Shown piece after piece: positions 1 through 46,874 of a stretch of DNA of 46,874 nucleotides. Within the stretch, counting starts at the first letter, position 1, and each line of letters begins with the position of its first letter. The DNA comes from a bacterium. GTDB taxonomy: Bacteria > Patescibacteriota > Patescibacteriia > SG8-24. The DNA lies in the NCBI GenBank assembly GCA_023246195.1, contig JAHFIW010000005.1:1-46874 (forward strand), given 5' to 3'. A program made the translations under genes and the position numbers. The notes beneath the pieces are model-generated. The model did no database searches and was not told the DNA's origin. It worked only from the letters and a program-made list of their open reading frames with translations.

Positions 1-1
1 G

Positions 2-3000
2 CACGTACTGGGCCAGCCGGATTTCGTGACGAGCAATAACTGGGGGACTACCACCGCCAGCATTTACAGCACGGACGCGCTCGCTTACGACGCGACGGGC
101 AATCGTCTTTTTGTCACCGACAGTTTCCATAATCGGGTCATGGTGTTCAACGGTGCGGCGATTGCCGATAACATGGCCGCGACGCACGTACTGGGCCAGT
201 CGATTTTTACGAGTTCGTCTCCGAATACGACGCAATCCACGTTGCGCGCCCCGAGCGGCGTGGCCTTTGACGTCGCAAACGAACGGCTGTTCGTGACCGA
301 CGCGAAAAATAACCGCGCGCTCATTTTCCACGTGGCATCCATTGCCGACGGCGATCCGGCCGTACACGTCCTCGGCCAGAAGGATTACGTCTCGTCGTCG
401 AAGGGCGTATTGGGCAATGATCAGACCCATCCAGAGCAGTCCGTGATGGACACGGTGCACCATCGTTTCTTTACCACTGACAACAACGGCCATCGTGTTC
501 TTGAATACGACCTGAAGACCGATAACACTTTCTTGGATCGGGTTCCCGACCACGTCCTTGGTCAGGTGGACATGCTTCCTCATTCTTCCGGAACGACCGC
601 GTCAATCGTGAGCGATCCCATGGGTATCGCTTACGATGCGGCGAGTAACAGGCTGTTCGTCTCTGACTATACGAACAACCGAGTCCTCGAGTTCGACGTC
701 GCCATCATCACTGACGGCATGGCTGCGGCGCATGTCCTCGGCCAGGCGGACTTCATATCGTCCGCGAGCAGCCTCACGCAGACGGGCTTCAACAGCCCGA
801 CGACCCTTTCTTACGATTCCAGCACGTCATACCTGTACGTCACTGACAGCATGAACAACCGCGTGATGGTCTTTGACGTCGCCTCCATCACTGACAATGA
901 GCCCGCCGTCAACGAGCTCGGGGAGTGTGATTCGAATAACGCGGACGCCACGACTTGCGATCCGATTTATACGAAGAATGGCGCGGACAATGCTCCGAAT
1001 CGCACCGGTCTGGCCGGCGCCGGAACGTCAACCATCGACTACGTGCATCACATCATGTGGGTCGCTGATTACGGTAACAATCGCGTCCTCGGCTATAACC
1101 TTACTGCAGGCAATGCGCTTGTCGATTACGTCGCCGACTACGTTCTCGGTCAGCCAGACTTCAACACTAACGTTTTCGGCGTCACTGCAGGCAAGATGAA
1201 TCATCCGTACGGCGTCGCCTATGACCCGACTCACAATTATCTGTTCGTCGGCGATTACGACAACAACCGCGTGCTCGTCTACGACAGCACCTTGATTTCG
1301 GCGATGGGAACACTGGCTACCAAGGTCATCGGCCAGGCGGACTTCATAAGTAGCGCGGCGGCCGTCTCGCAGATCGGGCTTCACCAGCCGACGGGCATCG
1401 CATACGATACGACGCACGGACTCCTGTACGTGGCGGATTCCTATAACAGCCGTGTCCTCGCATACAACATCGCGGGAGGTCTTGCCAACTTCAGTCAGCC
1501 TGCCGTCAAGGCTTTCGGTCAGCCAAGTTATACCAATGGCATAGCGGGCTATTCGCCGTCGGCCATCAACATGAACAGCCCCCGCGATCTCGCCGTCGAC
1601 GCGTCGAATGACCGGTTGTTCGTTTCAGACGGCAACAACGCCCGTGTTTTCGTCTATGACGGAGCCTCGGTGTCGGCGGCATTTTCGGAGCCCGCGGATC
1701 ACGTTCTCGGTCAGGCTAGTCTGACGACGAGTGCCGTAGCTACGCAGGATGCCAGCGGCGTGAACGGCAACGCGGGCCTCACGTACGATTCCACCAACCA
1801 GCGCTTGTACGTGGCGGATTCCACGTTCGCGCGCGTTCTCGTTTTCCATGTGGCTGGTGCGTATGCGAACGACGAAGCTGCCGAGTGGGTGTTGGGCCAA
1901 CCCGACTTCATCACTGTCAACGGGGGCGCATTGACTGCTGCCGCGCTCGTCACTCCGTCCGCGGTATTTTACGACGGCGTCAATGCACGGCTCTTCGTCA
2001 GCCAAGCGAATAACTATAGGATTTTCTCGACGCCGGTGACGGCGAACGGCCAGAGCGCGATAGGTGTCCTCGGCGAAACTGATGCCGACGTTACGGGTTC
2101 GGTCGCTCCTCTTCTGTCGAAGGTCAGCCTGAATAACGATGCTGTCGGTCGCAGGGGCGTGAACAACCCGGAAGGGGTCGCCGTCGATTCGACGCATCAT
2201 CGGCTGTTCGTCAGCGATTACGGCAATAATCGCATACTCGTATTCAACCTTGATTCAGGCAATCATCTCGCGGACCGCGTTGCCGACAACGTGCTCGGCG
2301 TCGCAAGCTTCAATCTCCAGGGCAGCGGTACTGACAGCCAGTCGGGGACACGCGACGCATCAGGCCTTTTCTATGACGGCGTCAGCGATCACCTGTTTGT
2401 CGCGCAGGAACTCGTCAATCGCGTCGTGGAGTTCAACGTTGCGTCCATTACGAATGGCCAAAACGCCATACACGTATTGGGCCAGCCCAACTTCGCCTCT
2501 TCCGGCACCAGCAGCACGCTCAGCGGAATGAGCAGCCCGATCGCCGTCTACTACGACGCGGGTACCGATGCGCTGTTCGTGTCGGATAGCGTCAATAGCC
2601 GACTCCTTGTCTTTGGAGCGACGATTCCTGACGGGCCGGTTGTTACCGGCGTGAGCTCCACGCTCGCTGACGGCACGTATTCGGCAGGCCAGATCGTGCA
2701 CGTGACCGTCACTTTCTCTGAACCCGTCACCGTTACCGGCACGCCGCAGCTCATTCTCGCGACAGGCACTCCCGCGACGACCGCGGTGAACTACGCGAGC
2801 GGTTCCGGCACGTCAGTCCTTACGTTCGATTACACGGTAATTTCCGGCAACTCCTCGTCTGACCTCGATTACTCCGCGACGACTTCGCTCACGCTTAATG
2901 GCGGGGCAATCAACAAGGGGGCGACTCCCGCAGCGCTCGTGCTCGCTGCGCCCGGCGCCGCCGGATCGCTCGGCGCGAATAAGAACATAGTCATCGGCGG

Positions 3001-4108
3001 CGTCGTCGCCAGCAGTGGCGGAACCCAGGTGCCTCTCGTGTCCCTGGTCCAGCCTAACGGCGGGATGCTCACCGGCGGAAGCGTTTACAACGTCATTTGG
3101 TCGGTCGGCGGTAAGGGCATCGTGAGTTCGCGAATCAAACTTTCGACAGACGGCGGCTTGACGTATCCGACGACCATCTCGTCGAATCTCGCTGGCGGAA
3201 CCTATGGCTGGACCGTTCCGATGACGGCAACGTCGACTGCCAGGGTCATGGTTGAGGGCATCCTTGCCGACAGCAGTGTTGGCGCTTCGAGTGAGAGCGG
3301 TAGCAATATCACCATAGTACTTTCTTCGACAGGAGGAGGCGACGGAGGAGAAGGAGGTTCTGTCGGCAGCTCGGCACCTCCGAGTCAGCCTGCCGACCTC
3401 GAGGAGGGCGGCGTGACCTCGCATGACACGCATTTCCGCGATACGGCAAACGCCGCGCTCCCTCCCGGATACTCCGTCGACTCGCTCGTGAAGCTCGCCA
3501 GCGACAATGATCCGAACACGCAGGCGGACTCGGCCGTGTATTACATAGGTTTCGATGCAAAGAGACACTCCTTCCTGAACTCGACCATGTTTCTTACTTG
3601 GTACGGTGATTTCAGTAAGGTGAAGGTCATCGACCAGGCGACTCTTGCGAGCATCCCGCTCGGTGCGCCGATCCTTCTTCGTCCGGCCACGCACTGGGTG
3701 AAGATCGTTTCCGACCCGAAGACGTACTTCATCGAGCCAGGCTACAGGCTCCGCTGGATTAAGGACGAGGCGACGGCGACGGTACTCGGTGGTCCACATT
3801 GGAGCCAAAACGTCATCGACGTTGACCCCTCGTTCTTCACGAATTTCTTGGCTGGCGCGGATATCACGACATCGAGCCTCGCGACGGACTGGCCGCTTGG
3901 CACCGTGGTCAAGGCAAACGGCAATTCGGACATGTATTACGTCACTCCGACTGCCAGAAGGAAGTTCTCGTCGATGGGAGCCTTCGATGAGAACAACTTC
4001 CAGGCTCGCTTCGTCATCACGACGTCATCGGATGCGGCATGGATGCGCAAGCCGCTCGGCGCCGATATCGCCGGTAACGAGAATGCGATTTTCAGCCTGA
4101 TGCATTGA
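2..4108 (+). CDS. Large secreted NHL-repeat beta-propeller protein, 5' end outside window
   Basis: The reading frame is open from the first bases, so the start and any signal peptide lie upstream; 1368 residues are visible. The first ~870 residues are about 14 tandem units of roughly 60-70 residues, each with a VLGQ-type motif ([24 protein letters not shown]) and an LFVTD..NNRVLVF-type strand, as in NHL-type propellers. Residues ~880-995 resemble a bacterial Ig-like domain (SwmB style: [14 protein letters not shown]). Residues ~1010-1103 look like a second Ig-like fold, followed by a Gly/Ser/Pro linker. Residues ~1160-1368 form a domain with conserved aromatic/Pro motifs that recurs in the protein at 15469-17205; a shorter related copy starts near residue 1300. 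Probably an extracellular binding or adhesion protein. The function is unknown. Confidence 0.8.
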
Positions 4109-4124
4109 GCATCGGGTGAGGATG

Positions 4125-4156
4125 AAAAAACGGACCGCATGCGCGGTCCGTTTTTT
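4125..4156. terminator. Bidirectional intrinsic terminator
   Basis: An 8-bp perfect stem (CGGACCGC/GCGGTCCG, loop ATGC) is flanked by six A on the left and six T on the right. It can therefore end both the NHL-protein transcript and the converging RNase J transcript. Confidence 0.9.
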
Positions 4157-4172
4157 CTAAGTGACGATCGTT

Positions 4173-6098
4173 CTATACTTCAATGATGACCGGCAGGACC
4201 ATGGGCCGTCGTTCCGTTGCTCGGAACAGGAACGATCCCACTTCGTTGCGGATCTTGTTCTTGAGGTAGTCCTCGATGGCCGGAGTGCGCTTGTCGTGAT
4301 CCTTGAGCAGCTTCTTGATGAAGGCTCGCGAGCGCTCAATCAGCTCCTTGTTCTCGCGCATATAGACGAATCCGCGCGAGATGATGTCGGGGGAGCCGAC
4401 GAGATCGCCGGTCTTCTTGTCGATGGTGGCGATCACGACGAAGATGCCGTCACCTGCAAGTTCCACGCGGTCACGCAGCACGACGTCCGAGACGTCACCG
4501 ACGCCGAGGCCGTCGACCATGACATACTCGGTCGGCATCTTCTCCTTGGTGATGCGTCCGCCGGCGTTGGTCCATTCCATGACCTGACCATTGTCAGCCA
4601 CGAAGATGTTTTCTTTGGGGATGCCGACTTCCAGACCGAGCTCCTTGTGCGCTTCGAGCAAAAAGCGGTTGCCGTGGATGGGGATCAGGAACTTGGGTTT
4701 GGTCAGGCGCAGCATCAGCTTGAGGTCTTCCTGCTTGGCGTGACCTCCGGCGTGAATGTCGAGGTTCTTGTAATGATAGACCTTGGCTCCTTGGCGCACC
4801 AATGCGTCCTTGAGAGACTGCACCGAGCGTTCGTTGCCGGGAATCACGGACGAAGAGAACACCAGGCCGTCACCGGGCTGGATCTTGATCTGGCGGTGCT
4901 CGCTGCTGGCGATGCGCATCAGCGCGGCGTTCTTTTCGCCTTGGGCGCCGGTGCAGACCACGACCATTTTTTCGTCCGGCACTCGGGAGAACTCATGCTC
5001 CTCGCAGATGGTGCCGGGCTTGAAGTGCATGTAGCCGAGCGAGTGCGCCAGCTCCACGTTGTTGTTCATGCTGCGACCGGCAATCATCAGGCGCTTACCG
5101 TACTTTTCGCACAACCAGATGATCTGCTGGATGCGGGTGAGCAGCGACGAGAAGGTGCCGATGATGAGACGGCCCTTGTGGTTCTGGAAGATGCGCTCCA
5201 TTTCCTCGCTGACGGCGCGCTCCGAAATCTGGTGGCCGGGGCTTTCGGCGTTGGTGGAGTCCGAGAACAGCGCCAAGGTGCCCTTGATGCCGAACTGCGC
5301 GATGTGCGTGAGGTCGGCCGGCTCGTCGTTGACCGGCGAGAAGTCGAATTTGAAGTCGCCGGTGACGAGGATGGTGCCGTACGGGGTGTGGAAGGCGGCA
5401 CCGAAGGCGTCGGAGATGTTGTGGTTGACGTGGAACGGCTCGAACGTGAAGTGCGTGCCGAGCTGGATCTTGGACTCGGCGTCAATCAGCTGGATCTTGA
5501 GATTGTTGACGTTTCCGAACTCCTCCTGGCGCTTCTTGATGATGCCGGCGGTGAGCGGCGCGGTGAAGATGGTGGGGAATCCCAGACGGCTGATGGTCAG
5601 CGGGATGCCGCCGATGTGGTCCAGATGACCGTGGGTCACCACGATGCCGCGAATGTTCTTTTCGCGCCCCTTGAAAGTGGTGATGTTCGGGATGATGTAG
5701 TCGATGCCCGGCATGCCTTCTTCCGGGAACATCAGGCCGCAGTCGACGATGACGATATCGTCACCGCATTCCAGCACGGTGCAGTTACGGCCGATTTCCT
5801 CCAAACCGCCGAGGGCATAGACCTTGAGCGGGGGAGTACCTTCCGGCGCGACGATTTGCTGCGGACCCGAAATGAGATCCATGCGGCCCGAGGGGCGCAC
5901 GTTCTTCACGGTTTCTTTAGGTGCCGAAAGCGAGCTGCGGTTGCCGTGGCCGTGCTGGGAGTGTCCGTGTCCAGCAGGACGGTGCGCGGTGAGCGGGCGT
6001 GACGGCAGCGGGCGGCGGTTGTTTTGTGCAGGAGCGGCGGCAGGCCTTGCGGCTGCCGGCTGCTCCGACGGCTTCGGAATGGGTTTGTTTTCCGTCAT
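4173..6098 (-). CDS. rnj: Ribonuclease J
   Basis: 641 residues from the ATG at 6098. The frame stays open further upstream, but that part runs toward the tRNA-Leu and is non-coding in character. RNase J is a metallo-beta-lactamase/beta-CASP nuclease with 5'-3' exo- and endonuclease activity in mRNA decay and rRNA maturation. Visible features: an N-terminal low-complexity Pro/Ala/His-rich tail of ~85 residues; the metal motif HGHLDH at residues 156-161; LVTGDF; the beta-CASP segment FSDSTNAESPGH; GTFSSLLTR; and the C-terminal HAGGHAKQEDL and PIHG motifs. No clear Shine-Dalgarno is seen. It lies downstream of tRNA-Leu(CAG) on the same strand with no terminator between, so joint transcription with RNase cleavage is plausible. 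The identification is secure; the paralogue type (J1 or J2) cannot be told. Confidence 0.95.
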   Translation of the reverse strand: MTENKPIPKPSEQPAAARPAAAPAQNNRRPLPSRPLTAHRPAGHGHSQHGHGNRSSLSAPKETVKNVRPSGRMDLISGPQQIVAPEGTPPLKVYALGGLEEIGRNCTVLECGDDIVIVDCGLMFPEEGMPGIDYIIPNITTFKGREKNIRGIVVTHGHLDHIGGIPLTISRLGFPTIFTAPLTAGIIKKRQEEFGNVNNLKIQLIDAESKIQLGTHFTFEPFHVNHNISDAFGAAFHTPYGTILVTGDFKFDFSPVNDEPADLTHIAQFGIKGTLALFSDSTNAESPGHQISERAVSEEMERIFQNHKGRLIIGTFSSLLTRIQQIIWLCEKYGKRLMIAGRSMNNNVELAHSLGYMHFKPGTICEEHEFSRVPDEKMVVVCTGAQGEKNAALMRIASSEHRQIKIQPGDGLVFSSSVIPGNERSVQSLKDALVRQGAKVYHYKNLDIHAGGHAKQEDLKLMLRLTKPKFLIPIHGNRFLLEAHKELGLEVGIPKENIFVADNGQVMEWTNAGGRITKEKMPTEYVMVDGLGVGDVSDVVLRDRVELAGDGIFVVIATIDKKTGDLVGSPDIISRGFVYMRENKELIERSRAFIKKLLKDHDKRTPAIEDYLKNKIRNEVGSFLFRATERRPMVLPVIIEV

Positions 6099-6278
6099 AC
6101 GGAATAGCTTAGATGACCCGAAGTCGGCAAGAAGGCCGCCTCGGGCGAATAAAAATAGGTGGTGTAATTTTCCAGTTGCGCCGGTTTGCCGCCGGAGCGA
6201 GAAGTGGAAAAGTGTGAAGCCGCGAACGCCATGCGCTCGCAACCTCTGCAGCTGGCCACTTCGGCTTGATGACTGTGG

Positions 6279-6365
6279 TGGTGCGGTCGGAGGGACTTGA
6301 ACCCTCATGAGCTTGCGCCCGCTAGCTCCTGAAGCTAGTGCGTCTGCCAGTTTCGCCACGACCGC
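6279..6365 (-). tRNA. tRNA-Leu (anticodon CAG)
   Basis: Class II tRNA of 87 nt with encoded CCA. The acceptor arms GCGGTCG/CGACCGC pair perfectly. The anticodon stem CTAGC/GCTAG encloses the loop TTCAGGA, giving anticodon CAG (reads CUG). A long variable arm and a T-arm with GTTCAAG are present. The acceptor and D arms are identical to those of tRNA-Leu(GAG) at 35378. Confidence 0.96.
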
Positions 6366-6371
6366 ATGTGC

Positions 6372-6436
6372 GGAGTTTGAAGTCCGGAGCTGAGAGTTCA
6401 AAGTCGCGACAACTTGAACTCTACACTCCAAACTCC
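6372..6436 (-). repeat. Nested inverted repeat between binding-protein gene and tRNA-Leu
   Basis: The outer arms GGAGTTTG (6372-6379) and CAAACTCC (6429-6436) pair, as do the inner arms AGAGTTCAA (6393-6401) and TTGAACTCT (6414-6422). The minus strand also carries short direct repeats of TTTGGAGT. No U-tract follows, so it is not an evident terminator. It could be a processing or stability structure between the upstream mRNA and the tRNA. Confidence 0.6.
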
Positions 6437-6461
6437 AAACCTCCAACTGTCGACTTTCGGA

Positions 6462-8300
6462 TCATTTCCATGCCCGCTTCGTATTTTCGTACCATGAGGT
6501 CACGTCATCGAACCGGTCGGAAGGCATGAAGATGGTTCCCGCCTGCACGCCCTGGACCTTGCGGCCTACTGCGTAGGTGTAGGTGGGGCTGTAGAGCAGA
6601 ATGGCCGGCTCTTCGTCGCTGAGAATGTCTTGGAACTCGCGATATAACGTTTGACGATCGTCGGCATTGGCAGAAATGCGAGCCTTCTCGAGGATCTCGT
6701 CCACTCGGCGGTTGGAGTAGACGGCCAGGTTGAGGCCAGTCGCGTCATTTTGCGAGGAATGCCAGAACGGATACGGATCGGGGTCTGCGCCGATGATTTC
6801 GCCGTAGAGCAGCGCCTCGTATTCGCGCGGACGGATGACGTCTTTTTGAATCTTGGAAGCGGCGACGATGTTCAGGGATGTCTGTACGCCGATGGCATCC
6901 CAGTCATGCTTGATGCGTTCCGCGACGGCGATGTTTTCCTTTGCGTCGACCGTGGTAAGCGTGACGGCTAGCGGCGTCTTTACGGGCTTCTTTTTGTCAT
7001 CGATCGAAGCCTTCTTGCGCACGCCGTCCGTGGAATCGAGCTTCCAGCCTTCCTTGTCGAGTTGCGCGCCGGCGCCGTCGGCGTCGAAGGGATATTTTTT
7101 GACATCGGGATTAAAGCCTACGAAGCCGGCGAGAATAGGACTCCAGACCAGTATGCCGTTATCTCCCAGTGCCTCCTTGAGGACGGTCTCACGATCGATG
7201 GCGCTGGCCAGCGCCTGGCGGACGGCCTTCGACTTGAGGGCGATATTCTTGTTCTGGTTGAAAAACACGCCGGTATATTGCGGCAAACGCAACGTGGTCA
7301 GGCGGATGTTGCGCTGCTTTAAGGCTGCGTCCCGGTACTCTAACGGCAAAAAGCTCATTCCGTCAACCCTGCGGGCCACCAATGCGTCATGTGCGGTGGC
7401 GGCGTCCGCGAAGTATTTGAAGGTGATGGACGACAGGTATGCCACGTTTCCGTAGTAGCTGTCGTTGCGGGTCAGGGTATATGAGAGGATGGCGCCTTTT
7501 TTGTCTTTGGCAAATGACTTGAATTTGAAGGGGCCCGTGCCTATCGGCTTGAGATTGAGCTCGGCTCGCGGTGCGTTTTCCGGCTTGATGTCCTGCCAAA
7601 GATGCTCGGGCACGATGCCGACAGTCAGCATCGAGAGAAATGGCGCGAACGGTTCGGTCAGGGCAAAAACCACGGTCTGGTCGTCGGGAGACGATACGGA
7701 GACATTCTTAAATTGCGCGGCCAACGGACTTTTAAAATCGGGGTTCTTGATGAGGTCGATGGTGTAGACCACGTCCTTTGCGCTGAAGGGCTGGCTGTCG
7801 TGCCAACGTACTCCCGTATGCAGCTTGAAGGTGTAGGTCTTGCCGCCGTCGGTCACGTCATATGAAGAGGCCAAGTCGGGGACAAGTTCACCTTTTGAGG
7901 TGGTCTTCATGAGGCCGGAAAACACCAGCTTTATCAGATCTTGGTCGGTATCGTTATTGGAGGCAAGAATCGGATTGACATAATGCGGAGCGCCCACCGA
8001 CGCTTCCGTGTAGTCGCCGCCAGCTGCAGGCACGGACATGACGTGAGCGTTCCAAAGTTGTGCTCCTAACGCCAAGAGAGCCAGCGCAATGATGCCGCCG
8101 AGAATGCCGATGACCCTTTTTTCCTTGGGGGAAAGAAAGCGCGGCAGGTGTTTGAGTTGTTTGGCCGTCGGGATCTTTTTGTCCGAAAACTGTAATACCA
8201 GCCTCTTGTCGAGGTTGCGGTGGGTATCGGTCGCCGAGGAGCCGGTTGCGCCGCGGAAACGGCCGAAAAACGACGAAATTCGCTCGGAGAATTTTGGCAC
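6462..8300 (-). CDS. ABC transporter substrate-binding protein, family 5 (peptide/nickel type), membrane-anchored
   Basis: Chosen start GTG at 8300, 23 nt after secG, giving 612 residues; the frame is open further up only across secG. The protein resembles OppA/DppA-type solute-binding proteins (SBP_bac_5), with segments such as DLASSYDVTDGGKTYTF, LHTGVRWHDSQPFSAKDVVY, PIGTGPFKF and LKSKAVRQALASAIDR. These normally deliver peptides to an Opp/Dpp permease, none of which is encoded nearby. Instead of a lipoprotein signal there is a charged cytosolic tail (~62 residues) and one membrane helix (~63-83), so it is anchored N-in. Probably co-transcribed with secG. The start is uncertain because no clear Shine-Dalgarno is visible. 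Confidence 0.85.
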   Translation of the reverse strand: MPKFSERISSFFGRFRGATGSSATDTHRNLDKRLVLQFSDKKIPTAKQLKHLPRFLSPKEKRVIGILGGIIALALLALGAQLWNAHVMSVPAAGGDYTEASVGAPHYVNPILASNNDTDQDLIKLVFSGLMKTTSKGELVPDLASSYDVTDGGKTYTFKLHTGVRWHDSQPFSAKDVVYTIDLIKNPDFKSPLAAQFKNVSVSSPDDQTVVFALTEPFAPFLSMLTVGIVPEHLWQDIKPENAPRAELNLKPIGTGPFKFKSFAKDKKGAILSYTLTRNDSYYGNVAYLSSITFKYFADAATAHDALVARRVDGMSFLPLEYRDAALKQRNIRLTTLRLPQYTGVFFNQNKNIALKSKAVRQALASAIDRETVLKEALGDNGILVWSPILAGFVGFNPDVKKYPFDADGAGAQLDKEGWKLDSTDGVRKKASIDDKKKPVKTPLAVTLTTVDAKENIAVAERIKHDWDAIGVQTSLNIVAASKIQKDVIRPREYEALLYGEIIGADPDPYPFWHSSQNDATGLNLAVYSNRRVDEILEKARISANADDRQTLYREFQDILSDEEPAILLYSPTYTYAVGRKVQGVQAGTIFMPSDRFDDVTSWYENTKRAWK

Positions 8301-8323
8301 AGTTTGTTGAGGGGTGCCTGGCC

Positions 8324-8575
8324 TTATGCTTGGGGCACGATGATTGTGGCGAGCGCCACGCAGAGGAAGATGAAGGCGAAGAGGATCGTGGCGCGGAAGA
8401 GCACCTTTTCGACGCCGCGCTTGGTGCGATAGACGTTGCCTTCGCCGCCGAAGGTGTTGCCGAGACCCGTGCCGCGCGATTGCAGCAGGATGGCGATCAT
8501 CAGGAGTATCGAGATGACGATCTGGGCGACGGTGAGGTTGGTCTTCGTGAAAATGCTTGCAAACATGTGTTTCAT
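8324..8575 (-). CDS. secG: Preprotein translocase subunit SecG
   Basis: 83 residues with two membrane helices (residues ~16-33 and ~60-80) separated by the SecG-typical loop SRGTGLGNTFGGEGNVYRTK. SecG assists SecYEG-mediated export. The ATG at 8575 is preceded by AAGGGGG at good spacing, and a minus-strand promoter lies at 8650-8678. Length and topology match the family. It is first in a probable operon with the binding-protein gene. Confidence 0.93.
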   Translation of the reverse strand: MKHMFASIFTKTNLTVAQIVISILLMIAILLQSRGTGLGNTFGGEGNVYRTKRGVEKVLFRATILFAFIFLCVALATIIVPQA

Positions 8576-8649
8576 GGCCCCCTTGCCTCATTAGCGAGGG
8601 CAATAGAAGGGCGGAAAATGCTTCGTTTTCGCTCGAAGCGACTGTCGGC

Positions 8650-8678
8650 AGATTATCATGCGGCTCTTTGCGTGTCAA
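8650..8678 (-). promoter_or_regulatory. Promoter of secG
   Basis: On the minus strand: -35 TTGACA, 17-bp spacer, -10 TAATCT. Confidence 0.7.
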
Positions 8679-8695
8679 CGGTTTGGCGTAACTTC

Positions 8696-8704
8696 TGATA
8701 TACT
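8696..8704 (+). promoter_or_regulatory. Extended -10 promoter of the DsbA-like gene (leaderless)
   Basis: TGATATACT (TGn plus TATACT) ends six bases before the ATG at 8711, so transcription should start at or next to the start codon. No good -35 is seen at the usual distance. Confidence 0.55.
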
Positions 8705-8710
8705 GTGCCC

Positions 8711-9472
8711 ATGCCTACCTACGATCTGGATATTACTAAGCCGCAACGGGCGGAAAAAAAAGGTGGTTGGGGTTGTGCCTTCGGCGGCTGGGCCGTCTTT
8801 TTGCTTGTCGCGGCCGCGGCACTGTTCATCGGCTATCGCGTCTGGTTCTATTATCAGAAGATCAAGACGGGACAACTGGTGGATCTCCCGCAGTTTGAGA
8901 ACCGTCTTACCTCCGTCAGTAACGGCGGAGCCGCGGCCTCCGCTGCTTCATCGGCGCGGACTGACGTGGAGTTGGACACCGCTGCTTCGCAAGGTCCTGC
9001 TGACGCAAAACTGGTAGTGGTCGAGTTCGCCGACTTCCAGTGCCCCTACTCCAAAGAAGAGGCCCTCGTGGTACGGTCGCTGATGCAAAAGTACGGCGAC
9101 AAGGTCCGCTTTGAATATCGCGATTACCCGCTAAGTGAGATTCATCCCTACGCCATGCAATCCGCAGTGGCAGCACGCTGCGCGCAGGAACAGGGAAAGT
9201 TCTGGGCCTATCACGACAAGCTGTTCGTCAATCAGCCGTCGCTCTCCGACCAGATGCTCACTCAATACGCCGCCGAGGTCGGCATGGACACCAAGCAGTT
9301 CGAGCATTGCTTCACGAGCCAGCTCTACAGGCCGAAGGTCGAGGCTGACCGGGCCACGGCGCAGCGCCTGGGAATCACGGGCACTCCCACCTTCTTCTTC
9401 AACGGCAGTCGGGTGGATGGAGCGGTGCCGATCGACGTTTTCGAGAACTTGATTCAGAAAATGATTAAATAG
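8711..9472 (+). CDS. Membrane-anchored DsbA-like thioredoxin-fold protein with CPYS active site
   Basis: 253 residues from the ATG at 8711; a GTG two codons upstream is less likely because the -10 box places transcription start at the ATG. A cytosolic N-terminus, one membrane helix (~residues 22-46), a linker, then a DsbA/Thioredoxin_4 domain with VEFADFQCPYSKEEA and the cis-proline motif GITGTPTFFFNG. The usual CxxC is CPYS (C111, S114), so the resolving cysteine is missing. Two further cysteines (AARCAQ, EHCFTS) might substitute. Extracytoplasmic disulfide exchange is the family role. The next gene, four bases downstream, encodes a protein with about 50 cysteines, a likely substrate. Confidence 0.88.
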   Translation: MPTYDLDITKPQRAEKKGGWGCAFGGWAVFLLVAAAALFIGYRVWFYYQKIKTGQLVDLPQFENRLTSVSNGGAAASAASSARTDVELDTAASQGPADAKLVVVEFADFQCPYSKEEALVVRSLMQKYGDKVRFEYRDYPLSEIHPYAMQSAVAARCAQEQGKFWAYHDKLFVNQPSLSDQMLTQYAAEVGMDTKQFEHCFTSQLYRPKVEADRATAQRLGITGTPTFFFNGSRVDGAVPIDVFENLIQKMIK

Positions 9473-9476
9473 GGCT

Positions 9477-11198
9477 ATGAAACTGGTCGGCAATCTCAAC
9501 TTCCGCAGCAGACCGGCACTTCTCGGCGCCTTCGTGGCTTGGCAGCTCGCGGTCGCTTTTGCGGCCTTTGCGCCGGCGTTCATCGCTGCCCCCGCTCAGG
9601 CGCAAAAGCCGGTCACGTGCTTCATGAGGGGGGAGTGCATCGATTCCAAGACGCGGGGCAATTGCGACAATCAGCATTGTTTTGAGGTGCGAAAGGAGTG
9701 CCCTCCCGGTCAGGGCCTCTGTTATGCCAACCCGCCCGCAGTTCCTCTGACCATTTCCATCGGCGGTCATACGGTTGCGCTCGACATGAGCGATTACATC
9801 ATCATCGTTTTCAACTACGGCGTGGGCGTTGCCGGCCTGATTGCGACGGTGATGTTCATGGTCGGCGGTTTTCAGTACCTCACGGCCGGCACTTCCGACC
9901 GTACCAGCAAGGGAAAGGAACGTATCAAGAACGCCATCGTCGGCATGCTGTTGGTTTTTGGGGCGATGCTCATTCTGCGTACCGTCAATCCGGACACCCT
10001 CAAGTTGCAGATGCCAAAAATCGAGATTACCAAACGCAGTACTGTCGCTAGTTGCGCCTATACGGAAATGTGCGAGCCGTGCGGCGTTCCGTACGTCGTG
10101 CTTACCGACAAGGCGACGGGTGACACGGCAAAGGCAATGGGCCAGTGCAATTTTGCCAAGCTCCGTTCGGAGGTCGCAGAGGCCGATTTGTCCAAATATG
10201 ACTTGTCACAGTGCGTCGGCATGGGCTGTAGCGGTTCTGGAGCCGGGATGATCCCGTACTCCTCTGATGACAAGGCAAAATGCAGCAGCTACCTTTTCCG
10301 CTGCAATCACGCCGACGCGAACGACACCTTTCAGTGCGGCCACGTTCCGACGCCGCCGAAAGACGCGCCCCCTTCACCCGCAGGAACATCGGGCGGTTAT
10401 GTCTGCAAGTCCTGTCTTCCGGACGGTGCGACGTGCGCGGCATCGGGAAAGAACGACAGTTGCTGCGGAGGCTTCTGTTCCGGCTCTGGCGTGGGGCTTA
10501 ATACTTGTGCCTCCGGACAGCCGGGAGACGCGTGTCAGGACGACAAGCAGTGCATTACCGGCAAGTGCCAGACCAATTGGGGTAACAGTTGCAGTGCCGG
10601 TGAAATCGGTTCGCCGTGCGGCGGCACTGATGCCGGCAGCGAGTGCAAGACCGGATACAAGTGCAGCACCTTCCTGTCGAATACGTGCTCGCCGGGGACG
10701 AAGTACAGTTATTGCGACGAGGATTCGGAGTGCCAGTCTCCGTTGCGCTGCGTGAAGCTCACCGGCTACGCGCACGTGTGCATGGATGTTCCCGACGACA
10801 GGGACAAATTCAAGGCCGTCGTCTGTCCGATACAGGACGGCGTAGTGTATGACACGTGCTGCCGCAACAACGCGGACTGTGCCAGTAGGGGCGGTTTCTG
10901 CAATACCATGGAGTCCCATTTCTGTACCGACGGTTCTCCGGGTGCGCCCTGTGACAGTCCGACTGAATGTGCCAGCGGTTTCTGCAGCGTCCATACCTGT
11001 ACCACCGGCGTAATCGGTTCTGCGTGCGATGATGACAACGGTTGCGCAAGTCATCATTGCTCCAAGGCGGGGGACTTCAAAGTGTGCACGTCCGGAGGCA
11101 TTGGTGCGCGCTGCGATGACGTTAACGACTGCAATGACAAGAACGTCATGGTTTGCGAGCAGCATCGTTGCGGCCCAAAGGGGGACGCCACGCAATAA
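9477..11198 (+). CDS. VirB2-like pilin core fused to a long cysteine-rich repeat tail
   Basis: 573 residues. A signal peptide (Ala-rich, possible cleavage after AQAQ near residue 43) and a short Cys-containing segment lead to two membrane helices (~107-135 and ~148-170). Around them are SDYIIIVFNYGVGVAG, FMVGGFQYLTAG and KNAIVGMLLVFGA, the pattern of type IV secretion pilins (TrbC/VirB2, T4SS_pilin) common in CPR bacteria. The remaining ~400 residues hold about 46 of roughly 52 cysteines; in the last ~190 residues they fall in about eight four-Cys units such as GSACDDDNGCASHHC and GAPCDSPTECASGFC, reminiscent of EGF- or Dickkopf-like modules. It follows the DsbA-like gene by four bases, so coupled expression and oxidative folding are likely. 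Surface location is inferred; function is unknown. Confidence 0.82.
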   Translation: MKLVGNLNFRSRPALLGAFVAWQLAVAFAAFAPAFIAAPAQAQKPVTCFMRGECIDSKTRGNCDNQHCFEVRKECPPGQGLCYANPPAVPLTISIGGHTVALDMSDYIIIVFNYGVGVAGLIATVMFMVGGFQYLTAGTSDRTSKGKERIKNAIVGMLLVFGAMLILRTVNPDTLKLQMPKIEITKRSTVASCAYTEMCEPCGVPYVVLTDKATGDTAKAMGQCNFAKLRSEVAEADLSKYDLSQCVGMGCSGSGAGMIPYSSDDKAKCSSYLFRCNHADANDTFQCGHVPTPPKDAPPSPAGTSGGYVCKSCLPDGATCAASGKNDSCCGGFCSGSGVGLNTCASGQPGDACQDDKQCITGKCQTNWGNSCSAGEIGSPCGGTDAGSECKTGYKCSTFLSNTCSPGTKYSYCDEDSECQSPLRCVKLTGYAHVCMDVPDDRDKFKAVVCPIQDGVVYDTCCRNNADCASRGGFCNTMESHFCTDGSPGAPCDSPTECASGFCSVHTCTTGVIGSACDDDNGCASHHCSKAGDFKVCTSGGIGARCDDVNDCNDKNVMVCEQHRCGPKGDATQ

Positions 11199-11230
11199 TC
11201 CCGTGGTCAGGTCTTGGGATGTGGGATTTG

Positions 11231-11260
11231 AAAAAACGCCGCCTCACTGCGGCGTTTTTC
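11231..11260 (+). terminator. Intrinsic terminator after pilin gene
   Basis: Stem CGCCGC/GCGGCG with loop CTCACT, extended by A:T pairs, followed by TTTTT. Confidence 0.9.
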
Positions 11261-11310
11261 TTTTGTACGCATGGCAAGCATTACGGAAATCGTACCTTAG
11301 GCCTCAACCC

Positions 11311-11339
11311 TTGCCAGTACCTTGACCGTTCGATATACT
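11311..11339 (+). promoter_or_regulatory. Promoter of uvrA
   Basis: TTGCCA, 17-bp spacer, TATACT. The leader to the ATG at 11424 is about 75-80 nt. Confidence 0.7.
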
Positions 11340-11423
11340 CGATAACAGTTTTGTTCGGTCGCGGTCGCTAGGCCGAGATCGTCGTGCCCATTTTTACCTT
11401 GGTTCACATTGACGGACAGCACC

Positions 11424-14396
<2,973 letters not shown>

Positions 14397-14403
14397 GCAT
14401 CAG

Positions 14404-14443
14404 AAACGCAAAATGCGGTCCTGCGGGGCCGCGTTTTGCGTTA
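14404..14443. terminator. Terminator hairpin between uvrA and amidohydrolase
   Basis: A long inverted repeat with arms ACGCAAAATGCGG and CCGCGTTTTGCGT around CTGCG sits between the two convergent genes and may serve both. The T-tract is short. Confidence 0.75.
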
Positions 14444-14496
14444 GGCGAACAAAAAGCTCCCATTCGGGAGCCGTAAGCCGTATCGTATTCCGTTTT

Positions 14497-15279
14497 CTAG
14501 GCGAGTTTGAACACCCGTGCCGCGTTCCCACCCATCACCAGCTCCGTCGCTCCGCCCTCGCCGCCGAGCGCCTCGGTGACGGCATCGGCGTAGGGTCTCT
14601 GATTGGTGATCGGCCAGTCGGTTCCGAAGAGCAGCTTCTCTGGCTGTTCCGTGTACTTCATGAACTGCCGCACGCTCGCGATGAACGACTCGCGCGAGCT
14701 CGGAGTGAAGTCGTCGCAGACGAAGCCGGAGCAGTCGGCGTAGACGTTGGGGTTCTTGTAGCAGACCTCGGCCCCATCGGTGAGCCAGGGGTTGCCCATG
14801 TGCGCCATGACGATGGTCAGCTTGGGCATGTCCACGGCCAGCTCGTCGAGGTGCAGGGGATGGGCGTACTTGAGCTTTGCTCCGCCGACTTTGCCGTAGC
14901 AGTCTCCCGTGTGGAAGATGGCAGGCACGCCGTGTTGGGCCAGCAGTTCCAGGTAGGGCCGTACCACGTGGTCGGTGGGGAAGAAGTGCTCGTAGCCGAG
15001 GTAGAACTTCACGGCGACGAGCGTCTTTTGCAGGAGCATCGCTTCCAATTTTGGGAGCGTGTCTTCGGACGGCCAGATTGGCGAGATGACGCCGACGGGC
15101 ATCAGCTTGTCGCGGTGCGGCGCGATCTCCTCGAGCAGCAGCTGCGTGGAGCAGGCGTTGATGTGGCCGGCAAATACCAGCGACGTCTCGATCCCCGCGG
15201 CGTTCATCGAGCTGACCAGGTCATCCGGACTCGCGACGATGATCTTATGCCCGATGTGGGTGTGACTATCGATGATCAT
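14497..15279 (-). CDS. Amidohydrolase 2 family metal-dependent hydrolase
   Basis: 260 residues from the ATG at 15279, which has AAGGAGA nine bases upstream; the frame is open further up but without signal. The TIM-barrel amidohydrolase pattern is visible: IIDSHTHIG at the N-terminus (HxH metal site), FHTGDCYG, the histidine of MAHMGNPW, and FGTDWP with the catalytic Asp. Members include decarboxylases and hydrolases of small cyclic or carboxylated substrates; the substrate cannot be assigned. It is a single-gene unit between uvrA and a secreted-protein gene. The leader contains TTCTTT before the AAGGAG, similar to other monocistronic genes here. Confidence 0.85.
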   Translation of the reverse strand: MIIDSHTHIGHKIIVASPDDLVSSMNAAGIETSLVFAGHINACSTQLLLEEIAPHRDKLMPVGVISPIWPSEDTLPKLEAMLLQKTLVAVKFYLGYEHFFPTDHVVRPYLELLAQHGVPAIFHTGDCYGKVGGAKLKYAHPLHLDELAVDMPKLTIVMAHMGNPWLTDGAEVCYKNPNVYADCSGFVCDDFTPSSRESFIASVRQFMKYTEQPEKLLFGTDWPITNQRPYADAVTEALGGEGGATELVMGGNAARVFKLA

Positions 15280-15313
15280 GGCAGTCTCCTTTTTCTGAAA
15301 GAACTTGGCGCTG

Positions 15314-15342
15314 AGCATGTGCCTAAAAGAGCACCTCGTCAA
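15314..15342 (-). promoter_or_regulatory. Possible promoter of the amidohydrolase gene
   Basis: On the minus strand: TTGACG, 17-bp spacer, CATGCT. The -10 is weak. Confidence 0.4.
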
Positions 15343-15404
15343 GACGGAACGTCATTATTCGCGGGTGCGGTTTCGTGAGGAACCGCAGGATTTGTCGGTC
15401 AGGG

Positions 15405-15433
15405 TTGACAAAATGACGCTTTTGTGGTATTAA
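15405..15433 (+). promoter_or_regulatory. Promoter of the secreted protein gene
   Basis: TTGACA (followed by AAA), 17-bp spacer, TATTAA with an upstream TGG (extended -10). The leader is about 28 nt. Confidence 0.8.
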
Positions 15434-15468
15434 TATCGGTTCTACTCTTGCCATGAACACCCAAAACT

Positions 15469-17205
15469 ATGCACAAATTTAGCTCAACCATCGCAAAAAT
15501 TACGGCCGTGGCGACGCTGCTTTCGCTGTTCGTTACGGTTTCCCCGGCCTTGGCGGCTGAGACCAGCCCGGTTTCGTTGACGTACGATCCGTGGGAAGTT
15601 GCGGTTCTCTCCCGGGATTCGGTTGACTCGCAGATCGAGGCTTACAAGGTCGACAAAAACCTTGTGGCCTGGACCGAGCTTTCCGGCAACACCCGCAAGC
15701 TGTACGTCTTTGACGGCGTGCAGACCCGTCTTTTGGCCGCCTTCGACAAGGCCGACTGGAAGGATGATGGTAATGGCTTCTACGACGCGGTGAAGGGCAA
15801 CTTTGACGTGGCTGACGGCTTGGTCGTTTGGACCATGTCGGACGGTCATGATCGTGAAATCTATTCCTTCGACGGCGATTCCGTGAAGAAGGTTTCCGAC
15901 AACAGCTACGACGACCGTCACCCGATTACTTCGGCCGGTCGCATCGCTTGGACCAGCCAGCCCAGCGCCAACGCCTACAACCTGATGGTCAAGGACCAAA
16001 AGGGCGTCCGCCGCGTGGACACTTGGCCTGCGACCAACTATGCCTTCTCGGATTCCAACCTGTTCTGGCTCAACACCCGCCCCAATGAGAACTGGATGCA
16101 CGTGCTCGTCAACACGGGCGCGTTTACCGGCGTCGTCGGTCAGGGCGATGACCGTCCTCTCACCGAGTACTTCACCGTGGACGGCAAGGGCAATGCCGCT
16201 TGGGAGTATTCCACCAAGAACTGGAGCTACGACAAGCGCATCACCTACGTTTCAATGAACGGCCTGCCTGCAATCGAAATGCTCCAGCGCGACGTGCCTC
16301 CCAAAGTCACGCGTTTGGAAGACATGGACAACGGCAAGGTCCTCATGAACGTCACTGACTTGCTGCTGACCGACCTGGCGCACAAGAGCACGCTTCTTGA
16401 GCTGACCAACTATTATAATCAGAAGGCAATTTACAGCAAGGAGTCGGCCAGCAAGGCACGCTACATGGATGGCGGTTACGTCACCATGCGCGAGCCCAAT
16501 GCCATCACTCCGATCGTGTTCCATTCCACGGAACGCAGCTTCGAGGACGTCATTAGTTTTGAACCGGTCATCCTTGACCGCTTCGATGCCGATGGTTCTG
16601 CCGCTGCCGGCGCGCGCTACGGCGGAGGTCTCGTGACCTACACCGCCGGCCAGTCCGTGGTGATTCCCTCGACCGTCGAAACCAGCGACCTTACCGTGAA
16701 GAACGGCAACATCGCCTGGATCGAAGGTGTCGCTGGTAACCAGACGCTCAAGTTTGCCGCTACCAAGGTCGTCGTGAAGACGGCAGTCGGTCCGGCGCGC
16801 TACACGGGTCATCTCGTGAAGTCGCCGACCAGCCCCGCCGTGTACTTCGCGGCCCAGGACGGCAAGCGCTACGTGTTCACGGGCCAAGGTCAGTTCTACA
16901 GTTACTTCAACGATTTCGCTTCGGTGCAAGTCGTCTCGGCGGCCAAGCTCGCGTCCATTCCGGTCGGCGGCGACGTGCTCTACCAGCCTGAAACAAAACT
17001 TCTCAAGATCGCGCTGTCCCCGAAGGTCTATTCGATCAGCAAGGACGGTTCGGCTCATTGGATTCAGAGCGAGGAGGCCGCACAGAGCGTCTACGGCGTG
17101 AACTGGAAGCAGAAGATCGTCACCGTCGACGAGACCGAACTGGCGGATTATCCGACAGGCGGTCCGATCATGAGCAGCCTGGCTTACTACTCCGGCCTGA
17201 ACTAG
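15469..17205 (+). CDS. Secreted beta-rich protein sharing its C-terminal domain with the NHL protein
   Basis: 578 residues. A clear signal peptide (KITAVATLLSLFVTVSPALA, cleavage before AETS) precedes ~410 residues of repeated short beta-strand motifs (NLVAWTELSGNTRKLYVFDG, GLVVWTMSDGHDREIYSFDG), suggesting a propeller-like fold. Residues ~443-566 match the C-terminal domain of the protein at 2-4108: AVYFAAQDGKRYVF, ASIPVGGDVLYQP, ALSPKVYSI and VYGVNW correspond to [36 protein letters not shown] and VLGGPHW. No membrane anchor is seen at the C-terminus. Probably an extracellular or wall-associated protein of unknown role. No Shine-Dalgarno is visible; the strong upstream promoter supports this start. 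Confidence 0.82.
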   Translation: MHKFSSTIAKITAVATLLSLFVTVSPALAAETSPVSLTYDPWEVAVLSRDSVDSQIEAYKVDKNLVAWTELSGNTRKLYVFDGVQTRLLAAFDKADWKDDGNGFYDAVKGNFDVADGLVVWTMSDGHDREIYSFDGDSVKKVSDNSYDDRHPITSAGRIAWTSQPSANAYNLMVKDQKGVRRVDTWPATNYAFSDSNLFWLNTRPNENWMHVLVNTGAFTGVVGQGDDRPLTEYFTVDGKGNAAWEYSTKNWSYDKRITYVSMNGLPAIEMLQRDVPPKVTRLEDMDNGKVLMNVTDLLLTDLAHKSTLLELTNYYNQKAIYSKESASKARYMDGGYVTMREPNAITPIVFHSTERSFEDVISFEPVILDRFDADGSAAAGARYGGGLVTYTAGQSVVIPSTVETSDLTVKNGNIAWIEGVAGNQTLKFAATKVVVKTAVGPARYTGHLVKSPTSPAVYFAAQDGKRYVFTGQGQFYSYFNDFASVQVVSAAKLASIPVGGDVLYQPETKLLKIALSPKVYSISKDGSAHWIQSEEAAQSVYGVNWKQKIVTVDETELADYPTGGPIMSSLAYYSGLN

Positions 17206-17218
17206 ATTCGGACAGACG

Positions 17219-17251
17219 AAAAACCGCCCCCAGTGATGGGGACGGTTTTTG
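17219..17251. terminator. Bidirectional terminator
   Basis: Arms AACCGCCCCC and TGGGGACGGTT form a long stem with one mismatch; A and T runs flank both sides. It serves the secreted-protein gene and the converging rplS operon. Confidence 0.88.
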
Positions 17252-17257
17252 ATTGCG

Positions 17258-17707
17258 CTACTTCTTCTTTGAGACCTTCTTCTTGGTGTCGACGGTCTCG
17301 GTACCCTTGGCCGACCTTTCGACGAGCTTCTTCTTGTGGGTGCGGAGGTAGTACAGCTTGGCGCGGCTGACGGCGTACTGCTTGACTGACTCGATCTTGG
17401 CGACTACCGGGGACATCACGGGGAAGATGCGCTCCACGCCGACGCCGCTCGCGATCTTGCGGACGGTGATGGTGCGGCTGGTAGCGTCCTTGCCCTTCAC
17501 GGCGATGACGGTTCCTTCGAAAATCTGGATGCGCTCGCGCTCCTCGCCCTTCGAGGTGGTTTCCTTGATCTTCTGGTGGACGCGAACGACCATGCCAGGC
17601 TCGATCTCCGTGGCCTTCACAGGTTCAACCTTCACGTCCGCAGCGGCCGTTTCGGTGGAAGACTGGCTTTCCGCTTCGTTGACTTCATTTTTCGCTTCTT
17701 CGGCCAT
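17258..17707 (-). CDS. rplS: 50S ribosomal protein bL19
   Basis: 149 residues from the ATG at 17707. bL19 lies at the 30S-50S interface. The core is clear: [47 protein letters not shown] and KYYLR-like [11 protein letters not shown]. An acidic N-terminal extension (~40 residues) and a Lys-rich tail are longer than usual. A TTG at 17734 has a perfect AGGAGG seven bases upstream, whereas the ATG has none, so translation may start nine codons earlier. Either way the gene overlaps the 3' end of the cmk gene. It is last in the operon rluD-cmk-rplS. Confidence 0.95.
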
Positions 17708-18234
17708 ATGCGGTTTAATGCTTTGACTAAACAAGTGACAACCTCCTCTATCGAGAGCCTGTCTGTTTGAACGACGATATCATAGACGCTCAGGTCATTC
17801 AAGTCAAGCCCGTAGGTCCGCTTATAGCGGATGCGGTTGTCCCGGTCGCGCTGGCTGATCTCGGACAGGGCTTGGCGATAAGGTACGCCTTCGCGCCTGG
17901 ACACGCGTGAGGCGCGGGTGCGGGCCGAGGCGGCTATCCAAATGCGGACGGCTTCCATGCCTTCTCTTGCCGTCATGTGTCCTGCCAGGCGTCCTTGCAA
18001 GATGATGTCGCCGGCGCGTTTGACCTTGCGAATCATCGCCGCATCTAATTTGCGGTCAATTTCCGGATGTTTCTCGGCGTACGGTCCGAAAGTCACCACG
18101 TCCATCCCATGCTCCTTGGCCATGCGTCGAAAAATCTGCCCGATGTCTACCGTAGGCACTCCGATTTTCGCGGAGAGTCCTTTGGCAGCGCTGGATTTTC
18201 CGGAGCCGGACAGGCCGGAGATGGTGATGAGCAT
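17632..18234 (-). CDS. cmk: Archaeal-type cytidylate kinase
   Basis: 200 residues. It phosphorylates CMP/dCMP with ATP. The P-loop GLSGSGKSS sits at residues ~7-15. [33 protein letters not shown] (base-binding region) and [17 protein letters not shown] match the short archaeal cytidylate kinase type (TIGR02173-like) rather than the longer bacterial Cmk. The start lies seven bases after rluD. The last ~25-34 codons overlap rplS in another frame and encode a Lys/Arg-rich tail that may be dispensable. Nucleotide specificity is inferred from the family; a general NMP kinase is the alternative. Confidence 0.88.
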
Positions 18235-18241
18235 GGGCGTG

Positions 18242-19204
18242 TTACTTTCTGGCTTTCTTAAGCACCTCGTCCAATTCTTTGGGCAGCGGAGCCGAGAACG
18301 AGAGTTCGATGTCCGTCACCGGGTGCTGGAAGGAGAGCGACTTGGCATGGAGGAAGAGACGCGGTGAGTTCATGCGTCCGACGCGGTTGGCGCCGTAGAG
18401 CGGGTCACCGACAACGGGGACGCCGAGCGCGTGGAAGTGCGCGCGAATCTGGTGGGTGCGGCCGGTTTCGGTGCGCACGGTAAGAAAGGTGACCTTGGGG
18501 AGTTTTTCCTCGATACGGTAGTGGGTGATGGCCGTGCGGTCGCCGGGAGTCATTTCCAGTTCGCCGCTGCGCTTGTTGAGTTTGATGGGGCGTGCGGCCA
18601 TTTTTCCACCAGATGCCGAACGTCCGATAGGCAACTTGATGGTGCCGGAATCCGCCGGCGGATACCCGTCGATGAGCACGGCGTATTCCTTCTTAACCAC
18701 ATGCGCCTGGAACTGCGCCTTGAGATTCTTGAAAGCGGCCTTGGTGCGAGCGATGACCAGCAGGCCGGATGCTTCGCGGTCGAGTCGGTGCACGATACCG
18801 GGGCGCTGCGAGTCGTCCCCGATGCCGACGATCTCCGGAAATTGCGCGATGAGCGCGTTGACCAGCGTGTTGGATTCGCCCGGGATTGCCGGATGCACGA
18901 TCAGTCCCGACGGCTTGTTCGCCACGATGATGTCGTCGTCTTCATAGACCACGTCAACGCCGATGTCGGGGCGGGGGAGCAGCGCGTCTTCCTTGGTCTT
19001 CGGTGCGTCGTAGTCCGCCACCTCGACGGTGTCTTCAAGGGAGAGCGCTTCGTGCGGCGTCACTGCTTCGTCATTGATCGTTACCAGGCCGGCCTTGATC
19101 CATTTTTGGATGCGGCTGCGCGAAACCTCCGGCAACTTTGCCGTCAGCCAGGTATCGAGACGCTGCCCCGCGTCCTCTTGGGTAATCTGATATGTTTTTT
19201 TCAT
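18242..19204 (-). CDS. rluD: Pseudouridine synthase, RluD/RluA family
   Basis: 320 residues from the ATG at 19204; the frame extends upstream through the structured leader but lacks coding character. RluD-type enzymes convert uridines of 23S rRNA to pseudouridine. An N-terminal S4 RNA-binding domain (RLDTWLTAKLPEVSRSRIQK, residues ~13-70) is followed by the catalytic domain. The signature GIVHRLDREASGLLV carries the catalytic Asp, and TGRTHQIRAHF is also present. Ala replaces the usual Thr in RLDxxTSG, a tolerated change. It is first in the operon with cmk and rplS. Assignment to RluD rather than RluC or RluA is by overall likeness only. Confidence 0.9.
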   Translation of the reverse strand: MKKTYQITQEDAGQRLDTWLTAKLPEVSRSRIQKWIKAGLVTINDEAVTPHEALSLEDTVEVADYDAPKTKEDALLPRPDIGVDVVYEDDDIIVANKPSGLIVHPAIPGESNTLVNALIAQFPEIVGIGDDSQRPGIVHRLDREASGLLVIARTKAAFKNLKAQFQAHVVKKEYAVLIDGYPPADSGTIKLPIGRSASGGKMAARPIKLNKRSGELEMTPGDRTAITHYRIEEKLPKVTFLTVRTETGRTHQIRAHFHALGVPVVGDPLYGANRVGRMNSPRLFLHAKSLSFQHPVTDIELSFSAPLPKELDEVLKKARK

Positions 19205-19257
19205 AGTCCGTATTTTGATCTTGTCCCAAGCGGGGAACGAGGTGCCATTTTGAGGCG

Positions 19258-19296
19258 GGAGACATATGCTGCCGTGAGCAGTCTCCTTAATAGGAG
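19258..19296 (-). promoter_or_regulatory. Structured leader of rluD with two exclusive hairpins
   Basis: In the minus-strand transcript, CTCC-TATTAA-GGAG (19283-19296) can form one hairpin. The same GGAG begins GGAGAC, which can instead pair with GTCTCC (span 19258-19286) around an inner TGCT/AGCA stem. The two foldings exclude each other. Any regulatory role is inference. Confidence 0.4.
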
Positions 19297-19297
19297 C

Positions 19298-19325
19298 AGT
19301 ATACCGATTTTGGTTCAACTTGCAA
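19298..19325 (-). promoter_or_regulatory. Promoter of rluD-cmk-rplS operon
   Basis: On the minus strand: TTGCAA, 16-bp spacer, TATACT. The leader is about 85 nt. Confidence 0.65.
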
Positions 19326-19337
19326 TGGTCAGAGACC

Positions 19338-19367
19338 TTCCCAGAAGCAGCATATTAGTGCTAAATT
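19338..19367 (+). promoter_or_regulatory. Promoter of tRNA-Ile
   Basis: TTCCCA, 18-bp spacer, TAAATT preceded by TGC (extended -10), ending 17 bases before the tRNA. The -10 lies within an imperfect palindrome GTGCTAAA/TTTGGCAC (19358-19373). Confidence 0.45.
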
Positions 19368-19384
19368 TGGCACACGATCGGCGC

Positions 19385-19460
19385 CGGCCCGTAGCACAAT
19401 GGTTAGTGCACCGAGCTTATATCTCGGCGGTTCTGGGTTCAAGTCCCAGCGGGCCGACCA
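19385..19460 (+). tRNA. tRNA-Ile (anticodon UAU)
   Basis: 76 nt with encoded CCA. Acceptor CGGCCCG/CGGGCCG, D-stem GCAC/GTGC, anticodon stem CCGAG/CTCGG around loop CTTATAT, T-stem CTGGG/CCCAG. The anticodon UAU reads AUA. Most bacteria read AUA with a CAU anticodon modified to lysidine by TilS, so this is an uncommon solution. The fold has no mismatches. Confidence 0.93.
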
Positions 19461-19470
19461 CTAAATCTCC

Positions 19471-19512
19471 CAAACGCAAACGACGTCCCAAGTGGGCGTC
19501 GTTTGCGTTTGG
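19471..19512 (+). terminator. Hairpin after tRNA-Ile
   Basis: A long stem with arms CAAACGCAAACGACG and CGTCGTTTGCGTTTG around a GC-rich apex. There is no separate U-tract, but the 3' arm is T-rich. Probable terminator. Confidence 0.7.
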
Positions 19513-19623
19513 CCACCCCTTCTCGCTAAGAGATGACGCTCGGCACCTTGACTTTTTATTGAAAAACGCGTGTTCGGGGTGTGAGATGGCCCTATCGGCC
19601 TTTCATCAAGGGAGACGAAACAG

Positions 19624-20271
19624 ATGCGAAAGTTTTCGCTGGTAGTTTTCGACTGGAACGGCACTTTGCAGGACGACCTGCATGACATCTACGAGTGCGG
19701 CGTGCAGCGGATCTTCCGCCACTTCGCCCTGCCTTGCCCGACGCTCGAAGAGTACCGGCAGGAGGTCGACGCCGACTTCATGGGTTCGTTCTATTGGCCT
19801 CGTGGCATTCCGAAGGACGTCACGTCGCAGGACCTGAACGCCATCATGTTCGAGGGGTTCAGGGAGAAGGGCTCTCCGCCGGGGCTGTTTCCTGACGCCG
19901 CGCAGTTCGTTCAGGCGTTGGCGTCACGCGGTCGCGTGCTCGCGGTGGCCAGCGGGTATGCGCAGGCCAAGCTCGATGCGGCCGTGAAGCGCAGCGGCTT
20001 CGGCGACATTTTCTTCCGGGTCGATGGCGACGTGCGCGACAAGGCCGAGGCGATCCTCTCCATCATCGACCAGGCGGGTGTCGCTGGTGAGGAGTGCGCG
20101 GTCATCGGTGACACGATCGAGGACATCCTCGGCGCGGCGGCCGTCGGTGCCACGGCGTTCATCTGCACTCGCGGCTTTCATCCCGCGGAACGTCTCGAAA
20201 CGACTCGTCCGCATGCGCCAAATCTGGTGCTTCGCGACAGCTTGCTCGCTTTCCTTCCGTACTTTCCGTGA
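19624..20271 (+). CDS. HAD-superfamily hydrolase (DWNGT type)
   Basis: 215 residues; the ATG at 19624 follows AAGGGAGA. Phosphatase-type HAD fold: motif I is FDWNGTLQDD (nucleophile D10, with Asn at the +2 position where most have the acid/base Asp), motif II AVASGYA, a Lys region DVRDKAE, and motif IV GDTIEDI. It resembles phosphoglycolate phosphatase-like hydrolases with an alpha-helical cap between motifs I and II. The DxN form may lower phosphatase activity or mark a different chemistry. It is a single-gene unit with its own terminator; the substrate is unknown. Confidence 0.85.
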   Translation: MRKFSLVVFDWNGTLQDDLHDIYECGVQRIFRHFALPCPTLEEYRQEVDADFMGSFYWPRGIPKDVTSQDLNAIMFEGFREKGSPPGLFPDAAQFVQALASRGRVLAVASGYAQAKLDAAVKRSGFGDIFFRVDGDVRDKAEAILSIIDQAGVAGEECAVIGDTIEDILGAAAVGATAFICTRGFHPAERLETTRPHAPNLVLRDSLLAFLPYFP

Positions 20272-20277
20272 ACGACC

Positions 20278-20305
20278 GACCTCCCTTTGCGGAGGTCTTT
20301 TTTTA
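20278..20305 (+). terminator. Terminator after HAD gene
   Basis: GACCTCC/GGAGGTC with loop CTTTGC, followed by a long T-tract. Confidence 0.9.
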
Positions 20306-20312
20306 TTTTTTG

Positions 20313-20341
20313 GCAAGAAAAAACCCCGCAAGAGCGGGGCG
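20313..20341 (-). terminator. Terminator of adenosine-deaminase-family gene
   Basis: CCCCGC/GCGGGG with a 4-nt loop; on the minus strand it is followed by a T-run (A-run at 20317-20323 on the plus strand). Confidence 0.88.
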
Positions 20342-20345
20342 TTCG

Positions 20346-21320
20346 CTAGTATTTTCGGATGAGGAACGGCTCGTTTTCGGAAGAGGCTTCGAGTTCCGCG
20401 CATTGCGCTTGGGAGAAGTCGTATGCTTCGTCGCAGGCGGCGAGCACCTCGTCCATCGGCGGAAGGAACAGGTCATCATCCGCGTTCAGGGTGTACCTGA
20501 CCCCGGCATCGATGAGTCGGTCGATGCCGAGCTCGCGCACGTCCTTGATGGAGCCGCATGTCAGGTTCGAAAGCGGACAGCCGGACACGCGGATGCCCTT
20601 GTCAACGACCTCGCGGATGAGTTCGGGGTCGTCGATGAGCGGGATGGCATGACTGACGCCATTGCAGCGGAGGTCGCGGATGGCCGTACGGAGGTTCTGC
20701 ATCAGTCGTTGCCGGTACGTCTCCGGCGGGTCACTGGCGACCCACTCGCCGGCATGGCAGTCTCGCATGACCCTCGTGTCGAACGTCAGCTTGAAGGCCG
20801 GCAGATGCTTCTCGGGCGGATGACCGCCCTCGTCGCAGGCCAGGTCGAGGACGACATCTCCGTCGTACTCCATCACGATCTTGGCGATTTCCATCCCGAC
20901 TTCGGGAGAAGTTTCGCGCCCGATGCATACGTGCGGCATGACGCGGACGCCGTAACGGCTTCCGTAGCGCCAAAGCGCGTTGCACATCACGGAAACGACC
21001 TGCTTCATGGTGAGCCCGCCGTCCGTATGGTACTGCGGCGCAAACTTGCTTTCGATGATGGCGTACCCTTCCAGGGCGCGCAGGGCGACGTAGTCGTCGG
21101 CCGCATACTCGAGAGCTTCCGCGCTTTGCAGCACTGAAGTCACCGTCGCGAACTTGGCGACGATGTTGACGTGCGGGTCCTTGAAGTACGCGCGCCAGGC
21201 GTCGGTCGAAGGAAACGGAAACGGCTGTCTCGCCATCCGGTAGAGCATCTCGATGCTGTTGACGAGCGCGGCACTGCCGTCAATGTGGTCATGCGTGAGC
21301 GTTCGAATTTTCGGCTTCAT
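20346..21320 (-). CDS. Adenosine deaminase family protein
   Basis: 324 residues from the ATG at 21320, preceded by AAAGGACA. Adenosine/AMP deaminase-type TIM-barrel hydrolase. Zn motif THDHIDGS (H10, H12) replaces the usual HLHLDGS; DCHAGEW supplies a Zn His and the catalytic Glu; VSHAIPL and CPLSN follow the family order; NADDDLF stands where TDDPxxF is expected, giving the metal Asp. Key residues look intact, so an active purine-nucleoside deaminase is likely, but adenine, adenosine and modified bases cannot be told apart. It is monocistronic. It may act in nucleoside salvage along with the cytidine deaminase at 24339. Confidence 0.85.
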   Translation of the reverse strand: MKPKIRTLTHDHIDGSAALVNSIEMLYRMARQPFPFPSTDAWRAYFKDPHVNIVAKFATVTSVLQSAEALEYAADDYVALRALEGYAIIESKFAPQYHTDGGLTMKQVVSVMCNALWRYGSRYGVRVMPHVCIGRETSPEVGMEIAKIVMEYDGDVVLDLACDEGGHPPEKHLPAFKLTFDTRVMRDCHAGEWVASDPPETYRQRLMQNLRTAIRDLRCNGVSHAIPLIDDPELIREVVDKGIRVSGCPLSNLTCGSIKDVRELGIDRLIDAGVRYTLNADDDLFLPPMDEVLAACDEAYDFSQAQCAELEASSENEPFLIRKY

Positions 21321-21350
21321 GAGCTTGTCCTTTTGAAAGAGCCTGCGCCC

Positions 21351-21379
21351 ATTCAAGCTGAAATCCGGCGCAAGGTCAA
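21351..21379 (-). promoter_or_regulatory. Promoter of adenosine-deaminase-family gene
   Basis: On the minus strand: TTGACC, 17-bp spacer, TTGAAT. The leader carries CTCTTTCAAAAGGA. Confidence 0.6.
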
Positions 21380-21423
21380 TGCGCGGTCAGGTTTTGAGCG
21401 GAGGTTTTTCCTGTTTTCATCTC

Positions 21424-21452
21424 TTGGAAAAAGTTCATTTTTTTGCTAAAAT
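21424..21452 (+). promoter_or_regulatory. Promoter of FG-GAP/L,D-transpeptidase gene (leaderless)
   Basis: TTGGAA, 17-bp spacer, TGC then TAAAAT. The -10 ends six bases before the ATG, so the transcript should begin at or next to the start codon. Confidence 0.7.
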
Positions 21453-21458
21453 ACCAGC

Positions 21459-22904
21459 ATGCAAAGCAATCGTTCCATCGGTGGCAGTGTGGCGGCCTCT
21501 CTTCTGTTTTTGGCCTCATTCGCCGTGGCCGCGAACGTTTTTGCGGCGAGCGGTTCCGTCACGGGACCTGCCGGAAAGAACGTCGTGGTTTGGCAGTGGA
21601 GCGACATCGCCAAGGCGCCAACCGACATTCGGAGTTTCCCGCCGTTCGACAATGGGGTCGGTGCAGGTTCCATTGCCGTGCACGACCTCGGCAGCGACGG
21701 CGTAGGCGAGATCGTGGTCGGTTCCGGGTTTGGCGTGCCGTCTTCGGTGCGCATCCTTCGCGCTGACGGTTCCAAGATTCTGGAGTTCGCGCCGTTCGAC
21801 AAGACCATGCTGCAAGGCGTGAACGTGGCCGTCGGAGATTTGGACGGCGACGGCAAGGCGGAGATCGCCGTCGGCACCGGTCCCGGCGCGGACGCGCGCG
21901 TGCGCGTCTTCGACGGCATGGGCAAGGAAAAAATCTTTCCGGGCGGACTGACGCCTTTCGCCGCCGACTTTCGAGGCGGAGTAAATGTGGCCATTGCCGA
22001 TCTCGACGGCGACGGCAAGTCCGAACTCATCACTTCGGCCGGCCCTACCGGAGGGCCGGAAGTGAAGATTTGGAACGGCGCCGGTTCGCTGCTCGGTGAT
22101 TTTTTCGCCTTCGACAATGCCCAGTCGCAGGGTCTTCACATTGCCGTCGGTGATCTCGACGGCGACGGCAAGGCGGAGATCGTCGCCGCGCTGGAAACGA
22201 ATTCTTTGGCGTATGTCCGCGTATTTTCGGGAACGAACGGCACTAAGGTGGGCGAGTTCATGTCCATCGGCGGCGGTTTCACCGGAGGACTCAATTTGAC
22301 GGTAGGTGATGTGAACGGCGACGGCAGGGCGGAGATTCTGGTTGTGCCGAACGGAGAAGGGGGTCCGAACGTTTTTGCCTACGACATGAAAGGCGATCCG
22401 CTCGGAAACTTTTTTGCCTACGATAAATCGTATCGTGGCGGCGTCCTGCTCGCCATTGGCAGGCTTGGAGGCAAAAAGCCGTCGCTCATCACCGTGCCCG
22501 CCGAACGCGCCATCGACGGTCGTCCGCAGTTCGCCAAGTACGTGACAGTCAGCGTGTCGGAGCAGCGTCTGCGCGCCTTCGAGTACGGCAAGCTGGTAAA
22601 GACCTTTCTTGTGGCCACCGGCATGAAGAAATATCCAAGCCCCATCGGCGACTTTTCCGTTTTGGACAAGCCGTTCAAGGTCAATTACAAGTGGAACTAC
22701 GGTTCGGGCAATCCCGATAATTACGATCTCGGTTGGGTTACCTGGAACCTGCGGTTTGCGCCGCACACTTACATCCACTACGCTCCGTGGCGCAAGGTGT
22801 TCGGCGTGCGCGGCAGCCACGGTTGCGTCAACGTCAACAAGACCGACGCCGAATGGATTTATGGCTGGGGTCAGGTGGGCATGCCCGTGACCGTGCAGCC
22901 GTAA
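21459..22904 (+). CDS. Secreted FG-GAP repeat protein with L,D-transpeptidase (YkuD) domain
   Basis: 481 residues. A signal peptide (AASLLFLASFAVAANVFAAS) precedes about six FG-GAP/VCBS-type blades with the calcium-loop motif VGDLDGDGKAEI (residues ~60-345), then a YkuD domain (~365-481). The catalytic signature GSHGCVNVN lies near residue 453, preceded by the conserved His in YIHYAPW. YkuD enzymes form 3-3 peptidoglycan crosslinks or attach proteins to the wall. Fusion to an integrin-like propeller suggests positioning at a glycan or protein ligand. Active-site residues appear intact. It is a single-gene unit with a leaderless-type promoter and a strong terminator. Confidence 0.93.
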   Translation: MQSNRSIGGSVAASLLFLASFAVAANVFAASGSVTGPAGKNVVVWQWSDIAKAPTDIRSFPPFDNGVGAGSIAVHDLGSDGVGEIVVGSGFGVPSSVRILRADGSKILEFAPFDKTMLQGVNVAVGDLDGDGKAEIAVGTGPGADARVRVFDGMGKEKIFPGGLTPFAADFRGGVNVAIADLDGDGKSELITSAGPTGGPEVKIWNGAGSLLGDFFAFDNAQSQGLHIAVGDLDGDGKAEIVAALETNSLAYVRVFSGTNGTKVGEFMSIGGGFTGGLNLTVGDVNGDGRAEILVVPNGEGGPNVFAYDMKGDPLGNFFAYDKSYRGGVLLAIGRLGGKKPSLITVPAERAIDGRPQFAKYVTVSVSEQRLRAFEYGKLVKTFLVATGMKKYPSPIGDFSVLDKPFKVNYKWNYGSGNPDNYDLGWVTWNLRFAPHTYIHYAPWRKVFGVRGSHGCVNVNKTDAEWIYGWGQVGMPVTVQP

Positions 22905-22927
22905 GCCGCGAAATGCGCGGCTTTTTT
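22904..22927 (+). terminator. Terminator of L,D-transpeptidase gene
   Basis: AGCCGCG/CGCGGCT with loop AAATG then six T. The hairpin begins in the stop codon. Confidence 0.9.
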
Positions 22928-22932
22928 GCGTT

Positions 22933-22963
22933 AAAAAAACGCCTGTTATGGAAACAGGCGTTT
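22933..22963 (-). terminator. Terminator of GCS2 gene, overlapping its stop codon
   Basis: The arms AAACGCCTGTT and AACAGGCGTTT form an 11-bp stem. On the minus strand a T-run follows. The TAA stop lies inside the hairpin. Confidence 0.88.
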
Positions 22964-23902
22964 GACGTAAGGTGCCTCTTCTTTGTAAAGCCGGTTACTC
23001 ACCAGCATGGCGACGATCGATTCGGTGTCGGTGCTCGCCCAGATTCCGCGAGCGGACATCATGAGCCGGTCTTCGATGGAAGCGGAGGAAATCATGCTGG
23101 GTTTCACTTGGCGGTCAATGGCCGCGCGCACCAGCATTCGCGTGAGGGCCACGAGTGACAGCGTGCGGTTGTACGAATTCTGCACGTCGCAGACTCGCAG
23201 CTCCACCGTGCCGAGCGGGTTGATGCGAACGCCCCACCAGCACATGCGCGGATCGTGGTAGAATCCGCCGTGCTGTGCGGCAATGGTGAATTCCCGCCAG
23301 CTGATCAGGTGCGGCGGAGCAACTGCTCCGGCCATTTGCTTGTACTTGAAATGCCGGAATGAAGCGTACTTGGTATCGTGGTAAAAGTACGGTGAACTGG
23401 CGGACAGCGCCAGAAACGTCGGCAGATGCTGTCGCAGGACGTTCATTGCCAGAATCGCTTCTTCGCGGTCGGCCAGACCGATGTGCACGTGCAAGCCGGC
23501 CACGTAAGCGCCGCTTAGCCTTTTGCCAAAACGGTTTTGCAGGTCGAGGAAACGCGGCGACGGGAAGACCGAAACCGAGTACGGTTTGGTCGGGATCGGA
23601 TCGCGAGAGAGCCCGACGTCGTATTTCTTGGCCAGCCTTTCCATGTCAAAAGCGTTAGCGCGCAGGGCAAGCTCCACTTCCTTCATGCTCCTGCAGACGG
23701 GCGTTACCGCCTCGATTTGCTGCGAGGGAAGTTCCGGCTTGAAGAACGGATACGCCTTTTCATGCCCATCCTTGAAGATGTGCGGGGCAAGCGGTGTCAG
23801 CAGGCCGCTTTCGCGGCGGACGGTCCAGACTTCTTCCTCGACCCCGATGCAGAGCCGGTTGGCGGGAGTGAAGCTGAACTTCGTGGCGAAGGGGTCGGTC
23901 AT
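22946..23902 (-). CDS. Carboxylate-amine ligase, glutamate-cysteine ligase GCS2 family (YbdK-like)
   Basis: 318 residues from the ATG at 23902 (MTDPFATKF), with GAGG upstream; the open frame further up is not coding in style. GCS2/YbdK-type ATP-dependent ligases join a carboxylate (often glutamate) to an amine. Visible: LCIGVEEEVWTV near the N-terminus (metal/ATP glutamates), ELPSQQIEAVTP, GLHVHIGL, and WWGVRINPLGTVELRVCD. The length is slightly short of the usual ~370. No glutathione synthase is encoded nearby, so the product need not be gamma-glutamylcysteine. Monocistronic, with its own promoter and terminator. Confidence 0.85.
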   Translation of the reverse strand: MTDPFATKFSFTPANRLCIGVEEEVWTVRRESGLLTPLAPHIFKDGHEKAYPFFKPELPSQQIEAVTPVCRSMKEVELALRANAFDMERLAKKYDVGLSRDPIPTKPYSVSVFPSPRFLDLQNRFGKRLSGAYVAGLHVHIGLADREEAILAMNVLRQHLPTFLALSASSPYFYHDTKYASFRHFKYKQMAGAVAPPHLISWREFTIAAQHGGFYHDPRMCWWGVRINPLGTVELRVCDVQNSYNRTLSLVALTRMLVRAAIDRQVKPSMISSASIEDRLMMSARGIWASTDTESIVAMLVSNRLYKEEAPYVKRLFP

Positions 23903-23946
23903 TGCGCCTCTTGTCTGTGGGGCGAAAGGTGAAAGGAACTTCCTGT

Positions 23947-23975
23947 ACCGTAGCGGCTTAGTGGGGGATACGCAA
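23947..23975 (-). promoter_or_regulatory. Possible promoter of GCS2 gene
   Basis: On the minus strand: TTGCGT, 17-bp spacer, TACGGT. Confidence 0.4.
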
Positions 23976-24071
23976 CCGACGCCAGGCGCGACGAATGAAT
24001 TCGGGCAACGCTTCGGAAAAGATGGCGGTCGCAAAGGCTGCGGGCCTTCCTCTTCTCCGCTCAACCCAAAC

Positions 24072-24099
24072 AAAAAATCCCGACACGGAGTCAGGATTT
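24072..24099 (-). terminator. Terminator after tRNA-Val(GAC)
   Basis: AAATCC/GGATTT plus an inner GAC/GTC stem, followed on the minus strand by a run of T (A-run 24072-24077). Confidence 0.8.
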
Positions 24100-24101
24100 C
24101 G

Positions 24102-24178
24102 TGGTGGGCGGCAGAGGAGTCGAACCTCTGACCTTCACAATGTCAATGTGACGCTCTAACCAACTGAGCTAGCCGCCC
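24102..24178 (-). tRNA. tRNA-Val (anticodon GAC)
   Basis: 77 nt with encoded CCA. Acceptor GGGCGGC/GCCGCCC; anticodon stem TCACA/TGTGA around loop TTGACAT gives GAC; T-loop contains TTCGA. It reads GUC/GUU codons and complements tRNA-Val(UAC) at 35604. Confidence 0.96.
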
Positions 24179-24283
24179 TCGGTCAATTTCTACAATGCAC
24201 ACATCTTACGAAAGTTCGGAAAAATAATCAACCCCTCATGGGCCTTGGGCCGAGAAAAATGGCTGCATGTGCGCCATGCCGTC

Positions 24284-24312
24284 TTGACGGCAGCGGCTTG
24301 AAGCTCTATAAC
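24284..24312 (+). promoter_or_regulatory. Promoter of cytidine deaminase gene
   Basis: TTGACG, 17-bp spacer, TATAAC. Confidence 0.75.
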
Positions 24313-24338
24313 GAGCAGGCATCAGATGGAGGCGGCAG

Positions 24339-24827
24339 ATGAAAATGCACATTCCCATAAGCTTTGCGAAAGAGGACGACTTCAGGTGCGCCGCGGCGCT
24401 GCGGTCAGCCGCGCTTGGTGCGCGGCTCAACGCCTACGCGCCCTACTCCAAGTACATGGTCGGCGCGGCGATTCTCTCGGCGAGCGGTCGCATCTTCACC
24501 GGATGCAATGTCGAGTCAGCCGACTACGACGGTACGCATGCCGAGGAGGCCGCACTCGTCCGCATGGTCGGCGACGGCGAGCGTTCGCCCGTCAGGATCA
24601 TGGTCTTCGGGGGGCTCGAAGGCGCGCAGAAGCTCGTGAGCGTACCGCCATGCGGCAAGTGTCGGCAGAAGCTCTATGAGTTCGCGTCGCTCTCGGACAT
24701 CGACCTCCGCATCCTCGTGGACGATGCCCGCGGCAGTCTGGATTACGTCCTGCTTCTTTCCGAGCTCCTTCGTGCGGCATTCGGTCCCGCCGACATCGGC
24801 GTGGACCTGAAGAAATATCGCCGATAA
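24339..24827 (+). CDS. cdd: Cytidine deaminase
   Basis: 162 residues; the ATG at 24339 follows GGAGG by six bases. It hydrolyses cytidine/deoxycytidine to uridine in pyrimidine salvage. Substrate and zinc motifs are visible: AYAPYSKYMVGAA, GCNVESADY, THAEEAAL (H67, catalytic E69) and PCGKCRQKL (C105, C108). The length is that of the small tetrameric enzymes, which usually use three Cys ligands, whereas here the first ligand is His as in longer dimeric enzymes. Monocistronic with its own promoter and terminator. A related deaminase of modified nucleosides or blasticidin S is a less likely alternative. Confidence 0.9.
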   Translation: MKMHIPISFAKEDDFRCAAALRSAALGARLNAYAPYSKYMVGAAILSASGRIFTGCNVESADYDGTHAEEAALVRMVGDGERSPVRIMVFGGLEGAQKLVSVPPCGKCRQKLYEFASLSDIDLRILVDDARGSLDYVLLLSELLRAAFGPADIGVDLKKYRR

Positions 24828-24851
24828 GCCTGTCGCATGACGGGCTTTTTT
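24828..24851 (+). terminator. Terminator of cdd
   Basis: GCCTGTC/GACGGGC with loop GCAT and a T6 tract; it starts one base after the stop. Confidence 0.88.
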
Positions 24852-24854
24852 CAT

Positions 24855-24881
24855 AAAAAAGAACCCCATCATTTGATGAGG
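24855..24881 (-). terminator. Terminator of HAD phosphatase gene, overlapping its stop codon
   Basis: CCTCATC/GATGGGG (minus strand) with loop AAAT, followed by a T-rich tract. The TGA stop is in the loop and 3' arm. Confidence 0.85.
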
Positions 24882-25600
24882 CTCATGGTGCGCCTGAGCC
24901 AGCGTCTCACCGGCACGAAGTCTTCGGTGATGACGACCTTGCCCATGAACGGCGCGATCTTCGCGGCATCGGCATTGTCCTTGGCGATGCCGAGGCGCCG
25001 TTCCTTGAGATGTCCCAGGAACTTGTCGCCGCCGGAATCTCCGACTGCGATCAGGTTCTCGTGCGGGATGCCCTTCGAATCGGCGAAGTGCCGCGACCAC
25101 TCGCCCTTGTTCACCGGCAACACCAACGAGGCGTGGTCATAGCGGTGGAAGCGGCCGGTCTCCGGATCCGATTCGAGCGTGGCCGAATAGATGCTGTTGA
25201 CGAATCGCCGCGCACCGTTGGCATCGAGAAGTTTTTCGATGAACGGCGTCGCTCCGTAGGAGACGATCGCCGTCGGCACGCCTGAACGGTGCAGCCACTC
25301 GAGGCATTCTTTCGCGCCTGGACGCAGGGCTACGCTCTGCACGGCGCCGCGCGCGCGGTCGCGCGTCAGTCCGTGTTGGATGTAGGTGTCCAGCGTCTTT
25401 TTGAGCCAGTCCGCCTCTTCGTCGACGGTCAGCAGGCCCTTGACGGCCCTCCCGAGATAGTACTTGCGCAGTTTGACCATCTCCGCGTTCGCCTTCGGGG
25501 TGAGCGCGGCATTGTCGATGACCTGGCAAAGCGACCTGTTTTTCGGGATTAGCGTGCCGTCGCAGTCAAAGACGACCGCGCAGCGACTTGGGATACTCAT
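24869..25600 (-). CDS. HAD-family phosphatase (phosphoserine phosphatase-like)
   Basis: 243 residues from the ATG at 25600, with GAAAGGAA upstream. HAD motifs: I VFDCDGTLIP (D12, D14), II AIVSYGA, a Lys in the motif III region (VNKGEW), and IV AVGDSGGDKFLG. The cap inserted after motif I and overall length are like the HAD-IB (SerB/PSP-like) class. The substrate is unknown. Motifs are intact, unlike the DWN protein at 19624. It is monocistronic: its promoter lies at the 3' end of the DHH gene and its terminator overlaps the stop codon. The leader contains CTCTTTGAAAGGA, shared with other single-gene units here. Confidence 0.85.
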   Translation of the reverse strand: MSIPSRCAVVFDCDGTLIPKNRSLCQVIDNAALTPKANAEMVKLRKYYLGRAVKGLLTVDEEADWLKKTLDTYIQHGLTRDRARGAVQSVALRPGAKECLEWLHRSGVPTAIVSYGATPFIEKLLDANGARRFVNSIYSATLESDPETGRFHRYDHASLVLPVNKGEWSRHFADSKGIPHENLIAVGDSGGDKFLGHLKERRLGIAKDNADAAKIAPFMGKVVITEDFVPVRRWLRRTMSLIK

Positions 25601-25631
25601 GTGGCGTTCCTTTCAAAGAGCGTTCCGAAAT

Positions 25632-25660
25632 AGCCTAACGGTGGAGACCTCAGTTTGCAA
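25632..25660 (-). promoter_or_regulatory. Promoter of HAD phosphatase gene
   Basis: On the minus strand: TTGCAA, 17-bp spacer, TAGGCT. The -35 overlaps the end of the upstream DHH gene. Confidence 0.5.
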
Positions 25661-26837
25661 GGACGGCGGCCGCTTGCGGCAGGGGGAGTGCGCTTTGCGG
25701 CGACACTCTTCCCAGCGACTTGCCGATTGTCGTAAGGACCATCTTCTCGGCTTCGATGATGCTGGTATTGGGGAAGCAGACGCGTGCTGTTTTGCGGGTG
25801 CCGTCCGGTTTGAGTCCGGCCATCAAACCGAGCGCGTCGGCATGCTTTTCGGTGGACACCAATGCGCAGATGCCGGCGACTTTGCCTGGCGCGTTCTCGG
25901 CTTCCTGTTCGTAAAGCAGGCCGACGATTTCGGCTTCGGGAGAATTCATGATCAGCTCGTCGATGACGTCGGCGAGGTGTTCTTCGGATGCGCCTGCATG
26001 GATGAAGTCCTGGCGAACGAGCAGCGACCAGGCCATCTTGAGGGTCGGATCGAACTTGAGACGCGCCAAGGTGCGGCCCCACAGCTTGAGCGTGGAGATG
26101 GAGCGCGTGCGGTACAGGCTCTGCACGATCTCATCGCGGCGCGCGCCGGCGGCAACGAGGGCGGAGGCGATGTCGAGCGTCTTCGGCGTGACGCTGGCGG
26201 TCTTGAAACTGCGCGTCTTGAAGATGATGCCGGCCAGCAGGCAAGTGGCCACGTTCTCGTTGAGGAAGTGCTCGCCGGTGGCCTTGAGCAGCGCGTAGAC
26301 GCACTCGGCGCTGGAAGTCGCGGTGATGTCGACGGCGTTGAAGTTGCCGTACTGCTCATTGGCCGCGTCGTGGTCGATGTTCAGCACCGGGCGATTATAA
26401 AAGAGTTCCGTGTTCGAGGAGAACAACGAGCCGAGCGCGCCGTAGTCCGGCGTGTCCAGGGAGATGATGCAATCGTACTTGAAGTCGGTGGTGGAGGTAG
26501 TCACGTCCTTGCCCTCGTAGCGTCCGCCGTCCTTGGCAGTGACCTGAATGCGCAGCTTGCCGTTCTCGATGTCGTATGACAGCTCGTCGATCTTGCTTTT
26601 GGACAGGTTCAGGCTGATGACGAACTTTTGCAAATGGCTGAAGGCGGGGAGGATGCGGTCGACTCCCGGCAGAAACTTGATCGACTTGGGCGCCACGAAG
26701 CCGTCGGCGATGACGTCCACGCGCTTGCCTCGTTTCTCAAAGAAGGCCGCCAGCGCGAGCGCCGAGGCGACAGCATCAACGTTCCACTCCTTTCGGAAGG
26801 TGATGAGCAGGTGCTTGCTGGCAAGCGCCGTTTCCAT
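25650..26837 (-). CDS. DHH-family (NrnA/RecJ-like) protein with degenerate catalytic motifs
   Basis: 395 residues from the ATG at 26837 (GGAG upstream); an ATG at 26864 is an alternative. It resembles DHH phosphoesterases that degrade nanoRNA, c-di-AMP or pAp. Motif I, normally HxNPDGDAxGS, reads FRKEWNVDAVASA, lacking the His and one Asp. The middle Asp region IISLDTPD is present. Motif III, normally DHH, is NIDHDAANEQYG (DHD). A C-terminal DHHA1-like region is not clear. The changes at metal-ligand positions suggest altered or lost nuclease activity. It has its own promoter (26902-26930). Function unknown. Confidence 0.78.
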   Translation of the reverse strand: METALASKHLLITFRKEWNVDAVASALALAAFFEKRGKRVDVIADGFVAPKSIKFLPGVDRILPAFSHLQKFVISLNLSKSKIDELSYDIENGKLRIQVTAKDGGRYEGKDVTTSTTDFKYDCIISLDTPDYGALGSLFSSNTELFYNRPVLNIDHDAANEQYGNFNAVDITATSSAECVYALLKATGEHFLNENVATCLLAGIIFKTRSFKTASVTPKTLDIASALVAAGARRDEIVQSLYRTRSISTLKLWGRTLARLKFDPTLKMAWSLLVRQDFIHAGASEEHLADVIDELIMNSPEAEIVGLLYEQEAENAPGKVAGICALVSTEKHADALGLMAGLKPDGTRKTARVCFPNTSIIEAEKMVLTTIGKSLGRVSPQSALPLPQAAAVLAN

Positions 26838-26901
26838 GAATTGTCGCTCCGGTGGAAGGGCCATAACGGCTGTGGCGTTTCGCAATTTCGATTAATGGAG
26901 A

Positions 26902-26930
26902 AACTTAGCCCGTTACAAAAGTACTGTCAA
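26902..26930 (-). promoter_or_regulatory. Promoter of the DHH-family gene
   Basis: On the minus strand: TTGACA, 17-bp spacer, TAAGTT. Confidence 0.7.
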
Positions 26931-26954
26931 CATTCGTTTGATGCGGCAAGACGC

Positions 26955-26983
26955 TTGCCACCACGCATTTCATCATTGATAAT
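26955..26983 (+). promoter_or_regulatory. Promoter of valS
   Basis: TTGCCA, 17-bp spacer, GATAAT. The leader is about 20 nt. Confidence 0.65.
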
Positions 26984-27010
26984 GAACATCTATTGATTTT
27001 CCCTCTTGAT

Positions 27011-29734
27011 ATGGCAAAAAAGACGTCCTTCGCTTCAGCAAAGAACCCTTCGCAGCCAGCCGAAGTTCCGCTGGAAAAAGCCTATGAGTCGCAAGGCGTC
27101 GAGGGCCGAATTTATGCGGCTTGGGAGAAATCCGGATACTTCAATCCGGACAAACTCCCCAGCCAGCTGACCAAAAAAACGGCCAAGCCGTTCACGATAA
27201 TGATGCCGCCGCCGAACCGCACCGGCATTCTTCATGTCGGTCACGCCACGGGCATCGCCTTGCAGGACATCATGATTCGCTTTGAGCGCATGCGAGGCAA
27301 GCGTTCGCTGTGGGTGCCTGGCACCGACCACGCCGCCATCTCCACGCAGGTGAAGGTGGAGCAGATGCTCATCAAGGAAGGCATTAAGAACCCGCGCGTC
27401 GAACTCGGTCGCGAAAAATTCTTGGAGCGCGTCATCGCTTTTGCCGAGGATTCCGGCAAGACCATCGTCAGCCAGACGCGCAGTATGGGCGCCTCATGTG
27501 ACTGGTCGCGCGAGGCGTACACCTTCGACTCGCCGCGCAACGCCGCCGTGGTCGAGATGTTCCGTCGCATGTCCGAGGACGGCATCATCGAGCGCGGTAA
27601 CCGCATCGTCAATTGGGACCCGCAATTCCGCACGACCCTCTCCGACGACGAGGTTCTCACCAAGGAAGTGAAGGCCAAGTTCCTCACGTTTTCATACGAC
27701 AAGAATTTTCCCATCGTCATTTCCACTACGCGTCCCGAAACCAAATTCGGCGATACTGCCGTGGCCGTACATCCCGACGACCCGCGTTACAGGAAGTTCG
27801 TCGGCAAAGCGTACGAGCCGGTCTTTTGCGGCAAGAAACTGCGCATCACGGTCATCGCCGACAAGGCGGTTGATCCCGCTTTCGGTACGGGAGCGCTCGG
27901 CGTCACGCCGGCCCATTCCATGATCGACTCCGAGATGGCCGAACGCCACGGCTTGCCGACGGTGCAGGTCATTGGCGAGGACGGTCGCATGAACGAGACT
28001 GCCGGGCCCGGTTACGCCGGCCTGACGGTCGCGGAGGCGCGCGAAAAAATCGAGAAGTCGCTTGCTGACGCCGGCCTGCTCCAGAAAGTCGAAGAAGTCG
28101 CACAGAACTTGCCCGTGGCGGAACGCGGGGGAGCGCCGGTCGAGCAGCTGCCGATGCAGCAGTGGTTCATTCGCGTGAACAAGCCGTTCAAGCTGCGCCA
28201 GAACACGCTCGGAAAATGGAAGAAGGGTCAGAAGGCCACGTTAAAACAGCTGATGGCTGAGGCCGTGCGCTCCGGTAAGACCGACATCGTCCCCGAACAG
28301 TTCAACAAGGTCTACTTTCATTGGATCAACAACCTCCGCGACTGGTGCATCTCGCGCCAGATTTGGTTCGGGCACCGCGTGCCGGTTTGGTACCGGGGCG
28401 GTGAACAGAAAGTCTCCGACGTTTCGCCGGGCAAGGGCTGGGAGCAGGACCCTGATACGCTCGACACCTGGTTCTCGTCCGGCACATGGACGTTCTCCAC
28501 GCTCGGCTGGCCAAAAAAGACACCGGACCTCAAGGAGTTCCATCCCACCGACGTCCTCGAAACCGGCCGCGACATCATCTTTTTTTGGGTGGCACGCATG
28601 GTGCTGATGTCCACCTATGCCCTAGGAGAAGTGCCGTTCAAGACGGTCTACCTTCACGGTTTGGTGCGCGACGAGCAGGGTCGCAAGATGTCCAAATCGC
28701 TCGGCAACGTCCTCGACCCGCGCGAACTGGCCGGCAAATACGGCACTGACGCCGTGCGCCTGTCGCTCATCATCGGCCTCTCGCCCGGCGCGGACACCAA
28801 GCTCGGCGAAGAGAAGATCGCCTCGTACCGCAACTTCACCAACAAGCTCTGGAACATTTCGCGCTTCATCTTGATGACTACCGGCGGCGTTCATGCGCCG
28901 AAGTCTCGTCCGCTGCCAAAGACTCTCGCGGATACATGGCTGCTCGGTCGCCTCGATGCGACGGTCGCGGCAGTCACGAAAGATTTGGAGACCTTCAGCT
29001 TTTCCCACGCCGGCGAAACGTTGCGTGATTTCACCTGGGGCGACCTCGCCGACTGGTACTTGGAAATCGCCAAGATCGAAGGCGGTAAAGACGCCGTGCT
29101 CTCGTTCGTGCTCGATGCCGTGCTCAAGCTCTGGCATCCGTTCATGCCGTTCGTGACCGAGGAGATCTATCAGCGTGCCTTCATCGGCGGCGCAAAAGCC
29201 AAGAAGGGCGCCGAGTTCCTGATGGTCATGCCATGGCCCAAGGCCAAGAAGTCCGACATGAAGTCGGTCGACAAGGACTTCGGCGTGCTCCGCGACGTCG
29301 TCACGTCGCTTCGTTCCATCCGCGCTACCTACAGGGTTGAGCCCTCCAAGAAGATTGACGCCACGCTGGTCAGCGCCAAGAGCGCCGCGTTGCTCAAAAA
29401 GCATGCCGTCGTCATCGCGAGCCTCGCGCGCGTGGAAAAACTCGATGTTCTCGCCAAAGGCAAACAGCCTGAGAAGACTGTCGGCGACGTGGTCAGCGGC
29501 GTCTCGGTGTTCGTTCCGCTTGGAGCGCTCGTCGATATGGGCGCCGAACGCGAACGCCTCGCCAAGGAGCTGGCCGAAATCGAGAAGTACGTCGAGTCTC
29601 TCGGACGCAAACTGGAAAATGCCGATTTCGTAAGTCGGGCGCCGGCACAAGTCGTGACGGGCGAGCGCGAGAAGCTCGCTGCCGCCAAGGACAAGGCCGC
29701 GAAGATCAAGGAACAGATTGCGGCGTTGGAATAA
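27011..29734 (+). CDS. valS: Valine--tRNA ligase
   Basis: 907 residues from the ATG at 27011; a TTG six codons upstream is unlikely given the promoter position. Class Ia synthetase charging tRNA-Val. The HIGH region reads PPPNRTGILHVGHATG (~residue 65), the editing domain follows (TTRPETKFGDTAVAVHP, GTGALGVTPAHS), the KMSKS motif is GRKMSKSLGN (~559), and the C-terminal coiled coil (LAKELAEIEKYVESLGRKLE) is the Val-specific tRNA-binding arm. An N-terminal Lys/Ser-rich extension of ~20 residues is present. Monocistronic. Two tRNA-Val genes (24102, 35604) lie in the same window. Confidence 0.98.
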   Translation: MAKKTSFASAKNPSQPAEVPLEKAYESQGVEGRIYAAWEKSGYFNPDKLPSQLTKKTAKPFTIMMPPPNRTGILHVGHATGIALQDIMIRFERMRGKRSLWVPGTDHAAISTQVKVEQMLIKEGIKNPRVELGREKFLERVIAFAEDSGKTIVSQTRSMGASCDWSREAYTFDSPRNAAVVEMFRRMSEDGIIERGNRIVNWDPQFRTTLSDDEVLTKEVKAKFLTFSYDKNFPIVISTTRPETKFGDTAVAVHPDDPRYRKFVGKAYEPVFCGKKLRITVIADKAVDPAFGTGALGVTPAHSMIDSEMAERHGLPTVQVIGEDGRMNETAGPGYAGLTVAEAREKIEKSLADAGLLQKVEEVAQNLPVAERGGAPVEQLPMQQWFIRVNKPFKLRQNTLGKWKKGQKATLKQLMAEAVRSGKTDIVPEQFNKVYFHWINNLRDWCISRQIWFGHRVPVWYRGGEQKVSDVSPGKGWEQDPDTLDTWFSSGTWTFSTLGWPKKTPDLKEFHPTDVLETGRDIIFFWVARMVLMSTYALGEVPFKTVYLHGLVRDEQGRKMSKSLGNVLDPRELAGKYGTDAVRLSLIIGLSPGADTKLGEEKIASYRNFTNKLWNISRFILMTTGGVHAPKSRPLPKTLADTWLLGRLDATVAAVTKDLETFSFSHAGETLRDFTWGDLADWYLEIAKIEGGKDAVLSFVLDAVLKLWHPFMPFVTEEIYQRAFIGGAKAKKGAEFLMVMPWPKAKKSDMKSVDKDFGVLRDVVTSLRSIRATYRVEPSKKIDATLVSAKSAALLKKHAVVIASLARVEKLDVLAKGKQPEKTVGDVVSGVSVFVPLGALVDMGAERERLAKELAEIEKYVESLGRKLENADFVSRAPAQVVTGEREKLAAAKDKAAKIKEQIAALE

Positions 29735-29753
29735 GAAGAATTGCGGAAAAAGA

Positions 29754-29786
29754 AAAAACCGATCGGCCTTGCCGGTCGGTTTTGTT
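29754..29786 (+). terminator. Terminator of valS
   Basis: Stem AAACCGATCGGC/GCCGGTCGGTTT (one mismatch) with loop CTT, followed by TGTTTT. Confidence 0.88.
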
Positions 29787-29845
29787 TTGAGGGGTTTTTG
29801 TCGAGGCGACTTTGCGGCGCATGCCTCAAAATATCCAAGCTATCA

Positions 29846-29873
29846 TTGACAAAAGTCGATTTTCTGCTACCCT
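29846..29873 (+). promoter_or_regulatory. Promoter of the 202-residue orphan gene
   Basis: TTGACA (followed by AAA), 16-bp spacer, TACCCT preceded by TGC. The sequence is very like the promoter at 30598. Confidence 0.65.
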
Positions 29874-29908
29874 CGACTGACGAAACGCTCCTTTGAAAGG
29901 ACAATGAC

Positions 29909-30517
29909 ATGGACACGACGACAAGCGCCGTACGGACACTCTTGGTTTCTCGCGTGCCGCGCGACGGACAACGCGGCGAGGCCCTCATTTCCATGACCGT
30001 GGAGATGACTGCATCCGCCCTGCGCGGCACAAAGGCAAAGGCATTGAGTTCCATTCGCGACGACGTGCAAAAGGCCGTCCTCGCATCGACCGGATGCCGC
30101 GTCGAGAGGACGATCATGGATGACCCCAGGGAGCGGTTTACGCGGGTCGCCTATGGCGCGGACTATGCTGACTCCCTCGCCTTTCGCCTTAGGGAGAGGC
30201 ACTGGCCGCTTCTCGAGTCCGGTCTCGTCAAGGCATACGGCAATGCCTGGGGATCGGCCAAGGACGAGGTCTGGAACGCGCTCCTCACCGACGCCCGACC
30301 TTCTGGACTTACGGCCTGGACCGACGCGAATGAAGCCCCGCAGAACACGCCGGGCGAGAACCTGCTCACTGCGCTCTTCTACTTCGTCTCCTTCGCCACG
30401 CTTGGCGACGGCAACGGCATGGAATCGCTCGTGAACCTCGTCCGCCTGCTTCCCTCCGTCGTTCCCATCGGCGAATGGCGACACGGCAGCGGCCACTGGC
30501 TGGTTGCCCTGCGCTGA
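29909..30517 (+). CDS. Orphan protein, 202 residues
   Basis: Not recognised. The ATG at 29909 has AAAGGACA upstream in a leader with CTCCTTTGAAAGGA. No signal peptide and no convincing membrane helix; a mixed alpha/beta soluble protein is likely. The N-terminal half has an alternating beta pattern (VRTLLVSRVPRDG, EALISMTVEM). The second half includes RHWPLLESGLVKAYG, a hydrophobic segment LLTALFYFVSFATLG and GHWLVAL at the C-terminus. Base usage is like its neighbours. Promoter and terminator are both well formed, so expression is likely and it is probably a real gene. Confidence 0.75.
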   Translation: MDTTTSAVRTLLVSRVPRDGQRGEALISMTVEMTASALRGTKAKALSSIRDDVQKAVLASTGCRVERTIMDDPRERFTRVAYGADYADSLAFRLRERHWPLLESGLVKAYGNAWGSAKDEVWNALLTDARPSGLTAWTDANEAPQNTPGENLLTALFYFVSFATLGDGNGMESLVNLVRLLPSVVPIGEWRHGSGHWLVALR

Positions 30518-30525
30518 AACGGTAA

Positions 30526-30551
30526 GAGCCCCGTCATCGGGGTTCTTTTTT
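30526..30551 (+). terminator. Terminator of the orphan gene
   Basis: GAGCCCCG/CGGGGTTC with loop TCAT, then six T. Confidence 0.9.
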
Positions 30552-30597
30552 AATGAGAGTTTCGCGTAAAATAGGAAAAAACTAAATCATTAAACCA

Positions 30598-30626
30598 TTG
30601 ACAAAAGCCGGTTTTTGTGCTATATT
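30598..30626 (+). promoter_or_regulatory. Near-consensus promoter of a small ORF
   Basis: TTGACA (followed by AAA), 17-bp spacer, TATATT preceded by TGC. Confidence 0.85.
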
Positions 30627-30667
30627 GAGCCTATTAAGGTCACTCGCGGCCTTAAATAAGGAATGCA

Positions 30668-30808
30668 ATGAACGTTTTTGTCGAATGTGGCATCACCGTC
30701 CTGATCGTTTTCAGTCCGCTGATCTTTTCAGCGCTTGCCCTCGGCGTGGCCGAGGTCGTTTGGAAGGTGTACAACCGCAGGCTCTGCCTTGCGAAGAACA
30801 AACGGTAG
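30668..30808 (+). CDS. Small single-pass membrane protein, 46 residues
   Basis: A 46-codon ORF with a strong promoter (30598-30626), AAGGA five bases before the ATG and a hairpin after the stop. The product has one hydrophobic segment, ITVLIVFSPLIFSALALGVA (residues ~9-28), then a basic tail (YNRRLCLAKNKR), so an N-out, C-in single-pass protein is plausible. Two cysteines are present. No family recognised. The coincidence of promoter, ribosome binding site, helix and terminator supports a real gene. Confidence 0.72.
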   Translation: MNVFVECGITVLIVFSPLIFSALALGVAEVVWKVYNRRLCLAKNKR

Positions 30809-30826
30809 ACGCAAGTCTCCTTTTCG

Positions 30827-30857
30827 AAACCGCTCCCTCTTGGTTGAGCGGTTTTGT
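30827..30857 (+). terminator. Terminator of the small membrane protein gene
   Basis: AAACCGCTC/GAGCGGTTT with a 10-nt loop and a short T-tract. Confidence 0.75.
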
Positions 30858-30884
30858 AATTCCCGCGAGTCCGCTCGGCGTCTC

Positions 30885-30913
30885 TTTCCAAAATCGCACT
30901 TTTTCGTTACATT
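30885..30913 (+). promoter_or_regulatory. Possible promoter of tyrS-argS (near-leaderless)
   Basis: TTTCCA, 17-bp spacer, TACATT. The -10 ends nine bases before the tyrS ATG. Confidence 0.4.
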
Positions 30914-30922
30914 TTCTTCGTT

Positions 30923-32134
30923 ATGTCTGTCTCCACTGACCCAAAGAAAATCGAAGAGCTGCTGACTCGCCGCGTCGCCGATGCCGTGGTGCTTGATTCG
31001 CTTCGCAAGAAGCTGGAATCCGGAAAAGTGTTGCGCATCAAGTTCGGTGCGGACCCTACCAGCCCGGACCTGCACATCGGTCACGCCGTGCCCATCAAGA
31101 AATTGCGCGAGTTCCAGGAGCTCGGTCACAAGGTGGTCTTCCTCATCGGCGATTACACCGCCCGCGTCGGCGACCCTTCCGGCAAGTCCAAGACTCGCCC
31201 GATGCTTTCCGACGAGGACGTGAAGAAGAACGCCGAAACATATTTTGCGCAGGTGGGAAAAATTCTCGATCTCGAAAAGACCGAGATACGGTGGAACGGG
31301 GAGTGGTTTTCCAAGATGACCTTTGCCGACATCCTTAAGCTCGCCGGCCAGTTCACCGTCGCGCGCATGATCGAGCGCGACGACTTCGCCAACCGCTTGC
31401 GCGAAGGCACGGACGTGCACATGCACGAACTGTTCTATCCGATGATGCAGGCCTACGACTCCATCATGCTCGACGCCGACGTGGAAATCGGCGGCACCGA
31501 CCAGCGCTTCAACATCCTGGCCGGACGCGACTTGCAGCGTAAAATGGGCAAACCGGAGCAGGATTGCCTGTTCCTCGGCCCCATTCTCGTGGGTACTGAC
31601 GGCGTAAAGAAGATGTCCAAGTCGCTCGGAAACTACATCGGCCTGACCGACGCGCCAGATGACATGTTCGGCAAAGTCATGTCGATTCCCGACGCCGCCA
31701 TGTGGGACTGGTTCGCATTGACGACGGACGTCCCGCACGCCGAGTTCCACGCCATGCGCGACGCGTGCGCTCTCGGCGACATGAACCCTCGCGACGCCAA
31801 GGTGCGCCTGGCCAAGGAAATCATCGCGCAGTATCACTCCGCCGCCGCTGCCGATGTCGCAGAACAGAACTTCATCAGCTTGTTCCAGAAGAAAGAAATC
31901 CCCGAGGACATCGCGGAGATCGCGGTTATGGGCGGTGAGCGCACGCTCATCGACCTGCTTGTGGAGACCGACCTGTGCGCCTCGAAGAGCGACGCGCGCC
32001 GTCAGATTGTACAGGGTGGCGTGAAGGTCGATGACATGGCGGTCACCGACATCGCGCTGACCGTTGCCGTCGGCAAGACTCCGGTGTTGATCCAGAAAGG
32101 CAAACGCCATTTCGTGAAGATTCGGGCGAAATAA
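30923..32134 (+). CDS. tyrS: Tyrosine--tRNA ligase
   Basis: 403 residues. Class Ic synthetase charging tRNA-Tyr. The HIGH motif is in GADPTSPDLHIGHA (~residue 49), followed by FLIGDYTARVGDPSGKSKTR as in TyrZ-type enzymes. The tyrosine pocket region MQAYDSIMLDADVEIGGTDQ is present, KMSKS is KKMSKSLGNYIG (~230), and a C-terminal S4 domain (~340-403, SDARRQIVQGGVKVD) binds tRNA. No Shine-Dalgarno precedes the ATG. argS follows after 11 bases, so the two synthetases are co-transcribed. Confidence 0.97.
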   Translation: MSVSTDPKKIEELLTRRVADAVVLDSLRKKLESGKVLRIKFGADPTSPDLHIGHAVPIKKLREFQELGHKVVFLIGDYTARVGDPSGKSKTRPMLSDEDVKKNAETYFAQVGKILDLEKTEIRWNGEWFSKMTFADILKLAGQFTVARMIERDDFANRLREGTDVHMHELFYPMMQAYDSIMLDADVEIGGTDQRFNILAGRDLQRKMGKPEQDCLFLGPILVGTDGVKKMSKSLGNYIGLTDAPDDMFGKVMSIPDAAMWDWFALTTDVPHAEFHAMRDACALGDMNPRDAKVRLAKEIIAQYHSAAAADVAEQNFISLFQKKEIPEDIAEIAVMGGERTLIDLLVETDLCASKSDARRQIVQGGVKVDDMAVTDIALTVAVGKTPVLIQKGKRHFVKIRAK

Positions 32135-32145
32135 CAGATGTGCAA

Positions 32146-33870
32146 ATGTACACTCTCGATAAGGCGAAAAAAGAGGTAATCGACGCGCTGTTCTCGGCGT
32201 TGCCGCCAGACTCCGACGTCTCGGACACCGACCTCTCTCGCCCGCCCCAAGCGGACATGGGCGATTTGTCGTTCCCGTGCTTCGGCCTGGCCAAGGCGCT
32301 TAAGGGAAATCCCGCGGCTATTGCCAAGGATGTGGCAGCGAAGATTACGCCGTCGGGACTTGTCGGCGAAGTTCGCGCCGTCGGCCCCTACGTCAATTTC
32401 TTCTTCAATAAGAAAGCCTTCGCCACGAGCGTTCTCGAAGACGTCCTCGGTCACGTCAACAAATACGGTGATGCGCCGCGCAACGGCGAGCAGGCGCTGC
32501 TTGAGTACGGCTCCGTGAACACGCACAAGGAAGTGCATGTCGGTCATTTGCTGAACGTTTCGCTCGGGTTGTCGATCGGACGGCTGATGAACGCGGCCGG
32601 CACCAAGGTCGTACACGTGAAGTACATCGGTGACGTCGGCGCCCACGTGGCCAAGTGGCTGTGGTATTACGACAAGGTCCGTCGCGGCGAAGTCGCCGGT
32701 CGCACCACGCTGACCGAACACAGCGAGATGGTGCAGTTCGGCAAAATCTACACCGAAGCCACGCTGCTGGCCGAGTCCGACGAGGAAAAGTACAAGCCGG
32801 AAATTTCGGCGGTGCTGAAAAAGTTAGAAGCGCATGATCCCGAATGGGGAGATTTGTGGAACCGCACGCGCGAATCCTGCCTGACGCAGATCAACGCGCT
32901 CTTTGCCGAGCTCGGCATCCATTTTTCACGTACGTATCTCGAATCCGAAGTCGAAGGCCCCGGCAAGGAACTGGTAAAAGAGCTTCTTGCCAAAGGCATC
33001 GCCAAAGAAGGCGAAAAGGGCGCGATTATCGTGGATTCGGAAGCCGAAGATCTCGACGTTTTCCTCGTGCTCAAGTCCGACGGGACCGCGCTGTATTCCA
33101 CCAAAGAGCTGGCTCTCGCGGGTCTCAAGTTCCGCGAGTATCCTGAAACCTCGCGAAGCCTGCATGTGGTCGACAATCGCCAGTCGCTGTACTTCAAGCA
33201 ATTTTTCGCGACTTTGAAAAAACTCGGCTTCGACAAGCCGATGGTTCACGTCAGTCATGACTTCGTGACGCTGTCCGAGGGCGCAATGTCCTCTCGTAAG
33301 GGCAACATCATCACGTATGAGGATTTCCGCGACCAGATGAAAGCCATGGTTTTAGAAGAGACCGCCAAGCGGCATGCGGATTGGGACGAGGACAAGGTCA
33401 GCAAGACCGTCTGGATGATTGCCGAGGGCGCCATGAAGTTCGGCATGCTCAAGCAGGACACCGACCGCCCTCTCACCTTCGACATGGCCGCGGCGCTTTC
33501 GTTCGACGGGTTCACCGGTCCGTACGTTCAGTACGCCCATGCGCGTCTTTCCACCATCCTCGCCAAGGCGGAAGGGGAGACCGTCTCAGTCTGTTCTGCC
33601 GTAGACGACCCCAAAGAGTTCGCCTTGTTGCGCATGGTCGCGGATTTGCCGCAGGCCGCGCTCATCGCCGCTCGAGACTTCCGCCCGTCCCTCGTCGCGC
33701 AATACCTGTTCGAGCTTGCGCAGGCCTCGAACGAATTTTATCGCGACGTGCCGGTGCTCTCCGCCGATCCCGGTGACCGTGCGCGCCGTCTGGCCGTCAT
33801 CGCCGCCGCGCGCGTCGCGCTGGCCAACGGACTTTTCCTGCTGGGCATACGCGCTCCGGAGGAGATGTAG
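32146..33870 (+). CDS. argS: Arginine--tRNA ligase
   Basis: 574 residues from the ATG at 32146 (a GTG two codons earlier is possible). Class Ia synthetase charging tRNA-Arg. An N-terminal Add-1 domain (~1-110), the HIGH-equivalent NTHKEVHVGHLLN (~residue 131), the Arg-pocket and catalytic fold (DVGAHVAKW, VVDNRQSLYFKQ), MSSRKGNIITYED (~380), and a C-terminal DALR anticodon-binding domain with GPYVQYAHARLSTIL. The usual SANPTxPxHxGH is here GSVNTHKEVHVGH, a recognised variant. It is second in the operon with tyrS and ends at a strong terminator. Confidence 0.96.
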   Translation: MYTLDKAKKEVIDALFSALPPDSDVSDTDLSRPPQADMGDLSFPCFGLAKALKGNPAAIAKDVAAKITPSGLVGEVRAVGPYVNFFFNKKAFATSVLEDVLGHVNKYGDAPRNGEQALLEYGSVNTHKEVHVGHLLNVSLGLSIGRLMNAAGTKVVHVKYIGDVGAHVAKWLWYYDKVRRGEVAGRTTLTEHSEMVQFGKIYTEATLLAESDEEKYKPEISAVLKKLEAHDPEWGDLWNRTRESCLTQINALFAELGIHFSRTYLESEVEGPGKELVKELLAKGIAKEGEKGAIIVDSEAEDLDVFLVLKSDGTALYSTKELALAGLKFREYPETSRSLHVVDNRQSLYFKQFFATLKKLGFDKPMVHVSHDFVTLSEGAMSSRKGNIITYEDFRDQMKAMVLEETAKRHADWDEDKVSKTVWMIAEGAMKFGMLKQDTDRPLTFDMAAALSFDGFTGPYVQYAHARLSTILAKAEGETVSVCSAVDDPKEFALLRMVADLPQAALIAARDFRPSLVAQYLFELAQASNEFYRDVPVLSADPGDRARRLAVIAAARVALANGLFLLGIRAPEEM

Positions 33871-33874
33871 GGTG

Positions 33875-33905
33875 AAAGGCCTCTCGATCGACGGGAGGCC
33901 TTTTT
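33875..33905 (+). terminator. Terminator of tyrS-argS
   Basis: AAGGCCTC/GAGGCCTT stem with an 11-nt loop and a T5 tract. Confidence 0.85.
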
Positions 33906-33914
33906 GCTTCTTTT

Positions 33915-33942
33915 TTGACACCCGGTGGCGCATTGTTATAAT
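33915..33942 (+). promoter_or_regulatory. Consensus promoter of bactofilin gene
   Basis: TTGACA, 16-bp spacer, TATAAT: both boxes are perfect. The leader is about 60 nt. Confidence 0.88.
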
Positions 33943-34008
33943 CATCCCGTCTAACACCATTTCCCACAGGGCGTCTCTTCCGAGCCGCATGCATGGGCGC
34001 TTGTCACT

Positions 34009-34488
34009 ATGTTTCAAAAGAACACGTCGTCGGATCGCGAAATCGGCGGAGCGCATGAGCCAGAAACAGTTATCGCCGCTTCGGTGAAGGTCGAAGGTGA
34101 CTTTCAGAGCCAGGGCAACATCCTCATCGAAGGCGTTGTCGAGGGCAGCCTCAAGACCGAGCGCGATCTTCGCGTGGGCGAGCGCGCCCGCATTTCGGCA
34201 GACGTGGTCGCTGCCAACGCCGTCATTGCCGGTGAAGTGCGCGGCAACCTCGTCGTGAACGAGCGCCTCGAGCTTGAGCCGACCGCCCGCATCATGGGTG
34301 ACGTCCGCACCAAGGTTCTCGTCGTCGCCAGCGGCGCGACCATCAACGGCAAGATCGTCATGGGTACGGAGGCCGTGTCGGCTCCGGCAGAGGAACGCAA
34401 GGGACGTGCCAGCGGCGCCAAGATCGCGGCAGAGATCGCCAAGGCCGAAGAGGAAAAGAGCCTCGCGCCGTTCCTTATCCGCAGCTAG
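34009..34488 (+). CDS. Bactofilin
   Basis: 159 residues. Bactofilins are small beta-helical cytoskeletal proteins that polymerise at membranes and organise shape, division or surface structures. The core (~residues 20-118) is a repeated short-strand pattern: VKVEGDFQSQGNILIEGVVE, ISADVVAANAVIAGEVRG, LELEPTARIMGDVRT and VASGATINGKIVMG. Flanking N- and C-terminal tails are charged and disordered, as is typical. The perfect consensus promoter suggests high expression. A DAGK-like gene follows after 22 bases in the same transcript. Confidence 0.92.
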   Translation: MFQKNTSSDREIGGAHEPETVIAASVKVEGDFQSQGNILIEGVVEGSLKTERDLRVGERARISADVVAANAVIAGEVRGNLVVNERLELEPTARIMGDVRTKVLVVASGATINGKIVMGTEAVSAPAEERKGRASGAKIAAEIAKAEEEKSLAPFLIRS

Positions 34489-34510
34489 ACTAAGGGAGTC
34501 TCACACTTCG

Positions 34511-35311
34511 ATGTACTACTACATCTACGACTCGTTTCTCTCCGATAAGAAATACGAACGCGTCATCGCGACTGTCGAGACGCGGTTGACGGATTTGGGT
34601 ATCTCCGGAAAGATCGGTCGTCTTACGCCGTTTACGAATGCGCGAGGACTCATTCGTGACGAGGTGCGTCGCGGCGTGCAGACCATCGTGGTGGTGGGCA
34701 ATGACGAGACCGTGGCCAAGGTGGTCGGAGGCATCGACGACGCCAAGATCACGCTGGGCTTCATTCCCATCGGCCACGGAACGATGATAGCTCGCTCGCT
34801 TGGCATTCCCGAGGGTGAAGAGGCCTGCGATGTCCTGTCGCGTCGCGTCACCCAGAAGATTGACCTTGGTTCCGTGAACGGTCATCTGTTCTTGTCGCAG
34901 GTGCGGATGCCGGGAGGAAAAGTTACCATCGAGAGCGAGGGGAAGTTCCGTATCACCTCAATGGTGGAGGATTGCGAGATCATCGTGAGCAACATGCGCC
35001 TCTCGGAAGAAGGCGTCGTCGCAGAGTCAGGAAAGAAGGCCTCGGAATCGACTGGGTACTCGGTGGGCGATCCGATGGACGGCTGGCTCGATGCGCTGAT
35101 CACGTCAAAGTCCAGTTCGCTGCTGTCGAGGTTCCGGGGCCTCAGCGGAATAGAACGCTCGGTGATCCCCACAAGGAGGCTCTCGCTGACCAGCGAAGAA
35201 CCCATCGCCATAGAGGCAGATGGCCGTCATTTCAGCGCCAACGTGGTTTCGATCGAAATCGCTCCGGATCGCCTCAAGGTCATCACTGGCCGCGAGCGAG
35301 TGTTCGCCTAG
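34511..35311 (+). CDS. Diacylglycerol/lipid-kinase-like protein with altered nucleotide motif
   Basis: 266 residues from the ATG at 34511. The frame is open upstream through the bactofilin gene, but residues before this Met are a shadow. It resembles the DAGK catalytic (LCB5/YegS) family, which phosphorylates lipids or sphingoid bases. The usual GGDGTxxEV is VVVGNDETVAKVVGGI, and the usual PLGTGNDFAR is IPIGHGTMIARSLGIP. The region after it resembles the family's C-terminal beta-sandwich (EEPIAIEADGRHF). With the glycine-rich loop altered, kinase activity is doubtful. It is co-transcribed with bactofilin. Function is inferred only by likeness. Confidence 0.78.
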   Translation: MYYYIYDSFLSDKKYERVIATVETRLTDLGISGKIGRLTPFTNARGLIRDEVRRGVQTIVVVGNDETVAKVVGGIDDAKITLGFIPIGHGTMIARSLGIPEGEEACDVLSRRVTQKIDLGSVNGHLFLSQVRMPGGKVTIESEGKFRITSMVEDCEIIVSNMRLSEEGVVAESGKKASESTGYSVGDPMDGWLDALITSKSSSLLSRFRGLSGIERSVIPTRRLSLTSEEPIAIEADGRHFSANVVSIEIAPDRLKVITGRERVFA

Positions 35312-35331
35312 GGTTCAAGGGCCTAAGGGGC

Positions 35332-35360
35332 TTGATATATTTCCAGGCCAGTAGTACTCT
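35332..35360 (+). promoter_or_regulatory. Promoter of tRNA-Leu(GAG)
   Basis: TTGATA, 17-bp spacer, TACTCT. Confidence 0.6.
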
Positions 35361-35377
35361 ATTTTCACATCAAACAT

Positions 35378-35464
35378 GCGGTCGTGGCGAAACTGGCAGA
35401 CGCACCACTTTGAGGGGGTGGCGGGGGCAACCTCGTGAGGGTTCAAATCCCTCCGACCGCACCA
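35378..35464 (+). tRNA. tRNA-Leu (anticodon GAG)
   Basis: Class II, 87 nt with encoded CCA. Acceptor GCGGTCG/CGACCGC; anticodon stem CCACT/GGTGG (one T-G pair) around loop TTGAGGG gives GAG; long variable arm; T-loop with TTCAAAT. It reads CUC/CUU. Confidence 0.96.
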
Positions 35465-35466
35465 GA

Positions 35467-35499
35467 CAAAAAAATCCCAACGCCGTTGGGATTTTTTTG
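35467..35499 (+). terminator. Terminator after tRNA-Leu(GAG)
   Basis: AAAAAAATCCCAAC/GTTGGGATTTTTTT with loop GCC: a perfect long stem with a U-tract. Confidence 0.92.
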
Positions 35500-35603
35500 T
35501 TGCCCCGACCGGCTCCGCGCGTCCTCGCGTTTTCTTTCGTGCGCAGGATTGCCTCAATGAAGCCGAGGGGTTATAGTTAGCCCCGTAAGCCCGCACCGAT
35601 CAT

Positions 35604-35680
35604 GGACGATTAGCTCAGTTGGTTAGAGCATCTCGCTTACACCGAGAGGGTCGAAGGTTCGAATCCTTCATCGTCCACCA
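35604..35680 (+). tRNA. tRNA-Val (anticodon UAC)
   Basis: 77 nt with encoded CCA. Acceptor GGACGAT/ATCGTCC; D-arm GCTCAGTTGGTTAGAGC; anticodon stem TCTCG/CGAGA around loop CTTACAC gives UAC; T-loop with TTCGAAT. The next gene starts 13 bases downstream, so the tRNA is probably cut from a longer transcript. Confidence 0.97.
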
Positions 35681-35693
35681 CCAGATATCCCCT

Positions 35694-35963
35694 ATGAACA
35701 TCATCCTGCGCATTATCGGCGGCCTCCTCATACTCGTTATCGGTTGCCTTTTCGTCATCAAGAGCGAGTGGCTATTGCAGAACTTCGGCACGGTCGCTTG
35801 GGCGGAGCAGCATCTTGGACTCGATGGCGGCAGCCGGCTGTTTTATAAGCTGCTTGGCGTCCTCATGGCGGTCGTCGGCATTTCCATGGCCACCGGCTTG
35901 CTCGGTTCCATCGTCGTCGGAACGCTCGGAGGCTTGTTTGGCGGCAGGGCAGTGCAGCAATAA
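35694..35963 (+). CDS. Small two-helix membrane protein, 89 residues
   Basis: The ATG at 35694 gives MNIILRIIGGLLILVIG at the N-terminus. Two membrane helices: residues ~4-20 and ~53-80 (LLGVLMAVVGISMATGLLGSIV). Between them lies the amphipathic WLLQNFGTVAWAEQHLGLDG. The style is that of small conserved membrane proteins of CPR bacteria, but no named family or function is known to me. It lies between tRNA-Val and a methyltransferase gene (18 bases downstream) and is likely co-transcribed with both. Confidence 0.8.
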   Translation: MNIILRIIGGLLILVIGCLFVIKSEWLLQNFGTVAWAEQHLGLDGGSRLFYKLLGVLMAVVGISMATGLLGSIVVGTLGGLFGGRAVQQ

Positions 35964-35981
35964 CGCCCGTACCAGTTTCAT

Positions 35982-36536
35982 ATGTCGTACATACCCACCG
36001 GAAAGGAACTCATCGATCCGTTCAAGGTCTTGCAAGAAGCCGGTGTCAGCGTCGACATGAAGGTGGCGGACTTCGGTTGCGGCACGCTCGGGCATTACGT
36101 TTTTGCCGCTTCGAGTTTGGTGGGTCCTGGAGGCAAGGTCTATGCCGTCGACATTCTCAAGTCGGTATTGGATGGCATCGAAAGCATGGTGCGAATCGAA
36201 CGCGTTACCAACGTGGAGACAATCTGGGGTGACCTTGAGCGCATAAACGGCATCAAGCTTCCGGATGGCTGCCTCGACATCGGCCTGATGATCAACAACC
36301 TGTATCTTTCCAAAAAGCAGAACGAGATGACCAAAGAATGCGCGCGCATGGTGCGTTCCGGCGGCACATTTGTCATCGTTGACTGGAAGCCTGGCAGCGG
36401 GACCTTCGGGCCTGATCCCAAGGCTCGCGTGAGTGCCGAGGATGCCAAGCAGCTCGGGATTTCCGTCGGACTCTCGCTGGTCAAGGAGTTCTCGCCTGGC
36501 TCGTATCACTACGGATTCGTCTTCAAGAAGGCATAA
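35982..36536 (+). CDS. SAM-dependent methyltransferase, class I
   Basis: 184 residues. The Rossmann-type SAM site reads VADFGCGTLGHYVFAAS (motif I, residues ~28-44), motif II acidic residue in VYAVDILKSVL, motif III region VETIWGDLERI, and CLDIGLMINNLYLS at the position of motif IV. This is the UbiE/Methyltransf_11/25-like layout. Substrate unknown; the N-terminal YIPTGKELIDPFKVLQEAG is short and helical. Probably the last gene of the tRNA-Val transcript; a strong terminator follows. Confidence 0.85.
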   Translation: MSYIPTGKELIDPFKVLQEAGVSVDMKVADFGCGTLGHYVFAASSLVGPGGKVYAVDILKSVLDGIESMVRIERVTNVETIWGDLERINGIKLPDGCLDIGLMINNLYLSKKQNEMTKECARMVRSGGTFVIVDWKPGSGTFGPDPKARVSAEDAKQLGISVGLSLVKEFSPGSYHYGFVFKKA

Positions 36537-36556
36537 TAATGAACGTCAGAAGGTGG

Positions 36557-36593
36557 CAAAAGGCCCGTAAAACCATTATTTACGGGCCTTTTG
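36557..36593 (+). terminator. Terminator after methyltransferase gene
   Basis: AAAAGGCCCGTAAA/TTTACGGGCCTTTT with a 6-7 nt loop. Confidence 0.9.
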
Positions 36594-36616
36594 CGTTGTG
36601 GGGGATAGTTGGCGAT

Positions 36617-36645
36617 TTGCCAATTTCTAGCTCGTTCTTTACAAT
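36617..36645 (+). promoter_or_regulatory. Promoter of the 141-residue membrane protein and yraN
   Basis: TTGCCA, 17-bp spacer, TACAAT. Confidence 0.7.
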
Positions 36646-36683
36646 GCGGACTCGAACACCTGTTGATTTCTGTTCCAAAAAAT

Positions 36684-37109
36684 ATGGCCATATTCAGAGG
36701 CTACGCCGCATTCCTCGACTACAAGTACTGGCTCAACCTTCATCCAGTCGCGCTCGGACCTGATCTGGTGACTGGTATCCTGTCGTTTTTCGCCTGGTTC
36801 ATCGTTGCGGCAGTCATCCTCTGGCTCGCTGCACGTTCCCTCAAGAAGAAGCAGCCTCGCTATGGCCAGCTGGCCCGCAAGTTTGCCAGTCCGCTGTTCG
36901 GTGCCGGCGTGATGGGCATGCTGTTGCTGTTCTTCTCCTACGAACAGGTGCCGGTGCTCGGCATGCGTCTGTGGTTCCTGCTTCTCTGCCTCTACTTCCT
37001 CTTCGAGATCGGCCGTCTGGCCAACTACGTGGTGATCGATTTTCCGCATTTGCGCCACGAGGACATGGAGCGCGCGCGCCTGATGAAGTACATGTCCAAA
37101 AAGAAATGA
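36684..37109 (+). CDS. Three-helix membrane protein, 141 residues
   Basis: The ATG at 36684 (MAIFRGYAAF) lies ~33 nt after the expected transcription start. Three membrane helices are visible: ~30-50 (TGILSFFAWFIVAAVILWLA), ~74-90 (PLFGAGVMGMLLLFFSY) and ~95-115 (MRLWFLLLCLYFLFEIGRLA). The C-terminus is charged (RHEDMERARLMKYMSKKK). No known family or function. Its stop overlaps the yraN start (ATGA), so the two are translationally coupled. Confidence 0.8.
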   Translation: MAIFRGYAAFLDYKYWLNLHPVALGPDLVTGILSFFAWFIVAAVILWLAARSLKKKQPRYGQLARKFASPLFGAGVMGMLLLFFSYEQVPVLGMRLWFLLLCLYFLFEIGRLANYVVIDFPHLRHEDMERARLMKYMSKKK

Positions 37110-37480
37110 CGATGGATCGCATCAGTCTCGGCATCTACGGGGAGCAGCTTGCGGCGAGATATCTTGCCGAGACGGGCTGCGTCATCCGAGACCGAAACTG
37201 GCGCGTGAAAGGGGGAGAGCTCGATCTCGTTGCCGATGACGGCGGCGAGATCGTTTTCGTTGAGGTGAAAACGCGAAGGGGAAATGCCTACGGTTATCCC
37301 GAGGACGCCGTCACTTACGCCAAACGACGCCGACTGCGTTTTGCCGCGCATGCCTACTTGACGGCGCATGGCTTGCACGGTCGTCCCTACCGCTTCGACA
37401 TTATTGCCATTACCATGTCGTATCGTGGCGGAAGGCCCTCGTTGACACGTTTTCGCAATGCCGTCGGGGAGAACGGCTGA
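37106..37480 (+). CDS. yraN: YraN/UPF0102 family endonuclease-like protein
   Basis: 124 residues, starting at the ATGA overlap with the previous gene; a second ATG two codons later is possible. The restriction-endonuclease-like core is visible: GIYGEQLAARYLAETG (helix with Glu), GGELDLVADDGGEIVFVEVK (the D-ExK catalytic pattern), then YPEDAVTYAKRRRLR. Length is typical of UPF0102. The family is widespread, often near ribosomal or RNase HII genes, and its substrate is unproven. No clear terminator follows before the next promoter. Confidence 0.93.
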   Translation: MTMDRISLGIYGEQLAARYLAETGCVIRDRNWRVKGGELDLVADDGGEIVFVEVKTRRGNAYGYPEDAVTYAKRRRLRFAAHAYLTAHGLHGRPYRFDIIAITMSYRGGRPSLTRFRNAVGENG

Positions 37481-37495
37481 CACGGTCACTGCGGA

Positions 37496-37524
37496 TTGAC
37501 AAAACATCAAAAATACGCTATGAT
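37496..37524 (+). promoter_or_regulatory. Promoter of orphan membrane protein A
   Basis: TTGACA (followed by AAA), 17-bp spacer, TATGAT. Confidence 0.8.
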
Positions 37525-37561
37525 AAAGGCGGATGCGTTCATTTTGAAAGGCTGGTTTCCG

Positions 37562-38248
37562 ATGGAAAACGTCTATTTCCGAGCTGCGCTTTTGCTGGTC
37601 GTATGCCTCATTGCCGCCGTCGTGGTCGCCGTGACGGTCTGGCGGCAGGAAGGCGTCGACCGCAAGCGCTTCGCTATCGGTGCCGTGCTGTGCCTGCTCG
37701 TGCTTCTTGCGGGGTTCATTCCGGGGGTCAGGACCTACGTCTCTTCGTTGCTCTCGTCGAGGGTGTCGGATGGCATTAAGGGTACGGTCCTGGTGCTCGC
37801 TTTCATCGTTCCCGGGGTGTGCCTCGGCTTGGCGCTCGTCGGGAGGAAGGCGCTCGCGGAAATCGTTCTTGGCATCGTCGCGCGAATGCGCGTCGCCGTG
37901 GAAGAGCTGCGCGATCCGGAGCTGCGGAGGCGGAACGTCTGCATTCGCAGGTATCGGCATGCGCTGGATATCCTGGCGAAGCCTCCGGAGGGAAATCGCG
38001 CGCGTCGGCAACGCAACAGCCTTCTCGTCGCCATCACCATCCTTCACGTCACGGATGACGAGATTCCGGTGTTGGCCGATTACCTCAACAAGCTCTTGTT
38101 CGAGGGTAATGCCAACGTAGATCATTTCGCCGACTTTTTGGAAGAGGAAAGGGAGATGGTTCAGGGCAGCTTGGTCATGTCGGGCGGACACCTCATTCGA
38201 CTCACCCGGCTGACGGAGCAGATTCGGCGCGAAACGACGCACGCATGA
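37562..38248 (+). CDS. Orphan membrane protein A, paralogue of the next gene
   Basis: 228 residues from the ATG at 37562; the frame is open upstream but that part precedes or overlaps the promoter. Three hydrophobic segments: ~6-26 (RAALLLVVCLIAAVVVAVTV), ~40-55 (IGAVLCLLVLLAGFIPG) and ~75-95. A helical cytosolic domain follows (~100-228). Its last ~60 residues align with the next protein: HVTDDEIPVLADYL, VDHFADFLEEERE and GGHLIRLTRLTEQ against HMSDEQLGHVAKFF, VSVVADFLKGERQ and VGHFARMLARMTE. No known family. Own promoter and terminator. Confidence 0.78.
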   Translation: MENVYFRAALLLVVCLIAAVVVAVTVWRQEGVDRKRFAIGAVLCLLVLLAGFIPGVRTYVSSLLSSRVSDGIKGTVLVLAFIVPGVCLGLALVGRKALAEIVLGIVARMRVAVEELRDPELRRRNVCIRRYRHALDILAKPPEGNRARRQRNSLLVAITILHVTDDEIPVLADYLNKLLFEGNANVDHFADFLEEEREMVQGSLVMSGGHLIRLTRLTEQIRRETTHA

Positions 38249-38255
38249 GAAAAAA

Positions 38256-38287
38256 CGATGCTCGGTCTGCATGACCGGGCATTTTTA
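38256..38287 (+). terminator. Terminator of orphan membrane protein A gene
   Basis: ATGCTCGGTC/GACCGGGCAT with loop TGCAT and a T5 tract. Confidence 0.88.
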
Positions 38288-38293
38288 TTACGA

Positions 38294-38322
38294 TTGACCG
38301 AGGATGACCCGGTTGCTAGGGT
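38294..38322 (+). promoter_or_regulatory. Promoter of orphan membrane protein B
   Basis: TTGACC, 17-bp spacer, TAGGGT preceded by TGC. Confidence 0.6.
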
Positions 38323-38352
38323 CAATTCGGTTCTTTTGTCCAAGGAGGCCTC

Positions 38353-38925
38353 ATGACCGCGCTCATCTTGCCGACACTTCTCGTCGTTACCGTTTTCTTC
38401 GGGTCGTACGTCGCGCTCTTCACGTATGCGCCTTCGTCCGTAGCTCGTAAGATACTCTTTTTCCGGGTCGGCCTGGCATTCAGGCATGCGTATGACCGGA
38501 TTGCGTACATGCGCAGCGGGGAATTGCGAAAGTTCTTCGGTTACCAGAAGTGCATTCGCGAGCTGCAGGCGGCGGGTTCCCTGCGCCACGGTTTCGAGAA
38601 ACATGTCGCGACTCTTGGTCCGGAAGTCGAACGTTATGCGCATCAGACCACGGAATATGCCATGATCGAGCGCTGTTACGAGCGCAAGTTGCGGCAGGCC
38701 GCCATGTTTCTCGGTCACATGTCCGACGAACAGCTGGGTCACGTCGCCAAGTTCTTCCGTGACGCGATGCTCGACGAGGCGGTGCCGGTCAGCGTGGTCG
38801 CCGATTTTCTCAAGGGTGAGCGTCAAGCCATCAAGAAAGCGCCGTACATGGCCGTGGGTCACTTTGCCCGCATGCTCGCACGGATGACCGAGATCAAGTC
38901 GGATAACGCCGCCGCTTCACGGTAG
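38353..38925 (+). CDS. Orphan membrane protein B, paralogue of the preceding gene
   Basis: 190 residues; the ATG follows a strong AAGGAGG at 4-5 bases. One N-terminal membrane helix (LILPTLLVVTVFFGSYVALF, ~4-23) and a helical cytosolic region. The C-terminal ~60 residues match the preceding protein (shared pattern of S/T-D-E/D, ADFL..ER, GH..R...R.TE), so the two genes arose from a duplication with divergent membrane parts (three helices versus one). Separate promoters and terminators allow independent expression. Function unknown; no catalytic motif seen. Confidence 0.78.
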   Translation: MTALILPTLLVVTVFFGSYVALFTYAPSSVARKILFFRVGLAFRHAYDRIAYMRSGELRKFFGYQKCIRELQAAGSLRHGFEKHVATLGPEVERYAHQTTEYAMIERCYERKLRQAAMFLGHMSDEQLGHVAKFFRDAMLDEAVPVSVVADFLKGERQAIKKAPYMAVGHFARMLARMTEIKSDNAAASR

Positions 38926-38930
38926 GGGGC

Positions 38931-38959
38931 TTGCGGAGCGGGGCCGTTCCGTGTATACT
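38931..38959 (+). promoter_or_regulatory. Promoter upstream of nusA
   Basis: TTGCGG, 17-bp spacer, TATACT preceded by TG. Transcription should start near 38966, a few bases before the hairpin at 38969. Confidence 0.6.
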
Positions 38960-38968
38960 CTCTTTATA

Positions 38969-39002
38969 GACCTGTTTCATGCATGAAACTGGTCCTTTTT
39001 TT
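38969..39002 (+). terminator. Leader terminator/attenuator before nusA
   Basis: GACC-T-GTTTCAT and ATGAAAC-T-GGTC form a stem with one mismatch, followed by a T7 tract. It lies between a promoter and nusA, so it may attenuate nusA. Alternatively it simply ends the preceding gene's transcript. Confidence 0.75.
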
Positions 39003-39074
39003 ACCCTATTTTAAGGACGTCTGTTCTCAGGGGTCCTTGTACTTACTACATACGCTAATAAAAGCGGAAGTCCT

Positions 39075-40445
<1,371 letters not shown>

Positions 40446-40496
40446 CGCGGATGATTGCGCGCGTCGCGATTGGCGCGTACGATTGACCCAACTCCT

Positions 40497-41243
40497 ATGC
40501 TTTACTTGTGGAATCTCATTTTCGCGCAGCCCATCTTCAACCTGCTGATTTTCCTGTATAACGTCGTTCCCGGCCATGACATCGGTCTGGCCATCATCCT
40601 GCTTACCGTGCTTATCAAGGCCGTGCTTTGGCCGCTCTCCGGCCAGGCATTGCGCTCGCAGAAGGCCTTGGCCGAACTGCAGCCCAAGATGGACGCGCTC
40701 AAGAAGGAATACGGCGACAAACAGGAAGAGCTTGCCAAGGCAATGATGGCACTCTACTCCAAGGAGAAGGTCTCGCCGTTTTCGTCATGCCTGCCGCTGC
40801 TCATCCAGTTGCCGGTGTTTATAGCGCTCTACCATGCGCTGGGGCAAGGACTGAAGTCTTCCGGATACGAAGCGCTCTATCCGTTCGTGAAGAACCCGGG
40901 CACCATCACGCCCATGCTGTTTGGCATGATCGACATCGCCAAGCGTTCCATTCCGCTGGCCATCGCCGCTGCGGCCGCGCAGTATCTGCAGGCAAAGATG
41001 ATGATTACTCGCCAGCAGCCGAAGAAGACTCCCGGCGCCAAGGATGAGGAAATGCTGGCCGTGATGAACAAGCAGATGCTTTACATGATGCCCGCCATGA
41101 CCCTGTTCATCGGTTGGAAGCTTCCGGGCGGATTGGCCTTGTACTGGCTGATGCAGAACGTGCTTACCGTCGGGCAGCAGTGGTGGTATTTTCATCGCGG
41201 CGTAAAGAAAGCCGACATGACGGTGACTGCCGTGATCAAGTAA
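40497..41243 (+). CDS. yidC: Membrane protein insertase YidC/Oxa1 family
   Basis: 248 residues from the ATG at 40497. Inserts and folds membrane proteins, alone or with SecYEG. The short form lacks the large periplasmic domain of proteobacterial YidC. Visible: a first helix (IGLAIILLTVLIKAVLWPL) containing the hydrophilic-groove Lys, the cytosolic hairpin LQPKMDALKKEYGDKQEELA, PFSSCLPLLIQLPVFIALYH, MPAMTLFIGWKLPGGLALYW, and a Lys-rich C-terminal segment. Located between nusA and a PRC-barrel gene that starts four bases later. Confidence 0.95.
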   Translation: MLYLWNLIFAQPIFNLLIFLYNVVPGHDIGLAIILLTVLIKAVLWPLSGQALRSQKALAELQPKMDALKKEYGDKQEELAKAMMALYSKEKVSPFSSCLPLLIQLPVFIALYHALGQGLKSSGYEALYPFVKNPGTITPMLFGMIDIAKRSIPLAIAAAAAQYLQAKMMITRQQPKKTPGAKDEEMLAVMNKQMLYMMPAMTLFIGWKLPGGLALYWLMQNVLTVGQQWWYFHRGVKKADMTVTAVIK

Positions 41244-41246
41244 CGT

Positions 41247-41555
41247 ATGCAGTATCGCGACGTCGAACTCCGCGGCATCCCCGTGATCACCCGTAGCGGG
41301 CAAAAAATCGGAAAACTGGCGGCTTTCGTCATCGATGCCGAACGTCATGAAGTGGCGCAGTATGTCGTTTCGCGATCCAGCCTGCTCGCGAGGATTTTGC
41401 CGGACGAAATGCTGGTGCATCGCGCACAGGTCATTTCTCTCGATTCCGAAATGATGGTGGTGGACGACGGCGTAGTGGCCGAACGTTCCGCGGAACGTAA
41501 GATCCAGCAGCCTGTCGAGGCGGCCGCTGGCGGAGCTTCAAGCGCGGAAGGCTGA
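41247..41555 (+). CDS. PRC-barrel domain protein, 102 residues
   Basis: A small beta-barrel-type protein: MQYRDVELRGIPVITRSGQK, IGKLAAFVIDAERHEVAQYV and LLPDEMLVHRAQV-like ILPDEMLVHRAQVISL. The pattern is that of PRC-barrel domains found in RimM, PRC-H and many stand-alone adaptor proteins. A low-complexity Ala/Glu tail ends the protein. It starts four bases after yidC, so it is probably co-translated and may have a role linked to membrane insertion. No direct evidence of function. Confidence 0.82.
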   Translation: MQYRDVELRGIPVITRSGQKIGKLAAFVIDAERHEVAQYVVSRSSLLARILPDEMLVHRAQVISLDSEMMVVDDGVVAERSAERKIQQPVEAAAGGASSAEG

Positions 41556-41587
41556 TTGCGCTGCCTGAAAACGTTGAACATGCTACG

Positions 41588-41618
41588 ATGGCGAGTGGAT
41601 GTCCACTCGCCATTTTGG
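41588..41618 (+). terminator. Terminator of nusA-yidC-PRC operon
   Basis: A perfect palindrome, ATGGCGAGTGGA/TCCACTCGCCAT with loop TG, then TTTT. Confidence 0.88.
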
Positions 41619-41642
41619 TATCTCCTTGATTTGGCTTAGGCT

Positions 41643-42641
41643 ATGGCCGACCCGCAACTGCGCAATTCGCTTCTGGCCACGCTCGCATTTTTCGATTTGT
41701 TCGACTATCCGCTGACCTTCGCGGAGCTGCTTCGGCATCGCTATCGGCTGGAGGGGGAGCGTGCCAACGAGGCATGGAACGCTTCGGACGTGCTCGATGC
41801 GCTCAAGGACGAAGCCTTCGGTCAGAAGGACGGTTTTTGGTTTCTTGCCGGACGCGAGGCCGTTGCCGGTACTCGCCAGCGCCGCTTCCGGCTCTCGGCC
41901 AAGAAGCAATCGCGCGCCCGCCGCGTAGCCGCCTTCCTGCGTCACCTGCCTTCCGTGCGCATGGTGGCAGTCTGTAACAGCTTGGCCATCGCCAACGCCG
42001 ATCATGAAAGCGACATCGACCTGTTCGTGGTCTGCGCTGTCGGTACCCTCTGGAGCACGCGGCTTCTCGTCGTCGGCGCGCTTGCGGTCCTTGGCTTGCG
42101 TCCCACCGAGCGCACTCATGCCGACAAGGTCTGCATGAGCTTCTTCGTTTCCGAAAAATCCCTGGACCTTTCGTCGTACGCGCTCCAGCCGAACGATACT
42201 TACCTGCGCTATTGGATTGCCACGCTCGTGCCCATGTACGACGCCAACTCCACTTACGCCCGCTTCATGAACGCCAATGCCTGGACGCACGACATCCTTC
42301 CTGGCACCCGCCCCGATTCCGCTTCCGTCACGACCGAAGTTCCGCGATGGACGGCACCGCTCTTTCCCGTGTTGCGAGCCATTGATGCCCCCTCGCGCAG
42401 GCTGCAGATGAAAAAATTTCCGAGCCAGATAGTCTCAATGGCCAATATCGACAGTCGCGTCGTGATTTCCGATGACGTGCTCAAGTTTCACGTGGGTGAC
42501 AGGCGCGCCGAGTTCGAGCGACGCTTCCGGGAAAAGCTGGTCGAATTGGGAATCAGCGGCCATGCAAATTCCGCGCATGAGCTCGTGGAAAATATGAAAG
42601 AAAAAAAAGTCGAATCATTCGCCGCCGCCCTCGCCGCGTGA
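41643..42641 (+). CDS. Nucleotidyltransferase-fold protein
   Basis: 332 residues. The N-terminal ~90 residues look like a winged-helix region (LFDYPLTFAELLRHRY, ASDVLDALKDEAF). The middle resembles a pol-beta-type nucleotidyltransferase: VAVCNSLAIANADHESDIDL (residues ~110-130), where the canonical GS...DxD is NS...DID, so the metal Asp pair is kept but the Gly is changed. A hydrophobic stretch LWSTRLLVVGALAVLGL follows. The C-terminal part is soluble with a basic helical end. The family is common in CPR bacteria next to glycan genes. The substrate is unknown. It precedes an O-antigen-ligase-like gene by 45 bases. Confidence 0.78.
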   Translation: MADPQLRNSLLATLAFFDLFDYPLTFAELLRHRYRLEGERANEAWNASDVLDALKDEAFGQKDGFWFLAGREAVAGTRQRRFRLSAKKQSRARRVAAFLRHLPSVRMVAVCNSLAIANADHESDIDLFVVCAVGTLWSTRLLVVGALAVLGLRPTERTHADKVCMSFFVSEKSLDLSSYALQPNDTYLRYWIATLVPMYDANSTYARFMNANAWTHDILPGTRPDSASVTTEVPRWTAPLFPVLRAIDAPSRRLQMKKFPSQIVSMANIDSRVVISDDVLKFHVGDRRAEFERRFREKLVELGISGHANSAHELVENMKEKKVESFAAALAA

Positions 42642-42686
42642 AAGCCGTCTTCGTCGCAGGCCTCTTAACCTTCAATCTCCGATCCG

Positions 42687-44075
42687 ATGCCCACTCGTTT
42701 CAAAAATTGGCTCAAGACTTTCACTCTGCGCGAAGTCACCTCGCTGCTCTTCACCGCGCTGGCGATGTTCGCGCCCAGCGGCACTCGTTACATCCTGTAC
42801 ACGGGTCATATTCTCGGGCATCCGGTGGAACCGGGCACGGTCAGCGTCTTCGGCATGCAGATCGTGGCCGTCATCTTCGCGGTGCTGGCGCTCTGGCCGC
42901 ATGGCTGGAAGGGCGTTTCTGACGTTGCCCGCACGCCCATCGGACTGTTTGCCGGCTGTCTGGCCTTGGTGGCGCTGATGTCCTCGTTCCAGGCGGAGGA
43001 CCCGTTGGCTGGCCTCACTTCGGCCTCGTTCATCATCACCGGCGTGGCGGTCTTCTATGCCATCATCATATTTCGCCCCGACGCTCGCGAAGTGCTGACC
43101 TCGTTCGTCGGCGGCGCCATCTTTCAGACCATCATCGGCGGTTACCAGTTCCTGTCCCAGTCGGCCTTTGCTTCCAAGTGGTTGGGCATGGCCACGCATT
43201 CCGCCGATCAGCTCGGCGCTTTCGTGGTCGAGACCGACAACGGACGCTGGCTTCGCGCCTACGGTTCGTTGTCGCATCCCAACGTCTTCGGCTTGTACGT
43301 GGGCATCGGCCTGCTCATGGCCGTCGGTTTGGCCGCGTATCGGGGGCACGGCAAGCACATGCACTACTACGCCTTCATGCCGTTCATCGCCACCGGCCTG
43401 CTCTTCTCCTTTTCGCGAAGCTCGATTCTGGCATTTGCGGCGGGCTTCATCTGGCTGGTCGTCAGCGCCTATGGCAGCAATGCCGCGCCTGACTATCGTC
43501 GCATCATCGTGCCTTCGTTCATCATCATCGTCGTGACAGTGGGAGTCATCGGCTACTTTTATTCCGAACCGCTGCGCACGCGTTCCGAAGCCGAAGGCCG
43601 TCTCGAAGTCCAATCCATCACCGATCGCGTAAACCAGGTGGACGACGCGCTGTCGCTCATCTCCAGGCACATGCTTACCGGCGTGGGCATCGGACAGATG
43701 CCGTTGGCGCTGGCAAAGGAGTCGGCTACCGAACGCAACTGGTTCCAGTATGATTACGTCCACAACGTGCCGCTGCTGGTTGCCGTGGAAACCGGGCTCA
43801 TCGGGCTCGGAGTCTGGCTGATCTTCGTGATCCTCACTTTCATGACCATCTTCGACCGCCTCAAGCGGAATCTGCTGGTCGGTTACGGCGTGACCGTCTA
43901 TGCCGCCGCGTTCATCTCCATGATTGTCGCCTCGATGTTCGACCATTTCCTGTGGAGTTCCTGGTTTGGCCAACTGCTGTTCTGGATGGTGGCGGGGTTG
44001 TTGCATTCGACATACCTGGAGATTAGGAAGGTGCCGGAAAAAGTGATGCCGAAGCCAGTCGAAGTAAAAGCTTGA
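42687..44075 (+). CDS. O-antigen ligase/polymerase-like membrane protein (Wzy_C family)
   Basis: 462 residues with about 11-12 membrane helices. WaaL/Wzy_C-type proteins transfer or polymerise undecaprenyl-linked glycans at the outer face of the membrane. The large extracytoplasmic loop contains SLSHPNVFGLYVGIGLLMAV with the family's typical H/N residues, SFSRSSILAFAAGFIWL, and a later loop YVHNVPLLVAVETGLIG with a conserved His-Asn and Glu. In a CPR cell it may modify surface glycans or S-layer components. Co-transcribed with the nucleotidyltransferase gene. Ligase and polymerase cannot be told apart from sequence. Confidence 0.87.
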   Translation: MPTRFKNWLKTFTLREVTSLLFTALAMFAPSGTRYILYTGHILGHPVEPGTVSVFGMQIVAVIFAVLALWPHGWKGVSDVARTPIGLFAGCLALVALMSSFQAEDPLAGLTSASFIITGVAVFYAIIIFRPDAREVLTSFVGGAIFQTIIGGYQFLSQSAFASKWLGMATHSADQLGAFVVETDNGRWLRAYGSLSHPNVFGLYVGIGLLMAVGLAAYRGHGKHMHYYAFMPFIATGLLFSFSRSSILAFAAGFIWLVVSAYGSNAAPDYRRIIVPSFIIIVVTVGVIGYFYSEPLRTRSEAEGRLEVQSITDRVNQVDDALSLISRHMLTGVGIGQMPLALAKESATERNWFQYDYVHNVPLLVAVETGLIGLGVWLIFVILTFMTIFDRLKRNLLVGYGVTVYAAAFISMIVASMFDHFLWSSWFGQLLFWMVAGLLHSTYLEIRKVPEKVMPKPVEVKA

Positions 44076-44089
44076 ATCACCCGACGCTC

Positions 44090-44118
44090 TTGACTAAACG
44101 TCATGGGCGTTTTTTAAT
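44090..44118 (+). promoter_or_regulatory. Promoter of groES-groEL
   Basis: TTGACT, 17-bp spacer, TTTAAT (TAATAT with 19 bp is an alternative). The promoter overlaps the upstream gene's terminator (44096-44116) and places the CIRCE just after the transcription start. Confidence 0.55.
44096..44116 (+). terminator. Terminator of O-antigen-ligase-like gene
   Basis: AACGTC/GGCGTT with loop ATG, followed by T's. It sits inside the groES promoter spacer. Confidence 0.65.
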
Positions 44119-44132
44119 ATCGACAGTTGAGG

Positions 44133-44159
44133 CTGGCACTCTGGTGATTTGAGTGCTAA
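44133..44159 (+). promoter_or_regulatory. CIRCE operator (HrcA binding site)
   Basis: CTGGCACTC, 9-bp spacer, GAGTGCTAA. The right arm is the perfect CIRCE half site; the left differs from TTAGCACTC at two outer positions. It is 41 bp before the groES ATG. HrcA repression with heat induction is the established role; hrcA is not in the window. Confidence 0.93.
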
Positions 44160-44199
44160 GCTCTTTGGCGATAACGCTTATAACCTGATTTTCACGCCT

Positions 44200-46130
<1,931 letters not shown>

Positions 46131-46143
46131 TGAAGGAAGGATG

Positions 46144-46166
46144 GGCCCGCTCACGCGGGCCTTTTT
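46144..46166 (+). terminator. Terminator of groESL
   Basis: GGCCCGC/GCGGGCC with loop TCAC and a T5 tract. Confidence 0.9.
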
Positions 46167-46168
46167 CC

Positions 46169-46197
46169 TTGACAAAAAGGTCGTTTTGGCGTGTACT
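46169..46197 (+). promoter_or_regulatory. Promoter of small orphan pair
   Basis: TTGACA (followed by AAA), 17-bp spacer, TGTACT. It begins directly after the groESL terminator T-tract. Confidence 0.65.
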
Positions 46198-46225
46198 AGC
46201 AGCTGTCTTTGGCAAGGAGAAAATG

Positions 46226-46420
46226 ATGAAAGTTGCGCCGTTACTCGCTCTTTACTCAAAGTTTTTCCGGCTGATTTTTCCGGCGATTGCCGTCATTGCG
46301 GCGATTTTCTGGCTTCTCTTCGGCACTAGGGTCGCGAGCGTCGTCGCTTTCGTGCTGGTCTTCGCGGACTTGGCTGCGCTTGCCGCGTTCGTGTTCTACT
46401 CAGCGAAGAAAAAGGTGTAG
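46226..46420 (+). CDS. Small two-helix membrane protein, 64 residues
   Basis: Two adjacent ATGs (46223, 46226) follow AAGGAGA; the second has better spacing. The product is nearly all membrane: helices at ~15-35 (LIFPAIAVIAAIFWLLFG) and ~37-60 (VASVVAFVLVFADLAALAAF), with a KKKV end. No known family. The next gene starts after two bases, so the pair forms one transcript. Confidence 0.72.
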   Translation: MKVAPLLALYSKFFRLIFPAIAVIAAIFWLLFGTRVASVVAFVLVFADLAALAAFVFYSAKKKV

Positions 46421-46422
46421 TC

Positions 46423-46776
46423 ATGGCAAAGAAAGAAGTAGAACTCGATTTCGACGCCTTCGTCGCGTCGATCGAGAACTGGGATGGCGTGAATCCTCCG
46501 TTCGACGAGGTCATGCGTTCGGCGCTGCTGCAGGCGGTATTCGTCCGCAGCGGTGACAACTTCGCCCGGTTGCTCGCCAGCAAGGTCGAGATGGTGCCCT
46601 TGTCGAGCATGGGGCGTTACGCCGCAGGCATTTCCCGTCCGTTGCCCGGCTTGATGAAGGTGCTCGTGCGGGAGGCTCGCGTGATGCTGATTGCCATGCG
46701 TGAGCAGTCCGCCAAGGAGAACGCCGAGCTGGTGCTGTTCATGCGCAGTGTAGGCAACTGCGACGAAGACGACTGA
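46423..46776 (+). CDS. Orphan soluble helical protein, 117 residues
   Basis: Starts two bases after the small membrane protein stop, with AAAGGTG upstream. No signal peptide or membrane segment. Predicted helical: acidic N-terminus (ELDFDAFVASIENWDG), then FDEVMRSALLQAVFVRSGD, LMKVLVREARVMLIAMREQS, and an acidic C-terminus (CDEDD). No known family. The pairing suggests a membrane protein with a small cytosolic partner. It ends at a strong terminator. Confidence 0.72.
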   Translation: MAKKEVELDFDAFVASIENWDGVNPPFDEVMRSALLQAVFVRSGDNFARLLASKVEMVPLSSMGRYAAGISRPLPGLMKVLVREARVMLIAMREQSAKENAELVLFMRSVGNCDEDD

Positions 46777-46789
46777 ATGCGGCTTTACA

Positions 46790-46813
46790 AGAGACCCTCT
46801 CGGGTCTTTTTTT
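46790..46813 (+). terminator. Terminator of small orphan pair
   Basis: AGACCC/GGGTCT with loop TCTC, then a T7 tract. Confidence 0.9.
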
Positions 46814-46838
46814 GTGCCTCGCCATCATTGCGGGCCGC

Positions 46839-46867
46839 TTGAAAATCAGTGCGAAAAACGGTATACT
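46839..46867 (+). promoter_or_regulatory. Promoter of a gene beyond the window
   Basis: TTGAAA, 17-bp spacer, TATACT, seven bases before the window end. Confidence 0.65.
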
Positions 46868-46874
46868 GTACGCA

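What the first reader, a model, noticed from the sequence alone, without database searches (positions are those of the whole stretch)
8711..11198. DsbA-like protein paired with a pilin-like protein carrying ~50 cysteines
Four bases separate a membrane-anchored thioredoxin-fold protein from a VirB2-like two-helix pilin core fused to ~400 extracellular residues, most of the cysteines in about eight four-Cys units. A disulfide-stabilised surface appendage with a dedicated folding partner would be a new type of CPR surface system, perhaps for host attachment or DNA uptake. Seen: gene order, Cys repeats, helices. Known: T4SS-pilin cores and DsbA folds. Inferred: substrate relationship and appendage.
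Basis: partly seen in the sequence, partly recalled or inferred. Interest (0 to 1): 0.75.

Follow-up and report, generated by a model that had tools for sequence, protein, structure and literature searches.

The report
Disulfide-folding enzyme paired with cysteine-rich pilin
An ultra-small bacterium of the candidate phyla radiation carries a two-gene unit, shared across its whole class, that pairs a disulfide-handling enzyme with a pilin-like surface protein holding 52 cysteines, which suggests a dedicated way of building tough, disulfide-locked surface structures, probably for contact with other cells.

Summary
A membrane-anchored DsbA-like protein (8705-9472) is followed after four bases by a 573-residue protein (9477-11198) with a T4SS_pilin core and 52 cysteines, none of them in the two-helix core. 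Both genes occur in all ten genomes of the family (Ca. Uhrbacteria), and DsbA lies upstream in at least 34 of 49 informative genomes elsewhere in the class.

Three results support disulfide bonding: the mature cysteine number is even in 54 of 58 relatives (9 of 9 in a later set); the C-terminal half is predicted as regular small cystine units; and cysteine-poor pilin loci almost never carry a DsbA.

Two new points emerged. The DsbA often lacks the resolving cysteine (CXXS/T in 24 of 42 pairs), which fits an isomerase or client-trapping chaperone better than an oxidase. A second locus pairs a CXXC DsbA with pilin cores fused to peptidoglycan hydrolases; pilins of this type lie 5-13 kb from a VirB4-like gene in the five same-contig cases found.

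An MdbA-like enzyme folding pilins was already proposed for CPR; the dedicated operon and its client appear undescribed in the papers searched. Polymerisation and host attachment are inferred, not shown.

The parts
8705..9472 (+). DsbA/MdbA-like thioredoxin-fold protein, membrane-anchored, 255 aa (alternative start ATG at 8711)
   Evidence: PF13462 3.7e-29, PF01323 2.2e-24; profile of nine orthologues matches PDB 3gyk 1e-27 and DsbA 4pwo 3.1e-23; present in 10/10 family genomes
9041..9052 (+). DsbA active site Cys113-Pro-Tyr-Ser116 (CXXS; resolving cysteine missing)
   Evidence: Catalytic Cys invariant, fourth position Ser/Thr in 24 of 42 DsbAs paired with Cys-rich pilins
9477..11198 (+). Cys-rich protein with T4SS-pilin core, 573 aa, 52 Cys
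   Evidence: orthologues in 10/10 family genomes
9618..9722 (+). N-terminal six-Cys segment (residues 48-82), after a probable signal peptide and before the hairpin
   Evidence: even number of Cys on this side in most relatives
9810..9980 (+). T4SS_pilin (VirB2-like) two-helix core, residues 112-168; no cysteine
   Evidence: PF18895 2.4e-8; predicted helices 104-136 and 140-169; zero Cys here in all relatives measured
10404..10508 (+). CC-type unit, residues 310-344; residues 313-344 have knottin-like spacing C-x6-C-x8-CC-x3-C-x9-C
   Evidence: spacings; profile match to a knottin trypsin inhibitor, PDB 4aoq, E 0.0029; conserved in 9 of 10 orthologues
10533..11171 (+). Seven four-Cys units, residues 353-565 (C-x5-C-x4-C-x7-C type)
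   Evidence: spacings; AF2 model of residues 307-573 mean pLDDT 80.4, pTM 0.76, with one small hairpin module per unit
11232..11259 (+). Intrinsic-terminator-like hairpin just after the pilin gene, closing a two-gene unit
   Evidence: 11-bp stem followed by a T-rich tail; the number of such sites in the region is no more than chance, so this is supportive only
8324..8575 (-). secG, divergent neighbour (context only)
   Evidence: PF03840 1.6e-13
11409..14396 (+). uvrA, conserved downstream neighbour (context only)
   Evidence: translation; a gene of the same size, about 985-1080 aa, follows the pair in most of the family genomes

Best explanation
The two genes are a dedicated oxidative-folding pair. 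The pilin-like protein is exported by Sec. Its VirB2-type helical hairpin sits in the membrane, and its N-terminal six-Cys piece and ~400-residue C-terminal part are outside. The 52 cysteines form up to 26 disulfides and make a stiff, protease-resistant rod of small cystine units (strongly supported, not directly shown). The neighbouring membrane-anchored DsbA holds the nascent protein through mixed disulfides at its single active-site cysteine and shuffles wrong disulfides (inferred from CXXS). Net oxidation is supplied by other CXXC DsbAs of the cell and, where present, VKOR (inferred). The finished protein is a surface ligand that uses the pilin core to dock on or join the cell's T4SS filament as a minor or tip subunit, and so helps contact with another cell (the least certain step).
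For: Pairing: 10/10 family genomes from 9 genera, with the same neighbours in most; DsbA directly upstream in at least 34 of 49 informative class genomes plus 4 nearby, and 8 of 9 in a later set. Specificity: DsbA is near 14 of 17 long Cys-rich pilins but 1 of 32 other pilin loci (p 1.4e-8). Disulfides: even mature Cys number in 45/49, then 9/9 in loci fetched later, against 7/16 in control ORFs; no Cys in the hairpin; regular units with a confident C-terminal model. Enzyme: catalytic Cys, Thr-Pro loop and the Cys159/Cys202 pair invariant, resembling M. tuberculosis DsbA with its second disulfide (PMC3792642); CXXS/T in 24 of 42. Oxidant: VKOR in the own genome. T4SS: VirB4-like gene in 10/10 family genomes, PrgI in the own genome; the core is 52% identical to the locus-B cores, and locus-B-type pilins lie 5-13 kb from the VirB4-like gene in five genomes.
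Against: The Cys-rich pair itself lies 65-105 kb from the VirB4-like gene in the four genomes measured, so its T4SS link is indirect. VKOR was found in only 6 of 10 family genomes. CXXS is not universal among pairs, and on the tree it is concentrated in one clade, so its association with pairing is not phylogenetically independent. A ~400-residue tail is bulky for a VirB2-type filament. The N-terminal part of the full-length model is of low confidence. No experimental data were found for any member.
Confidence: 0.6

Rival explanations
1. Anchor-only model: the pilin-like hairpin is just a two-helix membrane anchor that this lineage reuses to display extracellular domains (cystine rod, hydrolases, giant Ig-like proteins). 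DsbA folds the rod, but nothing polymerises and no T4SS is involved.
For: The same core is fused to very different domains: a Cys-rich rod, glucosaminidase, M15, SLT and M23 domains, and >3300-residue TIG/Big_5 proteins. Large tails are hard to fit in a VirB2 filament.
Against: The core is recognised as T4SS pilin over the cut-off; locus-B-type pilins lie 5-13 kb from the VirB4-like gene in all five same-contig cases found.
Confidence: 0.3
2. General housekeeping: the DsbA serves many exported proteins of the cell, and the pilin gene is merely its usual neighbour.
For: This genome exports other Cys-rich proteins, such as the giant on contig C47 with 184 Cys in the part read. MdbA is reported to catalyse oxidative folding of exported proteins in general (PMC9974433 abstract).
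Against: The own genome has two further DsbAs, both CXXC. The paired enzyme is mostly monothiol, unsuited to general oxidation, and pairing follows the Cys content of the pilin.
Confidence: 0.2
3. Metal or redox protein: the cysteines bind metal or act as an extracellular redox buffer rather than forming structural disulfides.
For: High Cys density alone would allow it.
Against: Even-number parity, Dickkopf/knottin-like spacing, a predicted extracellular place and a DsbA neighbour all point to disulfides.
Confidence: 0.04

Closest known systems
MdbA/VKOR oxidative folding of pilins in Actinobacteria (Actinomyces oris, Corynebacterium diphtheriae)
   Same: A membrane-bound DsbA-like enzyme acts on exported pilins, with VKOR as re-oxidant (PMC5478893); the profile of this DsbA also matches solved DsbA structures 4pwo and 7unn
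   Different: MdbA uses CXXC and serves sortase-assembled pilins; here the partner is a T4SS-type pilin core with 52 Cys, its gene is adjacent, and the active site is CXXS
CPR fam000318, MdbA-like oxidoreductase (PMC6744442)
   Same: Probably the same broad enzyme family, already proposed in 2019 to fold CPR pilins
   Different: That proposal concerned type IV pilins and reported CxxC in 89% of members; the passages read do not mention the Cys-rich T4SS-pilin neighbour or a CXXS subset
VirB2-like pilins of the Patescibacteria T4SS, PF18895 (PMC12102498)
   Same: Same pilin core; a VirB4-like gene is present in the same genomes
   Different: Described there as small pilins, often in arrays; the passages read mention no long Cys-rich C-terminal domain, no DsbA and no hydrolase fusion
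Monothiol PDI-family proteins ERp44 and TMX5 (CRFS)
   Same: A single active-site cysteine traps clients in mixed disulfides (PMC11443168)
   Different: Eukaryotic ER proteins; the resemblance is in the active-site logic only
Dickkopf / colipase / knottin cystine modules
   Same: Spacing and small hairpin units; PF04706 3.1e-7 in one orthologue; Dkk1 top of the fold search (E 0.3); knottin inhibitor E 0.0029
   Different: No match of the window protein itself to these families; structural matches are not significant

Membership tests
T4SS_pilin (PF18895) | Match to the family profile over its curated cut-off | tested here: met
   34.4 bits against 26.6
T4SS_pilin (PF18895) | Two-helix hairpin | tested here: met
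   helices 104-136 and 140-169, though at moderate confidence
VirB2 major pilin of a T4SS | Small pilin without a large extra domain | tested here: not met
   573 aa with a ~400-residue Cys-rich tail
VirB2 major pilin of a T4SS | Gene next to virB4 | tested here: not met
   65-105 kb away in the four relatives measured; on different contigs in the own genome
VirB2 major pilin of a T4SS | Polymerises into a filament | not testable with these tools
   needs microscopy or biochemistry
DsbA/MdbA thiol oxidoreductases | Thioredoxin fold with inserted helical domain | tested here: met
   PF13462, PF01323 over cut-off; DsbA structures matched by sequence
DsbA/MdbA thiol oxidoreductases | CXXC active site | tested here: not met
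   CPYS in the window; CXXS/T in 24 of 42 paired relatives
DsbA/MdbA thiol oxidoreductases | Conserved cis-Pro loop (Thr-Pro) | tested here: met
   T227 P228 invariant in nine orthologues; cis geometry not seen
DsbA/MdbA thiol oxidoreductases | Disulfide oxidase activity | not testable with these tools
   needs an enzyme assay
Dickkopf_N (PF04706) | Match to the family profile | tested here: inconclusive
   window protein: none; one of ten orthologues 3.1e-7

The most novel reading that the evidence does not exclude
Paceibacteria-class CPR use the VirB2-type pilin core as an interchangeable docking module of their T4SS. One DsbA-linked locus near virB4 supplies pilin-fused peptidoglycan hydrolases that replace VirB1, and a second, with a monothiol DsbA chaperone, supplies a disulfide-locked Cys-rich adhesin that replaces the VirB5/PrgB-type contact protein.
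Probability: 0.3. Interest if true: 0.85.

Novelty: new variant of a known kind. Interest (0 to 1): 0.62.

Why it matters
How CPR bacteria attach to and act on host cells is largely unknown, and few genes give a clear handle. A class-wide operon that couples a pilin-type surface protein to its own disulfide chaperone names a specific, probably surface-exposed candidate and makes testable predictions (all cysteines paired, DsbA-dependent folding). The monothiol form would be a bacterial counterpart of eukaryotic client-trapping PDIs. The hydrolase fusions offer a possible answer to the reported lack of VirB1 in most Patescibacteria with VirB2-like pilins (PMC12102498).

Tried and rejected
Fold search of the full-length model against the PDB gave nothing (best E 2.7); of the C-terminal model, only insignificant Dickkopf/knottin-like matches. 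Disulfide connectivity could not be read because models come without coordinates. Sigma-70 promoter scanning found nothing above chance. The Fisher test for CXXS against pairing (p 1.5e-4) is not taken at face value because CXXS is concentrated in one clade; the tree gave too few independent pairs. Literature searches for cysteine-rich pilins or DsbA in Patescibacteria found no direct description, but the library lacks subscription journals and preprints. The DNA-uptake idea was dropped for lack of any evidence. A metal-binding role was considered and rejected on parity, spacing and location.

Full report
What is there. The window holds a 255-aa protein with one N-terminal membrane helix and a DsbA-like thioredoxin domain (8705-9472) and, four bases after its stop, a 573-aa protein (9477-11198) whose residues 112-168 match T4SS_pilin PF18895 over the curated cut-off. 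The second protein has 52 cysteines: six between the probable signal peptide and the helical hairpin, 46 after the hairpin, none within it. The Cys fraction is ten times that of the rest of the window (p 4e-34). A terminator-like hairpin lies at 11232-11259, although the count of such sites in the region is not above chance. Neighbours are secG and an SBP_bac_5 gene on the other strand and uvrA downstream (by its translation).

Conservation. The own genome (1.17 Mb, 98% complete) and the nine others held from the family all have both genes. They are directly adjacent in nine; in the tenth, G006, a contig end cuts the DsbA. The pair sits between a gene of about 600-730 aa on the other strand and a uvrA-sized gene in most of them. 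Contigs of identical length in genome contigs name the family as Candidatus Uhrbacteria. Across 286 genomes of the class, the pilin profile matches 202 and the DsbA profile 260. Among genomes outside the family where both lists are informative, DsbA lies within 1.2 kb upstream on the same strand in 34 of 49, and within 4 kb in four more. Nine loci fetched afterwards gave 8 of 9. In a phylum-wide sample, strong matches (E up to 1e-30) were all from this class. Among 49 loci from named genomes, DsbA is near 14 of 17 long Cys-rich pilins and 1 of 32 other pilin loci (p 1.4e-8), so the DsbA follows the cysteines, not the pilin core.

Disulfides. If every extracellular cysteine is paired within the protein, the mature number must be even. 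It is even in 45 of 49 relatives and in 9 of 9 fetched later, against 7 of 16 control ORFs. Relatedness inflates the combined p value (3e-12), but the later set covers several families. AF2 on the C-terminal 267 residues gives mean pLDDT 80 and pTM 0.76, with the same small helix-and-hairpin motif in each four-Cys unit. Sequence profiles point to Dickkopf_N in one orthologue (3.1e-7) and to a knottin inhibitor for the first unit (E 0.0029); fold matches to Dickkopf 1 head the list but are not significant. The exact connectivity is unknown.

The enzyme. In nine orthologues the catalytic Cys113, the Thr-Pro loop and Cys159/Cys202 are invariant. The latter two resemble the second disulfide of M. 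tuberculosis DsbA (PMC3792642). The fourth active-site position is Ser or Thr in 24 of 42 DsbAs paired with Cys-rich pilins, but Cys in 13 of 14 unpaired ones and in all four paired with low-Cys pilins. On a tree the state changes at least 11 times, mostly within one weakly supported group in which 37 of 42 rows are paired. So the resolving cysteine is repeatedly dispensable there, but the link to pairing is not statistically independent. By analogy with CRFS proteins that trap clients in mixed disulfides (PMC11443168), the likely role is isomerase or client-holding chaperone; net oxidation would come from other CXXC DsbAs (two more in this genome) and VKOR (own genome yes, 6 of 10 in the family).

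Link to a secretion system. VirB4-like genes occur in 10 of 10 family genomes and PrgI in the own genome. A second locus in this family pairs a CXXC DsbA with pilin-core proteins that are fused to peptidoglycan hydrolases: glucosaminidase and M15 here, SLT and M23 in other genera. Pilins of this locus-B type lie 5-13 kb from the VirB4-like gene in all five genomes where both were found on one contig. The window protein's core is 52% identical to the locus-B cores of its own genome and only 24-31% to the other pilin-like genes there. The Cys-rich pair itself is 65-105 kb from the VirB4-like gene in four relatives. A role with the T4SS is therefore plausible but indirect.

What is known. The CPR T4SS survey describes VirB2-like PF18895 pilins and arrays and notes that most genomes with VirB2 lack VirB1; a search of that text for 'disulfide' and 'dsb' found nothing, and its one use of 'cysteine' concerns a VirB1 domain (PMC12102498). 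An MdbA-like oxidoreductase enriched in CPR was proposed to fold type IV pilins (PMC6744442). In Actinomyces, MdbA and VKOR fold sortase pilins (PMC5478893). The dedicated operon, its Cys-rich client, the CXXS subset and the hydrolase fusions were not found in the papers searched.

Verdict. Shown: the gene pair, its class-wide conservation, its dependence on Cys content, parity and repeat regularity. Strongly inferred: an extracellular, fully disulfide-bonded protein with a dedicated partner. Weakly inferred: isomerase or trap mechanism, docking to the T4SS, host contact.

Noticed in passing
L009 5794-8008 (own genome contig C11); L056, L051, L079: A second locus has a CXXC DsbA followed by T4SS-pilin cores fused to peptidoglycan hydrolases that differ between genera (glucosaminidase, M15, SLT, M23); pilins of this type lie 5-13 kb from the VirB4-like gene in five genomes. 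They may replace VirB1.
   Followed up: partly
L011 9016-19001 (own genome contig C47): A protein of more than 3300 residues with a T4SS-pilin core, TIG and Big_5 domains and at least 184 cysteines, next to a 783-residue protein with the same core.
   Followed up: no
L010 10473-12515 (own genome contig C33): An array of at least four short pilin-like genes next to two genes for extracellular solute-binding-like lipoproteins; one of the pilin-like genes carries nine cysteines.
   Followed up: no
L046 5107-6549 (G003): The orthologue in this genus has lost most Cys units and carries an alanine-rich, probably helical tail instead.
   Followed up: no
L189 (G012): DsbA with CPYS, a solute-binding-protein-like gene and uvrA are kept here without a Cys-rich pilin in the fetched stretch.
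   Followed up: partly
window 21459-22904: A protein with FG-GAP repeats and an L,D-transpeptidase (YkuD) domain.
   Followed up: no
window 8680-8715: A TATACT box lies about 8 bases before the ATG at 8711, so the dsbA message may be leaderless; seen by eye only.
   Followed up: no
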